DNA of 64,000 nt, from positions 91,482 through 155,481 of IMG/VR virus record IMGVR_UViG_3300025087_000001, one strand, 5' to 3'. A model generated the notes under the pieces. The model was given only the letters and a program-made list of their open reading frames with translations. It was not told where the DNA came from and searched no databases. Position numbers and translations under genes: made by a program. This stretch comes from a virus. This document shows positions 1 through 64,000 of this stretch, piece by piece (within the stretch, counting starts at the first letter, position 1; each line of letters begins with the position of its first letter).

Positions 1-619
1 ACGCATAATTTCCACCAGAAGATGTGATTTTTACAGCATTTGTATAAGAACCACTCATATCTACATATTCTAAATAAAATTCTTGATCTCCACCACTAGC
101 ATCAATTAGAACCCCAATATCACAATTATAAAAAGATATTTTGTGTATTAGTGCCCATTCAGAATTTCCAGTACGAATAACACCGGCATATCCAGAGGCA
201 GTATTTTTTATAGATAAAAACGATAGGGATGCTCTTTGACCTTGTAAGTCAAACACACTATGTGCCCCACCATCACTCACAACTATTGTAGATATATTAT
301 CAAATCCAGTAACCACTACTCCGTCTGGAACAACCAACAAAGGTTCTACGAATTCCCCAGGACCAACCATAACGACATATGGATTAGTAATGCTTGAATC
401 TATTATAGAGTCTAAAGCTGCTGAGATTGTAGTAAATTCTCCGCCAACTTTAGCAACAGTGATTACTTTAGGGTCGTTAATATTAGCGCCATAGTAAGAT
501 ACTAAGCCGTTCTCATCAATAGAGGCTAACTGTTTTGTAGTAGAGTCTACAAAAACCTTTGTTTTCCCTAAAGCAGCAGCACTAGGTGGAATTTTATTTC
601 TAAATCTAATTTCGCTCAT
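1..619 (-). CDS. Beta-helix tail fibre or tailspike, N-terminal part (runs off the left edge)
   Basis: The frame opens at an ATG at 617-619 and stays open to the window edge, giving about 206 residues. The first ~45 residues look like a virion-anchoring segment. After that comes the pattern of a right-handed parallel beta-helix of the pectate-lyase type: a KVGGEFTTISAALDSI stretch, the usual opening of phage pectin-lyase-like domains, then short repeated strands rich in N, G, S, V and I. Such proteins are receptor-binding or polysaccharide-degrading tail parts. It is the last visible gene of the minus-strand structural run, 1 nt from its neighbour. A specific enzymatic activity cannot be assigned because the rest is missing. 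Confidence 0.75.
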   Translation of the reverse strand, partial: MSEIRFRNKIPPSAAALGKTKVFVDSTTKQLASIDENGLVSYYGANINDPKVITVAKVGGEFTTISAALDSIIDSSITNPYVVMVGPGEFVEPLLVVPDGVVVTGFDNISTIVVSDGGAHSVFDLQGQRASLSFLSIKNTASGYAGVIRTGNSEWALIHKISFYNCDIGVLIDASGGDQEFYLEYVDMSGSYTNAVKITSSGGNYA

Positions 620-620
620 C

Positions 621-872
621 TTATTCTCCTAAAATCACACATTTACCTTCAATATCTAACACACCTTCAATATCTATAGCCTCATCCACTATCATTTGTT
701 GGCCAGCAGGTATAGTAATAATACTATCTTCATCAACAACGTCATAAGAAAAATTATCTATCGACGCCTCTTCTATAGCATCTTGAACGTTATCTGACTC
801 CATACCGTTTGTACTATTATCAAAAGGGGTCTCAATAGCTGTTTGTATTTTTTGTTTTCCACCTGTTTTCAT
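621..872 (-). CDS. Small fibre-associated or connector protein
   Basis: An 83-residue acidic protein containing DNVQDAIEEA near residue 27. This motif recurs in phage tail-fibre and appendage proteins, usually just before a fibre domain. The C-terminal half alternates short hydrophobic and acidic stretches (IDIEGVLDIEGKCVIL) and could form one beta layer. It is packed tightly between the 236-aa gene upstream and the beta-helix fibre downstream, so it probably belongs to the same appendage. No enzymatic motif is visible. Confidence 0.6.
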   Translation of the reverse strand: MKTGGKQKIQTAIETPFDNSTNGMESDNVQDAIEEASIDNFSYDVVDEDSIITIPAGQQMIVDEAIDIEGVLDIEGKCVILGE

Positions 873-873
873 A

Positions 874-1584
874 TTATCCCCAAATTATAATTCTATAACT
901 AGTATTTGCCAAATTAGTCATAAGTTTTATATTGGTGCAATTAGCTGGTAAAAAAATACTCTCTCCGCTCATTAAAGCTAAATAAACCACCCCATCCAAA
1001 CTATATTTAATTGCGTCATTAATTCCATTTGGTAAATCAGGATCTCTAGTACTAGGACATTCTAAGAAAAAGAATCTAATATTATTTCCTGAAGTGTGTG
1101 ATATATTAACAACAGTAATATTGCTTATTATTAGTCCGGTATATGATTCGGATATGGAGTTATCTACGACTGGATTGACTGATATTGGATTGTTATTGTT
1201 ATAAAATCTACCCCACTCATCAACTTGGATAACTCTTTTAGCAACAGTAGGCTCTTGCTCATAGATTGCAGCTTCACGATCATTTAAAACTGGTGTAGAT
1301 TTTCTTTGTTCTTCTGCGCTAATAGAACTAAACTTAGCTAATGTATAATTAGTTAAATCAGTTCTGGTATTGAAATCTTTATCTCTAGGTCCAACTAAAA
1401 GTGTGGTAGGCGATAAGACTCTTTTAACTTCAAGAGTTAGTGTGGTTTCACCAATTGCTGTAATTTTAACGGTTTGCTTTACTTTGAAGCCACTAGTGGA
1501 AGATATTATGACGGTTCCGTTGGCGTTTCCATCTACTATAAATACTTGAGGCCCCACTTGAAGCCAAGTCTTTTCAAACGCCAT
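874..1584 (-). CDS. Putative virion structural protein of the tail-fibre cluster
   Basis: A 236-aa protein with a beta-rich N-terminal half (VTI, TLTLEV and TTLLVGP strands) and a beta-rich C-terminus ending in SYRIIIWG. The composition, rich in N, T, S, V and I and poor in charge, is typical of virion appendage proteins, and the gene lies in the fibre cluster. A 6-bp stem-loop lies in its leader, followed by an AGAGG ribosome-binding site before the ATG. I do not recognise a specific family, so the structural assignment rests on context and composition. Confidence 0.55.
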   Translation of the reverse strand: MAFEKTWLQVGPQVFIVDGNANGTVIISSTSGFKVKQTVKITAIGETTLTLEVKRVLSPTTLLVGPRDKDFNTRTDLTNYTLAKFSSISAEEQRKSTPVLNDREAAIYEQEPTVAKRVIQVDEWGRFYNNNNPISVNPVVDNSISESYTGLIISNITVVNISHTSGNNIRFFFLECPSTRDPDLPNGINDAIKYSLDGVVYLALMSGESIFLPANCTNIKLMTNLANTSYRIIIWG

Positions 1585-1597
1585 CCCAAACCTCTAA

Positions 1598-1615
1598 GAA
1601 CTGACCCTTCAGTTC
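1598..1615 (-). other. Stem-loop in the leader of the 236-aa gene
   Basis: Read on the minus strand, GAACTG and CAGTTC form a perfect 6-bp stem with a 6-nt loop. It lies directly after the upstream terminator and about 12 nt before the ATG at 1584. It may protect the 5' end of a processed mRNA or modulate initiation. Confidence 0.45.
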
Positions 1616-1616
1616 C

Positions 1617-1641
1617 GAAAAAAGCCCTACTTAAAGGGCTT
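1617..1641 (-). terminator. Rho-independent terminator after the holin-like gene
   Basis: On the minus strand, AAGCCCT and AGGGCTT form a 7-bp stem with a 6-nt loop, followed by a run of six T. The stem overlaps the TAA stop codon of the 124-aa gene. It should at least partly separate that gene from the fibre genes downstream. Confidence 0.8.
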
Positions 1642-2014
1642 AAATTACTTTAAAATAAGATAGAACTTTAAATATACCGGCTATGACCCCTGTCGTAACT
1701 GTTATAATACCAGCTATTTTAACATACTTACCGTACATCCAACTTTTAAATTTATCTGGTTCTTTTAATTTATCTATTTCTGAATCTATTTCTTTTTTAG
1801 ACTTTTCAAAATCTTCTTTCAATATCCTTAATGCTTCACGATTTTGGATAACCCCTTCTTTATGTTCTTTAAGATCTACCGTATTTACTTTAACTTCTTC
1901 ACGAATAAAATTCAAAGCAGCACTCTGATAACTTAACTCATCGCCGTGTCGTCTTTGTTCGTCTCTAACTTCTTTCAGTAAATCGTAAAGCACTTGGTTA
2001 TCCATTTTATCCAC
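1640..2014 (-). CDS. Coiled-coil protein with one C-terminal membrane helix (XhlA/holin-like)
   Basis: A 124-aa protein. Residues 1-90 are highly charged and helical with heptad character, as in DLLKEVRDEQRRHGDEL. Residues ~98-120 form one hydrophobic segment (IAGIITVTTGVIAGIFKVL). This architecture is that of XhlA-type haemolysin/holin accessory proteins and of some phage membrane anchors, so a role in lysis or in tail-membrane contact is plausible. An AGGTGG ribosome-binding site precedes the ATG. It lies between the tube candidate and the fibre genes. The family assignment is by architecture only. Confidence 0.5.
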   Translation of the reverse strand: MDKMDNQVLYDLLKEVRDEQRRHGDELSYQSAALNFIREEVKVNTVDLKEHKEGVIQNREALRILKEDFEKSKKEIDSEIDKLKEPDKFKSWMYGKYVKIAGIITVTTGVIAGIFKVLSYFKVI

Positions 2015-2026
2015 CTATAAATATAA

Positions 2027-2482
2027 TTATGGAAGATTAGATGCGCCAGCAGATTCGTCTTGGGAATCCGAGCTTTCGTCGAAGTGCTTTAGGCCCAAAT
2101 AAGTAACTTGAATTCTAGACGTTGCTTTTGCATTTACCCCAGTAGCGTAATTAACAGGTACACAACCAATAACGGTCATAATGGGTTTTTCTGGGTGCTG
2201 TCTATCAACTATAGAAATAGTTACACCTTCTAAGTTTAGAAGATCTTGAAGTTTCGGTACTTTAGGAAGTATATGACCACCATTGCCAACTATTCTAAAT
2301 CCAGAACAATTAACAGTAATAGCTTCGTAACTTGTCAGAGCAATCTCAGCAGGACTAAATCTACCTAAAATATGAATTGCCTCTGCACCGTGATTAACCG
2401 CCCAATTACAACTATCAAAAAGACCTACGGTTACGTTATCAACTTTTATTACAGCCGATGGTCCAACTAATACTTTACCCAT
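2027..2482 (-). CDS. Tail tube protein candidate
   Basis: A 151-aa, strand-rich protein. Contractile-tail tube proteins are usually 140-170 aa and encoded just after the sheath. Here the gene follows the sheath on the same strand, separated only by the inserted GIY-YIG endonuclease. The sequence begins with an exposed beta strand (VLVGPSAVIKVDN), has a conserved-looking core (NHGAEAIHILGRFSPAEI) and ends in a disordered acidic tail after residue 135. It has its own class 2 promoter. No distinctive tube motif was recognised, so the call rests on size, fold pattern and order. Confidence 0.55.
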   Translation of the reverse strand: MGKVLVGPSAVIKVDNVTVGLFDSCNWAVNHGAEAIHILGRFSPAEIALTSYEAITVNCSGFRIVGNGGHILPKVPKLQDLLNLEGVTISIVDRQHPEKPIMTVIGCVPVNYATGVNAKATSRIQVTYLGLKHFDESSDSQDESAGASNLP

Positions 2483-2505
2483 ATCTAAACTCCTTAAAAT
2501 ATTAA

Positions 2506-2517
2506 GTTAAAGATTGT
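2506..2517 (-). promoter_or_regulatory. Class 2 (late) promoter motif upstream of the tube candidate
   Basis: The minus strand reads ACAATCTTTAAC, a full match to the YAATCTTTAR consensus. It lies 23 nt before the ATG at 2482, with an AAGGAG ribosome-binding site in between and no -35-like element. Confidence 0.65.
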
Positions 2518-2570
2518 TATTTAAAGTCAATTATACGTTTAAGATTACCTTTCTTAGTTGTTTTTGTTAA

Positions 2571-3539
2571 TTAATCAATATATTCAAACATATAGCCCTT
2601 GCGATGTATTCTTCGACCAGACAAACAATCTTTCACATATCCCTTATTAATATTGATTGATTTGGAACACTCATCTACACTTAGCCATTCGCCAACAAAT
2701 TGTCCTTTGGAGTATACTGCTTTATTTTTAACAGTTGGTTTAACTAGTAATAACGATTTAAACACCCTAACTTTTTTATCTGAGTGTTTGTTTACATATT
2801 TTTTAGACTGTTCTAATTTTTCTACCAAAACTTGCTCGAAATTAGGCGTGTTGGAGTATATAAATATGTAATTATGGTAAAAACCAATATTATTGGTCAT
2901 TACCTCGGATAATTCAGATAAGCAAATTTTTAAATAATTGGCACATCTACTAATATTAGACCACTCTCCGATAAAATTCTTATTAGAATCAAACACTTTG
3001 AATTTTCTGTGCCTAGCTTTTAACATCGTACTTTTAATACTATGTTCTATTTTTTCCTTATCTTCTATATATGAAAAAATATACCTACCACAATAAGGCT
3101 GTTTTTTATTTAGATTTAAGTAAATCCCATTTTGTTGGACATTATATTTTCTAGCAGCTTCTGACTGATTTCTCATCATATTTATAATATGTCCCGTTTC
3201 TAAAGACCATATGTTAAACCACCTACACTTCCTCCATTTTAAAGCAATATCAGATGAACGATCGTTGGGCCCGATAGATATATTATATCCATTAGGAATA
3301 GTACTATTAAATAAATTAGTATAATATATTTCACGATGGTTCATCATTTCTTTACTGTCGCATTTTGATATTTGGCTTATTTTAAAAACATGGGTTCCAT
3401 ATCTTCTCATAGCCCGATAGAGGGGGTATTTAGATTTTAATGCACATTTCAAGTGAGCTTTCCACCTCATCTTTAAGTTGACGGTTTGACCAATATAGAT
3501 CTTACCATTGATAGTGTTTGTAATTTTATATATTACCAT
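2571..3539 (-). CDS. GIY-YIG homing endonuclease with NUMOD repeats
   Basis: A 322-aa free-standing homing endonuclease. The N-terminal GIY-YIG nuclease domain is clear from IYKITNTINGKIYIGQT (residues 3-19), followed by the RWKAH helix with its conserved arginine. The C-terminal part carries NUMOD-type DNA-binding repeats, recognisable in FDSNKNFIGEWSNISRCA and YSKGQFVGEWLSVDECS. Such enzymes nick or cut a cognate site and spread by recombination. It sits between sheath and tube, after the sheath terminator, which fits insertion into a non-essential intergenic site. It is unlikely to serve virion assembly. Confidence 0.92.
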   Translation of the reverse strand: MVIYKITNTINGKIYIGQTVNLKMRWKAHLKCALKSKYPLYRAMRRYGTHVFKISQISKCDSKEMMNHREIYYTNLFNSTIPNGYNISIGPNDRSSDIALKWRKCRWFNIWSLETGHIINMMRNQSEAARKYNVQQNGIYLNLNKKQPYCGRYIFSYIEDKEKIEHSIKSTMLKARHRKFKVFDSNKNFIGEWSNISRCANYLKICLSELSEVMTNNIGFYHNYIFIYSNTPNFEQVLVEKLEQSKKYVNKHSDKKVRVFKSLLLVKPTVKNKAVYSKGQFVGEWLSVDECSKSININKGYVKDCLSGRRIHRKGYMFEYID

Positions 3540-3546
3540 ATTTTAT

Positions 3547-3570
3547 CAAAAAATAGGGGCCGAAGCCCCT
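3547..3570 (-). terminator. Rho-independent terminator after the tail sheath
   Basis: On the minus strand, GGGGC-TTCG-GCCCC forms a 5-bp GC stem closed by a stable UUCG tetraloop, followed by TATTTTTTG. It lies 5 nt beyond the sheath stop codon, so sheath mRNA should end here. Confidence 0.88.
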
Positions 3571-3574
3571 TATA

Positions 3575-6160
3575 TTACGCTTCTGCGCTACTTGATATTT
3601 GACTAATATCTAAATTAATAGGAATAAAATATATCGCTGTTGCCAATTTTATCTCAACAGAAACTCTTAAAATTGGCCCAACAGACTCAACCTTAGCATT
3701 TTTAAAACCCAATGGAGCATCACTACTTGCGGCTATAAGTTTTTGTTTTTTATAACTATCCATTTTATAGGCTAAAAATGAAAGTCCAGTTGCAGCATCT
3801 ACATCTGCTAGTGATTGACCAACAAAAGCGGCTCCAAAACTTTCTACTAAATCTAGAGAAACTAAATCAGCAGCATAAACGGCTTGGATACTATTGTACA
3901 CAAAGTTTGTATCAACACCGTAGGTGGTCTGATCACTTACGAATTTATTCCCAACAACAGCTTTTTCAAGAACTAAAAGTCCAGCATCCAAAGCGTCTTC
4001 TAAATCACTTGGATTTCCACTATCAAAACCGGTTGGGTCTTCAAAGCTAATTACGTTAGCAAATTTATTAACAATTGCCTTGTAGAAACCGCCAGCTTGC
4101 ATTCCAGCAGCTATACATGCAGTATGCCACGGTAAATAGCTAACTACTGTTCCAAAACTATTAACTTGACTGGTTTTTTGCATACAAACCGCAGCTCTAT
4201 AATGTGCTAATGAGCTAGATTTAGCTTTAGCGTCTGCATAAGATCCCCAGAAAGACAAGAAAGCTTGTCGATATTTTTTAATCTTAGGAGTAGACATTTT
4301 TAACACATGGGATTTAACCAATGCGTTAATAGCATCGATAGAGTATGTAGATGCGGAATCCGTCAATCCATCAGCAATATCATCAGAAGCGTCTCTTGAG
4401 AACAGTGGAATTACAAAGTTAGCTTTAATACCTTCCAAATCAGCTATTGCAGAAACTATATTAGAGGCAGAAGTAGCACCTTTTTCTCCATCTTCTAAGT
4501 AAGAAACAGAAGATTTCTTTAAAGGTAATCCTTTTACGGCTATAGCCACAAAATCCAATACAGAAGACTCACCGACTTTAGATTCAAAATTATAAAGAGC
4601 TCGTTTAATTCTACCAGCTTCATCCCCACAAATTCCTACAGCAGAAACCTGATCTAATGCAGATGGAGATTTTTGTGTTGAAGATTCTACCACAGAAGCG
4701 GTATAGTCGGTTTGTGAATTGATAAAATCAGCCAAATCTTTAATAGTATTAAATTGAGAAAGAATAATGTTTAAATTGGCCCCAGCTCCGCCAACTACAG
4801 TAGTGGTTAAATTCGTACTATTAATAGTACAAGTAGCGGTAGTTCCAGCATATCCAATTTTCATAGCTATTTCAGCAGCTACCAAATATTGTTCATTAGT
4901 ATTATTGTCTTTTCTGTTAATATCTAATTGAATTTCAGGTTCTTGACTAGATACTACTAATCCAGCGGCTAATTCTATAGCGGCCAAATCACCAAGTGAA
5001 GAATCGATTAATTCAAAACTTCTTCCATATCCTAGAACGTTTGCTTGATCGTCAGTTAAAGTATCTAAAGCAAATACCAATTGGTTTCCAGAAGCAACGC
5101 ATGAAATACCAGAAGGAAGCAATGCATCTATTTCAGAAGCTAATTCGGCTACAGTATCGTGAGCAGATTCAACACTACTTAAGGTAACCACGGTAATTGC
5201 ACCGCCATTAACTCTTACTGAAAAAGATAGTCCGTTAAAAATTGAGCCGTCTGCACTATCACCAGTTTGTGAAGCAACATAAGCTACTGCACATGCGCCA
5301 ACAGAAGCGCCACTGACAGAATCGTTATCATCATAAGCATTTGGTAATTCTGCAACAACACCAGCAACTATTTGATTAATTCCAATTACAGCGGAGGTAT
5401 TATCTACAAGAGTTACTTTAGCCGTAAAACTAGTAAGTCCATTAAAAGCACCAATAATAGCAGTTGCTAAATCGGCGTCCGTTCCAATACTTGAAACATC
5501 TAAAACTACTTTATGGGTAGCAGCAACATAATGTGCGCCGGTAGGAACTACAAGGGCTCCACCAGTAGTATCTAAAGCAACGGCATATTTAGTGCCATCT
5601 TGAGCTGCAATATAAAAATAATCCCCATCAGCCATTCCTGCTTGATCTACAGAAATACTTCCTTCTTCTTCCGTAGCATTAAAAGTAATGGCGTCTGAAG
5701 TAATAGAGGGGGCGACTTCTGATTTTGTTTGGGTTACATTGTAGTAATATTTATTACCATCAATTCCGTAATTTTTATCAGTAAGTGTTCCATAACTAGC
5801 GTCCATAAGTGCGGAAGCCTGTTCGCCTTGATTGGTTTTAGCGATATAAATTTTATTAGCCGATCCACTAATGTTGGCGTCTGAGCTAGGAGAAGCTAAA
5901 GCCATAAAAGCATCTACGATTGGGCCACTAATATATTTACGAATAACCCTATCGGCTTGAGTTGGTGTAAAGTAATTATCTTTTAAGATATCTCCATTTA
6001 CACTATCAATTCCTTTACAAACAGCTCCACCAGAAGCCTCACCAATAATAACAATATTACCAGAACTAGAGACTCCAACTGGTGTCGATTTTACTTTTGG
6101 GTCAATATATGAACCGGGTAAATTCGTATTTACAAAAGATTCTGTTAAGCGTTGTGACAT
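3575..6160 (-). CDS. Contractile tail sheath protein
   Basis: An 861-aa tail sheath subunit, the polymer that contracts to drive the tube through the host envelope. The N-terminus (LPGSYIDPKVKSTPVG, then VIIGEASGG) is the classic sheath opening, in which the mature chain meets an ATP-like beta layer. The C-terminus (RVSVEIKLATAIYFIPINL) is the handshake strand region of sheath proteins. It is longer than T4 gp18 (659 aa). The extra length lies between about residues 140 and 470, a Ser/Thr/Ala/Asp-rich region that looks like inserted surface domains. A terminator follows directly. Confidence 0.93.
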   Translation of the reverse strand: MSQRLTESFVNTNLPGSYIDPKVKSTPVGVSSSGNIVIIGEASGGAVCKGIDSVNGDILKDNYFTPTQADRVIRKYISGPIVDAFMALASPSSDANISGSANKIYIAKTNQGEQASALMDASYGTLTDKNYGIDGNKYYYNVTQTKSEVAPSITSDAITFNATEEEGSISVDQAGMADGDYFYIAAQDGTKYAVALDTTGGALVVPTGAHYVAATHKVVLDVSSIGTDADLATAIIGAFNGLTSFTAKVTLVDNTSAVIGINQIVAGVVAELPNAYDDNDSVSGASVGACAVAYVASQTGDSADGSIFNGLSFSVRVNGGAITVVTLSSVESAHDTVAELASEIDALLPSGISCVASGNQLVFALDTLTDDQANVLGYGRSFELIDSSLGDLAAIELAAGLVVSSQEPEIQLDINRKDNNTNEQYLVAAEIAMKIGYAGTTATCTINSTNLTTTVVGGAGANLNIILSQFNTIKDLADFINSQTDYTASVVESSTQKSPSALDQVSAVGICGDEAGRIKRALYNFESKVGESSVLDFVAIAVKGLPLKKSSVSYLEDGEKGATSASNIVSAIADLEGIKANFVIPLFSRDASDDIADGLTDSASTYSIDAINALVKSHVLKMSTPKIKKYRQAFLSFWGSYADAKAKSSSLAHYRAAVCMQKTSQVNSFGTVVSYLPWHTACIAAGMQAGGFYKAIVNKFANVISFEDPTGFDSGNPSDLEDALDAGLLVLEKAVVGNKFVSDQTTYGVDTNFVYNSIQAVYAADLVSLDLVESFGAAFVGQSLADVDAATGLSFLAYKMDSYKKQKLIAASSDAPLGFKNAKVESVGPILRVSVEIKLATAIYFIPINLDISQISSSAEA

Positions 6161-6178
6161 ATTATATCTCCTTATTAA

Positions 6179-6463
6179 TTATATTTTGTACCCAAAATGA
6201 CATAAACCTTCGTTAAACTTACTTGAACTATCAAAACCCATAGCTTTAAAGTGTAGCCAGATTATTTCTTCTAGTTCGTTAGAAAGTTTTAATTGTCTTT
6301 TAACTTTGCTAAAATACTTTCTAAACTCTTCTCTAACATTTTCTTCAACTTGCTTAATAGTTAGACCAGCTTTTCTAATCCTTCTATCTCTAGCTATCTT
6401 TACTTTATCTTCAGGACTCATAATATTTTCCTCAATTTTCTCTATTTTTCTTATTTTTGCCAT
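6179..6463 (-). CDS. Small charged protein between sheath and acidic protein
   Basis: A 94-aa basic, helical protein (KIRKIEKIEENIMSPEDKVK). It lies 18 nt upstream of the sheath in the same operon and starts 1 nt after the stop of the 433-aa gene. The position before the sheath is one where contractile phages often keep tail-completion or assembly factors. No family was recognised and no catalytic motif is visible. Confidence 0.6.
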   Translation of the reverse strand: MAKIRKIEKIEENIMSPEDKVKIARDRRIRKAGLTIKQVEENVREEFRKYFSKVKRQLKLSNELEEIIWLHFKAMGFDSSSKFNEGLCHFGYKI

Positions 6464-6464
6464 A

Positions 6465-7766
6465 TTAATACCCTTCGTTTACTTTAGGTGGTTTTGGGGT
6501 TTCTGGTTTCTTATAAGCATCTTTGGGGTTACCAGAATTGCTAGGTAAATTACTCATCCCTAACATTTTTTCCACTTTCTTAGTGGCTACCACTTTTCTT
6601 GATTGTTTATTACCCCTTTCTTTATCTACAATAACTACTTTTTTAGCAGCTTTCTTTTTATTATTGGCAATTCTCATTTGTTGGATAGGGTCTTTGCCAG
6701 CTTCTCTTTGTTCTTTAAATTTATCCCTATCTTGTAATCTTTTTTCAGAAATATGTTTAATATCCTTACTTGGCTTATTAGCTGGCTTAGCTTTTTCTAA
6801 ACTAGCCTCTTCTGACTTAGGAAGGTTGGGTTTTTTCATTTGTTTTTGTTCATTTATTTTTAATTTAACCTCATCCTTGGCAGATTCTTGTGTTGCACGT
6901 CTAATCGCAGGAACTTCTTTATATTTCCTAGAAAATCTGGTTTTTTCACCTACGTTTGAAGATCCTTCTCCATGGTACGGCTTATGAACACCTTTATCTC
7001 TACCAAAAACTTTCTGAGAACCAACAACTATTCTATCGTTTCCTCTTTTTATTCTATCTTCTCTTTTTTTATCATCGGACTTGCCCTCGTCAACTATAGC
7101 TTTCTTTAATTCCCTCTTTTTTAAAAAAGAACCTAATTTAGGGGACTTTAATCCACAAGCTTTATCTACTTCGGCTTTCATAAAAGCTGGTTTTTTGTCC
7201 TTAGTTACTTTATCAATTATTTTTTCGCCGTCTTTTTTTTCATCTTTTTCATTGTCTTCCACTTCGGATTCTAATTTTTCATGTTCTTCTACGTTCTCGT
7301 CACCCTCTTGTTGTTCTGGAGACTCACTTTCCTCTTCAATATCGTCGTCGTCATATTCGTCTCTTTCGTGAGCTTCCGCATCTGCTTGCTGTTCTAATTC
7401 TTCTTCGTCACTTTCGGACTCGGTAGAGTCATGAATTTCTTTTTCCTCAGGAGATAAGCCTTGCTCATGATCTGGAATCTCTTCACCATCTTCTGACTCA
7501 ACATCTTCATTATCAATGTCTTCTGACTCACCATCTAATTCAGTATTTCCACTATCATTATGTTTTTTCTTAGCAGATTTAAGTGATTTACTAGCAGCTA
7601 ATTGCTCGGGACATTCAGTATTTTGAGTAACGGGCTCCGATCCAGCTTCAATTTCATGAGCAGTATTTGATTTTTTTAAGTTACTATTTTGATACATTTT
7701 TTTAACATGGTCTAAAATCTTAATAGCCGCTTCTGCTGCTGTATACTTTTTGTTAATATTTTCCAT
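6465..7766 (-). CDS. Low-complexity acidic-then-basic virion-module protein
   Basis: A 433-aa protein of unusual composition. Residues ~60-180 are dominated by E, D and S and carry a strong negative charge. Residues ~195-410 are rich in K, R and N, and much of the chain should be disordered. The first 25 residues (KKYTAAEAAIKILDHVKKMY) resemble the start of the 93-aa protein encoded just upstream. A class 2 promoter lies 26 nt before the ATG. A scaffold, chaperone or packaged internal protein is possible, but the sequence does not decide. Confidence 0.6.
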   Translation of the reverse strand: MENINKKYTAAEAAIKILDHVKKMYQNSNLKKSNTAHEIEAGSEPVTQNTECPEQLAASKSLKSAKKKHNDSGNTELDGESEDIDNEDVESEDGEEIPDHEQGLSPEEKEIHDSTESESDEEELEQQADAEAHERDEYDDDDIEEESESPEQQEGDENVEEHEKLESEVEDNEKDEKKDGEKIIDKVTKDKKPAFMKAEVDKACGLKSPKLGSFLKKRELKKAIVDEGKSDDKKREDRIKRGNDRIVVGSQKVFGRDKGVHKPYHGEGSSNVGEKTRFSRKYKEVPAIRRATQESAKDEVKLKINEQKQMKKPNLPKSEEASLEKAKPANKPSKDIKHISEKRLQDRDKFKEQREAGKDPIQQMRIANNKKKAAKKVVIVDKERGNKQSRKVVATKKVEKMLGMSNLPSNSGNPKDAYKKPETPKPPKVNEGY

Positions 7767-7792
7767 ACTTTATCCTCGTTATTTGTAACTTC

Positions 7793-7803
7793 CTAAAGAT
7801 TAC
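7793..7803 (-). promoter_or_regulatory. Class 2 (late) promoter motif upstream of the 433-aa gene
   Basis: The minus strand reads GTAATCTTTAG. The motif contains the TAG stop codon of the 93-aa gene and lies 26 nt before the ATG at 7766. Confidence 0.55.
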
Positions 7804-8074
7804 TATTATTTTGACTTTTCTTGATTTTTATATTGTTTTTAAACTTCTTAAGCTTACCAATTCCTTTGTTTTTCCACAAAACACCTTCTTTGGAAGGTGG
7901 AACATCACTAGCTGGGGCTTCCGCTACAAAATCAGGATCTAGAACATCGGCTACCACATCTTTAGTTTTTTCTTTATAGCCTTCCTTAGAATTTAGGGCT
8001 TTTTTAACAGATTTATATAGGCTTTTTTTGAGTTCTAAAGCGACTTCTAACGGTGTATAGGTTTTTTTATCCAT
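7793..8074 (-). CDS. Small protein sharing an N-terminal motif with its downstream neighbour
   Basis: A 93-aa protein with a helical N-terminus (KKTYTPLEVALELKKSLYKSVKK), a Pro/Ala/Asp-rich middle and a very basic C-terminus. The first ~25 residues parallel those of the 433-aa protein (K-K-x-Y-T-x-x-E-A/V-A, then K-K about 15 residues on). The two may share a virion-targeting or binding module. Its stop codon lies inside the promoter motif of the next gene. No known family was recognised. Confidence 0.55.
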   Translation of the reverse strand: MDKKTYTPLEVALELKKSLYKSVKKALNSKEGYKEKTKDVVADVLDPDFVAEAPASDVPPSKEGVLWKNKGIGKLKKFKNNIKIKKSQNNSNL

Positions 8075-8117
8075 AAATTCAACCAGTTACCTTATTATTT
8101 TCGTAAATAAATATAAA

Positions 8118-8128
8118 TTAAAGATTAT
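8118..8128 (-). promoter_or_regulatory. Class 2 (late) promoter motif upstream of the 93-aa gene
   Basis: The minus strand reads ATAATCTTTAA. It begins within the TAA stop of the 332-aa gene and lies 43 nt before the ATG at 8074. Confidence 0.5.
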
Positions 8129-9126
8129 TATTCCTCATCGTCGTCAATTGTAATCCAAGTTTGATCGTCCCCACTATATTCTTCTGGAGCATCTTGACTT
8201 AATATCTTAATACCCTTATCTAAAACGACTTCGTTAATTCCAATATTTTCAGAAAGATCAACAGCCTCAATTATTCTCTTGGGCCCTTTAATCCAAGACT
8301 CTTCTGTTTGGCCTCTTAACACTATGTATCTAGAAAATACATTTTCTACTCCAAAAGCTTCATTTGGAACCATATCCGTACAAGATATTGAAGATAATTG
8401 AAAATTCTCTCTTTCCAATAAAGACTCTCGATATCTCAACAATCCGTATTTTACGACAGAATATAGAAAAATCAAAGAACTGGGATCACCATGAGCATGA
8501 CATCCAATGTTATAGGATTCTTTGGAAATTATTCTTTCTCTTCTAGCCCTATATAGTTGATATTGCGGAATAATTCCCATTTTACTGCTTTTTAAATCAG
8601 ACCCGGCAGCTATTTGTAATCCATTAGTTCCTGCTTTATCTAGTACTGTAAATCCCTCACCAGTATTTGGGTCAACTAAAATCATTCCCGCACCAATATA
8701 TCTATATTCTTCAATAGATTCAGGTACTTCAACAATTCCATTGTCTTTATCGTAAGAAACGATATTAAACGGAGGAACTATAAATCTAATGGACTTGTTA
8801 ATATTGCTAGGTAGTAAATCAACAACTTCATCGGATAAATCACCCAAAGTAGCTAAAGAGTCCATTTCTTCACTAGACCCAATAGATAGGGTTATGCAAG
8901 GGAATTCCTCTTTATCTATACGGCCTTTTAAATATACCGGTATTTTATTATTTAAAATAAATTCTTTGGCTCTATTGATTTCGGCTAATCCGTATTTTTC
9001 TTTTAAAAATGGGTTTTCTATTAATGAGCTGAAAATATCCTCAATAAGCCAAGGATTTTTACGCATGTCCTCAATAGCAAGTTCGATTGCTGTTTTTACG
9101 ATAAGATCTCCGGCAAAAATAGACAT
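8128..9126 (-). CDS. Putative neck or tail structural protein
   Basis: A 332-aa protein of mixed alpha/beta composition with an acidic C-terminus (ITIDDDEE). It contains a clear globular region with strands such as YIGAGMILVDPNTGEGFTVL and FSRYIVLRGQTEESWI. Its position next to an HK97-gp10-like protein and within the tail operon points to a neck or tail-terminator role. That is inference from order, as no family signature is visible. A class 2 promoter and a GGG-rich ribosome-binding region precede the ATG. Confidence 0.6.
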   Translation of the reverse strand: MSIFAGDLIVKTAIELAIEDMRKNPWLIEDIFSSLIENPFLKEKYGLAEINRAKEFILNNKIPVYLKGRIDKEEFPCITLSIGSSEEMDSLATLGDLSDEVVDLLPSNINKSIRFIVPPFNIVSYDKDNGIVEVPESIEEYRYIGAGMILVDPNTGEGFTVLDKAGTNGLQIAAGSDLKSSKMGIIPQYQLYRARRERIISKESYNIGCHAHGDPSSLIFLYSVVKYGLLRYRESLLERENFQLSSISCTDMVPNEAFGVENVFSRYIVLRGQTEESWIKGPKRIIEAVDLSENIGINEVVLDKGIKILSQDAPEEYSGDDQTWITIDDDEE

Positions 9127-9143
9127 TCTAATCCCTTTGTTTT

Positions 9144-9155
9144 GTTAAAGATTGC
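9144..9155 (-). promoter_or_regulatory. Class 2 (late) promoter motif upstream of the 332-aa gene
   Basis: The minus strand reads GCAATCTTTAAC, starting right at the TAG stop codon of the 251-aa gene and ending 17 nt before the ATG at 9126. Confidence 0.6.
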
Positions 9156-9910
9156 TATTTGTAGTCTTTTAAGATAGACGGTAGGATGGTTTGTTCCCAC
9201 TGCTCACACGCCCATGAAAACACCGAATCCATAAAATTCTTCGCCTCTAGACCAGGATGGACCCATTTCCCCTGAGATTGGTGAGATTCGTGTATAATTC
9301 TAAAAACCATATGTTGTCTTTTAATACTTCCATCACTCATTTTATGTTGATAAATAGAAAGTCCCTTCAATGCCGGATCTTTAGCCATCGGACTAGGCCT
9401 AGCAGAGTCTATATCAAATTTATGGAGTAATCCAAGTCTAGGACTACCATCTTGATTATGTTCTATTTTCTTATAACTAACACCTTGCTGCTTTAAAAAA
9501 GCTTTGATTTGATTGGTTAAGTCCTGGGCTTTTGGTGTTTGTTCCGATGGATTTTTAGACATCTCGAATGGGATAATAGCATATTTTTTTCCATCTTTAC
9601 TTGTTTTAGCAGATTTACCATTAAGTAATTCAGACATCCATCCACTTTTCCTCCCCGACTCAATAAACATAGCTTCTTCTTTTAGTGAAACTATCCATAG
9701 ATTAGCCTCAGGGTTGGTAAATTCTATAGCATCTTGGTATTTTTTTCTAAGGGATTTTAAACCGTCTCTTGACACCTCATAAAGTCGTGCGTTTGTCATC
9801 GAAGCCAACGCTTGTACCCCCTGCACCAACTCAGCTTCAACCTGTTTCTTAACTTCTTTGAAGTCTTTTACAATAGATTCAATATCAATATCAAGTTTTA
9901 AATTAGACAT
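9155..9910 (-). CDS. HK97 gp10-like head-tail joining or tail-completion protein
   Basis: A 251-aa protein. The C-terminal HPGLEAKNFMDSVFSWACEQW, with the helix that follows it, matches the HK97-gp10-like pattern, in which an HPG-x-x-A-x-x-F-M motif precedes a final helix. The N-terminal helix (residues 10-35) and the LWIVSLKEEAMFIESGRKSG segment, equivalent to the 'VExG' strand, also fit. Members of this family complete the tail or join it to the connector. It lies among other neck and tail genes on the minus strand. It is longer than typical gp10-like proteins (110-160 aa), with the extra length in the middle. Confidence 0.7.
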   Translation of the reverse strand: MSNLKLDIDIESIVKDFKEVKKQVEAELVQGVQALASMTNARLYEVSRDGLKSLRKKYQDAIEFTNPEANLWIVSLKEEAMFIESGRKSGWMSELLNGKSAKTSKDGKKYAIIPFEMSKNPSEQTPKAQDLTNQIKAFLKQQGVSYKKIEHNQDGSPRLGLLHKFDIDSARPSPMAKDPALKGLSIYQHKMSDGSIKRQHMVFRIIHESHQSQGKWVHPGLEAKNFMDSVFSWACEQWEQTILPSILKDYK

Positions 9911-9913
9911 CTT

Positions 9914-10129
9914 CTATTGTTCCTCTGGCCCTTCTTTAGTATCCCTATATCCCATATGAGGAACCGACCCTCTACGCTTCCCACCTTCGTGGGCAGAATG
10001 GTGAGGAGCTTTTTTCATTTGGGATTTATTGTAGTTTTTAGAGGTAGGATCAGAATCAAAATCACGCAGAATTCCACGCCTCACGCCTCTCCAGGATTCA
10101 CGCCCCGTTGTACCATCAACCACTTTCAT
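9914..10129 (-). CDS. Basic C-terminal domain, probably expressed as a -1 frameshift product of the upstream gene
   Basis: The 71 codons from the ATG at 10129 encode a Gly/Lys/Arg/His-rich peptide (GRESWRGVRRGILRDF, GGKRRGSVPHMG). There is no convincing Shine-Dalgarno before this ATG. The same frame is open for 30 further codons upstream, back to the A9 slippery run at 10220-10228 near the end of the 470-aa gene. A -1 shift there would give a fusion of about 567 aa. Independent translation from 10129 is the alternative. Function is unknown. Confidence 0.6.
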   Translation of the reverse strand: MKVVDGTTGRESWRGVRRGILRDFDSDPTSKNYNKSQMKKAPHHSAHEGGKRRGSVPHMGYRDTKEGPEEQ

Positions 10130-10203
10130 TTTACCGTCTTTTTCAGCACCTACTGGAGATTGTGGTATAGGAATGTGTTTAGTTGGATTGTCTGGAAGTG
10201 AAC

Positions 10204-11616
10204 TTATTGATTTAAGGGGTTTTTTTTTACGTCATCTGGGTTTTGTAAAGCATCTTCTGGCATTTCAGAATCATCTTGAAACTCCCCAGCATGAGGTAAA
10301 CTTTCTTCAATCTCACTACGACCATCGGCATCTTGCATATCTTCTTCTGGATCATAACCATTTAGTTGTTTGGCCATTTGAATCATAGACCTAAGCATAG
10401 TAATGAGAGATTGATATAATTCTGGATTATTTTCTTTAGCGTCTTCTAACATAGCCTTATTTTGCTTAAAACCCTGCAATGCATTGAAAATATCTTGTTT
10501 TAATTCAGAACTATTATCTTCTTGACCGTCTTGCATATCTTCAGGTATTTCTTCGCCTTCTGACATTTCTTCGGATTCATTAGGGTCTTGTTGGTCAGAT
10601 AAATGGCCATGTATCATATTAGATAACATATCATATCTATCGCCACCTTCTTCTGAATTTTCTTCAGGCATCTCTTCACCCTCAGAGTCTCCCTCTAAAC
10701 CATCCTCATCTTGTGGGCCAACATAGTCCTCTTCGTCTTTTGAATTTTCTTGTTGATCGCCTTGATATGTTAAGTCACCATTAGCAACGTGTTCGGGTTT
10801 TAATTCTTCTATTTCGTCTGGATTTATATCGAAATAATTCTCGTCATCTTCGGATAATTCTGGAGCTTCTTCAGATATATCTTCTAAATTTTCCTCTGAA
10901 TTTTCTTCACCTTCCTCGGACACATCCTCTTCAGGCATTTCTTCGCCTTCTGTGGACTCATCAATATTGTCAATTTCTGGTTCCGTAGATTCCTCGTCAA
11001 AACCAGTTTCCTTAACTTCATCTTCTGGAACAGTATCACCTTCGGACATATCTTCTTCAGAGACTTCTTCAGAGACTTCTTCGCTTGCTGGAATATTATC
11101 TTCCTCAGGTATACCTTCTAAATCACTATCTTCTGACTCTTCTGGAACATCGGAGTCGTCCTCAATTGAGGAATCTGCATTTTCCTGAATATTTTCATCT
11201 TCTGGAATTTCAGAATCTTCATCTACATTGTTTTCTGCTAAAAATTTATCTACTTCTGGTGAATACTCAACAATTTGGTTCTTTCCATTCATCTTACCGT
11301 AGATTAAAGCCTTGGAAGACTCGCTCATTGTTGAACCAACGCCAATAGTTAAACTATGGCCAGACATCTCTTTATATCTATCACGAATTCCTTCTAATTC
11401 TTGAGCAGCTTCAATTGGAATCTCAAATATTGATTCGTCCCCAGACGACACTATCACTCGACCTTGTTTAGATTCAACCCATTGGTCTATTTCAGAATGG
11501 TTATCTTTAATTGATTGGGATAATTTGCCCAGACCTTCGTGATCGTCAGAAGCAATAGCTTGGCCAAGTTCAGAACCGATATTATCACCATTAATACTAA
11601 CATAAATTTTATCCAT
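10204..11616 (-). CDS. Acidic protein with an N-terminal mCpol/GGDEF-like nucleotide polymerase domain
   Basis: A 470-aa protein in two parts. Residues 1-~130 resemble the minimal CRISPR polymerase (mCpol) and GGDEF palm fold: an opening strand with INGDNIG (Asp11), a helix pair, a hairpin with VIVSSGDESIF (Asp60 in the position of the GGDEF/GGDD metal ligand), then LTIGVGSTMSESSKALIYGK, the conserved SIGIG strand and helix. Both metal-binding aspartates are present, so nucleotidyl transfer is possible. Residues 130-440 are an extreme Glu/Asp/Ser repeat region, and the chain ends at a possible frameshift site. It lies between structural genes, so a virion or assembly role is equally possible. 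Confidence 0.65.
   Translation of the reverse strand: MDKIYVSINGDNIGSELGQAIASDDHEGLGKLSQSIKDNHSEIDQWVESKQGRVIVSSGDESIFEIPIEAAQELEGIRDRYKEMSGHSLTIGVGSTMSESSKALIYGKMNGKNQIVEYSPEVDKFLAENNVDEDSEIPEDENIQENADSSIEDDSDVPEESEDSDLEGIPEEDNIPASEEVSEEVSEEDMSEGDTVPEDEVKETGFDEESTEPEIDNIDESTEGEEMPEEDVSEEGEENSEENLEDISEEAPELSEDDENYFDINPDEIEELKPEHVANGDLTYQGDQQENSKDEEDYVGPQDEDGLEGDSEGEEMPEENSEEGGDRYDMLSNMIHGHLSDQQDPNESEEMSEGEEIPEDMQDGQEDNSSELKQDIFNALQGFKQNKAMLEDAKENNPELYQSLITMLRSMIQMAKQLNGYDPEEDMQDADGRSEIEESLPHAGEFQDDSEMPEDALQNPDDVKKNPLNQ
10219..10228 (-). promoter_or_regulatory. Candidate programmed -1 frameshift site (A9 run, A AAA AAC heptamer)
   Basis: The minus strand carries nine consecutive A followed by CCCC. 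In the zero frame the codons are AAA AAA AAC, so the heptamer A AAA AAC is correctly phased for tandem -1 slippage (10225 to 10219). The zero frame stops four codons later at 10204, and the -1 frame stays open to 9914. Polymerase slippage on A9 could have the same effect. Confidence 0.55.
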
Positions 11617-11626
11617 ATATCGATCC

Positions 11627-12520
11627 TTATTTATTTTTTAAAGCTTCAAGTAACATCTCAATATTTTCAGCACCAAAATCTTTGGGGAATTTTATTTTTA
11701 CCCTACCGTTTTCTATTTTTTTTACCTTTATCTCTTTACCCATATTTTCACCAAAGCAAATACAGGGACTTATCTTATCATCGCCCTTACATAAAATCCC
11801 ACCACAATCAGGACATTTAATTTCTTTCTTGTCCATTTCAATAGATTCTTCTTTTACTGGAGCCCTATTTACTCTATCTTCTAAGAATTGTTTTAACTTA
11901 CTTTTCTTATCAGGCTCTGGCTCTTCAGGTTGTGGAGCAATTGTTATTTGAGGTCTAAATAACTCAGAAGTAATCCTTTGATGAATTAAATCTTTTATAG
12001 CTTCTCTTTCTGAAATCTTCTTATCAACAACACTATGAACCAAATCGTATAGCTTAAGTCTTTCATCTATTAGATTTTGTAAACTTTCAGCCTTATCGGA
12101 TTGATAGTCGGCAGGTCCCAATCTGTTAAGCTGATCAGTATCATATAGTTCCAAACTGGACATTAAGATCAAACCAATAGATGGCAATGATCTATATTTA
12201 AATTCTGCTATTTTCTTACCCTCTTTAACTAAATCGCCACTATAATTATCAGGAGATAGTTTATTAATATGTAGCTTAGCTTCAGCAAATGGCAAGTCCA
12301 AATCAATAATATCGCCTATTTGTTTATCTTTTAAGTTCATAAACAGATAGCTTAAAACAGATCTAGGTACGATTTGTAAGGCTATTTTAATATCGTTAGG
12401 GTCGGTAACTGTATTTGTATTAAGCTTAAGAATACCACCAGAAATTTCAGATTTCTCCAATTTGTCTAGGATATCCTCTCCTAAGAGTCTTTTAATTAGA
12501 TTTCTTTCTTTTTCTTTCAT
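11627..12520 (-). CDS. Putative structural or regulatory protein with a C-terminal zinc ribbon
   Basis: A 297-aa protein. The first ~190 residues are alpha/beta and unrecognised. A Pro/Glu/Lys-rich linker follows (APQPEEPEPDKKSK). After it comes a compact cysteine module, CPDCGGILC and then CICF, which looks like a small zinc ribbon near residues 233-255, and a short basic strand-helix end. Its start overlaps the stop of the 138-aa gene by one base (TAATG), which implies translational coupling. It sits among head-neck genes, and its role is unknown. Confidence 0.6.
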   Translation of the reverse strand: MKEKERNLIKRLLGEDILDKLEKSEISGGILKLNTNTVTDPNDIKIALQIVPRSVLSYLFMNLKDKQIGDIIDLDLPFAEAKLHINKLSPDNYSGDLVKEGKKIAEFKYRSLPSIGLILMSSLELYDTDQLNRLGPADYQSDKAESLQNLIDERLKLYDLVHSVVDKKISEREAIKDLIHQRITSELFRPQITIAPQPEEPEPDKKSKLKQFLEDRVNRAPVKEESIEMDKKEIKCPDCGGILCKGDDKISPCICFGENMGKEIKVKKIENGRVKIKFPKDFGAENIEMLLEALKNK

Positions 12521-12936
12521 TATGGTGTATTTATTATATAAGTATCGTCTTCAATTATAAAAACTTTAATATCGGCAGAGCTTGTAATAATATAGTCATA
12601 AGTGTAGGTGTTAAGGTATATCCAATGTTCCGCCATTACTGGAATCCCTACAAATCCATTGGCGTCCGTAACCCCAGTAGCTAATATAGCGACAGTTGAG
12701 TCGCCAATAGTTACACTTCCGTCTGCTACACCAAAAATAGCTAGAGAAATGCCTTTCCCAACTTTAGTTTTTGTAGAACAGTCAGTAGTAAAGGTGGTAG
12801 CCCCTGTTTTAATAGGCTTTAGGTGGTGGCCGACTTCTATAGTTTTTCTAGCCCCAGCAGCATCGTTGTAACTATTTGAATCTACACTAGATGGGTCATA
12901 ATTATTGTTGGCTTTTCTTCTGTTTTTTAGCTTCAT
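12520..12936 (-). CDS. Putative capsid or virion surface protein
   Basis: A 138-aa protein with a basic N-terminus (KLKNRRKANNN) followed by a beta-sandwich-like segment rich in T, V, I, G and A (ISLAIFGVADGSVTIGDSTV). Small proteins of this type often decorate capsids or cap appendages. A class 2 promoter and a TGGAGT ribosome-binding site precede it, and it is coupled to the zinc-ribbon gene by TAATG. The assignment to the virion is from context. Confidence 0.5.
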   Translation of the reverse strand: MKLKNRRKANNNYDPSSVDSNSYNDAAGARKTIEVGHHLKPIKTGATTFTTDCSTKTKVGKGISLAIFGVADGSVTIGDSTVAILATGVTDANGFVGIPVMAEHWIYLNTYTYDYIITSSADIKVFIIEDDTYIINTP

Positions 12937-12966
12937 AGTTATGTTAACTCCATTATTTTTACTATT

Positions 12967-12978
12967 CTAAAGATTAGT
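12967..12978 (-). promoter_or_regulatory. Class 2 (late) promoter motif upstream of the 138-aa gene
   Basis: The minus strand reads ACTAATCTTTAG, directly after the TAA stop of the 291-aa gene and 30 nt before the ATG at 12936. Confidence 0.55.
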
Positions 12979-12979
12979 A

Positions 12980-13855
12980 TTATTCCTCAAACTGCCCCAT
13001 ATCAACCTTTACATCATATTTATTAGGATCTAAAGAATCGTCCGGTTTAACTTGCGTTCTACTTTTCGGCTGTTCTTTGGTTGAATTGATATTTTCCGTT
13101 GCCTTTCTAATTGCGTTATGGTAAACATACTCTCTTTGAATCATACATTGATAAGGGAGCCTAACTGGATTTACACCATCATTAGTAACTCTAATTTCGT
13201 TTATTAGTTGGGAAACATACCAATATGCTAAATATGTATATCTAATAGAATAAACCCTACCTTTTCCTGTAGAAATATCAATACCTGGATTTCGATTACC
13301 AGATATCCACTGAATATTACCATACTGGTCGGTCGTGAAATCGACATTGTATATGTACTCAATATTTTGAGAATCTATTAAGTAACTTACACATTTAGCT
13401 GGAAATTGTAGATAGTCATTATGTTTAACACCATATTCAGCTCTTTGATAGTTATCTACTTTTAATTCTATATTTTTGGCATAAATACGATCGCCAGGCA
13501 ATAGAGATATTTCTTTTTTGTCTGGGCCATTAATATGACATTGATAATATTTAGGCAATACTAATCTAGCCGTTGAATTATCGTAAATTCCACCGTCTGT
13601 GTTGGTATTGTGTTTACTATTACTAACAATAGTACCCTTAAATTCACCTACTTTTTTATAGATAAACCCGTTTTCAGAAACAACGTCTAGTTCGCCAGAT
13701 CTTCGATAGTCACCCCTATCTTTTAAACCAATAGGAGAAGGTATAGCTACCCAATGCTCAAGTAAAATTCCCTTGTCTGTAGCAAACTGCTCTTGAGCCT
13801 CAAAAGTGAAGCCGATATCTGGTATTTCGATTGGAAGTACGTTAATCTTACTCAT
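12980..13855 (-). CDS. Putative neck or connector protein
   Basis: A 291-aa protein. Much of it is beta-rich (FIYKKVGEFKGTIV, ISLLPGDRIYAKNIELKV), with a long tyrosine-rich helix (YTYLAYWYVSQLINEIRV) and a disordered charged C-terminus. The short 'LLPGDRIYA' strand is typical of connector or head-closure beta barrels in large myoviruses, but I cannot name a family. It overlaps the preceding coiled-coil gene by 8 nt and belongs to the structural operon. Confidence 0.55.
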   Translation of the reverse strand: MSKINVLPIEIPDIGFTFEAQEQFATDKGILLEHWVAIPSPIGLKDRGDYRRSGELDVVSENGFIYKKVGEFKGTIVSNSKHNTNTDGGIYDNSTARLVLPKYYQCHINGPDKKEISLLPGDRIYAKNIELKVDNYQRAEYGVKHNDYLQFPAKCVSYLIDSQNIEYIYNVDFTTDQYGNIQWISGNRNPGIDISTGKGRVYSIRYTYLAYWYVSQLINEIRVTNDGVNPVRLPYQCMIQREYVYHNAIRKATENINSTKEQPKSRTQVKPDDSLDPNKYDVKVDMGQFEE

Positions 13856-14108
13856 CTTCTTTTAGTCTATCTGCTAATTTTTTAAGTTTTTTACAATCAT
13901 GTTGTAATTCTTGCCAGGCCTCTCTTAGCTTTTTTTGATTATCTCTTAGAAGGTTTTCTAGAACCGCACACCTATTATGTGGATTATCACCGGCTTTTTC
14001 CAATTCTTTATCAATAAATTCCTGATAATATTTCATCTCAGGTCTTTGTTCTAGCAACTCATTTAGTTGCTCTCTAAGTTCATAGATCTTTTTAAAATCA
14101 ACCGCCAT
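13848..14108 (-). CDS. Small coiled-coil protein
   Basis: An 86-aa, almost fully helical and highly charged protein (YELREQLNELLEQRPEMKYY, then LREAWQELQHDCKKLKKLAD), probably a two-helix coiled coil. It overlaps its downstream neighbour by 8 nt and starts 1 nt after the end of the 175-aa gene, so the three are likely translated together. No family was recognised. Confidence 0.6.
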   Translation of the reverse strand: MAVDFKKIYELREQLNELLEQRPEMKYYQEFIDKELEKAGDNPHNRCAVLENLLRDNQKKLREAWQELQHDCKKLKKLADRLKEDE

Positions 14109-14109
14109 A

Positions 14110-14637
14110 TTATTTGCCTTTAATTAAATCCAGCTTATTTATGTTTAATTCCGTACACTTATCGTTCATAATGGATGCTAAGTTTTTTTGTAATTCGGGA
14201 TAATTCTTAGCGATATCGTTACTACTATGTTTAGAAAAAGATAAACAGTTATTGCTAATTTCAGCCTCGTACTTAACAATATCCAAATTAAACCTAGAAA
14301 CTATAAAGTTAATTTTGTTATTTTCAGATAAGATAAAAGCTTCAAATCCTTTATTTACAATAGTAGGGTCAAGCTTAGAGGTAACCTCCTCAACAATAGT
14401 ATTTGTATGCTCTGACTTCTGCAAGGCTGGTTTAAAAGATTCAAACTCCTTACATAATTGATGAGATACTAAGGCTGGATGACTACCTGCGGCCAATACT
14501 TCGGGGCTTTTTTGACCTTTCTTTTTATTGCCAACTGCTAGGAAATAGCCACCAAAGGTTTTTATGATTTTTACGTTTTCATCATTTAGTTCACCTAAAA
14601 CGTCAATTTTTTCTATATCTGCTGGTTTAATATCCAT
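14110..14637 (-). CDS. Conserved-looking protein of unknown function
   Basis: A 175-aa protein with an alternating strand-helix pattern (NVKIIKTFGGYFLAVGNKKK near the start, NKINFIVSRFNLDIVKYEAE near residue 120). It is preceded by a class 2 promoter and an AAGGAG ribosome-binding site, and it opens a tight three-gene string leading into the neck candidates. It has no signal peptide, membrane segment or catalytic motif. A tail or neck assembly factor is possible from position only. Confidence 0.55.
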   Translation of the reverse strand: MDIKPADIEKIDVLGELNDENVKIIKTFGGYFLAVGNKKKGQKSPEVLAAGSHPALVSHQLCKEFESFKPALQKSEHTNTIVEEVTSKLDPTIVNKGFEAFILSENNKINFIVSRFNLDIVKYEAEISNNCLSFSKHSSNDIAKNYPELQKNLASIMNDKCTELNINKLDLIKGK

Positions 14638-14653
14638 TATTATCTCCTTAACG

Positions 14654-14665
14654 CTAAAGATTGTC
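14654..14665 (-). promoter_or_regulatory. Class 2 (late) promoter motif upstream of the 175-aa gene
   Basis: The minus strand reads GACAATCTTTAG, 16 nt before the ATG at 14637, with AAGGAG between. This is the best-spaced example of the class 2 element with a normal ribosome-binding site. Confidence 0.65.
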
Positions 14666-14695
14666 TTTTAACCGTATTTATTTGATTCTTAAGGA

Positions 14696-14947
14696 TTATA
14701 GGTCGAAATCGTCGCCATAAGGAAACTCAAATTCAGGCACTTTCCATTGGCCAGAAGTTTCCAGTATTCTGTGATATTTAACAGATTCATAAATATAAAT
14801 TGTTTTAAGTATTAGTTTTAAGTTCCCTTCTATTTCACCAGACTGTATCTTATCTGATTCTATTTCTAATTTAATAATAGAATGGGCAAGATCGTCCCAA
14901 TCCATAGAGATAGCTTTATCCACAATAGCTTGATCTTTTTTGTTCAT
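14696..14947 (-). CDS. Small acidic protein coupled to the lytic transglycosylase
   Basis: An 83-aa acidic protein with a helical first half (NKKDQAIVDKAISMDWDDLA) and an acidic end (YGDDFDL). Its ATG overlaps the TAA of the transglycosylase gene (TAATG), so it is probably translationally coupled to that lysis or entry enzyme. Function is unknown. Confidence 0.55.
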   Translation of the reverse strand: MNKKDQAIVDKAISMDWDDLAHSIIKLEIESDKIQSGEIEGNLKLILKTIYIYESVKYHRILETSGQWKVPEFEFPYGDDFDL

Positions 14948-15429
14948 TAAAAATACCTTTTAACTAGTTTTTCATACTCCAGTCTTTTATGTTTACTTGA
15001 CGCATTATATCTTGACCACCAACGCTTTTCAGTTTTTTTGTATCTTTTAAAATCTGCCAACACCATAGCACCGGCCCAAATCGAATAGTCTAAGTCTTTC
15101 AGTAATTTAGACCTATCTAGGTTGTAGCTTTTCGCTGTTCTATGGTTAATTTGGCTAATCCCAAAATCAGTACACTTCTTAATACACCTTTTAGCGCCCA
15201 ATTTATACCCACTTTCTTGCATTAATATGGCGGTATAGATATGGGCTGGTATCTTATGTTTTATGCTATGTCTATCAATAAGTTTAGCTAATTTAGTCGC
15301 ATATTTCTTATCTATATTGGGCTTATTTTTTAAGATCTGTCTGTAGGTTCGTTTTGGGTTATCGTTTTCCCCAAAAGTACATATTGTAACTAATAATAAG
15401 GCGGTGGTTAAAAAATATTTAAATCCCAT
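14947..15429 (-). CDS. Exported lytic transglycosylase (SLT type)
   Basis: A 160-aa muramidase-like enzyme that cleaves the glycan backbone of peptidoglycan. Residues 1-20 form a signal peptide (MGFKYFLTTALLLVTICTFG) and the enzyme would act in the periplasm. The SLT catalytic glutamate is in ILMQESGY (Glu72), followed by GISQIN, a standard SLT motif, and a C-terminal YNASSKHKRLEYEKLV segment. I place the start at the ATG at 15429 and not at an upstream in-frame GTG, because that GTG lies inside the promoter -10 element. The mRNA would then be leaderless. It could aid entry or lysis. Confidence 0.85.
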   Translation of the reverse strand: MGFKYFLTTALLLVTICTFGENDNPKRTYRQILKNKPNIDKKYATKLAKLIDRHSIKHKIPAHIYTAILMQESGYKLGAKRCIKKCTDFGISQINHRTAKSYNLDRSKLLKDLDYSIWAGAMVLADFKRYKKTEKRWWSRYNASSKHKRLEYEKLVKRYF

Positions 15430-15434
15430 ACTAT

Positions 15435-15445
15435 ATATTACCACA
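15435..15445 (-). promoter_or_regulatory. Extended -10 promoter giving a leaderless transglycosylase mRNA
   Basis: The minus strand reads TGTGG followed by TAATAT (15440 to 15435), then five bases and the ATG. Standard sigma-70 spacing puts +1 at or within a base of the ATG. A weak TTTGAT lies 18 nt upstream. There is no Shine-Dalgarno. Confidence 0.75.
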
Positions 15446-15464
15446 GAAGCTAATTCAAATCAAA

Positions 15465-18400
15465 CTATTTTTTAAGATTCTTAATGATTTTGGACACATA
15501 GAAGTGATTATTAAAATTAGAATCACCTCCCTTAAGTTGGCTTTCCTGTCTGGTATTCTCTGGATTTTGATACCAAGCATGGGCTATATGGTCAGGTTTG
15601 TTTCCAAACTCACTCTGTAAATTATGCCAATGAGAATCTGCCAATTGATGGTCTAAATTAGGATCGTTTTTTAGTTGTTGATCTAATTCATTGGGGGAAA
15701 GTTTTAATAAATGGCCATACCTTTCACCTAATGTTTGGTTTTTATTAAAAACACTTTTAATAGCGTTTTGAGACAGGCTATATTGTCCAAACCTACCTTT
15801 AGGTAAAACATTGTTTTCAACAATAGGATTATTCTTAATATTATGTAACATGTCAGATTTTAAACCATGGTCTGGGGCAATTTTTACTTGGTTTATTTGA
15901 GACTGATCAACAGAAGAAGGTTGCCTGCCAGGTTCTTTGTTTTGACCCATATTGTGGGCTCCCACTAACATTGTTGATAGGGCGGCTCCTGTTGCAATAG
16001 CTTTTCTCCAACTTTTCTGTAAAATACCGTTTCTTTTATGCCATTTAGTTTGGGATTTATCTAAAGATGGACTACAATATCCATCAATCCTTTCTTCGTC
16101 ACCACAAATAATACATCTTGGGTGTCCATTTGGGTGCGTCCACTGAGCAGCTTTAAATTTGTGTTTTCTTTTGGCCTCAGCTTTTTCTTTATTTTTCTTA
16201 ATTATTTCACCTTCTTCATCTGCGTTAATTTTAGATTTAGTCAAATCATTTTCTATATTTTCGCCGGCTGCCAGCCTACCCCCTTTACCATATATTCGCT
16301 GTTTCCAGTTTATCTTACGATCAAGTCCTTCTTTGTTAGGTAATTTTTGCCAATTAGCATGTAAAAAATTATGTGGCTTAACGATGTACTCCTGCTCTCT
16401 CGGGATTAACTCATCGTATTCTTTAATATCTCTATCAATTGAATTCGGTATGTAATTATGAATAGCACTTTCTGGTATCCAAGCAGAATGAACTGTACTT
16501 TTCGTACCATCGTCGTCAATACTGTCGGCAAAATCATTAGCTATATTGTAGTTTGGCGTCCAAGATGATAGTGATGTATTGTGTGTGTCCGAATCAGTCT
16601 CAGTACCCCTATGCATTAAAAACATTCTCTCCCCAGTTTTAGGATGTTTTTTTACTTCTGTTTGAGAATGTAGCTTATGAAAAAACCTCTGTTTGGCTTT
16701 ATTGGTGGCTTCTGGGATATTTTCCCTAGGTTGCTGCTCTGATACCCAATTGATCATAGTATTAGTCTCTTGAGGTCTTAATTGTTTTTTGGGATTACCC
16801 ATTTTACTTTGAAGACTTCCTTTCTGCAAATCGTTTTCTAAATCCATAGCCTTCTTAATATGATCTGATTTTTTCAATTCTTCAAAAAATTTATCGAAAT
16901 ATGGTGCCAATTTTTCTTTTTGTTCCTTGGTACACCACATTAAACCTTCGCTGCCACCAGATAAATATGTATTTTCTCTGTCTTTGGATTTTAATTTATA
17001 ACTAATATATCCTTCAAAAGCTCTGGCGAATAATTCCTTAGGTGACATCCAATAGCTAGGCTTTTCCTTAATTCCGTGTTTAGCTAAATCATTAAGAGCA
17101 TCACGGGTAGAGTCTTTAAAGCTTTTCCAAGCATCTGATTTAACCAATTCTTTCATAGATTCTTGAACCGGAGATTTATCACCCATATTCCAAACAGCAG
17201 ATTCGGATAAGAATTGATTTTCTGGGTGAGCATTTACACCATGAGTTTTGGATAAAATATTGTCTAAAAAATGGCCCCATTCATGAGCCAATGATCCGAC
17301 ACCTTTCGACCTAGTTAAATTAATAGCAATTTCTTTTGGTTCATAATGAGCTAAAGCAGTTCCGTGGCCTCTGGCTCCAATTGCTAACCCTAACCTACCA
17401 TTAAATGAAATCATTTTTTCGGGTAAGTCTAATATATCTGCCAAATCCTTAAAGGCTTCGGAAGACATTTTCAAATGGTGTTTTCTTTCTTCGTCAGTAA
17501 CACTATTTCCCCACTGTAAACCCTTCATTTCACAGGATTTTATAATAAAATTAGCTTGGTCTTCTTCGGTAGTTAATTTAGTATCTGGGCCAGTTCTTTT
17601 AGCGTCTTGAGTATAGATCTCGGCTACAGAAAACTTTTTAGATTTTTTACCTTCTGAGACTATTTCAAAAACTTTACTTAAAGACTTTCCTTCCACCAAG
17701 TCTTTTATTTTTCTTACGCCCTCTTCGGTATAAAATTCAGCCATAGCAGCTTGTCTAGTTTCCTTAAGCATATAACCAACACTTAACCCATCCTGATCGG
17801 ATTCAGGTAGTGTTCTAGCAAAAGCATTTACTAAATCCTCAACGTCTTGACCAACAGAGCCCTTTGTTTTTCTAAAATTTAAGGTTTTATTTACATAGGG
17901 AACTAAGAAGTCGTCGGAACCTCTTACATAGTTTTCAGAAGCCCTGTTTTCTTTAATCTTAGCAACAATTTCTTTTTGGATAGCTGAAATAACGTCGGTA
18001 AATAATAAGTCTTTTTGTTTAGACAGCTCTTGAACTCTATTTCTAACATATTCAAAAGTTTCCAAATACATTTCTTTTTGAACTTCGTGTTTTGGACTAG
18101 CAGGAAATCTATTTAAAATTTGGTTGGCTACATAGGGGATAATTGGATTGTCCTTAGCTACATCGTCTATTAGATTGATAGGGAATTGTTTCAATAGGTT
18201 TTTAACGGTAATATCGGATATTTCGGCAGTTCCCATATCTTTAATAGAGCTATATTGTCTTTTATGTCTAGCTGAGCCTTTTATATCTTTACCCAAGTTA
18301 GAAACCTTGGATTTACGAGCGTTTACATATTCTTCTTGTTTTTCTTCTGAGGTTTCGGAAATTTCTTGTCTTGGTGACTCAACAACTTCTTTCGTTTGTT

Positions 18401-18707
18401 CTGTTTCTTCCTGGGGCTTTGATACTTGAGGCTCTGGAGATTTTACTTCATGAGGAGTTTTAATATCTGAAACTGGTTTTTGAACTTCTGGAGGTTGTTT
18501 AGGCTGCTCATTAGTTTTTGGCTCATGCCCCTGAGCAACATAGTCCCAACCATCTTGGGTTTTGATATAGTCTTTTCCATCCCAAGTTCTGGTTTCGCCG
18601 ATATTAGCTTTTTTACCACCTTTGAAGAGATCGGAAATATGTTGTTTCTGAAGATCTTGCTCTATTACTTCTTCTATTTTTTCTAGTAAATCCTGTAACT
18701 TATCCAT
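15465..18707 (-). CDS. Polyvalent protein: metallopeptidase-like domain plus ADP-ribosyltransferase-like domain
   Basis: A 1080-aa multidomain protein, probably packaged in the virion and injected. Residues 1-160 are charged and disordered. Around residues 440-620 lies a domain with the zinc-peptidase motif HEWGHFLDN (His475-Glu476...His479), resembling the LPD1-type domain of phage polyvalent proteins. Residues ~690-780 show the three signatures of an ADP-ribosyltransferase: MHRGT (Arg700), SLSSWT (712-717) and REQEYIV (the E-x-E pair Glu771/Glu773). A CIICGDEERIDGYC cysteine module follows near residue 895, then a hydrophobic segment (ATGAALSTMLVGA). The likely targets are host proteins on entry. 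That is inference from the family. Confidence 0.8.
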   Translation of the reverse strand: MDKLQDLLEKIEEVIEQDLQKQHISDLFKGGKKANIGETRTWDGKDYIKTQDGWDYVAQGHEPKTNEQPKQPPEVQKPVSDIKTPHEVKSPEPQVSKPQEETEQTKEVVESPRQEISETSEEKQEEYVNARKSKVSNLGKDIKGSARHKRQYSSIKDMGTAEISDITVKNLLKQFPINLIDDVAKDNPIIPYVANQILNRFPASPKHEVQKEMYLETFEYVRNRVQELSKQKDLLFTDVISAIQKEIVAKIKENRASENYVRGSDDFLVPYVNKTLNFRKTKGSVGQDVEDLVNAFARTLPESDQDGLSVGYMLKETRQAAMAEFYTEEGVRKIKDLVEGKSLSKVFEIVSEGKKSKKFSVAEIYTQDAKRTGPDTKLTTEEDQANFIIKSCEMKGLQWGNSVTDEERKHHLKMSSEAFKDLADILDLPEKMISFNGRLGLAIGARGHGTALAHYEPKEIAINLTRSKGVGSLAHEWGHFLDNILSKTHGVNAHPENQFLSESAVWNMGDKSPVQESMKELVKSDAWKSFKDSTRDALNDLAKHGIKEKPSYWMSPKELFARAFEGYISYKLKSKDRENTYLSGGSEGLMWCTKEQKEKLAPYFDKFFEELKKSDHIKKAMDLENDLQKGSLQSKMGNPKKQLRPQETNTMINWVSEQQPRENIPEATNKAKQRFFHKLHSQTEVKKHPKTGERMFLMHRGTETDSDTHNTSLSSWTPNYNIANDFADSIDDDGTKSTVHSAWIPESAIHNYIPNSIDRDIKEYDELIPREQEYIVKPHNFLHANWQKLPNKEGLDRKINWKQRIYGKGGRLAAGENIENDLTKSKINADEEGEIIKKNKEKAEAKRKHKFKAAQWTHPNGHPRCIICGDEERIDGYCSPSLDKSQTKWHKRNGILQKSWRKAIATGAALSTMLVGAHNMGQNKEPGRQPSSVDQSQINQVKIAPDHGLKSDMLHNIKNNPIVENNVLPKGRFGQYSLSQNAIKSVFNKNQTLGERYGHLLKLSPNELDQQLKNDPNLDHQLADSHWHNLQSEFGNKPDHIAHAWYQNPENTRQESQLKGGDSNFNNHFYVSKIIKNLKK

Positions 18708-18754
18708 TTTAATAAATCCTCACAATAGATTATAGATTAAGATTTAATAGATAG

Positions 18755-21562
18755 CTAATAACCTAAGCTCTTCCTTAATTCTACCACATTCTTAAGCAAA
18801 TGGTTAACTTCTAAATTCTTTTGTTTGCCTAAGAAGTAAGCTAATTCCGTTTTTAACAATAAATCAGCTATTTGCATAGTTTTTTGCATTATTTTAGGTC
18901 TTAGGTCAAGGGTATGGGCTGGGTGAGATTCGGCTACAATAGGTTTGTTTTCTAATAGGAGGTCATGACTATGGCTCTCTACCTTATTAGCAGATAGATT
19001 TTCGTCAGCCCTGTTTTTATATTCACCAGCATATGGCTTTGAGTTAAAACTAATAGCTTCGGGTTTTAATTGATTTTTTAAACTATTGTATTTAATAGTA
19101 GGATCAATTTGTCGCATCCTATCTAAATGCTGAGTAGCTAATGTTTTATGGCTATTTGCTAAACTAAATCTAGTACCCATATGAGGATCGTCAAAAGCAC
19201 CTTGATCTAGATTATTACTATGGTGAGCGTGGTACATATTATTGTGAAAATTAAAAGCATTTTGGTGATTTTCAAAATCATCTGCATTTCCCTTCTTACT
19301 CATGAAAACTTCCCTACCTTCGTCATCTAATGGTAAGCTATCAGCTTTAGATGGTAAAAAACCCATCTTACGAGGTACTTTCTTGTAACTATCATTGTAG
19401 ACAGAATGGGCTTTATCGGCTCCAGTATGGGCGGCTTTACTTTCAGGAGAATGGGTAGATACCTTCTCAACACCGTGTTTTTTAGCTTCTTTGATAACTA
19501 AATTTAATAAATTTTCACGCCAATCTTTATGGTGTTGAATTATCTTATCCATGTGTCCAGCCTTATCATGGGCTCCTTCTCTTTTTAAATAATCCCTAGC
19601 AGTGGACCCGAAGTCGCTTTGTAATTCATCTGTAAGCCAGTGTTTTGGATTACTTGTGTCAACCCGAGCCCATCCAATAGTATTTAAGTTAGTTGGGTGA
19701 CCGCTTCTTTGAGAAACCTCTTGTACTTTCTTAAAAGTATCGTACAATTCAGGATCTTCCTTTAGCTTAGATAAAGATTCTGGACTATGGTCTAATCTAA
19801 AAACCACCTGCTCATTACCATTGGTTCTCTGCATTCCATCCCAATTCCGATAGGATACGTTGTATTTGGTTTTAGGAATTTGGTCTATCTTTTCTTGAAT
19901 TTCCTTAGAAGAAAGCTTCCCTTGGTTTCCAAATATTTGCTTCCAAGTATCTTTTAAATTAGGAAACATTTTGTGCATTTTACCTACATCAATAGAACCA
20001 CCGTTTTGATCTGCATAATCCTTAAGCATTTCATGTTGGTGTAGATTTTCGCCGTATTCATGTTCGTGAGTTCTTTTTGGTACAGACTGGTCCAAAAAGT
20101 CTTTATTGTTATCCTCTTCTTCTTGGGCCTGTTCTAGGGCTTTATTATCTTCCCTAGCTCTTCTTTTTTCTCTAAGCTGCTTTACAATCGGTGAGTGTTC
20201 TTTAATATGATTGGGAATATAATCTTCGTTTTCTAAAGAATTATCAAAATGATCGTCCATAATGCCGTCTATATAATCCTGAGCTCTTTCGTCTATAACT
20301 TGATCATAGCCCTCATAGACATGATCTGGGAGATTCCCATTTTCTTCATATTCCGCAATATCCTCATCACTCATACCATCGTTTCTATTATCACTAAGAT
20401 ATTCACCTATCGAATAATCATTCCTAGCTTTTTCAGTACCCTCTTCAAAAGAATCTTCCCAAACAAAATCTCTATTTTCTTCTTTTAAAAAATCCTTCAA
20501 ATGTTCTGAGTCATAACCATGATGACTATCGTCGTTATACCATTTTTCCAACATTTTAGAGCCATATTTAGGATCTATTTTTTCATTGTGGTACAGTTTG
20601 ATCTTAGAGTCAGTATCTCCATGTCTCATAATATGGTCTATTTGATGGTCTTTTAATTTATCGTAACCAGCAAATTTAGCACTTAATTGTGGGCTATGAT
20701 TAATTCCATCTCTCCATGCGTCCCAATTATCATCCTCATTCCAATTATCCTTAGCCTTCTGAATATCTTCTTCACTTACCCCACCCTCTCTCAGGCTTTC
20801 TTCATCAAATTCGTCATTGTGGTGTCCACCAGTTATACCTAAGGTTTTATCGATAAATTCGTGACGTTCGTTTTCAGGTATTTTATCTAATAACCTCCCT
20901 GCCGTCTCACTACTAATCTGATGGGTAGGCGAACTTTCTAAGATTTTTAAAGCATCTCCACCGTGTAAATTTGGATTAGCGGCCAGTTTTGAAATAACAC
21001 CACTATCTAAACCACCTAGAGATTTGTTATTGTGGAGTAAATGGTTTTTAATTAAATTATCGTCAAAATGTTGATGGTCAATATAATCACTTAACTTATC
21101 AGGATGTTTAGCTGCGATTTTATATAGGTGCTCTTTTTCCAAGCTATCTGGATTTATCTCCGATACTTGAGGTGTCCAGTACTTATCTTTAGGATTACTT
21201 CCAAAAGACTTTGGATTCTCAATAAACTTATGTATAGTGGAACTAGGTAGCTTATATCGCCTAATTAGTTTATTGATATTTTCTGAATTAGGGTTCCCAT
21301 ATTCAGACTTTTTACCGCTATTTTTTAATCTTTTTAGATACTTGTTTAAAACCTTTGCGTTGTTTTCTGGTGTATTGTGTTTGTTTTTTAAATATGGCTC
21401 TGGAACCGCATCGGCAGTAAGGTCGTCATGATAATGCCCAGAAAGCATATTGACATATTCCTCGGGAGTAAACAGGTCGGATTTAATATGTTTCCTAACT
21501 TTTGTATGGTTAATAGATTTATCGGGATTCAATATAGGGTGTTTTATTTTTCTAACTGCCAT
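18755..21562 (-). CDS. Large polyvalent virion-module protein with an EIQSD-like domain
   Basis: A 935-aa, His/Asn/Asp-rich protein. Residues ~80-480 are made of short helical segments resembling degenerate repeats (for example HLYKIAAKHPDKLSDYIDHQ). Near residue 645 IGWARVD and WLTDELQSDFGSTARDYLK match the GWxR ... EIQSDW pattern common in phage large polyvalent proteins, followed by the usual long helix and a strand (NLVIKEAKKHGVEKVSTHS). The function of that domain is unknown. It is encoded between two other polyvalent-type genes and is likely a packaged protein. No complete catalytic signature was seen. Confidence 0.7.
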   Translation of the reverse strand: MAVRKIKHPILNPDKSINHTKVRKHIKSDLFTPEEYVNMLSGHYHDDLTADAVPEPYLKNKHNTPENNAKVLNKYLKRLKNSGKKSEYGNPNSENINKLIRRYKLPSSTIHKFIENPKSFGSNPKDKYWTPQVSEINPDSLEKEHLYKIAAKHPDKLSDYIDHQHFDDNLIKNHLLHNNKSLGGLDSGVISKLAANPNLHGGDALKILESSPTHQISSETAGRLLDKIPENERHEFIDKTLGITGGHHNDEFDEESLREGGVSEEDIQKAKDNWNEDDNWDAWRDGINHSPQLSAKFAGYDKLKDHQIDHIMRHGDTDSKIKLYHNEKIDPKYGSKMLEKWYNDDSHHGYDSEHLKDFLKEENRDFVWEDSFEEGTEKARNDYSIGEYLSDNRNDGMSDEDIAEYEENGNLPDHVYEGYDQVIDERAQDYIDGIMDDHFDNSLENEDYIPNHIKEHSPIVKQLREKRRAREDNKALEQAQEEEDNNKDFLDQSVPKRTHEHEYGENLHQHEMLKDYADQNGGSIDVGKMHKMFPNLKDTWKQIFGNQGKLSSKEIQEKIDQIPKTKYNVSYRNWDGMQRTNGNEQVVFRLDHSPESLSKLKEDPELYDTFKKVQEVSQRSGHPTNLNTIGWARVDTSNPKHWLTDELQSDFGSTARDYLKREGAHDKAGHMDKIIQHHKDWRENLLNLVIKEAKKHGVEKVSTHSPESKAAHTGADKAHSVYNDSYKKVPRKMGFLPSKADSLPLDDEGREVFMSKKGNADDFENHQNAFNFHNNMYHAHHSNNLDQGAFDDPHMGTRFSLANSHKTLATQHLDRMRQIDPTIKYNSLKNQLKPEAISFNSKPYAGEYKNRADENLSANKVESHSHDLLLENKPIVAESHPAHTLDLRPKIMQKTMQIADLLLKTELAYFLGKQKNLEVNHLLKNVVELRKSLGY

Positions 21563-21564
21563 AA

Positions 21565-22776
21565 CTACCTCAAGGACATTTTCAATTTTGCCAAAAACTT
21601 AGGATCGTGGTGTCCAAATTCATTAGCGTATTGTTCTGCACTACTGTGAATCTGTTTATTACTGTTGTGATCAAAACTAGTAGTTCTTTTAAAATCCATC
21701 GGATGCATTGGAACTTCTTTTTCAATTGGCATTTTTTCAAACATCCCGACCACATTTTTCATGGTATCGCCTAAGCTAGAATTATAGATTCCATGGTAAC
21801 CAGCATTTCTAATAGCATTGTGGAAATCTTCTTTTCTAACTACACCAGGATTGGTCTGTCTTTTCTGAGCAATTTCTTCAGCTTGACTCCACAAATTATG
21901 ACTATCTTTGCCAATATCATAAAGTTTTTTACTACCTAAAGAAGTAATGTATTTACTTTTAGATCCAGATGTTACAATATGTTCTGGCTCAGTATTTTCT
22001 AAATAAAAGAAAGACATTGGATGTTCCGGTTTACCTTGTTTAGCTTCGGAACCTATTCCCCTGACCCCGTGATGTTCTGGATCCAATTCGGTTAATCCTT
22101 GTTGGGGGGAGTAGTGGATCAATTTAGTATCTGGATTATGGTCTTCTAAAGGATGCTTATCCTGATTTTTACATAAATAAAATCCATTTTTAGCATAAAA
22201 CTCTGATTTGTTAATCTTAGTAGGTTTCATTTTTAACATAGATTCGGACATCGGATATAGATTTTCGTGATCCATGTTGTGTTGGAAAACCATACCGTCT
22301 TTTGTTTCGGAATAATTATCATTTGGCTTAACTTTAGGAATATCTGTTCCAGTTCCTTTCATATGTTGACCGGCATTTGGGCCTGAATGGAAGTGAAGTT
22401 CGCTGTTTAGTCCTGAAGAATATAGGCTTGATTCTTGTCCAAGTGCTTGAACTAATTGGTGTAAATGAGGTATTGATCTAATATGTGGATTGTGAATTAA
22501 AATACTTTTTTCTTTATCTCCATATTTTCCCTCAATCTCATCCACCCCATACATTTCGTGAGCATCATAACCCTTGTCTCTCAAAAGATCTAAGACATCC
22601 TCATGAGTCATTTTGGTTTTAGTAGGGTATCTGGGATTTTCAGTGGAAAATATAAAGTGAGGTTGTCGATTTAAAATAGCATTGGGTTTTTCACCAATAC
22701 TTTTATGTAAATTGTTGATAAAATTGAGTTTATCTTCTTTTTGCTTTTCGATTGTTTTAAGTAGTAGTTTGTACAT
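21565..22776 (-). CDS. Polyvalent-type virion-module protein
   Basis: A 403-aa protein. Residues ~55-140 contain a GYDAHEMYGV ... ALGQESSLY arrangement seen in phage proteins of the DUF3293-like type. Residues ~205-350 begin with LIHYSPQQGLTELDPEHHG and contain SFFYLENTEPEHIV, a layout typical of a polyvalent-protein domain encoded next to EIQSD-domain proteins. The start lies 20 nt inside the end of the upstream endonuclease gene and uses a GAGG within it. It is probably co-packaged with the 935- and 1080-aa proteins. Function is unknown. Confidence 0.6.
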   Translation of the reverse strand: MYKLLLKTIEKQKEDKLNFINNLHKSIGEKPNAILNRQPHFIFSTENPRYPTKTKMTHEDVLDLLRDKGYDAHEMYGVDEIEGKYGDKEKSILIHNPHIRSIPHLHQLVQALGQESSLYSSGLNSELHFHSGPNAGQHMKGTGTDIPKVKPNDNYSETKDGMVFQHNMDHENLYPMSESMLKMKPTKINKSEFYAKNGFYLCKNQDKHPLEDHNPDTKLIHYSPQQGLTELDPEHHGVRGIGSEAKQGKPEHPMSFFYLENTEPEHIVTSGSKSKYITSLGSKKLYDIGKDSHNLWSQAEEIAQKRQTNPGVVRKEDFHNAIRNAGYHGIYNSSLGDTMKNVVGMFEKMPIEKEVPMHPMDFKRTTSFDHNSNKQIHSSAEQYANEFGHHDPKFLAKLKMSLR

Positions 22777-24625
22777 ATTTCCTCACAAATAACCTCTGAC
22801 CAGCATCGTAAATCTTATACCATTTTAATTCATTGGCATATTCACGTTCTTTAAGCTTCCTCTCATCCATATTAGCCCGACACCTTCTACGATTAAAGGT
22901 ATCAAACTTATCCGTCCATTCCCAACCTAAAGTATCGTGAGAGTGTTGGAATCCCAATTGCTCTAAAAATTTACCAGTTCCATACTTTAAATCAACCCAA
23001 TAATAAACTTCTTTAAAACTCTCATTTCTTTCTAAATATTTTAATAACTTAGAGAACCCACCAATAATTCTAGTATTCAAATCTGTACAGAATCTTTCAA
23101 CTTTAAGGGTGTTTTTATCGTAAATCTTATAACTTAGCACACTCTTAAGATTGCCATTATAATACAGACCTATGTGTTTTCCCGAAAAATAGCCCTTTAA
23201 ATGGCACCTAGTTAGGAATTCTTTAGCGTCCTCAGTTTTTACTTCTTTAATTTCAGTTTTACGACCGTAGATAGTTGCAATATTAGTATTTGTCTTATTA
23301 TTCACAATAGACTTGACTATTTCAGGATTTTTATAAATATCGTTTTCACGGAATTGGAGAATTTGCAGACCTAACTCCTCATATTTTTGTCTCATGGTAA
23401 AATGATAGTAACTATCGTCCACCTCTTTTTCACAGTGCCAATACAAACCATCAACGTTTAAATATAAAATGTCACTTATTTTGAAATCCGGCTTATAGTT
23501 TAATGTGAGGTGTGCTTTTTGATTATAATTCTCTAGCCCCAAAAGCTTATTGGTATACAGTTCTAAACTAGTAAATCTATCTATACTGATTTTAGCCAAA
23601 AAAGAGTGTAATTCTTCATAGGTGGAGAAGGAATTCCTCTTAAACAAAGACCAAGTAAAAGAATGTGATAATTTGTATTGTTCCGCCAATTCATCGATCG
23701 TTTGCCCAAAAATACAAGTCTGGTTCCCCCTGCTTATATTAGTTTCTATCCTAAGCTTTCTTTTGAGCGCATGGCTTTTGTGTAGGTTAAACTTATGAAT
23801 ATAATATTCAACCAACCACATACTAATATTTTCCTGTTCGGCTATTTCGATAATTCTAGTATTCTCTACAATATACTTTTGATATAGCCATTCTTTATCT
23901 TTAACATTACTGTTATTTTTTTGTAAAAAACTACCCTTCTGCTCGGTACTCTTTTTAAAACCATACTTAATCCGATAAAGCCTAGCCATTCTAATGGTTG
24001 ACCCAGCCTCCTTAGCAACCTCAATTATAGTCTTGTTTTCTGAAATATATTTTTGGTAAAACCATTCTGGATTTTTTAGTAAATCCCATTGCGTGTCTTT
24101 ATTAGTATTTAACTTAGTCCACATTTCTTTCGTTTTCTTTGTGCCTATTTTATCCATACACTTTCTAATTTTAAATTCACTTATTTTAAGAATATTTGCC
24201 ACCTCTAAAGCTGTCTTATTTTGATTAATATACAATTCAATAATATCTTTATAGGGAATATTGTCGTCGGCTACTTTTTTTCGGTATTGCCTATATCGAT
24301 CGTCCACATCAACATTGTGATCGGACAATATCCTTGCAACAGACGATACATTGGTGTTATATTTTTTAGCTATTTCAGGAGTAAGCATTTTATTAACCAA
24401 ATAGTCGTCAATTAACTTTTGATGATCTATTCTTCGATTTGATCTCGAAACATTTTGGTGTTTTAACTCTAAGGGTTTAGTAATATTGTATTTCTTGAGA
24501 TATCTTATAATACTAGTGTGGCCACAATTCAATTCCTTAGCTGTTTCGGGTATAGTCTTGTTTTGGTTTAGATATAAATCTATTAGTCGGTCTTTATCTA
24601 TTAGTATTTTGATTCCCCTACCCAT
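22757..24625 (-). CDS. VSR-like homing endonuclease with HTH repeats and a GNAT-like tail
   Basis: A 622-aa free-standing endonuclease. Residues 1-~310 hold five or six helix-turn-helix repeats (patterns such as LYLNQNKTIPETAKEL and YISENKTIIEVAKEA). Residues ~345-450 form a nuclease domain related to VSR/EDxHD enzymes, with DFKISDILYLNVDGLYWHCE and LGLQILQFRENDIY. The C-terminal ~160 residues (GGFSKLLKYL, FLEQLGF) resemble an acetyltransferase fold found in related phage proteins. It has its own leaderless promoter inside a late operon and runs 20 nt into the next gene, both typical of a mobile insertion. Confidence 0.82.
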   Translation of the reverse strand: MGRGIKILIDKDRLIDLYLNQNKTIPETAKELNCGHTSIIRYLKKYNITKPLELKHQNVSRSNRRIDHQKLIDDYLVNKMLTPEIAKKYNTNVSSVARILSDHNVDVDDRYRQYRKKVADDNIPYKDIIELYINQNKTALEVANILKISEFKIRKCMDKIGTKKTKEMWTKLNTNKDTQWDLLKNPEWFYQKYISENKTIIEVAKEAGSTIRMARLYRIKYGFKKSTEQKGSFLQKNNSNVKDKEWLYQKYIVENTRIIEIAEQENISMWLVEYYIHKFNLHKSHALKRKLRIETNISRGNQTCIFGQTIDELAEQYKLSHSFTWSLFKRNSFSTYEELHSFLAKISIDRFTSLELYTNKLLGLENYNQKAHLTLNYKPDFKISDILYLNVDGLYWHCEKEVDDSYYHFTMRQKYEELGLQILQFRENDIYKNPEIVKSIVNNKTNTNIATIYGRKTEIKEVKTEDAKEFLTRCHLKGYFSGKHIGLYYNGNLKSVLSYKIYDKNTLKVERFCTDLNTRIIGGFSKLLKYLERNESFKEVYYWVDLKYGTGKFLEQLGFQHSHDTLGWEWTDKFDTFNRRRCRANMDERKLKEREYANELKWYKIYDAGQRLFVRKYVQTTT

Positions 24626-24630
24626 ACCTT

Positions 24631-24641
24631 ATTATACCATA
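24631..24641 (-). promoter_or_regulatory. Extended -10 promoter giving a leaderless endonuclease mRNA
   Basis: The minus strand reads TATGG then TATAAT (24636 to 24631), followed by AAGGT and the ATG at 24625. The TATAAT is a perfect -10. The 5-nt gap to the start codon leaves no room for a leader. Confidence 0.75.
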
Positions 24642-24685
24642 CTTTACGAATAAGTCCACATATTTATACTATAAATAAAATTACT

Positions 24686-25504
24686 TTATACGTTTGAAAG
24701 GTAATATTTTTGAAAAAACTTAGCCTTAACTTGACCCATCATTTTAGCTTTCTTTTCTTCTAACATTTGAATTCTGGGTTGGTAGGTTTGGTTACCGGGC
24801 CCACTTGAAGATTGTGCAAGAGAATCTTGGCTAATACTCGTACTGTTGTATTTTATTTGGGCTTGTTTTGCGCTTAAAATATCGATAGCCGCTATCATAC
24901 CTATAATTTCATTAACTATTTTAGGAACCTGGCCTTCTATGTGACTTAATCCAACCGTGTAGGTAACTGTCCAGAAAGCAGGAAGCCAAGAGAATCCATT
25001 TATAGCTTGTAAAAAAACTAACCCGGCGTTATTTTGACTTCCATCTACAAGAGAATTAGCGCCTAATAAGGCTAAAATAGGTAGTAAATTCAATTGCCGC
25101 CTATGTGACTGACCCATATCTACCCACGAAGCTGGTAATCTAAATATATTCTCACCATTACTTGAAACTACCGATAAATCTTCAACTGAAATTATGGGCC
25201 CATGTTGGGTTTTCATATAGAGAAACTTTGCATAAAGTGCTCGGTCGTATGGAATCCTTTCTTTCATCTGTACTTTATTTACAAAAAGCTTACTTTCTGA
25301 TTCAAAAGTATTTACAGCATATTCGATAAGTATTTTTAAATCATCCGAAGAGTAATCTGAAAGATCAATTCCCTTCAAATAAAGCAATTTTAATTTATCC
25401 GGTGTTATTAAGGGCTCACACCTACCCAATAAATCAGACGTAGCCGAACTGATAACGGGATAAACATTATTTGTAATTTCCTTAGAAATAGTATAGTCAG
25501 CCAT
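24686..25504 (-). CDS. Putative head-tail connector or neck protein
   Basis: A 272-aa protein, mostly helical at the N-terminus (SDDLKILIEYAVNTFESESK), with a hydrophobic middle (NLLPILALLGANSLVDG, IVNEIIGMIAAIDIL) and a basic C-terminus. It is the second gene of the late minus-strand operon and begins 1 nt after the stop of the 135-aa gene. I start it at the ATG at 25504, which is preceded by GGAGG, and not at an in-frame TTG six codons upstream. Position suggests a virion component. No family was recognised. Confidence 0.6.
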   Translation of the reverse strand: MADYTISKEITNNVYPVISSATSDLLGRCEPLITPDKLKLLYLKGIDLSDYSSDDLKILIEYAVNTFESESKLFVNKVQMKERIPYDRALYAKFLYMKTQHGPIISVEDLSVVSSNGENIFRLPASWVDMGQSHRRQLNLLPILALLGANSLVDGSQNNAGLVFLQAINGFSWLPAFWTVTYTVGLSHIEGQVPKIVNEIIGMIAAIDILSAKQAQIKYNSTSISQDSLAQSSSGPGNQTYQPRIQMLEEKKAKMMGQVKAKFFQKYYLSNV

Positions 25505-25505
25505 C

Positions 25506-25913
25506 TTAACACCCTCCAACATTCAATAATTCCGCTACTATAGCAGATTTTACCAAAAATGTTTTAGATGTTCCGTTTTCGGTTAAAATAAGAATTAAAT
25601 TACCAGTTCTAGGAAATTGAGTTGACGGAATATCAATTTTAAATATTGATTTATCATCAGCAAAAGGTTTAGTTGCTACTATGGTAAATTCTTTGGCTGA
25701 ATCTACAGATGAAAACTTAGCCGATAAAGAAAAAGTAGCCGACGTTGGTGAATATCTCATTGGAAATTCCGAACTAGCTTGAATTGGCTTAGATAAATCA
25801 ACTAGTTGTAAGTAAATAGTATTGGCTTGGCCCTCATAAACATAAGCTTCATTAGCATAATTCCAATGATTTATACTAGATACATTTTCCAATATTTTAG
25901 CCGATAATCTCAT
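25506..25913 (-). CDS. First gene of the late minus-strand operon, putative virion protein
   Basis: A 135-aa protein of all-beta character (ANTIYLQLVDLSKPI, SATFSLSAKFSS, GNLILILTENGTSKTFLV), probably one beta sandwich or barrel. It has a strong AAGGAG ribosome-binding site and a class 2 promoter 28 nt upstream, so it opens the structural gene run. Beta sandwiches of this size are common as tail or neck ring subunits. The exact role is not visible. Confidence 0.6.
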   Translation of the reverse strand: MRLSAKILENVSSINHWNYANEAYVYEGQANTIYLQLVDLSKPIQASSEFPMRYSPTSATFSLSAKFSSVDSAKEFTIVATKPFADDKSIFKIDIPSTQFPRTGNLILILTENGTSKTFLVKSAIVAELLNVGGC

Positions 25914-25941
25914 TTTATCTCCTTAATTTTATATATATCTG

Positions 25942-25954
25942 GTTAAAGATTGTC
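25942..25954 (-). promoter_or_regulatory. Class 2 (late) promoter motif at the head of the structural operon
   Basis: The minus strand reads GACAATCTTTAAC, 28 nt before the ATG at 25913. It overlaps the -35 region of the divergent plus-strand promoter for the kinase-like gene, so the two could exclude each other. Confidence 0.65.
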
Positions 25955-25979
25955 TTTTTAGGGTAAATTGTGGTAATAT
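25950..25979 (+). promoter_or_regulatory. Extended -10 promoter giving a leaderless kinase-like mRNA
   Basis: TTGTCT (25950-25955), an 18-nt spacer ending in TGTGG, then TAATAT (25974-25979). The ATG begins after five more bases, so +1 falls on the start codon. There is no Shine-Dalgarno. Confidence 0.75.
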
Positions 25980-25984
25980 AAAGT

Positions 25985-26551
25985 ATGAAGATTAATGAAA
26001 GGCTAATTTCCATTGACGGGCTGAGCGGGGTTGGTGTCTCTACTCAAATTCGATTATTGCGATTAGAATTGCAAAAATCAGGATACAAAGTAATGGTTTT
26101 TGGCCATGGAGAAATTAACGAATCTATCCAGGATTATATTTTGATTCGTGATTTATTATCTATACATCCTGACTTAATTGTTTTGTGGGACAAGACTTTT
26201 ATAAAATCAATGATTTACGACTTAACTCAAGGAAGTACTGACCAAATGGTTTTAGAAAAATACAAAGATTGTCTATATAGATACAGGGTTTTACTTCATG
26301 AGTTTCAATCATTACATTTAGTATTGTTACCTAATAATCTGAAAACATGTCGGGTAAATTTATTGGGACGACACTCTATAATCCCTAATATATTGTTTTG
26401 GGACTTTCAAGAACAGAAAACAATAATGGATATGTATAAAATTGTTAATTCTCACATATTAAGTAGTGGGATTAACATAGAGCATATGGAAGTCTTTTGT
26501 GAAGAAAAAGCCTTAGATGTTCATAGTAAAATACTGAAATTACTAAAATAA
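25985..26551 (+). CDS. Thymidylate-kinase-like P-loop protein with a defective Walker A
   Basis: A 188-aa protein whose start (LISIDGLSGVGVSTQIRLL) aligns with the thymidylate kinase opening E/DGxxGxGKSTQ. The invariant lysine is replaced by Val18, so ATP-dependent kinase activity is doubtful. Later segments (PDLIVLWDKTF, HSIIPNILFWDF) are in the order expected of that fold but without the catalytic arginine motifs I would expect. It may bind nucleotides or protein partners instead. It is monocistronic with a leaderless promoter and is followed by a terminator serving the opposite strand. Confidence 0.6.
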   Translation: MKINERLISIDGLSGVGVSTQIRLLRLELQKSGYKVMVFGHGEINESIQDYILIRDLLSIHPDLIVLWDKTFIKSMIYDLTQGSTDQMVLEKYKDCLYRYRVLLHEFQSLHLVLLPNNLKTCRVNLLGRHSIIPNILFWDFQEQKTIMDMYKIVNSHILSSGINIEHMEVFCEEKALDVHSKILKLLK

Positions 26552-26573
26552 AGCCCTCCATTTAGAAGGGCTT
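26545..26573 (-). terminator. Terminator between convergent genes
   Basis: AAGCCCT (26551-26557) and AGGGCTT (26567-26573) form a 7-bp stem. On the minus strand it is followed by TATTTTAG, so it should stop transcription from the Ala-rich gene. The plus strand has no T run after it. Confidence 0.7.
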
Positions 26574-26606
26574 CCCTACAACCTAAATACTTGAAATTAT
26601 TAAATA

Positions 26607-27011
26607 CTATGCAGACGCCATAACTCCAGCAGCTTTTAACGAAGTTAAAACAGCATTGATTTTGGTTTCAATAGCGTCTAGTCTTCCTTCGGCCTCTGTT
26701 CTAAGGGTTTCTAAATCTGCATTATCAGCCTTAATATCAACTACGGCTTTTACCTTAGCGGTAGCTTCGTCAATGGCGGTGTCTATTTCGGCACCAGTTG
26801 GCTCAGCGGCATTAACAAATGTACCAGCAGATGCTGTAAAGGTAGTTGCAGCAACTACAGCGGCGGTCATGTTGGTAGAACTAATAGCAGCTACTACAGT
26901 AGCTACACTTGCGACTGAAGCGGCGTCAATTGCATCCGCTACTTCATTAGCCTTGGCTCTATTGGCCATTGCTACAATTAGAATGTCTCTTGCTTCTCTT
27001 GATAGACTCAT
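26607..27011 (-). CDS. Ala-rich putative head fibre or virion protein
   Basis: A 134-aa protein with a helical opening typical of small phage capsid-fibre-like proteins (SREARDILIVAMANRAKANEVADAIDA), an Ala/Val/Thr-rich middle and a C-terminal helix (LRTEAEGRLDAIETKINAVL). A ribosome-binding site (GGAGG) precedes the ATG. A weaker class 2-like TAATCTATAT lies about 60 nt upstream. The gene is isolated between terminators and early genes. The assignment is by composition and resemblance. Confidence 0.55.
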   Translation of the reverse strand: MSLSREARDILIVAMANRAKANEVADAIDAASVASVATVVAAISSTNMTAAVVAATTFTASAGTFVNAAEPTGAEIDTAIDEATAKVKAVVDIKADNADLETLRTEAEGRLDAIETKINAVLTSLKAAGVMASA

Positions 27012-27088
27012 TTTTTCCTCCTGTGGAAAAATGGACGCTCAGTTAATCTGAGGACTATCCTGTTGATAACATATAGATTATTATTTAC

Positions 27089-27117
27089 TTGCAATATTAA
27101 ATGAGGTATGGTATATT
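27089..27117 (+). promoter_or_regulatory. Class 1 promoter for the tandem-repeat gene
   Basis: TTGCAA (27089-27094), 17-nt spacer, TATGG and TATATT (27112-27117). The 20 bases at 27109-27128 are identical to those at 28751-28770. AAGGAG precedes the ATG at 27145. Confidence 0.75.
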
Positions 27118-27144
27118 TAATTAACACATAAAAGGAGAATTAAA

Positions 27145-28140
27145 ATGAAAATAATTACGATTAAAACACAAAAAGACTTAGACAATTTACCCTTAACTTT
27201 CAAAGAATTTACTGAAATAGAGATTAGAAGCTCAGAAGTTATTGAAATCAGAAAAGCTTGCGATAACTCAACGGTTACAGCTTACGGTAACTCAACGGTT
27301 AGAGCTTGCGATAACTCAACGGTTACAGCTTACGATAACTCAACGGTTACAGCTTACGGTAACTCAACGGTTAGAGCTTGCGATAACTCAACGGTTAGAG
27401 CTTGCGATAACTCAACGGTTACAGCTTACGGTAACTCAACGGTTACAGCTTACGGTAACTCAACGGTTACAGCTTACGGTAACTCAACGGTTAGAGCTTG
27501 CGATAACTCAACGGTTACAGCTTACGGTAACTCAACGGTTACAGCTTACGGTAACTCAACGGTTACAGCTTACGGTAACTCAACGGTTACAGCTTACGGT
27601 AACTCAACGGTTACAGCTTACGGTAACTCAACGGTTAGAGCTTGCGATAACTCAACGGTTACAGCTACCGAAATGAGTATTATTACCGTAGAATCAACAT
27701 CTGTTAAACTAGAAGCTAGTTTAAACTCTGTAATAATATTACGACAAAATATTAAATTTAAAAAAGTAAAAACGGTTACTGTCGTTAGACAAAAACAAGT
27801 AGAGCATAATTTAAAAACCTTTAAAGAGGTTTACCCAGAAAACGTAGTAGACGGTGAAATAATTCTCTATAAATCGGTTAGCCCAACTAACCTAACAGAC
27901 TTTAAAACAGGTAAAATTAAATATGAAATTGGTAAAACAATTGATTGCCCAGATTTTGACCCAGATAAAAACAGAGAATGTGGCGGTGGCTTGCACTTAT
28001 CTCCAACCCCAGAATTAGCACTTAACTACAATCAGGGTAAGTTGTTGAAGTGTAGGGTAAAAGTAAAAGACATGGTAATTTACAGTAAGTGTATTACAAA
28101 AGTAAGGTGCAGAAAGGTTTTTGTAGAGGGCGAGGTTTAA
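27145..28140 (+). CDS. Tandem-repeat beta-helix-like protein with a DUF7666-like C-terminus
   Basis: A 331-aa protein. Residues ~41-176 consist of seventeen 8-residue repeats of two types, NSTVTAYG and NSTVRACD, which should stack as a narrow beta solenoid. The C-terminal ~90 residues (YKSVSPTNLTDFKTG, KYEIGKTIDCPDFDPD, GGGLHLSPTPELALNY) match a domain found after NSTV-type repeats in many phage proteins (DUF7666-like), of unknown function. It has a class 1 promoter and AAGGAG, so early expression is likely. Repeat number should vary between relatives because the DNA repeats are nearly identical. Confidence 0.75.
   Translation: MKIITIKTQKDLDNLPLTFKEFTEIEIRSSEVIEIRKACDNSTVTAYGNSTVRACDNSTVTAYDNSTVTAYGNSTVRACDNSTVRACDNSTVTAYGNSTVTAYGNSTVTAYGNSTVRACDNSTVTAYGNSTVTAYGNSTVTAYGNSTVTAYGNSTVTAYGNSTVRACDNSTVTATEMSIITVESTSVKLEASLNSVIILRQNIKFKKVKTVTVVRQKQVEHNLKTFKEVYPENVVDGEIILYKSVSPTNLTDFKTGKIKYEIGKTIDCPDFDPDKNRECGGGLHLSPTPELALNYNQGKLLKCRVKVKDMVIYSKCITKVRCRKVFVEGEV
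27265..27672 (+). repeat. 24-bp coding tandem repeat, 17 copies
   Basis: The unit begins AACTCAACGGTTA and is 24 bp. Two variants alternate irregularly, ending in CAGCTTACGGT or GAGCTTGCGAT, and are otherwise invariant at DNA level. The near absence of silent changes points to recent expansion or ongoing homogenisation. Confidence 0.9.
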
Positions 28141-28141
28141 T

Positions 28142-28396
28142 GTGGATACTAAAAGAATAATACAAAATTGTAAAGATGGAGAATTCGACAATAGCCCATC
28201 TCTATTCAGGTTTGTTGTTGAGGATTATTTTGATATAGAAACTTGGCCAAGAGAGATGACCGATAAGGTATTTATAATGGCTAATTATAATAGTCAAAGT
28301 AGAAATAGATACGATATGTATAGTGTTTTTAAAGAATATTTTAACCTAGTAGAATTGGCTAGGATTGCTTATAATTGCGGTAAACAGACAACTTAG
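28142..28396 (+). CDS. Small early protein
   Basis: An 84-aa protein beginning at a GTG that follows the stop of the repeat gene by 1 nt. It contains FRFVVEDYFDIETWP and an acidic/aromatic centre, then VELARIAYNCGKQTT. Tight spacing makes it part of the same mRNA. It is probably a cytoplasmic accessory protein, with no recognised family. Confidence 0.55.
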   Translation: MDTKRIIQNCKDGEFDNSPSLFRFVVEDYFDIETWPREMTDKVFIMANYNSQSRNRYDMYSVFKEYFNLVELARIAYNCGKQTT

Positions 28397-28405
28397 GAGA
28401 CTTAT

Positions 28406-28534
28406 ATGAATAAATTTGATAAACTATTTTTTCTATTTTTCTTAACTATCTTTGTGGTCGCCATAATTCAATTCCTTAAGCTAGACTATCAAAATGCGCT
28501 AGAAGGAATTAAGTGGTTTGCAGGTGCGAGGTAA
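28406..28534 (+). CDS. Short single-span membrane peptide
   Basis: A 42-aa open frame with AGGAG seven bases before its ATG. Residues 8-25 (FFLFFLTIFVVAIIQFLK) form one hydrophobic helix with a positively charged N-terminus. Small early membrane peptides are common in phages and may alter envelope functions. No family is assignable at this length. Confidence 0.55.
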   Translation: MNKFDKLFFLFFLTIFVVAIIQFLKLDYQNALEGIKWFAGAR

Positions 28535-28539
28535 TCAAT

Positions 28540-28728
28540 ATGGAATCTGTAAAACATTCTTTAGTCAAGCAAAAACAGTTGATGGAAATAGAACTTTGTG
28601 GCGACAAGATACATTGTAGTGATTATTACAAAAAACTATCTGTAGTCCATAAGGTAGTTACTTGGACAATAAAAGTGATAGATTCAATGATTTTAGATAT
28701 TTACAAAGATAGTTCTTTGGAACAATAA
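28540..28728 (+). CDS. Small helical early protein
   Basis: A 62-aa protein (MESVKHSLVKQKQLMEIEL at the start, then VVTWTIKVIDSMILDIYKD) that looks like a two-helix hairpin. I start it at the ATG at 28540 after GAGG, because codons upstream belong to the membrane peptide region. It is the last gene before a new promoter. Confidence 0.5.
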   Translation: MESVKHSLVKQKQLMEIELCGDKIHCSDYYKKLSVVHKVVTWTIKVIDSMILDIYKDSSLEQ

Positions 28729-28730
28729 TA

Positions 28731-28759
28731 TTGACTTGAACTGCGCCTTGTGGTATATT
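28731..28759 (+). promoter_or_regulatory. Class 1 promoter for the small early gene cluster
   Basis: TTGACT (28731-28736), 17-nt spacer ending TGTGG, TATATT (28754-28759). Near-consensus in every element. The downstream TTTAATTAACACA is shared with the promoter at 27112. Confidence 0.85.
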
Positions 28760-28785
28760 TAATTAACACAATAAAGGAGTTAAAA

Positions 28786-29079
28786 ATGAGTAACTTATTG
28801 ACCGAAACCCAAAAGAAATTTTTAGAACTTAGCCAAAGATATGAGCAATTGAAGGAAGAGATGAAAAAGATCAATCCAGAATTGAATCAACTAATGGAAC
28901 AAATTGGCATTGGAACGTATTTTCAAGATCCTGCTACTAAGTTGGTATATAAAATATCACAACCTACTGGAACTTTTGTAGAGTATAAAAAGATAGACTA
29001 CGACCGTACAAAGAAAGAATCTGAGTCAAAAGGCTCGCTCAGTAAAACTGAAGCGGAAAAACAAGGCTTTGATTTATAA
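28786..29079 (+). CDS. Small coiled-coil early protein
   Basis: A 97-aa protein. Residues 1-45 form a long charged helix (LTETQKKFLELSQRYEQLKE), followed by a short strand region (LVYKISQPTGTFVEYKKID). It starts at the ATG at 28786 after AAAGGAG and is the first gene of a seven-gene string. No family was recognised. Confidence 0.6.
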   Translation: MSNLLTETQKKFLELSQRYEQLKEEMKKINPELNQLMEQIGIGTYFQDPATKLVYKISQPTGTFVEYKKIDYDRTKKESESKGSLSKTEAEKQGFDL

Positions 29080-29088
29080 GGAGTTACT

Positions 29089-29370
29089 ATGGGAACCGAC
29101 GACTTAATGGTATTAAGGGAGATGCTTAACAAAAGAGGAATTGCCTTTACATTGGGCAACCAAACGGTAACGATTCCGCCTGTACATAAACACTACGTAA
29201 AAGACGGTTATTGGAAATCAGAGGAAATAGAGCCAGAAAGGAATTACCGACAGATAGTGCTGACCATTGCCACCCTAGATACTTTAGATTGTGGGTGTAC
29301 TACGGTATTTAATTTCACCGAAGACGGTGGTTTAATAAATATTAGCTCGTATAATTACGGAGATTACTAA
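29089..29370 (+). CDS. Early protein, paralogue of the gene at 29969
   Basis: A 93-aa protein that shares its layout and end with the 93-aa protein at 29969: an N-terminal helix ending N-K/Q-R-x-I, a YWxxE/D centre, V/ILTI, TTVF-FTE-GxL and SYNxGDY at the C-terminus. The two probably arose by duplication within this cluster. A GGAG lies before the ATG. Function is unknown. Confidence 0.65.
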   Translation: MGTDDLMVLREMLNKRGIAFTLGNQTVTIPPVHKHYVKDGYWKSEEIEPERNYRQIVLTIATLDTLDCGCTTVFNFTEDGGLINISSYNYGDY

Positions 29371-29371
29371 A

Positions 29372-29575
29372 ATGAAAGAATGTGAAACTCCAGCAGACAG
29401 AATATATAGAAACCTATGCTCTATCCCTTCGTTTAATACCACTGTAACAAGGTGTGAGCTGATGATAATTTTTGAGCGTTATTCCGATATCTGCATAATA
29501 AGGGGAAAATTTAGAAAAATACAAGTTACCGAAATCACCAATGGTTTTTATAATATTTACACCAAGGAGTTATAA
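29372..29575 (+). CDS. Small early protein
   Basis: A 67-aa protein (ECETPADRIYRNLCSIPSF) with a short strand-rich second half (CIIRGKFRKIQVTEITNGFY). It begins 1 nt after the preceding stop, and its own stop overlaps the next start (TAATG). No recognised family. Confidence 0.5.
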   Translation: MKECETPADRIYRNLCSIPSFNTTVTRCELMIIFERYSDICIIRGKFRKIQVTEITNGFYNIYTKEL

Positions 29576-29733
29576 TGTATCTCCCTATAAATAATATATA
29601 TTGTTTTATTTGGAACACTACGGAACTATTAGGGGAATACCTTAAATTACCCGTACATTTAATAACACCTAAGGGGTTCGCACCATGGTTATTTGGTAAG
29701 TGCATGGGAATCAAAGGAGAGCGAATAAGATGA
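29575..29733 (+). CDS. Short early protein
   Basis: A 52-aa open frame starting in a TAATG overlap with the previous stop and ending in an ATGA overlap with the next gene. It begins MYLPINNIYCFIWN and contains LKLPVHLITPKGFAPWLFGK. Overlap at both ends within a co-oriented string supports it being translated. Function is unknown. Confidence 0.5.
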   Translation: MYLPINNIYCFIWNTTELLGEYLKLPVHLITPKGFAPWLFGKCMGIKGERIR

Positions 29734-29972
29734 AGAAACTAAAGGTTTTCGTCGGAATAGACGGAAGATGGGTATTGTGTGAAAAATTTCCAGATGACGA
29801 GGAACACGGTGGGTTAGAAGAAATGTTAACTGATCTAATATCAGAATGTATTGAGGTAGAAGAAAAAATGGGATTTTATCTAATGTCTTTTAAAATGGCT
29901 TACTGGGATAATCCAGAAGATGGAGGATACCTAGATATAGATAAGTTAGAAAAAAATAAGGAGTCACCATGA
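29730..29972 (+). CDS. Small acidic early protein
   Basis: An 80-aa acidic protein (LKVFVGIDGRWVLCEKFPDD near the start). AAAGGAG and a 4-nt ATGA overlap define the start at 29730. Its stop overlaps the start of the next gene in the same way. No recognised family. Confidence 0.55.
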   Translation: MKKLKVFVGIDGRWVLCEKFPDDEEHGGLEEMLTDLISECIEVEEKMGFYLMSFKMAYWDNPEDGGYLDIDKLEKNKESP

Positions 29973-30250
29973 AAACTGACTTAGAAATATTAAAAAATCT
30001 ATTCAATCAAAGAAATATTCAATTCATAATCGAAAACAAAACCGTTGAGCATTCTGCAATATGCTCGGCGCCCTATATATCTACCAATGGATATTGGACG
30101 CAAGATACTGTATATCCAGCCAACACAGTAACTGAAATCATATTAACTATAGTCGAAAATAACAACTGTGACGATGCAACTACTGTATTTAGATTTACCG
30201 AAAGTGGTAAGTTAAAAGGTATTGATTCTTATAATTGGGGAGACTATTAA
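29969..30250 (+). CDS. Early protein, paralogue of the gene at 29089
   Basis: A 93-aa protein of the same length as the one at 29089 and related to it throughout, ending SYNWGDY where the other ends SYNYGDY. The conserved residues cluster in the last third, which may hold the functional surface. It has diverged strongly in the first half. Function is unknown. Confidence 0.65.
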   Translation: MKTDLEILKNLFNQRNIQFIIENKTVEHSAICSAPYISTNGYWTQDTVYPANTVTEIILTIVENNNCDDATTVFRFTESGKLKGIDSYNWGDY

Positions 30251-30251
30251 T

Positions 30252-30428
30252 ATGAAATTTGCAACATTAAGGGATCTTGTAAAAATACTGAATGATCTGC
30301 CCGACAATGTTTTGGACAAGGAAATACACTATATAGATATTAGTTATTGTGTAAAAGAAGAATATGAAGAGGCGTTTCTAAGATTACTTAATGACGATGA
30401 GAAGGGTATTGAACTTTGTTGTAATTAA
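30252..30428 (+). CDS. Short acidic early protein
   Basis: A 58-aa protein starting at the ATG at 30252 (MKFATLRDLVKILNDLPDN), which fits the compact gene string better than an alternative start inside the previous gene. It ends convergently with the Nudix gene, overlapping it by 4 nt. No recognised family. Confidence 0.5.
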   Translation: MKFATLRDLVKILNDLPDNVLDKEIHYIDISYCVKEEYEEAFLRLLNDDEKGIELCCN

Positions 30429-30826
30429 CTCTCCATCCAATATTGCATAACAGCATTCCTTTCTAAAGGAACGTGTAGATCTTCTTTAATATCGTTAGGG
30501 TCACAGTATTTTAGGGTGGAAAATTCTTTATCCGGGTCACCAGATGTGTCTATATCTTGTTCTATACCAACTTTAGCTTCAAACAAATAAACCAATATTT
30601 TCCCGTATTTATGCATTTTAATTAGTTTTAACTCAACAGCGTCTAGCCCAGTTTCTTCTTTAAGTTCCCTTAGCGCTCCTTCAAAATACTGTTCGCCAAC
30701 TTTCAAATGACCGCCAGGATTAGCCCAACCACTACCATCGTTCCTTTGGCCCATTAATATATTGTCCAGACAGTCTCTAATTAAAATAGCAGCAACTCGA
30801 TTAGAATCCCTTCCTTCCTTAGCCAT
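30425..30826 (-). CDS. Nudix hydrolase
   Basis: A 133-aa Nudix enzyme that would hydrolyse a nucleoside diphosphate linked to another group. The full Nudix box is present: Gly39, Glu45 and the RELKEETGL helix (Arg53 to Leu61) that binds the metal. The N-terminal VAAILIRDCLDNILMGQR and the ANPGGH entry are typical of MutT-like or cap/ADP-ribose hydrolases, but the substrate cannot be told. It lies 2 nt downstream of the prohead protease on the same strand. Linkage to late genes is unusual for a nucleotide-pool enzyme. Confidence 0.9.
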   Translation of the reverse strand: MAKEGRDSNRVAAILIRDCLDNILMGQRNDGSGWANPGGHLKVGEQYFEGALRELKEETGLDAVELKLIKMHKYGKILVYLFEAKVGIEQDIDTSGDPDKEFSTLKYCDPNDIKEDLHVPLERNAVMQYWMES

Positions 30827-30828
30827 AA

Positions 30829-31983
30829 TTATTCCTTAATCATTTCGGATAATTTCAATTCGTTCTTTTTTTCCTTAATATAGGCTACAGCCTTAGCGAT
30901 AGCTAAAACCTCGTTTTCATTAAGTTTTGGTAACTTTTCCGAAATAAACTTAACTAAATCTTCTTTTTTGTCCAACCTTTCAAAAGCACTGTCTGACAGT
31001 GTTTTAAAAATTTTATCAAGTTGTTTTTTACCGAAACATTCTTTAGTTAGAGCCGACATACCTGTTAAGTTAGATGGGGCAGAGTCACTACAGCTAGCTA
31101 TTAAGGCCTTTTGAATATTAGACATATAGAATTTTTTCTTTTTTCCTTCAGATTTCCAAGTATTAGGATTACTATAAATATCCTTACCAGTTTTTGGTTT
31201 AGTGGTTTTTGACGGAACTATCCTGTCTCCTAACTTCCATTCTTTATTTGATTGAGAGGATATTGTTCTTTTAGGTATTATAGGTTTGCCCTCTTTTGCC
31301 GGGGTAGACATAGGGGTTAGTGGCTTAAAATTTTCTTTAGGTGAAATTGTTGGCTTTAGTTTAAACGATAGTTTACTTTTAAATTTGGGTTGAGTGTCGG
31401 ATTTGTTTAAATTACTTTCCACTTCCTCACATTTCTTAAAAATGTCAAATAATGACTCTTTCGATATAAGTTTGGTTTTTGACGGTTTCTCTAGTAATTC
31501 CGCTATACACATTTTATTACATGCAGCGGTGGTTACAGTTATTTTTCTCATTATACATTTTTCTATCCAAATACCTTTCTTATCTAGTCTAGAACCTTCA
31601 ATACTAAAATTAACAACATGTTTGGTATTTTTCTTATCAGTTAACTGATCGAACTTTAACATAGCTGCTATACTGATAGCTCCGGGGTGATTGAACTTGT
31701 CGAACAATACTCCTGCAACATATAGATAGGGCCTTTCACCGGCTTTTTTCCAAAAATACTCATGGTGTTCATTTTCACAATCGTCTTTTTTCAATATTTT
31801 TTTAACCTCAAGGATCTTCCCAACAATCTGCGATGGCTCTTCGGACTTATGCTCAAAGTTTATCGTTCCATCCTGTGTAGCTGAAGATATATCAATTCCT
31901 TCTATTTTAACTCTTTCACCACTTGAATCCAAATCGGTAGTAGACCCAATGCCATGCAAATAAGTACCTAATAAAGTATCCAT
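30829..31983 (-). CDS. Prohead serine protease with a scaffold-like C-terminal extension
   Basis: A 384-aa protein. Residues 1-~170 match the prohead protease fold of HK97/T4-gp21 type: INFEHKSEEPSQIVGKI carries the likely catalytic His45, LYVAGVLFD and the 'HPGAISIAAML' helix follow, and VVNFSIEG carries the likely catalytic Ser127. Such enzymes cleave scaffold and capsid proteins during maturation. The C-terminal ~200 residues are Lys/Ser/Pro-rich and end in helices, which could act as a scaffold or be self-cleaved. It is transcribed away from the scaffold and capsid genes. The nearest clear promoter is the class 2 site at 32234-32247. Confidence 0.85.
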   Translation of the reverse strand: MDTLLGTYLHGIGSTTDLDSSGERVKIEGIDISSATQDGTINFEHKSEEPSQIVGKILEVKKILKKDDCENEHHEYFWKKAGERPYLYVAGVLFDKFNHPGAISIAAMLKFDQLTDKKNTKHVVNFSIEGSRLDKKGIWIEKCIMRKITVTTAACNKMCIAELLEKPSKTKLISKESLFDIFKKCEEVESNLNKSDTQPKFKSKLSFKLKPTISPKENFKPLTPMSTPAKEGKPIIPKRTISSQSNKEWKLGDRIVPSKTTKPKTGKDIYSNPNTWKSEGKKKKFYMSNIQKALIASCSDSAPSNLTGMSALTKECFGKKQLDKIFKTLSDSAFERLDKKEDLVKFISEKLPKLNENEVLAIAKAVAYIKEKKNELKLSEMIKE

Positions 31984-31996
31984 TGTTTTCCTCTTA

Positions 31997-32231
31997 TTAT
32001 ATATTTTTTATAAAAGAATATTTTTTAGCCGTCTTTTGTCTACCAGAAATACAACCATATATATCTGAAGTCCTGATGTTTAAAACCCTAGAACAATATG
32101 CGACCGATTCAAACTCTATTGTTTTACCGGTTTCGATGTTTTTAGCAAACACAGAACTTCCCCCATTAGATCTTTCCATTAATCATATTAGTGATTTTAT
32201 ATATTTTCCCATCTATTTCTTGACATTTCAT
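31997..32231 (-). pseudogene. Decayed GIY-YIG homing endonuclease
   Basis: A 21-codon frame from an ATG at 32231 encodes DGKIYKITNMINGKI, the start of a GIY-YIG domain almost identical to that of the gene at 2571, then stops at 32166. A second frame from 32179 encodes a NUMOD-like C-terminus (VFAKNIETGKTIEFESVAYC, then DIYGCISGRQKTAKKYSFI). The nuclease core between them is missing and the frames differ. This is best read as an endonuclease that lost its middle by deletion. It lies between a class 2 promoter and the prohead protease. Confidence 0.75.
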
Positions 32232-32233
32232 AG

Positions 32234-32247
32234 ATTAAAGATTGTCA
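32234..32247 (-). promoter_or_regulatory. Class 2 (late) promoter motif upstream of the decayed endonuclease and prohead protease
   Basis: The minus strand reads TGACAATCTTTAAT. After CTTTA only four bases (ATCT) precede the ATG at 32231, the same spacing as at 53281. It probably drives the prohead protease and Nudix genes. Confidence 0.6.
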
Positions 32248-32360
32248 TTACCTATTTTCACGTCGCAATTTATTGAAATCACAACTAGTCTCATTTCATT
32301 TATTACTTATAACTACTTGAAATTGTTTAATTATTAACAAAAATGGTAATCAGTAATATA

Positions 32361-32391
32361 TTGTAAACAAATATACAATTTCTTGTATATT
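32361..32391 (+). promoter_or_regulatory. Capsid-operon promoter candidate overlapping a perfect palindrome
   Basis: AATATACAA (32370-32378), four bases, then TTGTATATT (32383-32391) form a perfect 9-bp inverted repeat. TTGTAA (32361) and a TG-preceded TATATT (32386-32391) look like -35 and -10 with 19-nt spacing. The palindrome would cover the -10, as an operator does. It could alternatively fold as an RNA hairpin. Confidence 0.5.
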
Positions 32392-32418
32392 AATCAACTT
32401 TTTATAAAGGAGTCAAGT

Positions 32419-32805
32419 ATGAAAAGTACCGCTAAAGCTTATGCTTGGGCAAGAGATCTTAAAGACAAGTTGGTAATTCGAGGCATGACAATCGTTGAAT
32501 CAAAAGATGCTAATGCATGGCCAGAATTAACAATTAACACAGATCAAGCCTACATTCAAATCGAAGCTGTCAATAATGTGAGCAAAGATATCTTCGGCCA
32601 AGACCTCATTGCTTTCGCACCCCATAAGTTAGTTCTTGCTTATGATAATGGAATTGATGCTGGTGTTTTGGCAAAAATTTATGCCGAAGTCGTAAAACTT
32701 GGTATTAAAATGTATGTTTCTACAGATGCTACATTAGCAGATGCCAAAGTTGCCGCCGCTACTGAAGTTGAAGCCGATATTCAGTGGCCAACTAAAGGAA
32801 TGTAA
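32419..32805 (+). CDS. Putative capsid decoration or accessory protein
   Basis: A 128-aa protein encoded directly before the scaffold and capsid genes. It has mixed alpha/beta character: AYAWARDLKDKLVIRGMTIV, then DQAYIQIEAVNNV, and a VLAKIYAEVVKLGIKMYV helix-strand pair. I start it at the ATG at 32419 after AAAGGAG. The first position in a decoration-scaffold-capsid order suggests a decoration or vertex protein. No family was recognised, so the role is inferred. Confidence 0.5.
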   Translation: MKSTAKAYAWARDLKDKLVIRGMTIVESKDANAWPELTINTDQAYIQIEAVNNVSKDIFGQDLIAFAPHKLVLAYDNGIDAGVLAKIYAEVVKLGIKMYVSTDATLADAKVAAATEVEADIQWPTKGM

Positions 32806-32838
32806 TCTACCCATTAACTTTTAACAAAGGAGTCGCCC

Positions 32839-33501
32839 GTGAAATATTCAGAACAAGAAATGGCAGCTCTCATTAGTGAGGTAGAAACTCAATTTGCTGA
32901 ATCTTTAGCTAAAGCCGAACAAGAGGCTAAAATAGAAGAACCTAAAACTGAAGAAGTTAAAGTTCAAAAAACAGAAGAAGTAGCTAAACAAGAAAGTGAA
33001 TTTGATTATGACGAAGAGGATTTTGCCGAAATGGACAAACTCTACCAATCAATGAGCAAAGCTGAGCAAGACGCACACTATCAAGCTATTAAAAAGACTA
33101 TATTTGGATCTGACACTATCAATAAAACTGAAGAAGTAAAGGAAGTTAAAATTGAAAAGAAAGAAGACAAATTAGCCAAAGCTGAGATAGAGTCTCTTAA
33201 AGAAGAAAACACTGAGCTTAAGAAAAATTTGGAAAAACTGACCGAAGCTTTTACAAAATTTATTAAGAAAGAAGCTCCACAAAGAAAAGCAATTACTAAA
33301 ATTGAATACATCAAAAAGACCGAAGCTGAAGCTACCGTAGCTCCTACTAAAAAAGATGCAAGTCAATTAAGTCAGAAAGAAATTTCAAACATTCTTTGTG
33401 AAAAAATCAGATCTGAAAAGTTAGAGAAGAAAGACAGAGAAGCTATTGATACTTATTATAATAACACTCAATCAATTGAATTAATAAAACATCTTTTATA
33501 G
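32839..33501 (+). CDS. Capsid scaffold protein
   Basis: A 220-aa, highly charged and helical protein with Lys/Glu/Ala repeats and a coiled coil around residues 110-155 (KAEIESLKEENTELKKNLEK). Its size, composition and position immediately upstream of the major capsid protein fit an internal scaffold, which directs capsid assembly and is removed by the prohead protease. It starts at a GTG after AAAGGAG. The C-terminal ~35 residues form a separate helical end that may bind the capsid protein. Confidence 0.75.
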   Translation: MKYSEQEMAALISEVETQFAESLAKAEQEAKIEEPKTEEVKVQKTEEVAKQESEFDYDEEDFAEMDKLYQSMSKAEQDAHYQAIKKTIFGSDTINKTEEVKEVKIEKKEDKLAKAEIESLKEENTELKKNLEKLTEAFTKFIKKEAPQRKAITKIEYIKKTEAEATVAPTKKDASQLSQKEISNILCEKIRSEKLEKKDREAIDTYYNNTQSIELIKHLL

Positions 33502-33510
33502 GAGGATTAC

Positions 33511-34899
33511 ATGGTAAACCAATTGAATGACCTTATGAAAGCCTTGGAAGCTGGTAGTTACAACGCAGCACCAAGTTCTTTACAACAAGGATCGGCTCTT
33601 CAGATTGAAGATCTATCCCCAGTTATGGAAAATGTTTGTTTTGACGACAAACAAATTAAATTGCAAAAAATGTTCTCAGTTAAAGACGCAAAAGGTACTT
33701 TGGTACAATTTAACCGTCAATTAGATTACGGAATTTTCGGCGGATCTGCTCAGTATGAGGGTGGAATTGGCGAAGAGGATACTTCTAATTATTCAAGAAT
33801 CACCATACCTATGGCTTATTATTCTACAGTTCGTAGAGTAAGTGTTGCTGCTAATTTAGTTGCCGCATTTGATGGCCAAAAAGCTGAAACCAGAGCCGGA
33901 AACGACGCTGCTATAAAACTATCTGCTGATATCGAATTTGACGGTTTTAGAGGACAAGCTGATTTTTCTAACTCAGGTGTTTTCGATGGAAACCCTGCTG
34001 TAATCGCTGACGTACCTGGAATGCAAGGCGTCGATATGCAAGTTAGACTTTCAGATTCTCTTTCTAACACTCAAGACCTTATGTTTGCAGAATACGGATC
34101 AAACCAAACAGTAGTTATCGCAGTTAACGGTACTTTGACCGAATCGTTTATCGAGGACGGAGCTGTTAAAAGTGCTATGAATCATGGTTCTGCTGATAAA
34201 TTGATGCTAGACCCGATTTCTCTTTCTGCTTATAATAAAATTGCTCACGCAAAAGAAAGAATCATGCTTGCTGGTTCTGCTCAGGAAGCTATGGGCGCTA
34301 ACCTAAGAACCCAATGGACATCCAACGGTACAATTAGTTTAGAACCTTCAAGATTTCTTTCTGGTAAAACCGCTCCTGCTAGAAGTAGAGCCGGCTCACC
34401 TGCTGCCCCTGCTACAGTAACTCCTACCGCAGCTAACGATGCAGCTTCTATTTTGGCTGCTGGAGATTATTACTATAAAGCTACCGCTTGTAACGAAAGA
34501 GGCGAGAGTGTTTCTACATCTTCTGCTCAAGTATCTCCTACTGCTGGCCAAAAAGTTACTTTAGCTATCGCTGCCGTAACCGGTTGTAAATATTTTAACG
34601 TATACCGATCTGCTGATGGTGGAACTGCCGCTGCTGCTAAATTTATCGGTAGAGTAAAAGCTAGTGGATCAGGCGCAACTAGTTTCGTAGATTTGGGCTT
34701 TAAAGAGCCAGGTTCTGTAACTGGTTTCTTGCTCCAAACCAATACTTTTGGTTTTCACCAATTAGCTCCATATTCACGATTAAAACTTGCTCTCCACGAT
34801 TTAAGCTTGCCCGAGGCGCACTTTTCTTTCAAATGCCTCGCGGGCTATCAGCCAAGGAAAAACGTCCTTTTTGAAAACATTTCTGGTCAATTAAGTTAA
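33511..34899 (+). CDS. Major capsid protein with an inserted Ig/FN3-like domain
   Basis: A 462-aa capsid subunit. The N-terminal part (FNRQLDYGIFGGSAQYEGG, then SRITIPMAYYSTVRRVS) and the central regions fit an HK97-fold capsid protein of large myoviruses. Residues ~292-400 contain a Gly/Ala/Ser/Thr/Pro-rich Ig or fibronectin-III-like domain (YYYKATACNERGESVSTSS, then YFNVYRSADGG), placed just before the C-terminal capsid strand. Such domains are displayed on the capsid surface. The gene follows the scaffold by 9 nt and ends at a strong terminator, as expected for the most abundant virion protein. Confidence 0.88.
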   Translation: MVNQLNDLMKALEAGSYNAAPSSLQQGSALQIEDLSPVMENVCFDDKQIKLQKMFSVKDAKGTLVQFNRQLDYGIFGGSAQYEGGIGEEDTSNYSRITIPMAYYSTVRRVSVAANLVAAFDGQKAETRAGNDAAIKLSADIEFDGFRGQADFSNSGVFDGNPAVIADVPGMQGVDMQVRLSDSLSNTQDLMFAEYGSNQTVVIAVNGTLTESFIEDGAVKSAMNHGSADKLMLDPISLSAYNKIAHAKERIMLAGSAQEAMGANLRTQWTSNGTISLEPSRFLSGKTAPARSRAGSPAAPATVTPTAANDAASILAAGDYYYKATACNERGESVSTSSAQVSPTAGQKVTLAIAAVTGCKYFNVYRSADGGTAAAAKFIGRVKASGSGATSFVDLGFKEPGSVTGFLLQTNTFGFHQLAPYSRLKLALHDLSLPEAHFSFKCLAGYQPRKNVLFENISGQLS

Positions 34900-34925
34900 T
34901 AGATTCTATTAATTTCAAGTATTTA

Positions 34926-34948
34926 GGGGGGCTTAGCTCCCCTTTTTT
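34926..34948 (+). terminator. Rho-independent terminator after the major capsid gene
   Basis: GGGGGGC and GCTCCCC pair around a TTA loop (one G-T pair), followed by TTTTTT. It closes the capsid operon. Confidence 0.88.
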
Positions 34949-35054
34949 ATTTCTAACAATTAGCCAATTACGACCTTTAAATTAACAAATAGACGCGAAG
35001 GTTCGTTTTTATTTTAAATTATTTTTATAAAATATAGATCATTTTATATTAGTT

Positions 35055-35065
35055 TGTGGTATAAT
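35055..35065 (+). promoter_or_regulatory. Class 1 promoter for the second VSR-like endonuclease
   Basis: TGTGG then TATAAT (35060-35065), a perfect extended -10. The ATG at 35090 is 24 nt downstream with AGAGG in between, so this transcript has a short leader. Confidence 0.8.
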
Positions 35066-35089
35066 AGATTATATAACAAAAGAGGTTTT

Positions 35090-36673
35090 ATGTCTTATCA
35101 ATCACAACTAACACCAGAAATTTTAGAAAAAATTACACAAATGGCATCCGAGGGCTATAATCAAAATGAAATAGGGGCTGAGTTAAAAATTGACCGACAA
35201 AACATTAACTATTGGATAAAAAAATACAATATAAATATGGTCAGTAGGTTAGGCAAAAAGCATTACGACAAACAAAATAAATTTCTATTAGTGTTAGAAC
35301 AAGCCCTAAAAGATAATCAAAAAATAAAATTAAATCAAACCATTAGGCAATTAGAAATACACCCAGAAACCGCTAAAAAGATATTAAATCAACATCCACA
35401 ATATAGGGCGGTTATAAGAGGTAAGTTTGACGCCCACAAGGAAGATTGTTCCCTTCCTATAGATATATTACAACAAAGACTACCAGACCAATCTCATAAA
35501 ATAATAAGTTCCCAGAATACATTCGTCACAATATTGGCACCTGACGGATTTATTTACGAAAAAGCGTTTGCTAAAATATTCCAAGGAGATCCTAGAAACA
35601 AATGCGGAAAAACCCTAACTATCGATCAAGTTCGTGATCAGTTAAAAGCCCTAGGATATACGCTAATAGAAGAGTCTTATTCTATAAAAAGGTTTCCATT
35701 AAAAGCTATACATGATAAATGTGGTTTTATAAGAGAAAATAGATTAACTAATTTTTACTCACAAGATTGTGGTCATTGTTCTTGTAACGGAACCTCTAAA
35801 ACCGAAGGGATAGTCCACAATTGGATAACTTCATTTGGGTTCCATGCTGAAAAATTAAGATTTAAGGGGAAAACTAAAGGTAAAGAACTTGATATTTACA
35901 TCCCATCTTTAAATTTGGCCATTGAGTATAATGGATTACACTGGCATTCGGAACGAATACCCAAACATGCTGAAAACCACAACTATCACTACGACAAAAT
36001 GAAACAAGCTAACGAACAAGGAATTCGCCTTATAACTATATTTGAAGACGAGTGGTTAGATAGAAACTCCCAAGTTAAAAACTATCTCAAGTCTGTTTTA
36101 GGGATTTATGATAGAAAAATCTACGCTAGAAAATGCGAATTAAAAGAAGTTGAAAGATCAATTGCTGCTAAATTCCTAGACGACCATCATATACAAGGTA
36201 AAACCACTTTTAAAATTGCTTTTGGCCTTTATTTTGAAGACGAATTGTTAGGATTAGTTACTGGAAACATTCACCATAGACAGAAGGGTGAAGGAACTCC
36301 GTTTGTTTTAAATCGTTTAGTTTTTAAAGACGGCGTTCAAATATTAGGAGGGGCTTCTAGATTAGTTAAAAAACTAACGGAATATGCTAAAGATATGGGC
36401 TATAAAGAATTGATCTCCTGGTCAGATAATAGATACTCAGAAGGGACTGTTTATGAAAAATGCGGTTTTAAGCTTGTTGAACACTTGCTTCCAGATTACA
36501 GTTACGTCGCTCCAGATATGACTAGACAAAGCAAACAAAGCAATAAAAAAGATTTACTTTTAAAGAAAGGCGCTGTAGGAACTATGGCTAATACTGAAAA
36601 AGAATTAGCCATGTCCTTAGAATTATACAGAATTTGGGATTGTGGTAAAAAAAGATGGTCTATTTTATTGTAA
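35090..36673 (+). CDS. VSR-like homing endonuclease with HTH and GNAT-like domains
   Basis: A 527-aa free-standing endonuclease. An HTH near residues 10-45 (MASEGYNQNEIGAELKIDRQ) and a second HTH-like segment precede a cysteine cluster (HDKCGFIR, QDCGHCSCNG). The nuclease core has KELDIYIPSLNLAIEYNGLHW and RLITIFEDEW, the acidic and histidine motifs of the VSR-like/EDxHD homing family. The C-terminal ~190 residues carry a GNAT-like fold (ILGGASRLVKKLTEYAKDMG, VYEKCGF). I start it at the ATG at 35090, as in-frame codons upstream overlap the promoter. It shares its overall plan with the endonuclease at 22757. Confidence 0.85.
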   Translation: MSYQSQLTPEILEKITQMASEGYNQNEIGAELKIDRQNINYWIKKYNINMVSRLGKKHYDKQNKFLLVLEQALKDNQKIKLNQTIRQLEIHPETAKKILNQHPQYRAVIRGKFDAHKEDCSLPIDILQQRLPDQSHKIISSQNTFVTILAPDGFIYEKAFAKIFQGDPRNKCGKTLTIDQVRDQLKALGYTLIEESYSIKRFPLKAIHDKCGFIRENRLTNFYSQDCGHCSCNGTSKTEGIVHNWITSFGFHAEKLRFKGKTKGKELDIYIPSLNLAIEYNGLHWHSERIPKHAENHNYHYDKMKQANEQGIRLITIFEDEWLDRNSQVKNYLKSVLGIYDRKIYARKCELKEVERSIAAKFLDDHHIQGKTTFKIAFGLYFEDELLGLVTGNIHHRQKGEGTPFVLNRLVFKDGVQILGGASRLVKKLTEYAKDMGYKELISWSDNRYSEGTVYEKCGFKLVEHLLPDYSYVAPDMTRQSKQSNKKDLLLKKGAVGTMANTEKELAMSLELYRIWDCGKKRWSILL

Positions 36674-36932
36674 AATGTGGTAATATGCCAATCCACAACT
36701 GCCATATTATTTGGACTATTTGTAATATAGTTAGTATTGTTGGTAGCCAATTGTTTAAAGAAACTTTTTTCATTTTTTTTCATAATAATTCCTGTGTTTA
36801 CATGGCGAAATTACCATGCTATATCTTTCCTTATTAACCAAGCACAAATCATCTACACATAGATCCTTAGTAAAAGCCAAAGATCGCTATGTATCTATAA
36901 ATAGGGAAATCGTGGTTTTAGATCAAAAAAGT
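36674..36932. other. Intergenic region with a promoter-like site and no convincing gene
   Basis: This stretch contains TGTGGTAATAT at 36676-36686, which should start a plus-strand transcript near 36693. No well-supported open frame follows it before the next promoter. A minus-strand frame begins at 36783 with a reasonable AGGA, but most of it lies antisense to the endonuclease gene, so I do not call it. A short leader RNA or small RNA is possible. Confidence 0.4.
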
Positions 36933-36962
36933 TTGATAAATATTGTTATTTTGTGGTAATAT
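36933..36962 (+). promoter_or_regulatory. Extended -10 promoter giving a leaderless mRNA for the 142-aa gene
   Basis: TTGATA (36933-36938), 18-nt spacer ending TGTGG, TAATAT (36957-36962), then five bases and the ATG at 36968. Element spacing is identical to the promoters at 15435 and 25974. Confidence 0.8.
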
Positions 36963-36967
36963 AAGGT

Positions 36968-37396
36968 ATGGGCAAAAGAAATTGTATCTTTACCGGCGAA
37001 AATTCTCATTATAAGACCAAGGTTATTGGTCGGGATTATATTAGCGACCAAGACGAGCTTCATAATTGGACCAACGGAGTTCCTGTGAGCGAAGAGTACG
37101 AAAAATACAAAAGCGGATTTCCTACTGACCTAGAAATGGATGCTAGCGAATGTTTTCATATGCTAGAACTATCTAGGCTTAGAGTTAAGTATTATGAAAT
37201 TAAATTGAGAAAAATCCAACAAAAGCTTAAAATAGAGATGAAACATAAAAAAGCTATTATAGTTAAAAAATATACCGAAAAACACAAAATTGAGGATAAG
37301 CAGAAAAAAGTCGAACAAAATCCAGAGCAATATATAGAAGATGTATTAAGTGAATCCGATAAGTTAATAGATAGTATGTTGAAAGGAAAAGAATGA
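36968..37396 (+). CDS. Charged helical protein, first gene of a replication/assembly operon
   Basis: A 142-aa protein. A short N-terminal region (KRNCIFTGENSHYKTKVIGR) resembles a small DNA- or metal-binding start, followed from residue ~60 by long charged helices (KYYEIKLRKIQQKLKIEMKH). It heads the operon running to the AAA+ ATPase and phosphoesterase. Its mRNA should be leaderless. It overlaps the next gene by 4 nt. No recognised family. Confidence 0.6.
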   Translation: MGKRNCIFTGENSHYKTKVIGRDYISDQDELHNWTNGVPVSEEYEKYKSGFPTDLEMDASECFHMLELSRLRVKYYEIKLRKIQQKLKIEMKHKKAIIVKKYTEKHKIEDKQKKVEQNPEQYIEDVLSESDKLIDSMLKGKE

Positions 37397-37644
37397 TTAA
37401 AAACACCTGCTTTACTTGGAAAACCTCTGACATACACAATAAGCGTATTAAAAATAAGTGGTCATATGAAATAAATAGGAGAAGATATCGATTTGATAAT
37501 GATATCATTGGTGTGGAAATATATAATACTGACCGTGACGGACCACCAGATTGCTCCAACGAATTAACATTTGGAATTAATAAGGAAGTTGATAAAATAA
37601 ATTATTTTGAAGATTGTTATGATTTTTATATAAAGTGGTATTGA
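37393..37644 (+). CDS. Small protein of the AAA+ operon
   Basis: An 83-aa protein starting in an ATGA overlap with the upstream stop. It contains KWSYEINRRRYRFDNDIIGV and ends FEDCYDFYIKWY. Aromatic and charged, with no membrane segment. Function is unknown. Confidence 0.55.
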   Translation: MIKNTCFTWKTSDIHNKRIKNKWSYEINRRRYRFDNDIIGVEIYNTDRDGPPDCSNELTFGINKEVDKINYFEDCYDFYIKWY

Positions 37645-37662
37645 AATTATAAACAGGATTTT

Positions 37663-37878
37663 ATGAAATATTTCAAATACAAAGACGCTATTGATATGTA
37701 CGGTAAGAGCCGAAGGACTAATTTCAAAAAAACCGATCATTACACTTGTAGCGACTTTCACCCTATAGGAAAATTAGAAGTAAAATTAGGAACCCAAAAA
37801 GAATCCAGAAGAATTAATAGAGCGGAACTTGGTATTTTTGAATATCTTATAATTTTATTCCATAGGGGCGAGGCTTAA
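37663..37878 (+). CDS. Small basic protein of the AAA+ operon
   Basis: A 71-aa basic protein (MKYFKYKDAIDMYGKSRRTN) ending in a short hydrophobic helix (LGIFEYLIILFHRGE). A weak AGG lies before the ATG. It and the next gene both have a Ser/Arg-rich start and a middle built on a G-K/R-x-x-x-K/R-L pattern. Function is unknown. Confidence 0.5.
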   Translation: MKYFKYKDAIDMYGKSRRTNFKKTDHYTCSDFHPIGKLEVKLGTQKESRRINRAELGIFEYLIILFHRGEA

Positions 37879-37888
37879 GGAGATTTAA

Positions 37889-38113
37889 ATGTCAAAAGCA
37901 AAGGTTAAAGGATCGAACCATATATATGTAAGAAACGGTCGAATAATGAAACGCAATATGTCTATCAATAAATTTGAGTTTCGTTTTAGTTGGGAAGTAG
38001 GAAGATCCGAAAATAGTGTGAAGTTGGTTGGCACACATAAAAGATATCATAGATTGAGCCGGCCACATCAATACCTTTTTAATAGATATACTAGAAAAAA
38101 TGAGGCAAAATAG
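37889..38113 (+). CDS. Small basic protein of the AAA+ operon
   Basis: A 74-aa, strongly basic protein (NHIYVRNGRIMKRNMSINKF, later VGTHKRYHRLSRPHQYLF). AAGGAG precedes the ATG. The charge suggests nucleic acid binding, but no fold is recognisable. Confidence 0.5.
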   Translation: MSKAKVKGSNHIYVRNGRIMKRNMSINKFEFRFSWEVGRSENSVKLVGTHKRYHRLSRPHQYLFNRYTRKNEAK

Positions 38114-38122
38114 GAGATTTAA

Positions 38123-39115
38123 ATGTCAGAATTAAAAAACAGATTTGAAGTATTGCAAGTTACAAAACTGTCTGATTTAGGGAAAGGAACTAGTATCCCA
38201 GAATCAGACCTGACAATTCAAACAGGTGAGGAGATAATTCAATATAAATTTGTTGAAGAAGAAGAAAGGGTAGAAAATGTTGAAATTAAGCCTGGCTGTT
38301 TTTCATTTGAAAATACACAGTGTGGCTTAAAACTACAACCGTTTCAATTAAGAGACTATGATTTACTTAAATCAATAGACAATACGGCGATTATCTTAAA
38401 AGAAGCTAATACATTTTTCGATAGACTATATGTTTACGAACAACTTAATAGAGATAAGAAAAGAGCTGTCTTATTATGTTCCCAGCCAGGGTGTGGAAAA
38501 TCTGCTAGTTTAAATGAAGTTTGTAAGAAGTTTCTAATAGATCCAGGTACTTGTGTTGTTATTTGGGACACATCTTCGGTCAAGTCCCAGTCAGTTAGTT
38601 CGCTATTCCTAAGCCATGCCAAATTCTTACCTACCGTTACCAGATTGATTTTGGTTATCGAAGATATTGGCGGAGGCTCTACAGATGGCGATTATGGACC
38701 TCGAGGTGCTGAATCGGCATTGCTAAATTTATTAGATGGGGTTGGATCTCCATTTAAAGGAGTTCCGACATTTATTTTAGCTACTACTAATAATCCAGAA
38801 ACCTCAGTCGAAGCCTTAATAGACAGGCCCGGTCGTTTCGATAAGGTTATTGAACTAAAACACCCTAATACTAAAGAGTGTGAGGAATTGCTAGTATTTA
38901 TTCAAAAAATATCCGAAGCTACCGAGGAAGATAAGCAAAGTGCCAAATTAGCTGCTGAAAATCATTTTAGTATAGCTCATTTGCAGGAAGTCATTGTTCG
39001 ATCTAAATTAGACGATATCGGAATATTAGAATCTACTAATCAATTAGTTAAGCATAAAAAAAGATTCCAAAATGCTTTTAAAAAAGAAACTAAATCAATA
39101 GGATTTGGAAAATGA
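38123..39115 (+). CDS. AAA+ ATPase
   Basis: A 330-aa AAA+ ATPase. Walker A is SQPGCGKSAS (Lys126), Walker B is LILVIEDIGG (Glu180/Asp181), sensor 1 is ILATTNNPE (residues 218-226) and the arginine-finger region is RPGRFD (235-240). This is the classic layout of ring-forming remodelling ATPases (FtsH/proteasome/BCS1-like). The first ~85 residues form a separate domain. In phages such proteins remodel DNA or protein complexes. It overlaps the phosphoesterase gene by 4 nt, hinting at a shared task. Confidence 0.9.
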   Translation: MSELKNRFEVLQVTKLSDLGKGTSIPESDLTIQTGEEIIQYKFVEEEERVENVEIKPGCFSFENTQCGLKLQPFQLRDYDLLKSIDNTAIILKEANTFFDRLYVYEQLNRDKKRAVLLCSQPGCGKSASLNEVCKKFLIDPGTCVVIWDTSSVKSQSVSSLFLSHAKFLPTVTRLILVIEDIGGGSTDGDYGPRGAESALLNLLDGVGSPFKGVPTFILATTNNPETSVEALIDRPGRFDKVIELKHPNTKECEELLVFIQKISEATEEDKQSAKLAAENHFSIAHLQEVIVRSKLDDIGILESTNQLVKHKKRFQNAFKKETKSIGFGK

Positions 39116-39813
39116 AAATTGTAACTATTTCCGATACCCACAATAAACATAATTTAATAAAAGTACCAGATGGCGATATGATTTTATTTGCTGGCGACTG
39201 TTCCGGTAGAGGTACTTTTGAAGAAGTAGTGAAATTTACAGAGTGGTTTGGAAATTTACCCCATACCTATAAGATTTTTTGTGCTGGCAATCACGACTGG
39301 GGTTTCGAGAAATATCCCCAAAGTTTTGAAGATCTTTGTAAGAAAAACAATATAATTTATCTTAACAATACCTCAATTGTAATCGAAGGGATCAAAATAC
39401 ACGGATCGGCATCTACGCCAATTTTTTGTGATTGGGCTTTTAACAGAAGTAGAACAATAGAAGATGCGAATAAGGGTAGGGCCAAAGCATTGGGGCAAAC
39501 TTTTATTGGTGACGATTGGGATAAAATCCCCATAGATACGGATATTTTGATCACACACGGACCACCTTATGGAATCTTAGATGAAACAGTTAGAGGCGAT
39601 CTTTGTGGGTGCGAACTTCTGTTAGATACCGTTATGCGCAATAATATAAAAATGCATGTATTTGGTCATATTCATGAAGCTCGGGGAACTAAGTGGGAGG
39701 GGTTGTGTTTATTTGTTAACGCATCTGTATTAGACGAGTATTATAGTCCAAGAAAAGAAGGAGCCCTTGTTTTTGATTGGGAAAAGGTCTTAGATAAAAC
39801 ACATAAAGCTTAA
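39112..39813 (+). CDS. Calcineurin-like metallophosphoesterase
   Basis: A 233-aa enzyme with all metal-binding motifs of the family: SDTHNKH (Asp8, His10), FAGDCS, AGNHDWG, THGPP and FGHIHEARG. This fold hydrolyses phosphomono- or diesters. The overall length and THGPPYGILDE segment resemble small Ser/Thr-phosphatase-like or nucleotidase members, not the gp47 nuclease found elsewhere in this window. The substrate is not evident. It is translationally coupled to the AAA+ ATPase by an ATGA overlap. Confidence 0.9.
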   Translation: MKIVTISDTHNKHNLIKVPDGDMILFAGDCSGRGTFEEVVKFTEWFGNLPHTYKIFCAGNHDWGFEKYPQSFEDLCKKNNIIYLNNTSIVIEGIKIHGSASTPIFCDWAFNRSRTIEDANKGRAKALGQTFIGDDWDKIPIDTDILITHGPPYGILDETVRGDLCGCELLLDTVMRNNIKMHVFGHIHEARGTKWEGLCLFVNASVLDEYYSPRKEGALVFDWEKVLDKTHKA

Positions 39814-39828
39814 TATATTACAGTATTT

Positions 39829-39839
39829 TATGGTATATA
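39829..39839 (+). promoter_or_regulatory. Class 1 promoter for the chaperonin-terminase operon
   Basis: TATGG and TATATA (39834-39839). The leader is about 25 nt with AAGAGG before the ATG at 39870. No strong -35 is visible. Confidence 0.6.
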
Positions 39840-39869
39840 TTATTATAAGTATTAATAAGAGGTAAAATC

Positions 39870-41633
39870 ATGTCTGTAAGAAAAGTAAAAACCCCATCTA
39901 AAATGTTTACAAGTAATTCGGCGGATTTAAAAAAAATTATAATTTCTACTGTGGATGAAATAGATGATATTGTAGGAAAGTCCCTTGGGCCCGGTGGAAG
40001 GAATGTTATTATAGAGTCAGAACTACCTGAAATTCCTAACAAAAATACCAAAGACGGTGTTACTATTTTTAGATCTTTAGGCTATGAAAATGCCTATAAA
40101 CATTTAATAACCGAGCAAACTAGAGATGTGGCGGTTAGAACTGTATCGGAAGCGGGAGACGGAACGACAACCGCAACTATTATAGCCGCTGCCTTAATTA
40201 AGAACTTATTCAATTTCTGTGAAAATAATCGAAAATACAGTCCACAGAAAACCACCAGACTTATCCAAAAAATATTAAACGATAAGTTAATACCTCAAAT
40301 AAAAGCGGCTTCAATTGTAATTAATGATAAAAACAAATCTTTATTGAAAAAAGTAGCTACCATCTCAGCTAATGGTGATTCTGAAATGGCAGACGCCGTA
40401 ATTACAGCTTTCGATAGTGTAGGGTACGGAGCAAGCTCACACGTTACGATTCAAGAGTTATCTGGCCAAGGAGGTTATCAGGTTGAATTAATTGAGGGAT
40501 TTCCAATTTCAAAAGGATATGAGGAAAGTATTGGGAAGTTTCACGCCGCATTTATTAACGATCAAGCCCATCAAAAATGTACGATGGATAAGCCATTGTT
40601 TATTTTATTTGACGGTAAGATAAATGATATGGTGCAAATAATGGATATATTGCAAAGAATTGGCGAGGCCTATGTAAGTGGTAATTCCGATTTTAAAAAC
40701 GTAGTTATTATTGCACATAAATTTAGCGATCAGGTATTAACCCAATTAAGTTTTAACTTTCAAAATCCTAATTCAATCAACGTTGTTCCTTTAGCTACAC
40801 CAATAATGCCAATTATAAATTCAGAATTGGAATTTTTAAAGGATGTGTCGGCATTTACTGGCGCATCAATATTTGATATGTCTAATCCATTAACAGAAGC
40901 TAAAATAGAAGATTTTGGCAAAGATATGGAAAGAATTGAAATTTCTCGTTTTAGAACTACTATTGTTGGTGACCCAGACGCTCTTAATATTGAAAGCAGG
41001 GCTGGAGAACTCGAGGTCCAAAGAGAAACTTCCGAATCTAAACTCGAAAAATCAATTTTAGAAGAAAGACTGGGTAAATTAACCAATGGAATAGCTAAAC
41101 TAAAAATATTTGGCTCGTCTAATGGGGAGTTAAAAGAAAAAGCTGATAGAGCTGAAGATGCAGTTTGTGCCGTTAGAGCCGCAATTACAGACGGATGCGT
41201 ACCTGGCGGCTGTCGAGTTCTAATTAATTTAGCCATGTCCCTTAATGACGACAATGACTTAGTATCTCAACAAATAATCATTCCTTCTTTATTTGCACCG
41301 TTTTATAGACTTTTAGATAATGCAGGTTATACTTATGAGGAAATCCAAGAAATACTAACTAGGATGATAGAAGATCCTAATATTACTTATGATGTGGAAA
41401 ATGCTAAGTTTGGAGATGCTAAGAAAATGGGCGTTTTAGATGCTACTAGGGCCGTAGAACAGGCTTTAAAAAATGCGGTAAGTATCTCTATGGTTATGGG
41501 AACATTGGGCGGTATAGTGGCTTACCCAAGAGATGCTAGTTTAGAAAGAAGCCATGCTATTGACGAAATGGAACATAAAAGAATAATAGATAATCCAGAA
41601 TCACAAGTAAACGAAGCTAATTTGAGGCCATAA
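39870..41633 (+). CDS. groEL: GroEL-like chaperonin
   Basis: A 587-aa chaperonin 60 homologue that would form a ring to fold phage proteins. GDGTTTATI (Asp97) matches the ATP-binding GDGTTTAT loop, SLGPGGRNVIIES matches the N-terminal TLGPKGRNV motif, and RAEDAVCAVRAAITDGCVPGG keeps the ATP-hydrolysis aspartate (EDA). It lacks the Gly-Gly-Met tail of bacterial GroEL and ends NEANLRP. It is slightly longer than E. coli GroEL (548 aa). No GroES-like gene was recognised in this window, although a 73-aa gene follows with a TAATG overlap. Confidence 0.92.
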   Translation: MSVRKVKTPSKMFTSNSADLKKIIISTVDEIDDIVGKSLGPGGRNVIIESELPEIPNKNTKDGVTIFRSLGYENAYKHLITEQTRDVAVRTVSEAGDGTTTATIIAAALIKNLFNFCENNRKYSPQKTTRLIQKILNDKLIPQIKAASIVINDKNKSLLKKVATISANGDSEMADAVITAFDSVGYGASSHVTIQELSGQGGYQVELIEGFPISKGYEESIGKFHAAFINDQAHQKCTMDKPLFILFDGKINDMVQIMDILQRIGEAYVSGNSDFKNVVIIAHKFSDQVLTQLSFNFQNPNSINVVPLATPIMPIINSELEFLKDVSAFTGASIFDMSNPLTEAKIEDFGKDMERIEISRFRTTIVGDPDALNIESRAGELEVQRETSESKLEKSILEERLGKLTNGIAKLKIFGSSNGELKEKADRAEDAVCAVRAAITDGCVPGGCRVLINLAMSLNDDNDLVSQQIIIPSLFAPFYRLLDNAGYTYEEIQEILTRMIEDPNITYDVENAKFGDAKKMGVLDATRAVEQALKNAVSISMVMGTLGGIVAYPRDASLERSHAIDEMEHKRIIDNPESQVNEANLRP

Positions 41634-41854
41634 TGGAAAAAAGTAATATTATATTTAAAAACTTAGAAATTAAATTGTCCCAAGTACTCGACGACCCCGA
41701 CTTGGCTAAGTCTGTGGTTGAAATGAATAAGGTATTTGCCCAAACCACTAGAAAATACGTTGATATTCATGCTAGGGTGGAATATCTCGAACTGCCTTGG
41801 TATAAAAAATTATGGATGAAAATTAAAAGTACACAAAATAATTTGAGACCATAA
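41633..41854 (+). CDS. Small protein coupled to the chaperonin
   Basis: A 73-aa helical protein (NLEIKLSQVLDDPDLAKSVV, later LPWYKKLWMKIK) whose ATG overlaps the chaperonin stop (TAATG). It ends NNLRP, so it and the chaperonin share the last four residues (NLRP), and the DNA around both stops is nearly identical. It does not look like GroES. A chaperonin partner or substrate-tag role is speculative. Confidence 0.6.
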   Translation: MEKSNIIFKNLEIKLSQVLDDPDLAKSVVEMNKVFAQTTRKYVDIHARVEYLELPWYKKLWMKIKSTQNNLRP

Positions 41855-41890
41855 TTAGGCAATTAAGCCTAGTAAATATAGGAGAGACCA

Positions 41891-42130
41891 ATGAGTCAGA
41901 CCAACAAAGTACACAAATTAACAATTAAGAACAAAGCCCCCGGTCAAATTTCTGCCGGTTACAATACTGAGGTTTTCTTAGACGATAGACCACTAATGGC
42001 TAAATTCCTTAAACTTGAATTTCATGCAAAACGAGTAGTTAAAATACAAATGGAAATTTATGCTGATGTAGAGATAGATGGTATATGTTATGAAGGTAAG
42101 TATATATTAGGAAAATTATCCCAAAATTAA
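41891..42130 (+). CDS. Small beta-rich protein before the terminase
   Basis: A 79-aa protein made of short strands (VHKLTIKNKAPGQISAGYNT, then VVKIQMEIYADVEIDG). AGGAG precedes the ATG. A small stem-loop (TAGGC/GCCTA) lies between it and the previous gene. It could be a decoration-like or regulatory protein. No family recognised. Confidence 0.55.
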   Translation: MSQTNKVHKLTIKNKAPGQISAGYNTEVFLDDRPLMAKFLKLEFHAKRVVKIQMEIYADVEIDGICYEGKYILGKLSQN

Positions 42131-42137
42131 GGGTACA

Positions 42138-45100
42138 ATGGACGAAAATCAAAAGAAAGAACTAGAAGAGTATAAAAAGAAGATCATATTCGATCCTTTA
42201 AATTCGGCTGAAGAGTTAAGGGATTGGATGGATCTTTTTTTAGATATACGCTTCCCTATGGGGGTAGTTTACCCCACATCTACACATGGGCCCGTCGAAG
42301 CTATGTGGAGAATTTACGAGTTAATGAAGACGGGGGAGAGTGCGGAGATACCTTCTGTAGCTATGCTTGCTAGCCGTGATAGTTATAAGTGTCAGGTCAA
42401 GGGTAGTAAATTATTAACTCCAAATGGATTAGTAAATATAGAAAATATTAAAATAGGAGATATTGTTTGGACAGGTTGGAATTGGAAAAAAGTTACTAAT
42501 TGGATAGATGACGGATTTAAAGACGGAATCAAATTAACTTTAAATAACGGAATAGAACTAACATCAACCCCAATTCATAAATATTGGATATTAAGAAATG
42601 GAACAGAACAATGGTGTCAAGTAAATGAACTGCAAGATAATGACTTAATTTGTCATCAACCCCTAATTGAGGGCAATTGTGTTGGTAATAATCAATGGCT
42701 CTCATTTAAAAAAGAAACGATAGATTCGGCGCATTTCTTTGACCTAACAGTAGAGGACGATCACTCCTATTGGTCTAATGGGTGTATCAGCCACAACACA
42801 CTTTCTGCTGCTGCTCTCGAAGTTTTATTAATGATACATCTTAGAATACCAATGGCTCATATGGCAGCTATTAAGCAACAATCAGCAAAGGCAATTCAAT
42901 ATGTAAGCTCTTTTTTTAGAAAACTTAGGCCTTATTTAGAACACCATGGTTGGAAAAAAAGCTCTGATAGTAAGACATATATTGAATGGATTACAGAAAC
43001 TAACCAAACTGTTTATTTAAACATAGTAACCTGTACGATTCAAGGGGCTAACAGTGAACATGTACCTATTCTGTGTATTGGGAGAAATGTAGATGTAATG
43101 TGTAAAAACTCTAATTCTACTACCAATAGAGTTCGTAGGAACGTATCTGCTATGGCTCTCTATAAAAGAATAATAAGGGGAGACAATGTAGAGGCGTATT
43201 CTCTAAACCACCAAACAGGTTTATTTGAATTTAAAAAAATAACCCATGCTTATAAACAACAGCAAGAGTTATTTGAAGTAACGTTATTGAATGGTAGGTC
43301 ATTACAATTAGGAGCCAGTCATGAAGTTTGTGGTATAGACGGTACATATAGACCACTAAAAGATTGTAAGGTTGGTGATAAATTACTTAAACTAGGAAAG
43401 CAGAGTTCTAAGGTAGATTTGTTAGTAAAAGAAAAGGTGTCCACGGAGTATAGTGTACCAAAAATAGAAACAAGTGAGATTGAACAATTATTACTAGGTT
43501 CTCTATTAGGCGATGGAGGCTGTTATAAAAGAAAGGGGAATAATGCTTATTTTGCAGAACAACATGGTCAAGCCCAAATACAGTATTTAAAATGGAAACA
43601 ATCTATTCTTGAGAAACAATATAAGGTAAGTTTTTACCAAACAAAGCCGGGATACGGATCAACCCCATTATATAGGATGTATACGGGAAATTCACCTTCG
43701 TTAAATGAATGGGCTAATTTTCGTAAAAAAATAGACGAAAAGGTTTGGAGGCTAAACCCATTTGGGTTGGCAATTTGGTTTATGGACGATGGTAGTAACT
43801 CTATGTCTTTAGAGTTCCACACACAGTCTTTTACTTATGAACAGAATGATTTATTAAGACAAGTTCTAAAGAAGAATTTTAACATAGACGTCTCTGTCCA
43901 GTCAAGAAAGAATTACAAGGGTGGAGAGGATTATTGGATACTGCATGGAGGAGTGTCTGAAAAATACAAATTATATAAAATATGTAAAGACTATATTCAC
44001 CCAGACTTAATATATAAATTTAAAAATGTAATTGAAAAGACAATTAGAGTGTGTAAATACTGTGGAAACGAATTTACCACTAAGGAAACTCATAATCATG
44101 CACATAGCTGTTACTCAGTAACTTGTCAAAATATTAATAAAAATCAACTACACATAGGTGAGATATTAAAAATAGAATCAATAGGGATACAGGATTCGTA
44201 TGACTTTACGGTTCAAGACAATAATAATTTTTTTGCTAACCAATATTTAGTCCATAACTGTATTGACGAGGTTGACGTTGTTCAAAACCCAACAGCCCTA
44301 AAAGAAGCGAAGATGATACCGTCTACATATCAAGGGTTTTTCCCTCTCACGGTGTACCTAAGTACCCGTAAGTATAGCGGTGGTCTCATGGAGAAGACGC
44401 TTAAGGAAGTTGAAAAAGCCGGTGGTGAAATCTTAAGATGGAATATCTTAGATGTTTGCGAGAGAATTACTCACGAAACCGCTAAAATAGATGAGCCCAA
44501 AGTTACTCGCTATATTTCCCGTGACCTTCCTATGGAAAATTTATCTCCAGAAGAGTGGGAAGCCCTTAACGACGAGCAAAAAAATAGATATGAAAAATTT
44601 GAAGCATATGCCGGAATAGCCAAACACAAAATGCTATCTGTTATGAGAAACTATCTGGTTGACCGACCACAAGATGCTCATGGGGGTCTGTTTAAATCCG
44701 CCGTTGCCGTCCACAACAACTTTAAAACCACCCCTATCGACATGGCCGACGCACAGTTACTCTGTAACAAACCCTCGGCCTCTGGACTGGTTTATCCTAG
44801 ATTTATAGATGAACTAAACACCCTAACTGCTGAGCAAGCTGTTTTAAGGTTTATCGGAGAAGAGATTCCAGATGGCGTTTTAAATCCTTTTGAGTATTTA
44901 ATTAAGCAACTAAAAGATTTGGGTATTCAATTTATAGGTGGTGCCGACTGGGGATATACGGACTATACTGCCCTAATCGTATTGGCTTTATTACCCAATG
45001 GAGATGTTTGGTTGGTAGACTCTTTTATAGAAAATAAACTAGAATTAGATGATATTGTTAAATACGCCTCTGAATTACAAGAGAACTATGGGATATCCAA

Positions 45101-45614
45101 ATGGTTTGTTGACCAAGCCTACCCTGCCTATATTAAAACTTTTAAAAGAAAAGGAATGAAATGTCCTAAATTTAAAAAAGTAGTTGAGGACGGTATTGCA
45201 GCGGTACAAGGTAAGATAGTTGATAGTAACAATAAAAGATCTTTCTTTGTTTTAAAAACACCGGTCAACCAAATAATTATTAATTCTTTTGGTGAATATC
45301 GTTGGAGTTTAGATGGCAGTGGAGATACAGTTGAAGGTAAGCCATATCACGATACTGATGGAATAGCTGATATTATGGATGCGATTAGGTATCCTTTTCA
45401 GAATCTTTTTTGTAAAAGTGGTGTTAAAATTTCGTGCCACACTGTTAAACCTGAAACTTCTCCTAAACCTGTTAAGGTGGAAACACACAAACCCTTACAG
45501 GAAGTTGCTAAAAACACTAACCAACAAATTATGCAACAACAAATTAGTAGTTTGGCGACAAATAGTCCTAAACCTACTCAAAATGTCAACAAAAAGAAGA
45601 TTCTGTGGATATAA
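42138..45614 (+). CDS. terL: Large terminase subunit precursor with two inteins
   Basis: The precursor is 1158 aa and excision of residues 85-220 and 313-707 leaves a 627-aa packaging motor. The exteins join to give ASRDSYKT, the Walker A motif, and VPILCIDEVDVV, the Walker B motif with its catalytic glutamate. The C-terminal nuclease domain is recognisable from GGADWGYTDYTALI (Asp937 of the precursor) and DGIADIMDAIRYP. Terminase cuts concatemeric DNA and drives it into the prohead using ATP. Both inteins must be removed for ATPase activity. A Lys/Gln/Thr-rich tail of ~50 residues ends the protein. Confidence 0.95.
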   Translation: MDENQKKELEEYKKKIIFDPLNSAEELRDWMDLFLDIRFPMGVVYPTSTHGPVEAMWRIYELMKTGESAEIPSVAMLASRDSYKCQVKGSKLLTPNGLVNIENIKIGDIVWTGWNWKKVTNWIDDGFKDGIKLTLNNGIELTSTPIHKYWILRNGTEQWCQVNELQDNDLICHQPLIEGNCVGNNQWLSFKKETIDSAHFFDLTVEDDHSYWSNGCISHNTLSAAALEVLLMIHLRIPMAHMAAIKQQSAKAIQYVSSFFRKLRPYLEHHGWKKSSDSKTYIEWITETNQTVYLNIVTCTIQGANSEHVPILCIGRNVDVMCKNSNSTTNRVRRNVSAMALYKRIIRGDNVEAYSLNHQTGLFEFKKITHAYKQQQELFEVTLLNGRSLQLGASHEVCGIDGTYRPLKDCKVGDKLLKLGKQSSKVDLLVKEKVSTEYSVPKIETSEIEQLLLGSLLGDGGCYKRKGNNAYFAEQHGQAQIQYLKWKQSILEKQYKVSFYQTKPGYGSTPLYRMYTGNSPSLNEWANFRKKIDEKVWRLNPFGLAIWFMDDGSNSMSLEFHTQSFTYEQNDLLRQVLKKNFNIDVSVQSRKNYKGGEDYWILHGGVSEKYKLYKICKDYIHPDLIYKFKNVIEKTIRVCKYCGNEFTTKETHNHAHSCYSVTCQNINKNQLHIGEILKIESIGIQDSYDFTVQDNNNFFANQYLVHNCIDEVDVVQNPTALKEAKMIPSTYQGFFPLTVYLSTRKYSGGLMEKTLKEVEKAGGEILRWNILDVCERITHETAKIDEPKVTRYISRDLPMENLSPEEWEALNDEQKNRYEKFEAYAGIAKHKMLSVMRNYLVDRPQDAHGGLFKSAVAVHNNFKTTPIDMADAQLLCNKPSASGLVYPRFIDELNTLTAEQAVLRFIGEEIPDGVLNPFEYLIKQLKDLGIQFIGGADWGYTDYTALIVLALLPNGDVWLVDSFIENKLELDDIVKYASELQENYGISKWFVDQAYPAYIKTFKRKGMKCPKFKKVVEDGIAAVQGKIVDSNNKRSFFVLKTPVNQIIINSFGEYRWSLDGSGDTVEGKPYHDTDGIADIMDAIRYPFQNLFCKSGVKISCHTVKPETSPKPVKVETHKPLQEVAKNTNQQIMQQQISSLATNSPKPTQNVNKKKILWI
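42390..42797 (+). mobile_element. Mini-intein 1, inserted in the Walker A motif
   Basis: A 136-aa intein, residues 85-220. It starts with Cys85, has the block A pattern KGSKLLTPNGLVNIENIKIGD, a block B with TSTPIHKYWI, and ends in DDHSYWSNGCISHN, with His219-Asn220 as the splice dyad. The next extein residue is Thr221. It is too short for an endonuclease and lacks LAGLIDADG motifs, so it is a splicing-only mini-intein. The insertion lies exactly between the Lys and Thr of SRDSYK/T. Confidence 0.92.
43074..44258 (+). mobile_element. Intein 2 with a LAGLIDADG endonuclease, inserted in the Walker B motif
   Basis: A 395-aa intein, residues 313-707. It starts with Cys313, ends LVHN (His706-Asn707) and is followed by Cys708 of the extein. 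Two dodecapeptide motifs mark a LAGLIDADG endonuclease: LLLGSLLGDGGCY and GLAIWFMDDGSN. A C-terminal CKYCGNEF ... CYSVTC cysteine module may bind zinc. It can therefore both splice and home. The insertion interrupts VPIL/CIDEVD immediately before the Walker B acidic residues. Confidence 0.93.
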
Positions 45615-45647
45615 ATATGTTTTTTATCGAAAAAATAGTGATTTTAA

Positions 45648-45680
45648 TTGGTATTTGGGTTAATAATACCAATCTTTAAC
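45648..45680 (+). promoter_or_regulatory. Class 2 (late) promoter motif of the portal operon, overlapping a hairpin
   Basis: CCAATCTTTAAC (45669-45680) is the one clear class 2 element on the plus strand, 27 nt before the ATG at 45708. TTGGTATT (45648-45655) and AATACCAA (45665-45672) form an 8-bp stem whose 3' arm overlaps the first bases of the motif. The hairpin may help end terminase mRNA. Confidence 0.6.
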
Positions 45681-45707
45681 TAGTGACCTTTAATTTTTGG
45701 AGAAAAA

Positions 45708-46664
45708 ATGAGTAAAATGAATCTAATCGTACACATGAATGGATATGAAAACGATAATCAAAACGATCCTACCTTAAATTCCTTCAAGTGGCATAGGGAA
45801 TATTTAGGTTTAGAAATAGATCAACCGGTTAGTAAATTGATTTCTTTAGCTTCTGGAGAATCTTTAAATTTGTTTTCTGGATCCGTTTCTTTAAATAGCG
45901 ACGCTACCACTACATATGATATTGCTTTAAAATCAGGTACTTCCAGTATATATGTAATCTCTCATAATTCAGGAACCGCCCCTCTTTTTAGAACACCTAG
46001 GGTTTCTGGAGCTGCTGCCGATACCGAAGTTAGCGTTACTAAAAATGGTAAAGTATTGACATTTACCTCTACCTCTGGAACCGCTTTTAGTTTAGTCACC
46101 GGATTAGTACAGGTTGGTGACAGAGTTAGAATCGGTACATTATTTAACCAAAGTAATCAAGGTGAGTTTAAAATTATAGCCAGAAGCGCTACTTCTTTTA
46201 GTATTGAAAACGAAACGGGAGTAGAAGAGTCATCAATTGTTTTAGGTGCGGATTTTGATCAACAGGTTAATATATATACTTCCGCCGGTGTTCAAATTGG
46301 TGATAAATTAGCCATCGTAGATGGGTTTAGCTTAGTTAGTCAAGGAACTTATGAAATTACAGACGTAAGTCATGACTATATAGAGTTTAGTTCAATTGGT
46401 GTTTTGCCAAGTGAAACTGCTGTAAGTAATTCTCCTAGTGCTATTTCAATATACCAATCTAGCCAACAATTTGTTTATATCGAATCAGACGGTAAATTAA
46501 ATATTAAAATAAATGGGTCAGTAGTAACAAATATTATAGAGCCCTTTTCTATCAATGGAGTGGTTAAGCCAGGTATGTTTTTAACTAAATCCAATATAAC
46601 TAGTTTAACAATTGAAAACCCAACTACTGATATTTGTAGGGTTTACTGTATAACAGCAGAATAG
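45708..46664 (+). CDS. Putative head decoration or fibre protein
   Basis: A 318-aa, strand-rich protein (Ser/Thr/Gly/Val-rich, for example SKLISLASGESLNLFSGSVS and VQVGDRVRIGTLFNQSNQGE). The repeated 'VGDRVRIG ... GEFKIIA' and 'IGDKLAIVDG ... GTYEITDV' units look like two related beta-barrel modules in tandem. It opens the portal operon under a class 2 promoter, with GGAG before the ATG. A surface or vertex protein is plausible, but no family was recognised. Confidence 0.55.
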   Translation: MSKMNLIVHMNGYENDNQNDPTLNSFKWHREYLGLEIDQPVSKLISLASGESLNLFSGSVSLNSDATTTYDIALKSGTSSIYVISHNSGTAPLFRTPRVSGAAADTEVSVTKNGKVLTFTSTSGTAFSLVTGLVQVGDRVRIGTLFNQSNQGEFKIIARSATSFSIENETGVEESSIVLGADFDQQVNIYTSAGVQIGDKLAIVDGFSLVSQGTYEITDVSHDYIEFSSIGVLPSETAVSNSPSAISIYQSSQQFVYIESDGKLNIKINGSVVTNIIEPFSINGVVKPGMFLTKSNITSLTIENPTTDICRVYCITAE

Positions 46665-46671
46665 GTGAAAT

Positions 46672-48462
46672 ATGGCAGATAAAAAACATACTATTACCTA
46701 TGCTCAATCAGAAATCCAAAACGCCCAGGACGACCTAAACGATATTATTATGAAGAGTTCTTCTGCTAATCCTACTATGATGGATTTTATTAAAAAAGCT
46801 ACGGGTTCTTCCAACAATAATAAGCATGTTCCTAGACTTGCTTTTATGGAAAAACCCAATAATTACAATAATTATGCTGGGATATATAAGATCAAGAGGG
46901 ATCTACTTCCCGACGCTGTAATTAAAGATATTAGGGTTAAGAACCTTTTAATTGCCGCTATCTTAAGAACTAGAGGCAATGCGTTATCAATGATGGGTCA
47001 CCCTAAAAAAGACCGCTTTGATGTGGGTATTAAGGTAGACGTAAGAGGTGATTTTAAAGATTTTATTGAACCAGAACAAATGGTTAAAATTCAAGAAAGA
47101 ATTGATAATTTTACTAAATTATTGATTAATTGTGGTAATACGGAAGGGGTTAAAGAAGACGAAAAAATGACCCTATCTGAGTTTTTAGATTTAAGCGCTA
47201 GAAACGGACTTTCGTTTGGTAGATTCTCAACTGAAATTATTTACGACACCAATACTAAAGAATTCCATAGGTTTAGACCTGCCGATGCTGGAACTATTTA
47301 CCCTACGGTTAAAAAGGGCGAAACTGCTGAATCAATTAGAATGTCGTCCCTTTCTTTATTAGAAAGTATTACTGGTGATATTGAGTATAAAAAAATTGAT
47401 AAAAAGAAATTTGAAGAAGATGAGTATGCATGGGTCCAAGTAATAGACGGAATGCCCAGACAAGCTTTTGCTCCAGAAGAAATGTTGGTTTATAATTTAT
47501 TCCCATCCTCAGACGTTGAGCATAATGGCTACCCAGTTCCTCCATTAGACACTATTGTTAGTTCTATAACTACTTTTCAATCAATTGAACTTTACAATAA
47601 GCTTTACTTCCAAAATGGCCGTGGTGCTAGGGGAATGTTGGTTATCCAATCGGACGAGATTGACCAAAGTGTTTTGGAAGATATTAAACAACAATACAAC
47701 GCTTCAATTAATGACGTTGGTAATAGCTTTAGAACCCCTATTTTTGGTGTAGGTAAAGAAGATGTGGTTACTTGGACTCAAACCTCTAATCAAAAAAGAG
47801 ATGGTGAGTTTCAATTCTTATACGATCAGGTAACTAGAAATATTTTATCTGCATTTAATATGAGTCCAGACGAGTTACCTGGCTTCCAACATTTGTCTAG
47901 GGGCACAAACCAAAGTTCGATGGCTGAAACAAGCAATGAATACAAATTGGTGGCCTCTAGGGATGGCGGACTAAGACCCTTGATTTTAAAGATTCAGGAT
48001 TTCTTAAATGAAAAGCTATTCCCTATTATGGATCCAGAATTATCTCAGCTTTGCTATATTGCACTATCTGGTTTAGATGCTGAAACTAAACAGCAAGAGT
48101 CGGTAAGATTACAGCAAGATGCACCACTCCATTACAACTATGACGCAATAATGGAAGAGGTTGAAAAAGAACAGATAGGAACTCATTTGGGTGGGAAAAT
48201 ACCATTTAACATAATGATTCGCCAAATTTTTGATACCTATATGGATACCTCTAGGGTTATTGGGGAATTAACAGAGAGCCCAGCTTCTTTTGTTGACCCT
48301 ATTTTAAAATACAAAAGAGATCAATTCTTTTTTCAACACATATCACAATTAGCTCAATTTAACCCAGCAGCAGTAATGGCATATTACGCTACTAGAAAAA
48401 ATACATACGATACGCTTAAGGTACTTGTGAAAGATTACTTGGACGATGAAAGTGATAAATAA
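46672..48462 (+). CDS. Portal protein
   Basis: A 596-aa portal, the dodecameric ring at the capsid vertex through which DNA passes. Features of the portal family include FLDLSARNGLSFGRFSTEI, LVYNLFPSSDVEHNGYPVPP, the helix ITTFQSIELYNKLYFQNG and the stretch GFQHLSRGTNQSSMAETSNE. Length and position after the terminase gene fit. The C-terminal ~100 residues form helices that would make the crown or barrel. It lies 7 nt after the previous gene and 11 nt before the next. Confidence 0.88.
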   Translation: MADKKHTITYAQSEIQNAQDDLNDIIMKSSSANPTMMDFIKKATGSSNNNKHVPRLAFMEKPNNYNNYAGIYKIKRDLLPDAVIKDIRVKNLLIAAILRTRGNALSMMGHPKKDRFDVGIKVDVRGDFKDFIEPEQMVKIQERIDNFTKLLINCGNTEGVKEDEKMTLSEFLDLSARNGLSFGRFSTEIIYDTNTKEFHRFRPADAGTIYPTVKKGETAESIRMSSLSLLESITGDIEYKKIDKKKFEEDEYAWVQVIDGMPRQAFAPEEMLVYNLFPSSDVEHNGYPVPPLDTIVSSITTFQSIELYNKLYFQNGRGARGMLVIQSDEIDQSVLEDIKQQYNASINDVGNSFRTPIFGVGKEDVVTWTQTSNQKRDGEFQFLYDQVTRNILSAFNMSPDELPGFQHLSRGTNQSSMAETSNEYKLVASRDGGLRPLILKIQDFLNEKLFPIMDPELSQLCYIALSGLDAETKQQESVRLQQDAPLHYNYDAIMEEVEKEQIGTHLGGKIPFNIMIRQIFDTYMDTSRVIGELTESPASFVDPILKYKRDQFFFQHISQLAQFNPAAVMAYYATRKNTYDTLKVLVKDYLDDESDK

Positions 48463-48473
48463 TAGGAGATAAA

Positions 48474-49070
48474 ATGGCACTAGATTACAAAACAAAATAC
48501 CTCGAATTAAGATCAAAAATGCTGGAAAATATGGATGTTTCCTTTAGGTTAGGGTACGAAAAAGGATTTGACGAGGCCCAAAAACAAGCCCAACAGCAAC
48601 AGGCTCAGCAAGCCCAACAAATGTTGATGCAACAACAGCAAATGGCCCAGGGACAAGTTGATCCAAATGGCCAACCAGTTTCTCCAGAAGAGGAGCAAGC
48701 AATGCAGGAACAGGAAATGGGCCAAGAAATGGGCCAAGACCCATCGCAAGATGACCAAATGGTGGAAGAGCCCCAAGATGGTCAGGACGCTAGTCAGTTA
48801 GACCAACATATTCAAGAATTAGAATCACTGGTTCAAAAGGGTGAGAAACCTACCGTTCTCTCTATGAGAGAAGCTGTTTTGAAATTGGCTGAGTTGAGAA
48901 AATCGCAGAAAGATAAGATACAAAGAAGCAAAAAGCAAATAGAGTCCTCGCAAAAGAAAATAGTCGATAGTGTTTTGAAAAAATGGGAAGACGAAGCCAA
49001 TAAAAGAAAAGAAATAGAGTCAAACGATATTTCTAAAATCATTGCTGCAAGCGGGTTAGATGTAAAATAA
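48474..49070 (+). CDS. Gln-rich coiled-coil protein between portal and MuF-like genes
   Basis: A 198-aa protein. Residues ~35-70 are nearly all Gln with Ala and Met, then an acidic segment, then a long Lys/Glu-rich coiled coil (residues ~115-185, KAELRKSQKDKIQRSK-like). A small scaffold or portal-associated factor is likely from the position. Its stop overlaps the MuF-like start (TAATG). The Gln/Met-rich tract is low complexity and probably disordered. Confidence 0.6.
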   Translation: MALDYKTKYLELRSKMLENMDVSFRLGYEKGFDEAQKQAQQQQAQQAQQMLMQQQQMAQGQVDPNGQPVSPEEEQAMQEQEMGQEMGQDPSQDDQMVEEPQDGQDASQLDQHIQELESLVQKGEKPTVLSMREAVLKLAELRKSQKDKIQRSKKQIESSQKKIVDSVLKKWEDEANKRKEIESNDISKIIAASGLDVK

Positions 49071-50422
49071 TGAAGGGTCTAACTTTAAAATCAATTGAGG
49101 CTTTAGAAAAATTAGTAGATGAAAGATTTGATCCAATTACGTTGGAGTTTCTAGGATTAATTCCTAAAATTAGCAGAGAAAAGAAAATTATTTTTTCTAC
49201 ATCTAAAAACAGCCTAACATCTTTATTTTTACAGTCTCTTGGGACTAAAGATCCAAATAAAAGTGAAGAGGATACTTTAAAATCGTTGCTGCGTATAGCA
49301 AATGGTTATATCGAATCTCTCAAGCAAAAAACCAAAGCCAAGGTTACTAATAGAATTGATGGATATATAAGGGATAAAACTACGAAAGATAAAAAAATTG
49401 ATGCTCAAACAATTCATGGGATGTTTAATGAGGAAATAGATTCTGCCAAAAATCATTTTAAATTAATTGCCAATTGTGAATCTAGTAAGGCTGCTAATAT
49501 GGGAACAGCCTTGCAAATAGCTAAAGTAGGAGCATCGCAAGGAATTGATGATCCCGTTGTATTCTATATAGTTTCCAATGACGAGAGGACATGTTCCGAA
49601 TGCAAACGTGTATATCTATTACCCGACGGAGTTACCCCACGAACGTGGAGACTGTCAGAGCTAAGTCATGGATATCACAAAAAAGGAGACCCAACTCCAA
49701 GTATTTCGGGGAATCATCCAAATGAACGTTGCGCCATGGCGTTTTTAGCTCCGAACTGGGGATTTAACGAAGGTGGCTATGTGGCTTACAAAGGTAAGGG
49801 GTGGGACGAACTTAAAAATCAAAGAGAAAAATACGGAAAACTTCAACCACTTAGTTTAAAAAAGTCTTATCAAGATAATTATGGCAATTGGCGTTTCGAC
49901 AATAACGACAAGGCTGGAATGGAACATCCAGACAATCAACTTAAAGAAAATAAATTTGATCATAAGATTGCGCATCAAGCAAATAATGGTAAGTTAGTTT
50001 GGAAACAAAAACACATGATCTTTAAGAAAAAACCGGTTACCGCACAGGATATGGATTCGACCCATAGGAAATTATGGAACATCTATGATCGTAAAAACAA
50101 TCTTCAAAAAAATCCAGAATTTAGAAATACATTGCTTAATCTAAATAAGCAAATTATCAACGACAATGATCGGCATCTACATTTATCTGGCACAAGCATT
50201 GGTTCAAATCCTAAACATACTGAGATGAGACAGAGACACTTAATACAAGCATTAGGTGGAGAGCCTGGGTATTCAATAGAAGACGTTAGACACCCACAAA
50301 CCAATCAGCATTTAGGCGTTAGAATTAAGGCCGAAAGACACCCACATGGAAAAAAAGCCGAAACAAGTTGGTTATTTGATGGTAAGTCGTTAATAACAGA
50401 ATACGACAAATTCAAAAAATAA
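49070..50422 (+). CDS. MuF-like head morphogenesis protein with a C-terminal extension
   Basis: A 450-aa protein. Residues ~100-235 match the phage Mu gpF-like minor head domain: YIVSNDERTCSECKRVY and GNHPNERCAMAFLAPNW give the conserved D-x-R-T-C-x-x-C and HPxxRC motifs. The N-terminal ~100 residues are helical. The C-terminal ~210 residues (His/Asn/Lys-rich, with KWKQKHMIF-like strands and a final SWLFDGKSLITEYDKF) form an extra domain. MuF extensions are often toxins or effectors, but no catalytic motif could be assigned here. Few copies are usually packaged near the portal. Confidence 0.8.
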   Translation: MKGLTLKSIEALEKLVDERFDPITLEFLGLIPKISREKKIIFSTSKNSLTSLFLQSLGTKDPNKSEEDTLKSLLRIANGYIESLKQKTKAKVTNRIDGYIRDKTTKDKKIDAQTIHGMFNEEIDSAKNHFKLIANCESSKAANMGTALQIAKVGASQGIDDPVVFYIVSNDERTCSECKRVYLLPDGVTPRTWRLSELSHGYHKKGDPTPSISGNHPNERCAMAFLAPNWGFNEGGYVAYKGKGWDELKNQREKYGKLQPLSLKKSYQDNYGNWRFDNNDKAGMEHPDNQLKENKFDHKIAHQANNGKLVWKQKHMIFKKKPVTAQDMDSTHRKLWNIYDRKNNLQKNPEFRNTLLNLNKQIINDNDRHLHLSGTSIGSNPKHTEMRQRHLIQALGGEPGYSIEDVRHPQTNQHLGVRIKAERHPHGKKAETSWLFDGKSLITEYDKFKK

Positions 50423-50434
50423 TCAAAATAGTTG

Positions 50435-50463
50435 TTGACTTATTTATTATACCGTGTTAGTAT
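50435..50463 (+). promoter_or_regulatory. Class 1 promoter for the 59-aa acidic gene
   Basis: TTGACT (50435-50440), 17-nt spacer ending TGT, TAGTAT (50458-50463). CGGAG lies before the ATG at 50482. Confidence 0.75.
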
Positions 50464-50481
50464 GAATATATCGGAGACACA

Positions 50482-50661
50482 ATGAAAGATAAGTCCATCG
50501 AACAAGAATATACAGAAAGGGAACTTACAGAGCAGGAAATAGAGGATAAAAATGCTGAAGAAATAGAAACCTGCACTGACGAAGAAGCCGAAGCTTTTGG
50601 AAAATTCTTAGATGAATTAAGAGAAGGCGGCTTAGAAAAGACAGAAGAAGACGAATTTTAG
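50482..50661 (+). CDS. Small acidic protein
   Basis: A 59-aa, very acidic protein (YTERELTEQEIEDKNAEEIE, later FGKFLDELREGG) with a strong promoter and a CGGAG site. Small acidic early proteins can act as DNA mimics or anti-host factors, but nothing specific is visible. It is followed by a structured leader region and a hairpin terminator. Confidence 0.6.
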   Translation: MKDKSIEQEYTERELTEQEIEDKNAEEIETCTDEEAEAFGKFLDELREGGLEKTEEDEF

Positions 50662-50727
50662 AAGCTACAGAGACTTCAGCCACAGAACTGGAAGGGAAGG
50701 AGTGGTATTCTCTGACCGATGATATTG

Positions 50728-50764
50728 GGCGGTACGTTTTCATCGGCGTACCGCCTCTTTTTTT
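50728..50764 (+). terminator. Strong hairpin terminator or attenuator
   Basis: GGCGGTACG (50728-50736) and CGTACCGCC (50747-50755) form a perfect 9-bp stem followed by TCTTTTTTT. The next gene's AAGGAGG begins at once, so read-through would be needed for its expression unless it is transcribed from here. Confidence 0.85.
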
Positions 50765-50776
50765 AAGGAGGCAATT

Positions 50777-50983
50777 ATGTTTAGTAAATTTAGTGATGAC
50801 CAATTAAGAATATTATCGATTTCTTTACATAATAGAATTGAAATATTAAATGATATGACCGAAGTTTTGATGGAGTCGGAAATCTACTCTGGAGTTGAGG
50901 AAGAATCTGATAAAGTATGGGAATTACACGATTTAGTAAAAAAAGAAAAATCATTTAGAGTATCTAAAAACTCTATAAAGTAG
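50777..50983 (+). CDS. Small helical acidic protein
   Basis: A 68-aa helical protein (FSDDQLRILSISLHNRIEIL, then VEEESDKVWELHDLVKKEKS). A perfect AAGGAGG lies seven bases before the ATG. Its only obvious transcription is read-through of the terminator 13 nt upstream, so it may be attenuated. A terminator follows. Function is unknown. Confidence 0.6.
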   Translation: MFSKFSDDQLRILSISLHNRIEILNDMTEVLMESEIYSGVEEESDKVWELHDLVKKEKSFRVSKNSIK

Positions 50984-51006
50984 CCATAAGTTAATTCATT
51001 GCATTG

Positions 51007-51030
51007 GCCCCTCTCCTGAGGGGCTTTTTT
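51007..51030 (+). terminator. Rho-independent terminator
   Basis: GCCCCT and AGGGGC form a 6-bp stem with a 6-nt loop, followed by TTTTTT. It separates the 68-aa gene from the helicase promoter. Confidence 0.9.
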
Positions 51031-51031
51031 A

Positions 51032-51060
51032 TTGACAAAACACCCTTACCATGCTAGTAT
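51032..51060 (+). promoter_or_regulatory. Consensus promoter giving a leaderless helicase mRNA
   Basis: TTGACA (51032-51037), exactly 17 nt, TGC then TAGTAT (51055-51060). The ATG at 51067 is six bases after the hexamer, so +1 falls on it. The -35 is a perfect consensus. Confidence 0.85.
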
Positions 51061-51066
51061 CTAAGT

Positions 51067-52110
51067 ATGAAAGCAAATTATAAATACCAAACAGAAGCCG
51101 CAGAACAAGTCTTAAAAAACGCTTTAAATAAACAATACATAGCGTCAGTATTAGCTGCTTGTCCAAACTCAGGAAAAACCACAATATCCCATATTATAAT
51201 TAATAAATATATCCAAATATATCCAAATGCAAATATACTCGTTTTAACCGAAGGTCAAAAAACTTTACAAGATCAATACCTTGCAGAATTAAAAGACGCT
51301 AATGTCCATATACGCTTTACCTACGGAACATTTGGATCAAACGCTCAGGTTCAAGTCGGCTTACCACAGGGAATTAATAAGTTAGAATGGGATAAGGTAG
51401 ATTTATTAATAGTTGACGAGTGTCATCGGTGGTTTTTAGAAAATACAGATCAAAAGATAATTAATAAATACCGCCCAGAACATATTGTCCTTATGTCGGG
51501 AACCCCAAGTAAATTTAACCTTCACAACCAAACTAGTTCTAAAAAATATGGGATGTACTATATATCAGCAGACGAATTACAAAAAAATGACGTTTTTTCT
51601 GCTGTAGATATGGACGTTATAGGAGTAGGTTTCCAAAACAATATCAAAGATGTCTGGGGTAAGTTACAAGATAGACAAGCCAATTTATCCAAAGTTATGA
51701 TAGCTTGTGGAAGCATTTTACAGGCCAATACAGTAGTTAACTACTTAAAATCAATTGGTAGAAAATGCGTAGTAAGTACTAGCTCAAACGACAAAGAAAA
51801 TAAAAACATTAATGAATTCAAAAATGGAAAATACGACGTATTAATAGTTGTTGACCGTGGAATCTTAGGATTTAACGACCCTAATATCACAACATTAATT
51901 GACATGAAAAAAAGTTCTAATATAGACTCAAGCTTTCAGCTTTTTGCTAGAGTTTTAAGAAACCATAAAGACAATATTAAAAAATCATATTTTCGAGTTA
52001 CAGATAAATCGTACAATAAAGAAGTTATTATGCTCCACAAGATAGTAGCCCTAATGGACTCAAGAAATTTTAGATTATTTAACGGAAAAAATTTAAAAAT
52101 TAGTCAATAA
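51067..52110 (+). CDS. SF2 helicase (DECH type)
   Basis: A 347-aa compact superfamily 2 helicase. Walker A is ACPNSGKTTI (Lys37), Walker B is LLIVDECHRWF (Asp117-His120), motif III is LMSGTPS and motif VI-like QLFARVLRNH carries the arginine finger. A regulatory C-terminal domain is present but short. Such enzymes unwind or remodel DNA in replication, recombination or restart. It is single-gene and leaderless and ends convergently with the endolysin gene, overlapping it by 11 nt. Confidence 0.88.
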   Translation: MKANYKYQTEAAEQVLKNALNKQYIASVLAACPNSGKTTISHIIINKYIQIYPNANILVLTEGQKTLQDQYLAELKDANVHIRFTYGTFGSNAQVQVGLPQGINKLEWDKVDLLIVDECHRWFLENTDQKIINKYRPEHIVLMSGTPSKFNLHNQTSSKKYGMYYISADELQKNDVFSAVDMDVIGVGFQNNIKDVWGKLQDRQANLSKVMIACGSILQANTVVNYLKSIGRKCVVSTSSNDKENKNINEFKNGKYDVLIVVDRGILGFNDPNITTLIDMKKSSNIDSSFQLFARVLRNHKDNIKKSYFRVTDKSYNKEVIMLHKIVALMDSRNFRLFNGKNLKISQ

Positions 52111-52465
52111 GCTCAATATGTGGCCAATCAACAAAACTAAAGTTCCTCCCGAGCCTTATTTTGATGTTTTTAGCCTTAGCAATCTCTTCAACTAGATTGC
52201 ACATGTCTTCAAATCTTTTTATATCACTCCAGTCAATCGGGTAGGGCGCCGCATCGACAGCTTCGCTTGGTTTCTTATTATGTTTAGATTGGGGGTATTT
52301 TAACTTACTATTTCCCGATTCAAAAGCCTTATTCTGATCTTCTTCTCCCCGATATCCACATAGTAAACTAACATCTCTTTTTTTAATTAACTCGTCCACT
52401 ATAATTTGCAAATCAGGATGTAATTCCCCTCTTACTTTTAAACTTTTTGGTCCAAACTTGTACAT
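52100..52465 (-). CDS. Endolysin, M15-type L-alanyl-D-glutamate peptidase
   Basis: A 121-aa peptidase that cuts the peptide cross-links of peptidoglycan. Zinc ligands of the M15 family are in SKHNKKPSEAVDAAPYP (His62, Asp71) and DWPHIEL (His116), with SLLCGYRGEEDQN as the family's N-terminal motif. It has no signal peptide, so it needs a holin or similar release. The only holin-like candidate here is at 1640. Its ATG overlaps the stop of the upstream gene, so the two are co-expressed. Confidence 0.9.
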   Translation of the reverse strand: MYKFGPKSLKVRGELHPDLQIIVDELIKKRDVSLLCGYRGEEDQNKAFESGNSKLKYPQSKHNKKPSEAVDAAPYPIDWSDIKRFEDMCNLVEEIAKAKNIKIRLGRNFSFVDWPHIELID

Positions 52466-53277
52466 TAGAACATCTCCTTATTGTTATTATATATTTCTTT
52501 AGCAAGTAAATTAATAGGGTGATCAGGATTTTTAAAATAAAAAGATATTACCCCAAACCAGCCTTCCTCAAAATCCCTATTGATAAACTTAGTACACAGC
52601 TTCCAAGTTAATTTACCGAACCAAGTGTTTTTTACAGTATATAGTCTAACAAAAGCTAGTAATTTCCCGCTAGTTGCTATCCCAGTTATTTTTGTATATT
52701 CCTTACTAGTAATAAAATACCAGATTCGTTCATGTAGCTGTGGTCTAGAATCGTATTTAAAATAGCATGTTAATAAACATTCTATCATTGGTTCCCATAT
52801 GAAAAACTTAGATAAAAACTTATTAGCTAAATATGACCAAAAGATAATGTCCCTTGGATGCATAAGTCTAGACCATCTTGGTTTTTCTGGATAAACATTA
52901 TCAAATCTCCACCAATTATCTTTACCGTGATCGTAAATTTCCTTATGATAGGGTGTGTTTAGTATCTTAGAAAAACAAGCGATTGAATTTATATTGTCGT
53001 GGCTAATTGTCCTAATATTTGTCTTGTCGGGATTTAAAGATTCGTAAGCTCCACGATCATAAAGTCCTTTGACTTTTTGACCTTGAGTATCAAATGTTTG
53101 TAGATTATAAACAATTCTTCTGAAGGTAGTTAAATCATCTTGATTTAGTGTTCCTATTATATCTTTTAGGATATAATAAATCACTAAAAAATGGATTCCG
53201 TTTTCATTTTCTCGGTGATTCGGTATTTTATCTGGCCACAATTCCATGCCATGGGATATATCTATGTAGTTTTCCAT
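52465..53277 (-). CDS. Conserved phage protein encoded with the endolysin
   Basis: A 270-aa protein that I recognise only as resembling hypothetical proteins of other large phages, with a typical start (ENYIDISHGMELWPDKIPNH) and core (YDRGAYESLNPDKTNIRTIS, then HPRDIIFWSYL). It contains conserved His and Asp residues in the first half, including IRTISHDNI, so an enzymatic role is conceivable. The start lies four bases after a class 2 promoter motif, which implies a leaderless late mRNA. It is followed without a gap by the endolysin gene. Confidence 0.6.
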   Translation of the reverse strand: MENYIDISHGMELWPDKIPNHRENENGIHFLVIYYILKDIIGTLNQDDLTTFRRIVYNLQTFDTQGQKVKGLYDRGAYESLNPDKTNIRTISHDNINSIACFSKILNTPYHKEIYDHGKDNWWRFDNVYPEKPRWSRLMHPRDIIFWSYLANKFLSKFFIWEPMIECLLTCYFKYDSRPQLHERIWYFITSKEYTKITGIATSGKLLAFVRLYTVKNTWFGKLTWKLCTKFINRDFEEGWFGVISFYFKNPDHPINLLAKEIYNNNKEMF

Positions 53278-53280
53278 AAA

Positions 53281-53291
53281 TTAAAGATTGC
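53281..53291 (-). promoter_or_regulatory. Class 2 (late) promoter motif of the endolysin operon, leaderless spacing
   Basis: The minus strand reads GCAATCTTTAA. After CTTTA, four bases (ATTT) precede the ATG at 53277, identical in spacing to the site at 32234. It abuts the divergent class 1 promoter for the UvsW-like gene. Confidence 0.65.
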
Positions 53292-53294
53292 TTT

Positions 53295-53305
53295 TGTGGT
53301 ATATA
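53295..53305 (+). promoter_or_regulatory. Extended -10 promoter giving a leaderless UvsW-like mRNA
   Basis: TGTGG then TATATA (53300-53305), five bases, ATG at 53311. No Shine-Dalgarno. The divergent start codon at 53277 is only 33 bases away. Confidence 0.75.
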
Positions 53306-53310
53306 TAGTT

Positions 53311-54795
53311 ATGAAGATTGTTATAACAACGCCTATTAAAGCATATCTAGTTAATTTTACAGAGGAAAACATCAATTGGGTTCGCCAACAATTAACCTTT
53401 ACGAATAAAGATATCGTCTTTCAGATTAGTAAGGTTAAAAAAATGCGGTGGTTAAGGAATAAAGATCCAGATGCTTGGCAGGATAGAATTAATGAATTAG
53501 AATCACAAAAGAAAACCACCCTTTTATTTGAAGATTCAGGTGGTTACTACATTAGACCCGGAAGCGTTCCTTATCTAAAATTAGATATTCCTGTTGAAAA
53601 TCTGGTCGAATATCCTGAATTTAAACCTTATAAATGGCAAAATAGCCTAGATTTAACACCATATCTGTATCAGGTGGGATCAGTTAATAGTTTACTTAAC
53701 GAAAAACATGGAAATATCGAACTTTCTACAGGTAGTGGTAAGTCTTTGATTTTATTGATGTTAGCCCAATTAATGGGGCTAAGAACAGTAGTGGCTACCC
53801 CCTCAAGATCAATATTTATGGAATTATTAGAAAAATTTGAGTATCATTTCGGATCTTTTATGGTGGGCGGTTTTGGGGATGGAAAAAAAGATATTAAAAA
53901 ACCAATTACGATAGCGATTGGTAAGTCACTAACTATGCTTAAAGAGGGGTCTCCTGAGTATAAGTTCTTTGCTGATAAACAAGCTATGCTAATTGATGAA
54001 AGCCATCAATTCGGATCAGAAACCCTTGAAAAAACGTGTCATGGAGCCTTAGCTAACATACCCTATAGAGCTCTTGTATCTGCCACTCAGAGCCGTGGAG
54101 ACGGGGGTGAGATATTGCTGTACTCTATCATAGGAAAAACTGTTTGGACATTATCGATTCAAGACGCTATTGCCCAAGGATATCTATGTCCATTAAAGTT
54201 TAAGGTTATTACTACCTTCTCTCCCTCTACTAAGAAAAAGACAGATCCTATTGAGTGTAAAAGAGAGCACTTTCTTCATAACACCAATATAATAGAAATT
54301 GCCGCTAAAATAGCCAATGCTAGTTGGGAACTTAAAAAAGAATCAACCCTTATATTGGTTGAAGAGCTGTCTCAGATCCAGATGGTATCTGAGCTTTTAA
54401 GAGTTCCTTACGGGTATGTTCACAGTAGTAGTAAAGCAGAAGCCGCCCTATATGGTCTAGATAAGGTTAGCTTACAGGAACAGGTTGATAGGTTTAATAG
54501 AGGGGACAGTAAGATATTAATTGGAACCAAAGCTATTGCTACGGGTACTAATATTTACCCCACACACAATACTATTAATTTAATGGGTGGAAGTTCTGAA
54601 GTTGTCACAAAACAGGGCCCAATGGGAAGGTCTACCAGAAAACTAGAAATTTCCAAATATGCTTCTTTTCATAAACCTAAACCCTTTACGATGATTTACG
54701 ACTTTAGGGTAACTGGACAGCCTATTTTAGAACAACAGTTAAAAAAACGCATAGAATATTACGAAGAAACGGGTGAAACTGTACAATTTTATTAG
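53311..54795 (+). CDS. UvsW-like SF2 helicase
   Basis: A 494-aa helicase of the same size as T4 UvsW (503 aa), which remodels branched DNA and R-loops to switch replication modes. Walker A is LSTGSGKSLILL (Lys144), Walker B is AMLIDESHQF (Asp229-His232), motif III is LVSATQS and motif V-VI is KAIATGTNIYP ... GPMGRSTR. The N-terminal ~110 residues form a small separate domain, as in UvsW. I start it at the ATG at 53311 set by the promoter, and reject longer in-frame starts that would cross the divergent gene. Confidence 0.88.
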   Translation: MKIVITTPIKAYLVNFTEENINWVRQQLTFTNKDIVFQISKVKKMRWLRNKDPDAWQDRINELESQKKTTLLFEDSGGYYIRPGSVPYLKLDIPVENLVEYPEFKPYKWQNSLDLTPYLYQVGSVNSLLNEKHGNIELSTGSGKSLILLMLAQLMGLRTVVATPSRSIFMELLEKFEYHFGSFMVGGFGDGKKDIKKPITIAIGKSLTMLKEGSPEYKFFADKQAMLIDESHQFGSETLEKTCHGALANIPYRALVSATQSRGDGGEILLYSIIGKTVWTLSIQDAIAQGYLCPLKFKVITTFSPSTKKKTDPIECKREHFLHNTNIIEIAAKIANASWELKKESTLILVEELSQIQMVSELLRVPYGYVHSSSKAEAALYGLDKVSLQEQVDRFNRGDSKILIGTKAIATGTNIYPTHNTINLMGGSSEVVTKQGPMGRSTRKLEISKYASFHKPKPFTMIYDFRVTGQPILEQQLKKRIEYYEETGETVQFY

Positions 54796-54800
54796 AATAA

Positions 54801-54811
54801 TATGGTATATA
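54801..54811 (+). promoter_or_regulatory. Extended -10 promoter giving a leaderless sigma-factor mRNA
   Basis: TATGG then TATATA (54806-54811), seven bases, ATG at 54819. It lies directly after the UvsW-like stop codon. Confidence 0.65.
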
Positions 54812-54818
54812 GATATAT

Positions 54819-55868
54819 ATGAGTAAAAAGAATCAATATGATAAAAAATTCCAAGAGCTGGCTATTCAAGTCAACCAAGCAATTATAGACAATGATGGTC
54901 TAATTGGTGACCAAAAAGAACAGGTTGAATTGATGATATCGCTGGAGCGTAAGTTCCAGTACTATGCCCAAAAATACGCAAAAACTAACCAAATATATGC
55001 TAAATTTATAGACTATATATTACACGAAAGTGGCAATATATTAAGTGCTAAGCCCTACTTTAGAGAAAGGTTTACGTCATTTAGTGATAGGATAATATCT
55101 GATTTTAAAGAAAAGAAAGGGAATAATCTCGGTAGATACAAAATAAATTATTTGCTAATTAAATTTATAGTAGATAATTGGGGCGGGCCACTACCAGAAA
55201 AGGTGCAGCACTATTATAACGAATACTTAGAAGCTAGAAGAATTTTAATCGAAAACAACCTACCTCTAGCTATTAATAGGGCTAAATTATTTTATAGAAA
55301 AACCCCCAGATCTCACCTTAACTTATTGGATTTAATAGATATTTGTGTGTGTGGTTTGATTACTGGCATCGATAAATATTGTGGAGACTATACTAGGGTG
55401 TGGCGATCAACCTGTATTGGCAATATGGTCAGCAATATGATTGAGGAGTATTCTAAAACGTTTTTGCGACTATACCCTACAGATAAAAAAGTTCTATATA
55501 GAGCAAATGCTCTTAAATATCGACTTCAAATAGATTCTATTGAGGATCTGACTAAGGCTGTCAATTCGTCTTTTGAAAAAGACGCAACAGAAGGTAAAAA
55601 AATACCAACACTACCGATTTCTGAATCCCATATTAGAACCCTACTTAATGGTGTGGGCTATGTGTCTACCGATAGTAAAATTTCCGAAGATAATTATGAC
55701 GGAGGATCAGAAGAAGGCGTGGGAATATACGATAACACTCCAGATCCAGAACAAGATGTTGAAGATATTGTAACTAAAAAAGACTCTATAGATAAAATCA
55801 TAAATGCGTCCCATGATTTAAATATGGTAGAGAAAAAGATAATTATGCTAAAAGGAGTGGTCTTGTGA
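54819..55868 (+). CDS. Phage sigma factor lacking region 4 (gp55-like)
   Basis: A 349-aa sigma-70-like factor. Residues 139-220 match region 2: ARRILIENNLPLAINRAKLF (helix 2.1), HLNLLDLIDICVCGLITGID (2.2, core-binding) and VWRSTCIGNMVSNMIEEYSK (2.3-2.4, -10 recognition). A region 3-like helix pair follows (ISESHIRTLLNGVGYVSTD). The chain ends at NMVEKKIIMLKGVVL, where the region 4 HTH would normally begin. T4 gp55 is likewise without region 4 and reads late promoters by the -10 only. It is the likely reader of the class 2 motif. Confidence 0.75.
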   Translation: MSKKNQYDKKFQELAIQVNQAIIDNDGLIGDQKEQVELMISLERKFQYYAQKYAKTNQIYAKFIDYILHESGNILSAKPYFRERFTSFSDRIISDFKEKKGNNLGRYKINYLLIKFIVDNWGGPLPEKVQHYYNEYLEARRILIENNLPLAINRAKLFYRKTPRSHLNLLDLIDICVCGLITGIDKYCGDYTRVWRSTCIGNMVSNMIEEYSKTFLRLYPTDKKVLYRANALKYRLQIDSIEDLTKAVNSSFEKDATEGKKIPTLPISESHIRTLLNGVGYVSTDSKISEDNYDGGSEEGVGIYDNTPDPEQDVEDIVTKKDSIDKIINASHDLNMVEKKIIMLKGVVL

Positions 55869-56170
55869 AAACACTAAATGGATTTGTAATGACAGAGATA
55901 TACTCTGGAGAAAGAAAAATCCAAACTAAAGTAACCTCTGGATTTGCATCTGTGCAGCAAAAAGCTAATATAGTTAAGCTTAAAGTATTGCAAGACGCAC
56001 AGATTACCTATGGTAATTCAGTTATTACCATACCCAAAGATGGATATGTTTATGTAAAAGAAGAAAATCTATATACTCAAAAACATTTGACCCAGAAATT
56101 TGAAATAAGTGGAGACTCAAGGCAATTTATTCTATTAGATTTTAACTATGTGGTGGCTTACGATGAATAG
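55865..56170 (+). CDS. Small protein between sigma factor and SbcD-like nuclease
   Basis: A 101-aa beta-rich protein (KTLNGFVMTEIYSGERKIQT, then SVITIPKDGYVYVKEENLYT). It starts at a GTG overlapping the sigma stop by 4 nt and overlaps the next gene by 8 nt, so the three are translated together. A KOW- or small-barrel-like protein is suggested by the strand pattern. Function is unknown. Confidence 0.55.
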   Translation: MKTLNGFVMTEIYSGERKIQTKVTSGFASVQQKANIVKLKVLQDAQITYGNSVITIPKDGYVYVKEENLYTQKHLTQKFEISGDSRQFILLDFNYVVAYDE

Positions 56171-57158
56171 GATATTGAGAGTCGGCGATCCACATATTAA
56201 ATTAACTAACCTAGAAGAAGCCAATAGGTTAATGAATTATATATTTAATGTAATTTTTAATGAAAATATCGATACCATAGAGTTTCTAGGAGACTTATTT
56301 CACAACCATGCCGTAAAAAGAGTAGAGGTTGAAACTTTTTGGCTAACAGTTTTTTCTAAATTAAGCAATAGTAGGCTAGAAAATATCATAGTTTTAGTAG
56401 GGAATCATGATCAAATTGGGTCTAAGGAAAAAGAACTATTTAATGCTTTAAATGTATTTCATGGTAAGTGGCCTAATGTTCATATTATTAATACGCCCAC
56501 TATCATAAATAACATTGCATATGCGCCTTATACTAAAAATCACGAAAAATTATTAGACGACTGTGTTACTTTGTACAATAAAGGAGCTACTACTTTGTTG
56601 GTCGCCCACCAAACCTTTACTGGCGCTTCTTACGAGACCGGATTTTATGCTGAAGACGCCATAGAACCTAACCTAATCCCTCAAGATAAGATCATATCAG
56701 GACATATACATAAAGGTCAGCAAATAGGTAAGTGTCAATATATAGGAACCCCCAAGTGGGACACTATGGCGGATGCAAATTCGGAAAAGGGCATTTGGAT
56801 ATTTGACCACAACGACGACGGGTCTATGATTTCTAGTAAATTTATATCCACAGCTAATGTCGTTAGTCCTATCTATAAATATGTTATTTATGAGGGCCAA
56901 GAAGTTCCCGAATTAACCAATACTGCTCGTAATTATCTGGAATTTCATGGAAAAACGTCCTGGATAACAACCATGAAAAAGAAATATAAAGAAATTGCTA
57001 GTATTAAGGGTGTTCCAACCGATCGTAAAACAATTCAGGTAAGTAGAGAGGGCTTGTACCAACTTCCAGAATATTTAGAAAGCTATTTTGAACCAATTGC
57101 GGGCGTAACTAAACTTCAAATAAATGATTATTTAAAAAATCTAACCGAAGGTGTTTGA
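56163..57158 (+). CDS. SbcD/Mre11-like nuclease (T4 gp47-like)
   Basis: A 331-aa recombination nuclease. The phosphoesterase motifs are RVGDPHIK (Asp9, His11), EFLGDLFHNHA, LVGNHDQIG, LVAHQTF and SGHIHKGQ. With the SbcC-like protein at 60182 it would form an Mre11-Rad50-type complex that processes DNA ends for recombination-dependent replication. I start it at the ATG at 56163, which begins the conserved MNRILRVGDPHI. Length is close to T4 gp47 (339 aa). The SbcC-like partner is 3 kb downstream, not adjacent as in most phages. Confidence 0.9.
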   Translation: MNRILRVGDPHIKLTNLEEANRLMNYIFNVIFNENIDTIEFLGDLFHNHAVKRVEVETFWLTVFSKLSNSRLENIIVLVGNHDQIGSKEKELFNALNVFHGKWPNVHIINTPTIINNIAYAPYTKNHEKLLDDCVTLYNKGATTLLVAHQTFTGASYETGFYAEDAIEPNLIPQDKIISGHIHKGQQIGKCQYIGTPKWDTMADANSEKGIWIFDHNDDGSMISSKFISTANVVSPIYKYVIYEGQEVPELTNTARNYLEFHGKTSWITTMKKKYKEIASIKGVPTDRKTIQVSREGLYQLPEYLESYFEPIAGVTKLQINDYLKNLTEGV

Positions 57159-57505
57159 TGGAACCTAATAACGTAGTCGAACAAGATCGTACCAACCTAT
57201 TACTCACAGGGGTTGTTTCGGATTTCCAGCTTCAGAATTTAAAAATATGGCCCAAGCTAGTGTTTGACAATTTAGATACTTTTAATTTAAAATATGATTT
57301 TTGCTTAGATGAGAACTCTGAAAAAGAAAACTCATTAGGGATATACTCTGGAACGGTAGAGTATGATTTTATTTTTAAAAAAGGAAGTAAGGTTAGTAAA
57401 AAAACTAAGGAAAGGGCACTTCACGATATAGCCAATTGGGTAAGATTTTTATTCTGGAGCGATACAGAAGTAATCTTTAAAAGAAAAGGAAAAAGATGGA
57501 TTTAA
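57158..57505 (+). CDS. Small protein downstream of the SbcD-like gene
   Basis: A 115-aa protein with a helix-strand pattern (NNVVEQDRTNLLLTGVVSDF, later RALHDIANWVRFLFWSDTEV). It starts in a TGATG overlap with the SbcD-like stop and overlaps the next gene by 10 nt. It ends with a basic stretch (FKRKGKRWI). No recognised family. Confidence 0.55.
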   Translation: MEPNNVVEQDRTNLLLTGVVSDFQLQNLKIWPKLVFDNLDTFNLKYDFCLDENSEKENSLGIYSGTVEYDFIFKKGSKVSKKTKERALHDIANWVRFLFWSDTEVIFKRKGKRWI

Positions 57506-58134
57506 TAGGACTTCCTGACGATATGACCCAAGATGAAAAAGATGCCATTGTTGAGTATCGACAAAATGGATGTCCAGGTTTGGTCAAAATAGACTCAGAA
57601 AAAGTCACACAATGGTTTGAGCTCTATGTTTCTGGTAAAACCTATGCCGAAATTGCCGAAATATCCCATTTTAATAAAAATATCATACTTTATGTAGCTC
57701 ACCGAGGCAAATGGAATGATAAAAAGATGTCCAAAATCAACGACATTGCCTCTTCTTTGTGGAATAAAACCTGCAATTCTAAAATAGAAGGAGCCAATAC
57801 CGTAGCTACTTTTATGTCGGCAATGAATCGTTATTATATTAATAAGTTAAATAAGTATTTAGCTACTAATGACGATGCGATTATTGAAAACTTAGATACT
57901 AATTTATTGGGAAAGTATCACAAAACTATCGAAATGTTGGAGAAATTAATAGCATCTGGTAACCCAGCCTCAATTCCATTACCTCCAAACGAATCTCCGT
58001 CAGTTAATATTAATATAAATGGGCCCACCGAAATAGTAGATGGATCAAACTCCATAGATATCAATCAGTTAGACAAAAAACCGTCTAGCGGTGAAATCCT
58101 CAAGGCACTTTTAGCCCTTAAAAACAGTAAATAG
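57496..58134 (+). CDS. HTH protein, terminase small subunit candidate
   Basis: A 212-aa protein. Residues ~48-77 contain an HTH (SGKTYAEIAEISHFNKNIIL) followed by YVAHRGKWNDKKMSK, an arrangement typical of small terminase subunits and related DNA-binding proteins. A helical domain (WNKTCNSKIEGANTVATFMS, then LLGKYHKTIEMLEKLIAS) and a disordered tail follow, as in TerS. It lies 12 kb from the large subunit, which is unusual but not excluded. A plain transcriptional regulator is the alternative. Confidence 0.5.
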   Translation: MDLIGLPDDMTQDEKDAIVEYRQNGCPGLVKIDSEKVTQWFELYVSGKTYAEIAEISHFNKNIILYVAHRGKWNDKKMSKINDIASSLWNKTCNSKIEGANTVATFMSAMNRYYINKLNKYLATNDDAIIENLDTNLLGKYHKTIEMLEKLIASGNPASIPLPPNESPSVNININGPTEIVDGSNSIDINQLDKKPSSGEILKALLALKNSK

Positions 58135-58164
58135 TTGACTTTTACCTAATTTTAATGTTAATAT
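58135..58164 (+). promoter_or_regulatory. Consensus promoter giving a leaderless mRNA for the exported 124-aa protein
   Basis: TTGACT (58135-58140), 18 nt, TGT then TAATAT (58159-58164), five bases, ATG at 58170. The -35 begins just after the TAG stop of the HTH gene. Confidence 0.8.
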
Positions 58165-58169
58165 AAGAC

Positions 58170-58544
58170 ATGAAGTATGTTTTGTTAATCATATTTATAG
58201 TCGCAACTTATAATACTGGTGCCGATGAACAGACAGATGAAAACAATAGGGCTAATTTTATGCGGGCTAAGGGGTATGTTCAAAAAGCAATTCTTAAATC
58301 TAATCATATCTATAAAGTTAGAAAAAAAGCCGAATACTATGTGATGAAAAAAACCGGATTAAAAAAGAGTACGGTATTTATAATCACGACCACAGTGGCT
58401 AGCCTCTATAAAGGAGAAATTGGAACCAAACCAATTAGAAAACTTACCTTTAAATTTGTAGGTGGTCATGTTAGACCAGACTTTGTGCATAACTTTAAAA
58501 AACAGGAAACTATGGTATCGGTGTCTATAAAATGGGAGTTTTAA
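58170..58544 (+). CDS. Exported protein of unknown function
   Basis: A 124-aa protein with a signal peptide (MKYVLLIIFIVATYNTGA), then a basic helix (NRANFMRAKGYVQKAILK) and a second half with strands (VFIITTTVASLYKG, MVSVSIKWEF). It would be periplasmic or outer-membrane associated. It is followed immediately by another protein with an N-terminal membrane segment. A spanin-like pair or superinfection-exclusion pair is possible, but neither is shown by the sequence. Confidence 0.6.
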   Translation: MKYVLLIIFIVATYNTGADEQTDENNRANFMRAKGYVQKAILKSNHIYKVRKKAEYYVMKKTGLKKSTVFIITTTVASLYKGEIGTKPIRKLTFKFVGGHVRPDFVHNFKKQETMVSVSIKWEF

Positions 58545-58811
58545 ATGAATACAATCAGAAACGTTAGTATTGTTCTATTTTTACTATCTATCTTAGGATA
58601 CTGTCATGAAATATTTCCTTATGATTTAATCTGTACTTATAATCATAAACAGATAGTGATTCAGTCTAATAAAAACAAAGTTACTGTCCTTAAATACAAT
58701 AGTCGATTTTACATTAATAATATCAATAACTTAAATGAAGTAGATGATTATGTGGAAATACACAATGGAGATCATAATATTATATTTCCACTAAAGTGCG
58801 ATAAAATATAA
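58545..58811 (+). CDS. Membrane-anchored or exported small protein
   Basis: An 88-aa protein with an N-terminal hydrophobic helix (VSIVLFLLSILGYCHEIFP) that could be an anchor or a signal peptide, and a strand-rich extracytoplasmic part (KQIVIQSNKNKVTVLKYNSR). A cysteine follows the hydrophobic stretch (LGYC), near but not matching a standard lipobox. It begins with no gap after the previous exported protein. Function unknown. Confidence 0.55.
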   Translation: MNTIRNVSIVLFLLSILGYCHEIFPYDLICTYNHKQIVIQSNKNKVTVLKYNSRFYINNINNLNEVDDYVEIHNGDHNIIFPLKCDKI

Positions 58812-58815
58812 AAAA

Positions 58816-58826
58816 TATGGTATATT
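58816..58826 (+). promoter_or_regulatory. Class 1 promoter for the ClpP-like gene
   Basis: TATGG then TATATT (58821-58826). The ATG at 58862 is 35 nt downstream, with AGGAG in between. Confidence 0.65.
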
Positions 58827-58861
58827 AAAGTAACGGTAGTAAATCCGTATAGGAGAAAAAA

Positions 58862-59848
58862 ATGAAAAAAGTACTAATGTTTATTCTTCTTTTGTGTGTG
58901 TCGTTGACATTTGGGGCAACAAAAGAGGTTAAAAAGAGCGAGCCCCATAAGACCATTGTGTCGTCCAAAGACGGTATTGTTACTATTAATCTTTCTAAGG
59001 AAAACACACTGATTATGAATACCTATTTTGACGGCTCTTCCGTAGCAGAAGTTATGGATAAAGCTAGACAGATGGACGCTTCTTTACCCAGTGGCGACCC
59101 TATGTTTCTATTTATTGACTCGGGTGGAGGATCTATCTATGCAGGATTGGAATTGCAAAACTACCTAAATAGCTTAAATCGTCCAATACACACCATCACT
59201 AGTTTTGCGGCTAGTATGGGCTTCCAAACAGTTCAATTCTTAGGAAAGAGATACATCCTACCTTTTGGTGAACTAATGAGTCACAAAGCAACGGGTGGTT
59301 TCTACGGTGAGTTTGGAGACGGACTATCTCAATTGGACCAAAGATATGTTCATTGGTTAGAAAGAATTACAATGATGGATAAGCAAACCGTAAAGAGAAC
59401 TAATGGTAAGCAAACATTAAAGTCGTACAGAGCAGCTTACGAAAATGAACTTTGGCTTAATGGGGAAAAAGCTGTAGCCCAGGGTTATGCGGATGCAGTT
59501 GTTAAAGTTGTTTGTAATCCTACACTTAAGGGAAGTTGGAGTAGAACAGAATCTTTTAGATTTATGGGCTATAAAATCGTATTTGTTGACACTTTTTCAG
59601 ATTGTCCTACTATTGGATACCCCTTAAGTATGAAAACGTTCGTAACAACACCTGATGGAGATACCTATGAATATTACGGGCACAAAGAAGAGCCTGTAAA
59701 AAAAGATACGACCAATTATTGGAGTAGTAAGAGTGTTTTTCCAACAGGTAAAGATGCAGAAACTCTAGATACTTTTATCAAAGAACAAGAGAAGACGCAC
59801 CGTAACGAAGTTTTGAATAAGAAAAACAATATTAAAAAATCTTATTAG
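58862..59848 (+). CDS. Exported ClpP-like serine protease
   Basis: A 328-aa protein with a signal peptide (MKKVLMFILLLCVSLTFGA) followed by a ClpP/SppA-type fold. FLFIDSGGGSIYAGLELQNY is the oxyanion-region motif, SFAASMGF carries the nucleophile (Ser118) and LMSHKATGG the catalytic histidine (His141), 23 residues apart as compared with 25 in ClpP. The aspartate position appears replaced by Glu in ENELWLNGEKA. The C-terminal ~110 residues are an extra domain. A periplasmic ClpP-like enzyme in a phage is unusual, and its targets are unknown. A terminator follows. Confidence 0.85.
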   Translation: MKKVLMFILLLCVSLTFGATKEVKKSEPHKTIVSSKDGIVTINLSKENTLIMNTYFDGSSVAEVMDKARQMDASLPSGDPMFLFIDSGGGSIYAGLELQNYLNSLNRPIHTITSFAASMGFQTVQFLGKRYILPFGELMSHKATGGFYGEFGDGLSQLDQRYVHWLERITMMDKQTVKRTNGKQTLKSYRAAYENELWLNGEKAVAQGYADAVVKVVCNPTLKGSWSRTESFRFMGYKIVFVDTFSDCPTIGYPLSMKTFVTTPDGDTYEYYGHKEEPVKKDTTNYWSSKSVFPTGKDAETLDTFIKEQEKTHRNEVLNKKNNIKKSY

Positions 59849-59871
59849 TTAAATTATAAATTTTCTAAACT

Positions 59872-59896
59872 AACCCTCCTAATTGGAGGGTTTTTT
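59872..59896 (+). terminator. Rho-independent terminator after the ClpP-like gene
   Basis: AACCCTCC and GGAGGGTT form an 8-bp stem with a 5-nt loop and a T-run (59891-59896). Confidence 0.9.
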
Positions 59897-59902
59897 ATTT
59901 TT

Positions 59903-59913
59903 TGTGGTATATA
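59903..59913 (+). promoter_or_regulatory. Class 1 promoter for the SbcC-like operon
   Basis: TGTGG then TATATA (59908-59913), directly after the terminator. AGAGG precedes the ATG at 59931. Confidence 0.75.
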
Positions 59914-59930
59914 GTTGTAGAGGTATTAAA

Positions 59931-60179
59931 ATGATTATAATTTTTAAGTGCAATAACCCCAAATGTCAGGTTGAAATAAAGAAATACTTTAAAAACACTA
60001 CTGATATTCCCCGTAATTTAGATTGTGGTATATGTATGATGGGAAAAATGGAAAGACAATTATCATCCCCATTCTCTAAATCTACAGAGGTTATTGATAA
60101 TGGCTTAAGACAGAGACAGTTAGAAATCAATAAGGATATTGTTGAGAGTGAAAGACAAAAAGTAATAGAAAAAGGATAA
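59931..60179 (+). CDS. Small zinc-ribbon protein (FmdB-like)
   Basis: An 82-aa protein. Residues 1-40 form a zinc ribbon with the pairs FKCNNPKC and DCGICMMGKM, similar to FmdB-type regulatory ribbons; the rest is a charged helix. I start it at the ATG at 59931, since in-frame codons upstream overlap the promoter. It ends 2 nt before the SbcC-like gene. It may bind nucleic acid or a polymerase, but this is not shown. Confidence 0.65.
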   Translation: MIIIFKCNNPKCQVEIKKYFKNTTDIPRNLDCGICMMGKMERQLSSPFSKSTEVIDNGLRQRQLEINKDIVESERQKVIEKG

Positions 60180-60181
60180 AC

Positions 60182-62182
60182 ATGTTATACTTACAAACAC
60201 TTATATTTAACAACATAGGAAGATTCACTGAAGAGCAAGTTTTTGAACTAAGTAATCATAGTAACCTATTGCTAATTGATGGCCCGTCTGGAGTAGGTAA
60301 ATCAACAATATTCCACGCTTTGGACTATTTATTAGATGTAAATTCCATACCAGCAACACAATTACAAAGTCGATTTACTAAAAAACCCATATACGTTAGG
60401 GGGATTTTTAAATATAATGATCAAATTATTACTGTAGAACGAAGTAAAAAAGATGGACTTACTATTAAATTACCTAGCGAAACTATATCTGGCAATGTTG
60501 ATTTGGCTGAGTTAAAATTGGACGAACTAATAGGGGTGCCCAGAAAGCTTTTCAAGAAAATTATACATAAGTCACAGCAGGAGAGGGGTTTTTTCTTACA
60601 AATGACAGCTAAACAAACTTATGAATTTTTAATTGAATTATTAGGATTACAGCCTTATCAAGATAAAATCGAACTTATTAATGAGAAAAATAAAAATAAC
60701 CTCCAATTAATTGATACAAAAGCCTCTGAATGTATCAATTTAACAGCAAATATAGACGAATTGATTTTAATAAAAAACAGGGAAATAGCACCGGTATGTC
60801 TTGTGGATAGAGACTTATTAGAACAAAAAAGACTTGTACGAGATCAATTATCTACTAAGCTCCAGTCTCTAATTGAAAATAAGCAAAATCAGTTGAGTCA
60901 AATATCTAAACCAATAAAAGGAGTATGTGAATATGACCTCAGTGCTTCTAGGGAAATAGAGTCTTTGATTAAAGAGGTTAATTATCAAAAAAACGCCCTA
61001 GTGAAAAGCGTAATTGAGAAAAGACAGGAATTGTCTAATAAATTATCCGATAAAAAGCAACAATTGAATAAGATTCAGTATCTAAAAACCGAAATACAAA
61101 GTATAGTATCTAACGTAAACACTTTTAAACAACAAAAACAACATGCTGAAAACAATAGCTGTCCTACCTGTAATCAATTATGGTCAAGCAACGATCAAAA
61201 AGAATATATTAACAAATTAGATACCCAGATCAAAAATCTGGTGAGCGATATTTTACAAAAAAAGTCTAAAATAGACCAAGAGCCACTTCTTTTAGAAGAC
61301 ATAGGATCTATTGAGTGTTTAATTAAACAATTACAATCGCCAGACACATCTTCTTTTGATATTCAAATTGCCGGATTACAAGAACAACTGTCTCAAGAAA
61401 AAAATAAGTTAAGCAATCTTCAAAAAGAAATTGATTCCATATATCTAAAAGATCAAAACCTGTTTCTTCAAAAACAAAAAGAAATTAGTGAAATATATGA
61501 CGGGGAGATCAATAGTGTCAAGACCACTCTCAACACTGTAAGTACTGACATTGAAATTATGGGAAAAGAACTTCAAAACTATAATTTGAATTGTAGATCT
61601 TACAAACAACGAATGGAAGATATTGAAGTAAATATTATCCAAAAGCAGCAAAAGCTTTCTAGTATCCAAGACTCATTGTGTCAATTAAAAAATAACCTGA
61701 TAATTGCGGAAGAAGCTAAAAGACTGATTAAGTCATACACTCTTCAAATATTTCAAGAGACTTTGGATACGATTGGTGAGACGGCCACTTCTATTTTAGG
61801 AAACGTTCATAATATGGCTAATTCCAGCATCTTTTTTGAGGGATGTAAGGAAAACAAGTCTGGCACCATAAAAGATGAGGTAAATGCTATTATAACTAAA
61901 GCCGGTGAAAGTGACATTCCCATTAAAACATTGTCTGGTGGTGAGCGTACAGTAATTGATTTAGCGGTAGATTTAGCCGTCATTGATGTTATTGAAAATA
62001 AGGTAGGTAAGGGTGCGAATTTCTTCATCATAGATGAACCGTTTGATGGTTTGGATTCTGAGGGAAAAGAACAGTATTTAGATGTTTTAAAATCATTAGA
62101 TAGCGGTAAACAAATAATATTGGTAGACCATAGTCCAGAATTAAAAGAAATGATTTCGGACGTTATTTCTATTGGACAATAG
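60182..62182 (+). CDS. SbcC/Rad50-like ATPase (T4 gp46-like)
   Basis: A 666-aa SMC-like ATPase. Walker A is IDGPSGVGKST (Lys40), a long coiled coil surrounds a zinc hook CPTC (residues 327-330), the ABC signature is SGGER (585-589) and Walker B is FIIDEPFDGLD (Asp618/Glu619), followed by the switch histidine VDHS. It pairs with the SbcD-like nuclease to resect DNA ends. T4 gp46 is 560 aa, so the coiled coils here are a little longer. It follows the zinc-ribbon gene at 2 nt. Confidence 0.93.
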   Translation: MLYLQTLIFNNIGRFTEEQVFELSNHSNLLLIDGPSGVGKSTIFHALDYLLDVNSIPATQLQSRFTKKPIYVRGIFKYNDQIITVERSKKDGLTIKLPSETISGNVDLAELKLDELIGVPRKLFKKIIHKSQQERGFFLQMTAKQTYEFLIELLGLQPYQDKIELINEKNKNNLQLIDTKASECINLTANIDELILIKNREIAPVCLVDRDLLEQKRLVRDQLSTKLQSLIENKQNQLSQISKPIKGVCEYDLSASREIESLIKEVNYQKNALVKSVIEKRQELSNKLSDKKQQLNKIQYLKTEIQSIVSNVNTFKQQKQHAENNSCPTCNQLWSSNDQKEYINKLDTQIKNLVSDILQKKSKIDQEPLLLEDIGSIECLIKQLQSPDTSSFDIQIAGLQEQLSQEKNKLSNLQKEIDSIYLKDQNLFLQKQKEISEIYDGEINSVKTTLNTVSTDIEIMGKELQNYNLNCRSYKQRMEDIEVNIIQKQQKLSSIQDSLCQLKNNLIIAEEAKRLIKSYTLQIFQETLDTIGETATSILGNVHNMANSSIFFEGCKENKSGTIKDEVNAIITKAGESDIPIKTLSGGERTVIDLAVDLAVIDVIENKVGKGANFFIIDEPFDGLDSEGKEQYLDVLKSLDSGKQIILVDHSPELKEMISDVISIGQ

Positions 62183-62201
62183 CCTCTGTTTATGGTATAT
62201 T
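62172..62201 (+). promoter_or_regulatory. Class 1 promoter for the resolvase operon
   Basis: TTGGAC (62172-62177), 18 nt, TATGG, TATATT (62196-62201), then TAATTAACAGA, matching the promoters at 27112 and 28754 at 19 of 20 bases. The -35 lies inside the last codons of the SbcC-like gene. GGGAGG precedes the ATG. Confidence 0.75.
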
Positions 62202-62222
62202 TAATTAACAGAGGGAGGCAAC

Positions 62223-62579
62223 ATGCTAAATGACAATATTTATCAAGACGTTTTAGAAACACTTAAGGTTATGGAAAATCAAGGTCATTCTGATAAGGTA
62301 CAGACACTAACTCTATTGTTAGAAAAATATGTACATAAAAATAAAGCTACGCATTTAATGAACAATAAAGACCTAACTACCATTGTAGATGACGCCAAAA
62401 CACTAATGGCTCATGAAACTTTTCCTAAGTTTCTTCAAACATCTGGTAGATTAAAAACCCAACTAGATCAAGAAAAGCAAATACAATTATGTATTGTGGA
62501 AGCAACAATTGGACATCTTAATAGATTAGAATGCTTTAAGAGATTACCAAAGTTCGACTTCAAGGATAATAAGTTTTAA
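62223..62579 (+). CDS. Small helical protein of the resolvase operon
   Basis: A 118-aa helical protein (IYQDVLETLKVMENQGHSDK, later EKQIQLCIVEATIGHLNRLE) with no recognised domain. It opens a three-gene operon ending in the RuvC-like resolvase. Cytoplasmic, role unknown. Confidence 0.55.
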   Translation: MLNDNIYQDVLETLKVMENQGHSDKVQTLTLLLEKYVHKNKATHLMNNKDLTTIVDDAKTLMAHETFPKFLQTSGRLKTQLDQEKQIQLCIVEATIGHLNRLECFKRLPKFDFKDNKF

Positions 62580-62589
62580 AGGAGCAAAA

Positions 62590-62901
62590 ATGAGCAAGAC
62601 ACAAGAATTTAAGAAAAAAGTACTTAAGAAATTCCCATCATTTGTTGAATCAATTCAGAATTTGGGATCTCAGGATTTAGAAAAGAACCTATTGATTTAC
62701 TCTAAACATAGAGAAGATTCAGAGTTGGCCCAAAAACTAGACACGGAACTTCAATCGGCTAAAGAGAATGTTACTTTTTTAGCGGGCCCATACCGTGATG
62801 CTATTGGGGCATTAAAAATGAAAATGGCTTATATTAATATGCTTATAAGAGAAGCTAATGGCCAATCTAACGAAGAAAATGATAAAGTAGAAGAGGAATA
62901 G
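62590..62901 (+). CDS. Small charged protein of the resolvase operon
   Basis: A 103-aa helical, charged protein (SKTQEFKKKVLKKFPSFVES, then FLAGPYRDAIGALKMKMAYI) with an acidic tail. It lies 10 nt after the previous gene, AAAGGAG precedes it, and its stop overlaps the GTG start of the resolvase. The AGPYRDAIGALK segment looks conserved but I cannot name it. Confidence 0.6.
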   Translation: MSKTQEFKKKVLKKFPSFVESIQNLGSQDLEKNLLIYSKHREDSELAQKLDTELQSAKENVTFLAGPYRDAIGALKMKMAYINMLIREANGQSNEENDKVEEE

Positions 62902-63494
62902 TGGATTCTATAACTGTCCTGTCTTTGGATCTTTCAACCAAGACAGGATATTCGGTAGCGCACATAAAAGATAATAAATATGAACTATTAGCGTCTGGAA
63001 CTTTACCAAAAATTGAAAAACCTAAAATCGAATATCCTATGGACTATTTACAGTGGTCCTGGGAGTGTTTTAGGGAAATTGAAAAATTAATGAAACAGTT
63101 TAGTCCAGACAAATTAGTCATTGAGGAAACATCTAAGGGTTCTAAAAACAACTTTTCACAAAAAATATTGGAATTCATACACCTTAGGGTGGCTGAAATG
63201 ATAAGTTATACAATGACTCCGGCTAAATATTACCGAACTGAAGAGTGGCGTAGGGTATGTGGCTGCCTAATGACCACTGAAGAAAAAAAACAAAATAAAA
63301 CTGTCAGAACCAAACACGGTTTAGGTGAGAAGGTCGTCAAGGACAGTGACGGTAAGCGATTAGGCAAAGTCGGAAAAAAACACGTTAACGTCCGTAGGGT
63401 TAATGAACTGTTCAATTTAGATCTTAAACTTAAAGATGAAGACAGGGCAGACGCTATCTTATTAGGATATGCGTTCTTTTTAGAACAAAAGTAG
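62901..63494 (+). CDS. RuvC-like Holliday junction resolvase
   Basis: A 197-aa nuclease with the RuvC/RNase H-like acidic residues: LSLDLSTKTGYS (Asp10), KLVIEETSK and the C-terminal DEDRADAILLGYAFF helix. It would cut four-way junctions before packaging or during recombination. The middle (residues ~115-160, Lys-rich) is a DNA-contacting insert. It starts at a GTG overlapping the upstream stop by one base. No other resolvase candidate was seen in this window. Confidence 0.85.
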   Translation: MDSITVLSLDLSTKTGYSVAHIKDNKYELLASGTLPKIEKPKIEYPMDYLQWSWECFREIEKLMKQFSPDKLVIEETSKGSKNNFSQKILEFIHLRVAEMISYTMTPAKYYRTEEWRRVCGCLMTTEEKKQNKTVRTKHGLGEKVVKDSDGKRLGKVGKKHVNVRRVNELFNLDLKLKDEDRADAILLGYAFFLEQK

Positions 63495-63509
63495 TATTTA
63501 TTTAGATTT

Positions 63510-63520
63510 TGTGGTATATC
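63510..63520 (+). promoter_or_regulatory. Class 1 promoter for the right-edge gene
   Basis: TGTGG then TATATC (63515-63520). The ATG at 63539 is 18 nt downstream with AGAGGT between. Confidence 0.65.
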
Positions 63521-63538
63521 TCTAAGAGAGGTAATTTT

Positions 63539-64000
63539 ATGGGAAATTTTTGGGAAAATCAAGATACGATATCAAACTATGAAATGTTGGGGGACAACTC
63601 ACAACCCGAAGTTATATCTATAACCCCATTTCATAATATATCTCATCAGGTTGTTGAAGAAATACAGGAAGAGTCTGCTTTTGAATTGGATGAACAAGAA
63701 ACAAGTATTGTTTACAACGCTAGACTTCGCTTAGAACAAGCCCGACTCTATGAGATGCTAATTAACCATAATCTATTTGAAGGTGTTTCTGCTGATCAAC
63801 AAGCTATTCAGAACGTTCAAAACGAACTTAAGGAATATATAGTTTATAGACTAGAGGTGTTGTTAGGGCTTCGAGCATTAAAGCCCCAAGCGACTGAAAT
63901 ACAAAGCCAGTTCAATGAGATTGAGGTGGATTTTTTAAAACAACTGGCATATAAGGGTACTAGGGGTGTATCTATTCAGGCTACTCAGCAGCCTAGTGAT
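63539..64000 (+). CDS. Helical protein running off the right edge (partial)
   Basis: At least 154 residues, with no stop before the window ends. The first ~55 residues are acidic and low in structure (MGNFWENQDTISNYEML). The rest is helical (YNARLRLEQARLYEMLINHN, then LKEYIVYRLEVLLGLRALKP). It has its own class 1 promoter. No family can be assigned from the visible part. Confidence 0.65.
   Translation, partial: MGNFWENQDTISNYEMLGDNSQPEVISITPFHNISHQVVEEIQEESAFELDEQETSIVYNARLRLEQARLYEMLINHNLFEGVSADQQAIQNVQNELKEYIVYRLEVLLGLRALKPQATEIQSQFNEIEVDFLKQLAYKGTRGVSIQATQQPSD

What the first reader, a model, noticed from the sequence alone, without database searches (positions are those of the whole stretch)
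53275..53313. Divergent start codons only 33 bp apart, both apparently leaderless and served by different promoter classes
Between the minus ATG (53277) and plus ATG (53311) there is room only for a class 2 element (53281-53291) and a class 1 extended -10 (53295-53305). Neither gene can have a leader or a Shine-Dalgarno. It is a natural early/late switch: the lysis operon on one side and the UvsW-like helicase on the other, with polymerase footprints that must exclude each other.
Basis: partly seen in the sequence, partly recalled or inferred. Interest (0 to 1): 0.7.

Follow-up and report, generated by a model that had tools for sequence, protein, structure and literature searches.

The report
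Two leaderless phage genes, back to back
In the genome of an uncultured phage, a helicase/sigma-factor gene block and the block carrying the cell-lysis enzyme start only 33 letters apart in opposite directions, each from its own kind of promoter and apparently with no untranslated leader, and the leaderless start of the helicase gene is conserved in most relatives examined.

Summary
ATG 53277 (-) and ATG 53311 (+) are 33 bp apart, with a class 2 element (AATCTTTA, minus strand, 53282-53289) and a class 1 extended -10 (TGTGGTATATA, 53295-53305) between them and no Shine-Dalgarno for either gene. Both motifs are real genome-wide promoter-like classes (37 sites vs 8.7 expected, 43 vs 7.7). The -10 cores end 5-6 nt from the start codons, so RNA should begin at or within about 2 nt of each ATG. 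The strongest evidence is new: in 29 of 39 non-redundant relatives an extended -10 ends 6-9 nt before the helicase start (shuffles: mean 3.1, max 9) and only 2 have an SD; groEL starts from the same loci show the opposite (0/22 and 17/22). The next plus gene is a sigma-70-family protein with its own abutting -10. The class 2 site is conserved in close relatives, but the leaderless start on that side is variable: most have an SD leader there. So leaderless initiation is well supported on the helicase side and likely on the lysis side; the early/late switch is plausible but inferred. No transcript data exist. New variant of known things: leaderless phage genes plus overlapping divergent promoters.

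The parts
53311..54795 (+). SF2 helicase gene (XPB/UvsW type), predicted leaderless from class 1 promoter
   Evidence: phrog_16 E 8e-41
53295..53305 (+). class 1 extended -10 (TGTGGTATATA), -10 hexamer 53300-53305 ends 6 nt before ATG
   Evidence: 17.2 bits; conserved position in relatives
53282..53289 (-). class 2 core AATCTTTA, ends 5 nt before ATG 53277
   Evidence: 18.2 bits; conserved in sister loci
52465..53277 (-). 270-aa orphan gene, predicted leaderless from class 2 promoter
   Evidence: homologue only seen frameshifted in L021
52100..52465 (-). endolysin (phrog_465), own Shine-Dalgarno TAAGGAG inside the 270-aa gene
54819..55868 (+). sigma-70-family protein (region 2 match, no detectable region 4.2)
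   Evidence: Mx1 homologue annotated sigma factor
54803..54811 (+). class 1 extended -10 (TGGTATATA) ending 8 nt before the sigma-like gene's ATG, no SD
   Evidence: 16.7 bits
53312..53319 (-). weak second class 2-like site (AATCTTCA) overlapping the helicase start codon
   Evidence: 12.0 bits

Best explanation
This is a compact divergent promoter. A sigma-70-type extended -10 promoter fires rightward and starts RNA at or within about 2 nt of the helicase ATG, giving a leaderless mRNA for the helicase and reading on into the sigma-like gene, which also has its own abutting -10. A phage-specific -10-only promoter (AATCTTTA) fires leftward and starts RNA at the ATG of the 270-aa gene, reading on into the SD-led endolysin. 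Because both RNA polymerase footprints cover the same ~70 bp, strong use of one side blocks the other. Most likely the class 1 side is used first by host polymerase, the sigma-like product (or another late factor) then activates class 2 promoters, and class 2 occupancy here dampens the class 1 side. Shown by sequence: starts, motifs, spacings, conservation, sigma homology. Inferred: actual RNA 5' ends, timing, which sigma reads class 2, and the feedback.
For: Both motifs are enriched genome-wide and the focal spacing is the leaderless spacing: class 1 distances to starts split into 5-8 nt (no SD at any of the five, though the start called at 60039 is doubtful) and mostly 16-31 nt (SD in nearly all) with a tail of farther sites; class 2 into 5 and >=17. 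Helicase -10 at 6-9 nt in 29/39 relatives vs 3.1 by shuffling, SD 2/39; groEL control 0/22 and 17/22. Class 2 core kept 10-23 bp from the class 1 -10 in window, L015, L017, L019, L021, L023, L045, L059. YAATCTTTA exceeds its reversed control in sister genomes (31/10, 27/7, 12/1). Neighbouring protein is sigma-70 family: phrog_351 E 5e-7; 59 of 60 PDB sequence matches are named sigma factors, best 7e-4; Foldseek top ranks nearly all sigma-70 family. No conserved -35 in either class, which fits a sigma lacking region 4.2.
Against: No transcript ends. The link between the sigma-like protein and class 2 is positional only. Class 2 is not clearly enriched in the more distant relatives (8/4, 9/6), which still carry the sigma homologue, so motif and sigma are not tightly coupled across the family. 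The class 1/class 2 functional split rests on few annotated genes. The minus gene may use the weaker upstream class 2-like site. Relatives share ancestry, so 29/39 overstates independent evidence.
Confidence: 0.6

Rival explanations
1. Both sites are real promoters and the genes are leaderless, but there is no switch: the overlap is just genome compaction, the two directions fire largely independently, and timing is set elsewhere.
For: E. coli bidirectional promoters show little interference at basal activity (PMC12825309). The class 2-class 1 spacing varies 10-23 bp in sisters and the divergent partner changes to groEL in the distant clade.
Against: The class 1/class 2 opposition is kept in the sister loci, and the plus side carries a sigma-like gene.
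Confidence: 0.28
2. One or both mRNAs have ordinary leaders: transcription starts farther upstream inside the neighbouring gene (e.g. at the 53312-53319 class 2-like site for the minus gene) and the start codons are reached by SD-independent initiation.
For: Second class 2-like site 12.0 bits. SD-led leaders for the minus gene in most sisters.
Against: Sharp 6-9 nt spacing peak for the helicase in relatives; no class 1 site listed within the minus gene on the plus strand; no SD in the would-be leader.
Confidence: 0.12

Closest known systems
Leaderless (TA-led) bacterial genes, e.g. Deinococcus-Thermus '-10 adjacent to ORF' (PMC12340547, PMC3160421)
   Same: -10 hexamer a few nt before the start codon, no SD, predicted RNA start at the ATG
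   Different: Here in a phage whose other genes are mostly SD-led; extended -10; a second, non-TATAAT class also gives leaderless starts
Phage lambda cI mRNA (leaderless; PMC3160421, PMC9031893)
   Same: Leaderless phage gene
   Different: There a single repressor gene; here a helicase (and often a sigma-like gene) across a family of large phages (contigs up to ~177 kb)
E. coli bidirectional promoters (PMC12825309)
   Same: Divergent -10 elements so close that polymerase can bind one way at a time
   Different: Those share symmetric sigma-70 elements with starts typically 10, 18 or 23 bp apart; here two different motif classes with predicted starts ~35 bp apart
T4 late promoters with gp55 (PMC2988020)
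   Same: 8-bp -10-like box, no -35, read by a reduced phage sigma
   Different: Box is AATCTTTA; use by the local sigma-like protein is not shown; no clamp coupling tested

Membership tests
Leaderless mRNA genes | -10 element ~6-9 nt before start codon | tested here: met
Leaderless mRNA genes | no Shine-Dalgarno | tested here: met
Leaderless mRNA genes | RNA 5' end at the start codon | not testable with these tools
   needs dRNA-seq or primer extension
Bidirectional promoter (Warman/Grainger) | overlapping divergent promoters | tested here: met
   cores 10 bp apart
Bidirectional promoter (Warman/Grainger) | shared symmetric sigma-70 elements, starts ~10-23 bp apart | tested here: not met
   different motif classes, predicted starts ~35 bp apart
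Sigma-70 family protein (54819-55868) | region 2 homology | tested here: met
Sigma-70 family protein (54819-55868) | region 4.2 (-35 binding) | tested here: inconclusive
   protein ends within a weak FliA region-4-like match; no Pfam match
T4-type late promoter | -10-like box without a -35 | tested here: met
   class 2 profile
T4-type late promoter | read by the phage sigma | not testable with these tools
   needs in vitro transcription

The most novel reading that the evidence does not exclude
A self-limiting early/late switch in ~35 bp: a leaderless early operon encodes the late sigma factor, and that sigma's own late promoter overlaps and shuts the early one while starting a leaderless lysis-side mRNA.
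Probability: 0.25. Interest if true: 0.8.

Novelty: new variant of a known kind. Interest (0 to 1): 0.58.

Why it matters
Leaderless mRNAs are known in phages (lambda cI) but mostly as single cases. A family in which a helicase gene, and often the neighbouring sigma-like gene, keep a -10 placed right at the start codon, while most other genes use Shine-Dalgarno leaders, would be a natural system for asking why a virus keeps leaderless initiation for particular genes, for example to keep translation going when ribosomes or initiation factors change during infection. The overlapping promoter classes give a testable minimal switch.

Tried and rejected
Nucleotide search of named phages: no match. 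270-aa protein: no phage or IMG/VR relative found by direct search and no Pfam or PHROGs family; a frameshifted homologue appears only in L021. Pfam finds nothing meaningful for the sigma-like protein. Mx1, the only named phage with the helicase-sigma pair, has the genes packed head to tail with no abutting -10. Start misannotation was considered and rejected for both genes. A literature search for Mx1 found nothing.

Full report
What is there. The window is the last 64 kb of a 155,481-bp virus contig. At 53275-53313 two genes diverge: a 494-aa SF2 helicase to the right (ATG 53311) and a 270-aa orphan to the left (ATG 53277), with 33 bp between. The orphan overlaps by one base an endolysin gene (phrog_465) that has its own SD. 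Behind the helicase, 24 bp away, lies a 349-aa protein of the sigma-70 family: phrog_351 E 5e-7; a 29-sequence profile finds named sigma factors as 59 of 60 PDB sequence matches, best E 7e-4, over region 2; Foldseek rankings are nearly all sigma factors, at low TM-scores.

Are the motifs real? Fetching the rest of the contig and a simple gene call (starts chosen with a small SD bonus, so SD counts are slightly inflated) gave upstream k-mers without assuming any promoter: AAGGAG (SD), TGGTATA and AATCTTTA stand out. Matrices built from these find 43 class 1 and 37 class 2 sites at >=12 bits against 7.7 and 8.7 in simulated sequence. Most upstream sites sit 16-60 nt before SD-led genes. Neither class has a -35. 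The focal pair scores 17.2 and 18.2 bits.

Leaderless? Distances from -10 to start split in two: among sites >=14.5 bits, class 1 has 5, 6, 6, 6, 8 and then 16 upward, class 2 has 5, 5 and then 17 upward. The focal genes, the sigma-like gene, a homing endonuclease (24625, minus), a 142-aa gene (36968) and a 438-aa gene (w-45631) are in the short group. The decisive test is comparative: 51 IMG/VR loci, one MAG contig and Mx1. Of 39 non-redundant helicase upstreams (proteins mostly 40-57% identical to the window's), 29 have an extended -10 ending 5-10 nt before the start (in practice 6-9), against a shuffled mean of 3.1 and maximum of 9 in 500; 2 have an SD. groEL starts from the same loci: 0 of 22 and 17 of 22. 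The sigma-like gene shows the same in part: 12 of 32 by strict best-site scoring vs 2.0 by shuffling, others SD-led. Phylogenetic non-independence is not corrected. In one sister (L045) the helicase start is GTG, which is usually a poor leaderless start in E. coli (PMC9031893).

The lysis side. The class 2 core survives between endolysin and helicase in the sister loci, 10-23 bp from the class 1 -10. Most sisters have an SD leader there. It is leaderless in the window, in L045 (the endolysin itself, CAATCTATAAAGTATG) and in L021 (a GIY-YIG endonuclease). So the promoter is conserved in the sister clade while the leaderless junction on this side is labile, twice associated with an extra gene placed before the endolysin.

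Mechanism. By geometry, two polymerases cannot occupy both promoters at once, but interference needs strong activity (PMC12825309). Class 2 before structural genes and the endolysin block, and class 1 before groEL, helicase, sigma-like, endonuclease and small genes, fits late versus early, with an exonuclease gene as an exception on the class 2 side. That the neighbouring sigma-like protein reads class 2 is a hypothesis modelled on T4 gp55 (PMC2988020); against tight coupling, the motif is not clearly enriched in distant relatives that keep the protein.

Noticed in passing
window 32231 (minus); L021 around 3955: GIY-YIG endonuclease starts sit directly behind class 2 cores without a leader: a 21-aa remnant in the window and a full 244-aa gene in L021.
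   Followed up: partly
window 54803-54819 and relatives: The sigma-like gene alternates between leaderless (-10 at 6-8 nt) and SD-led forms across the family.
   Followed up: partly
L006, L007, L026, L052 and other distant loci: In the distant clade groEL, not the endolysin, is divergent from the helicase, with a recurrent TATATCA element (TGATATA on the minus strand) in the gap.
   Followed up: no
window 42138-45614: Terminase-like ORF of 1158 aa (630 aa in L004) with what look like intein insertions; not tested.
   Followed up: no
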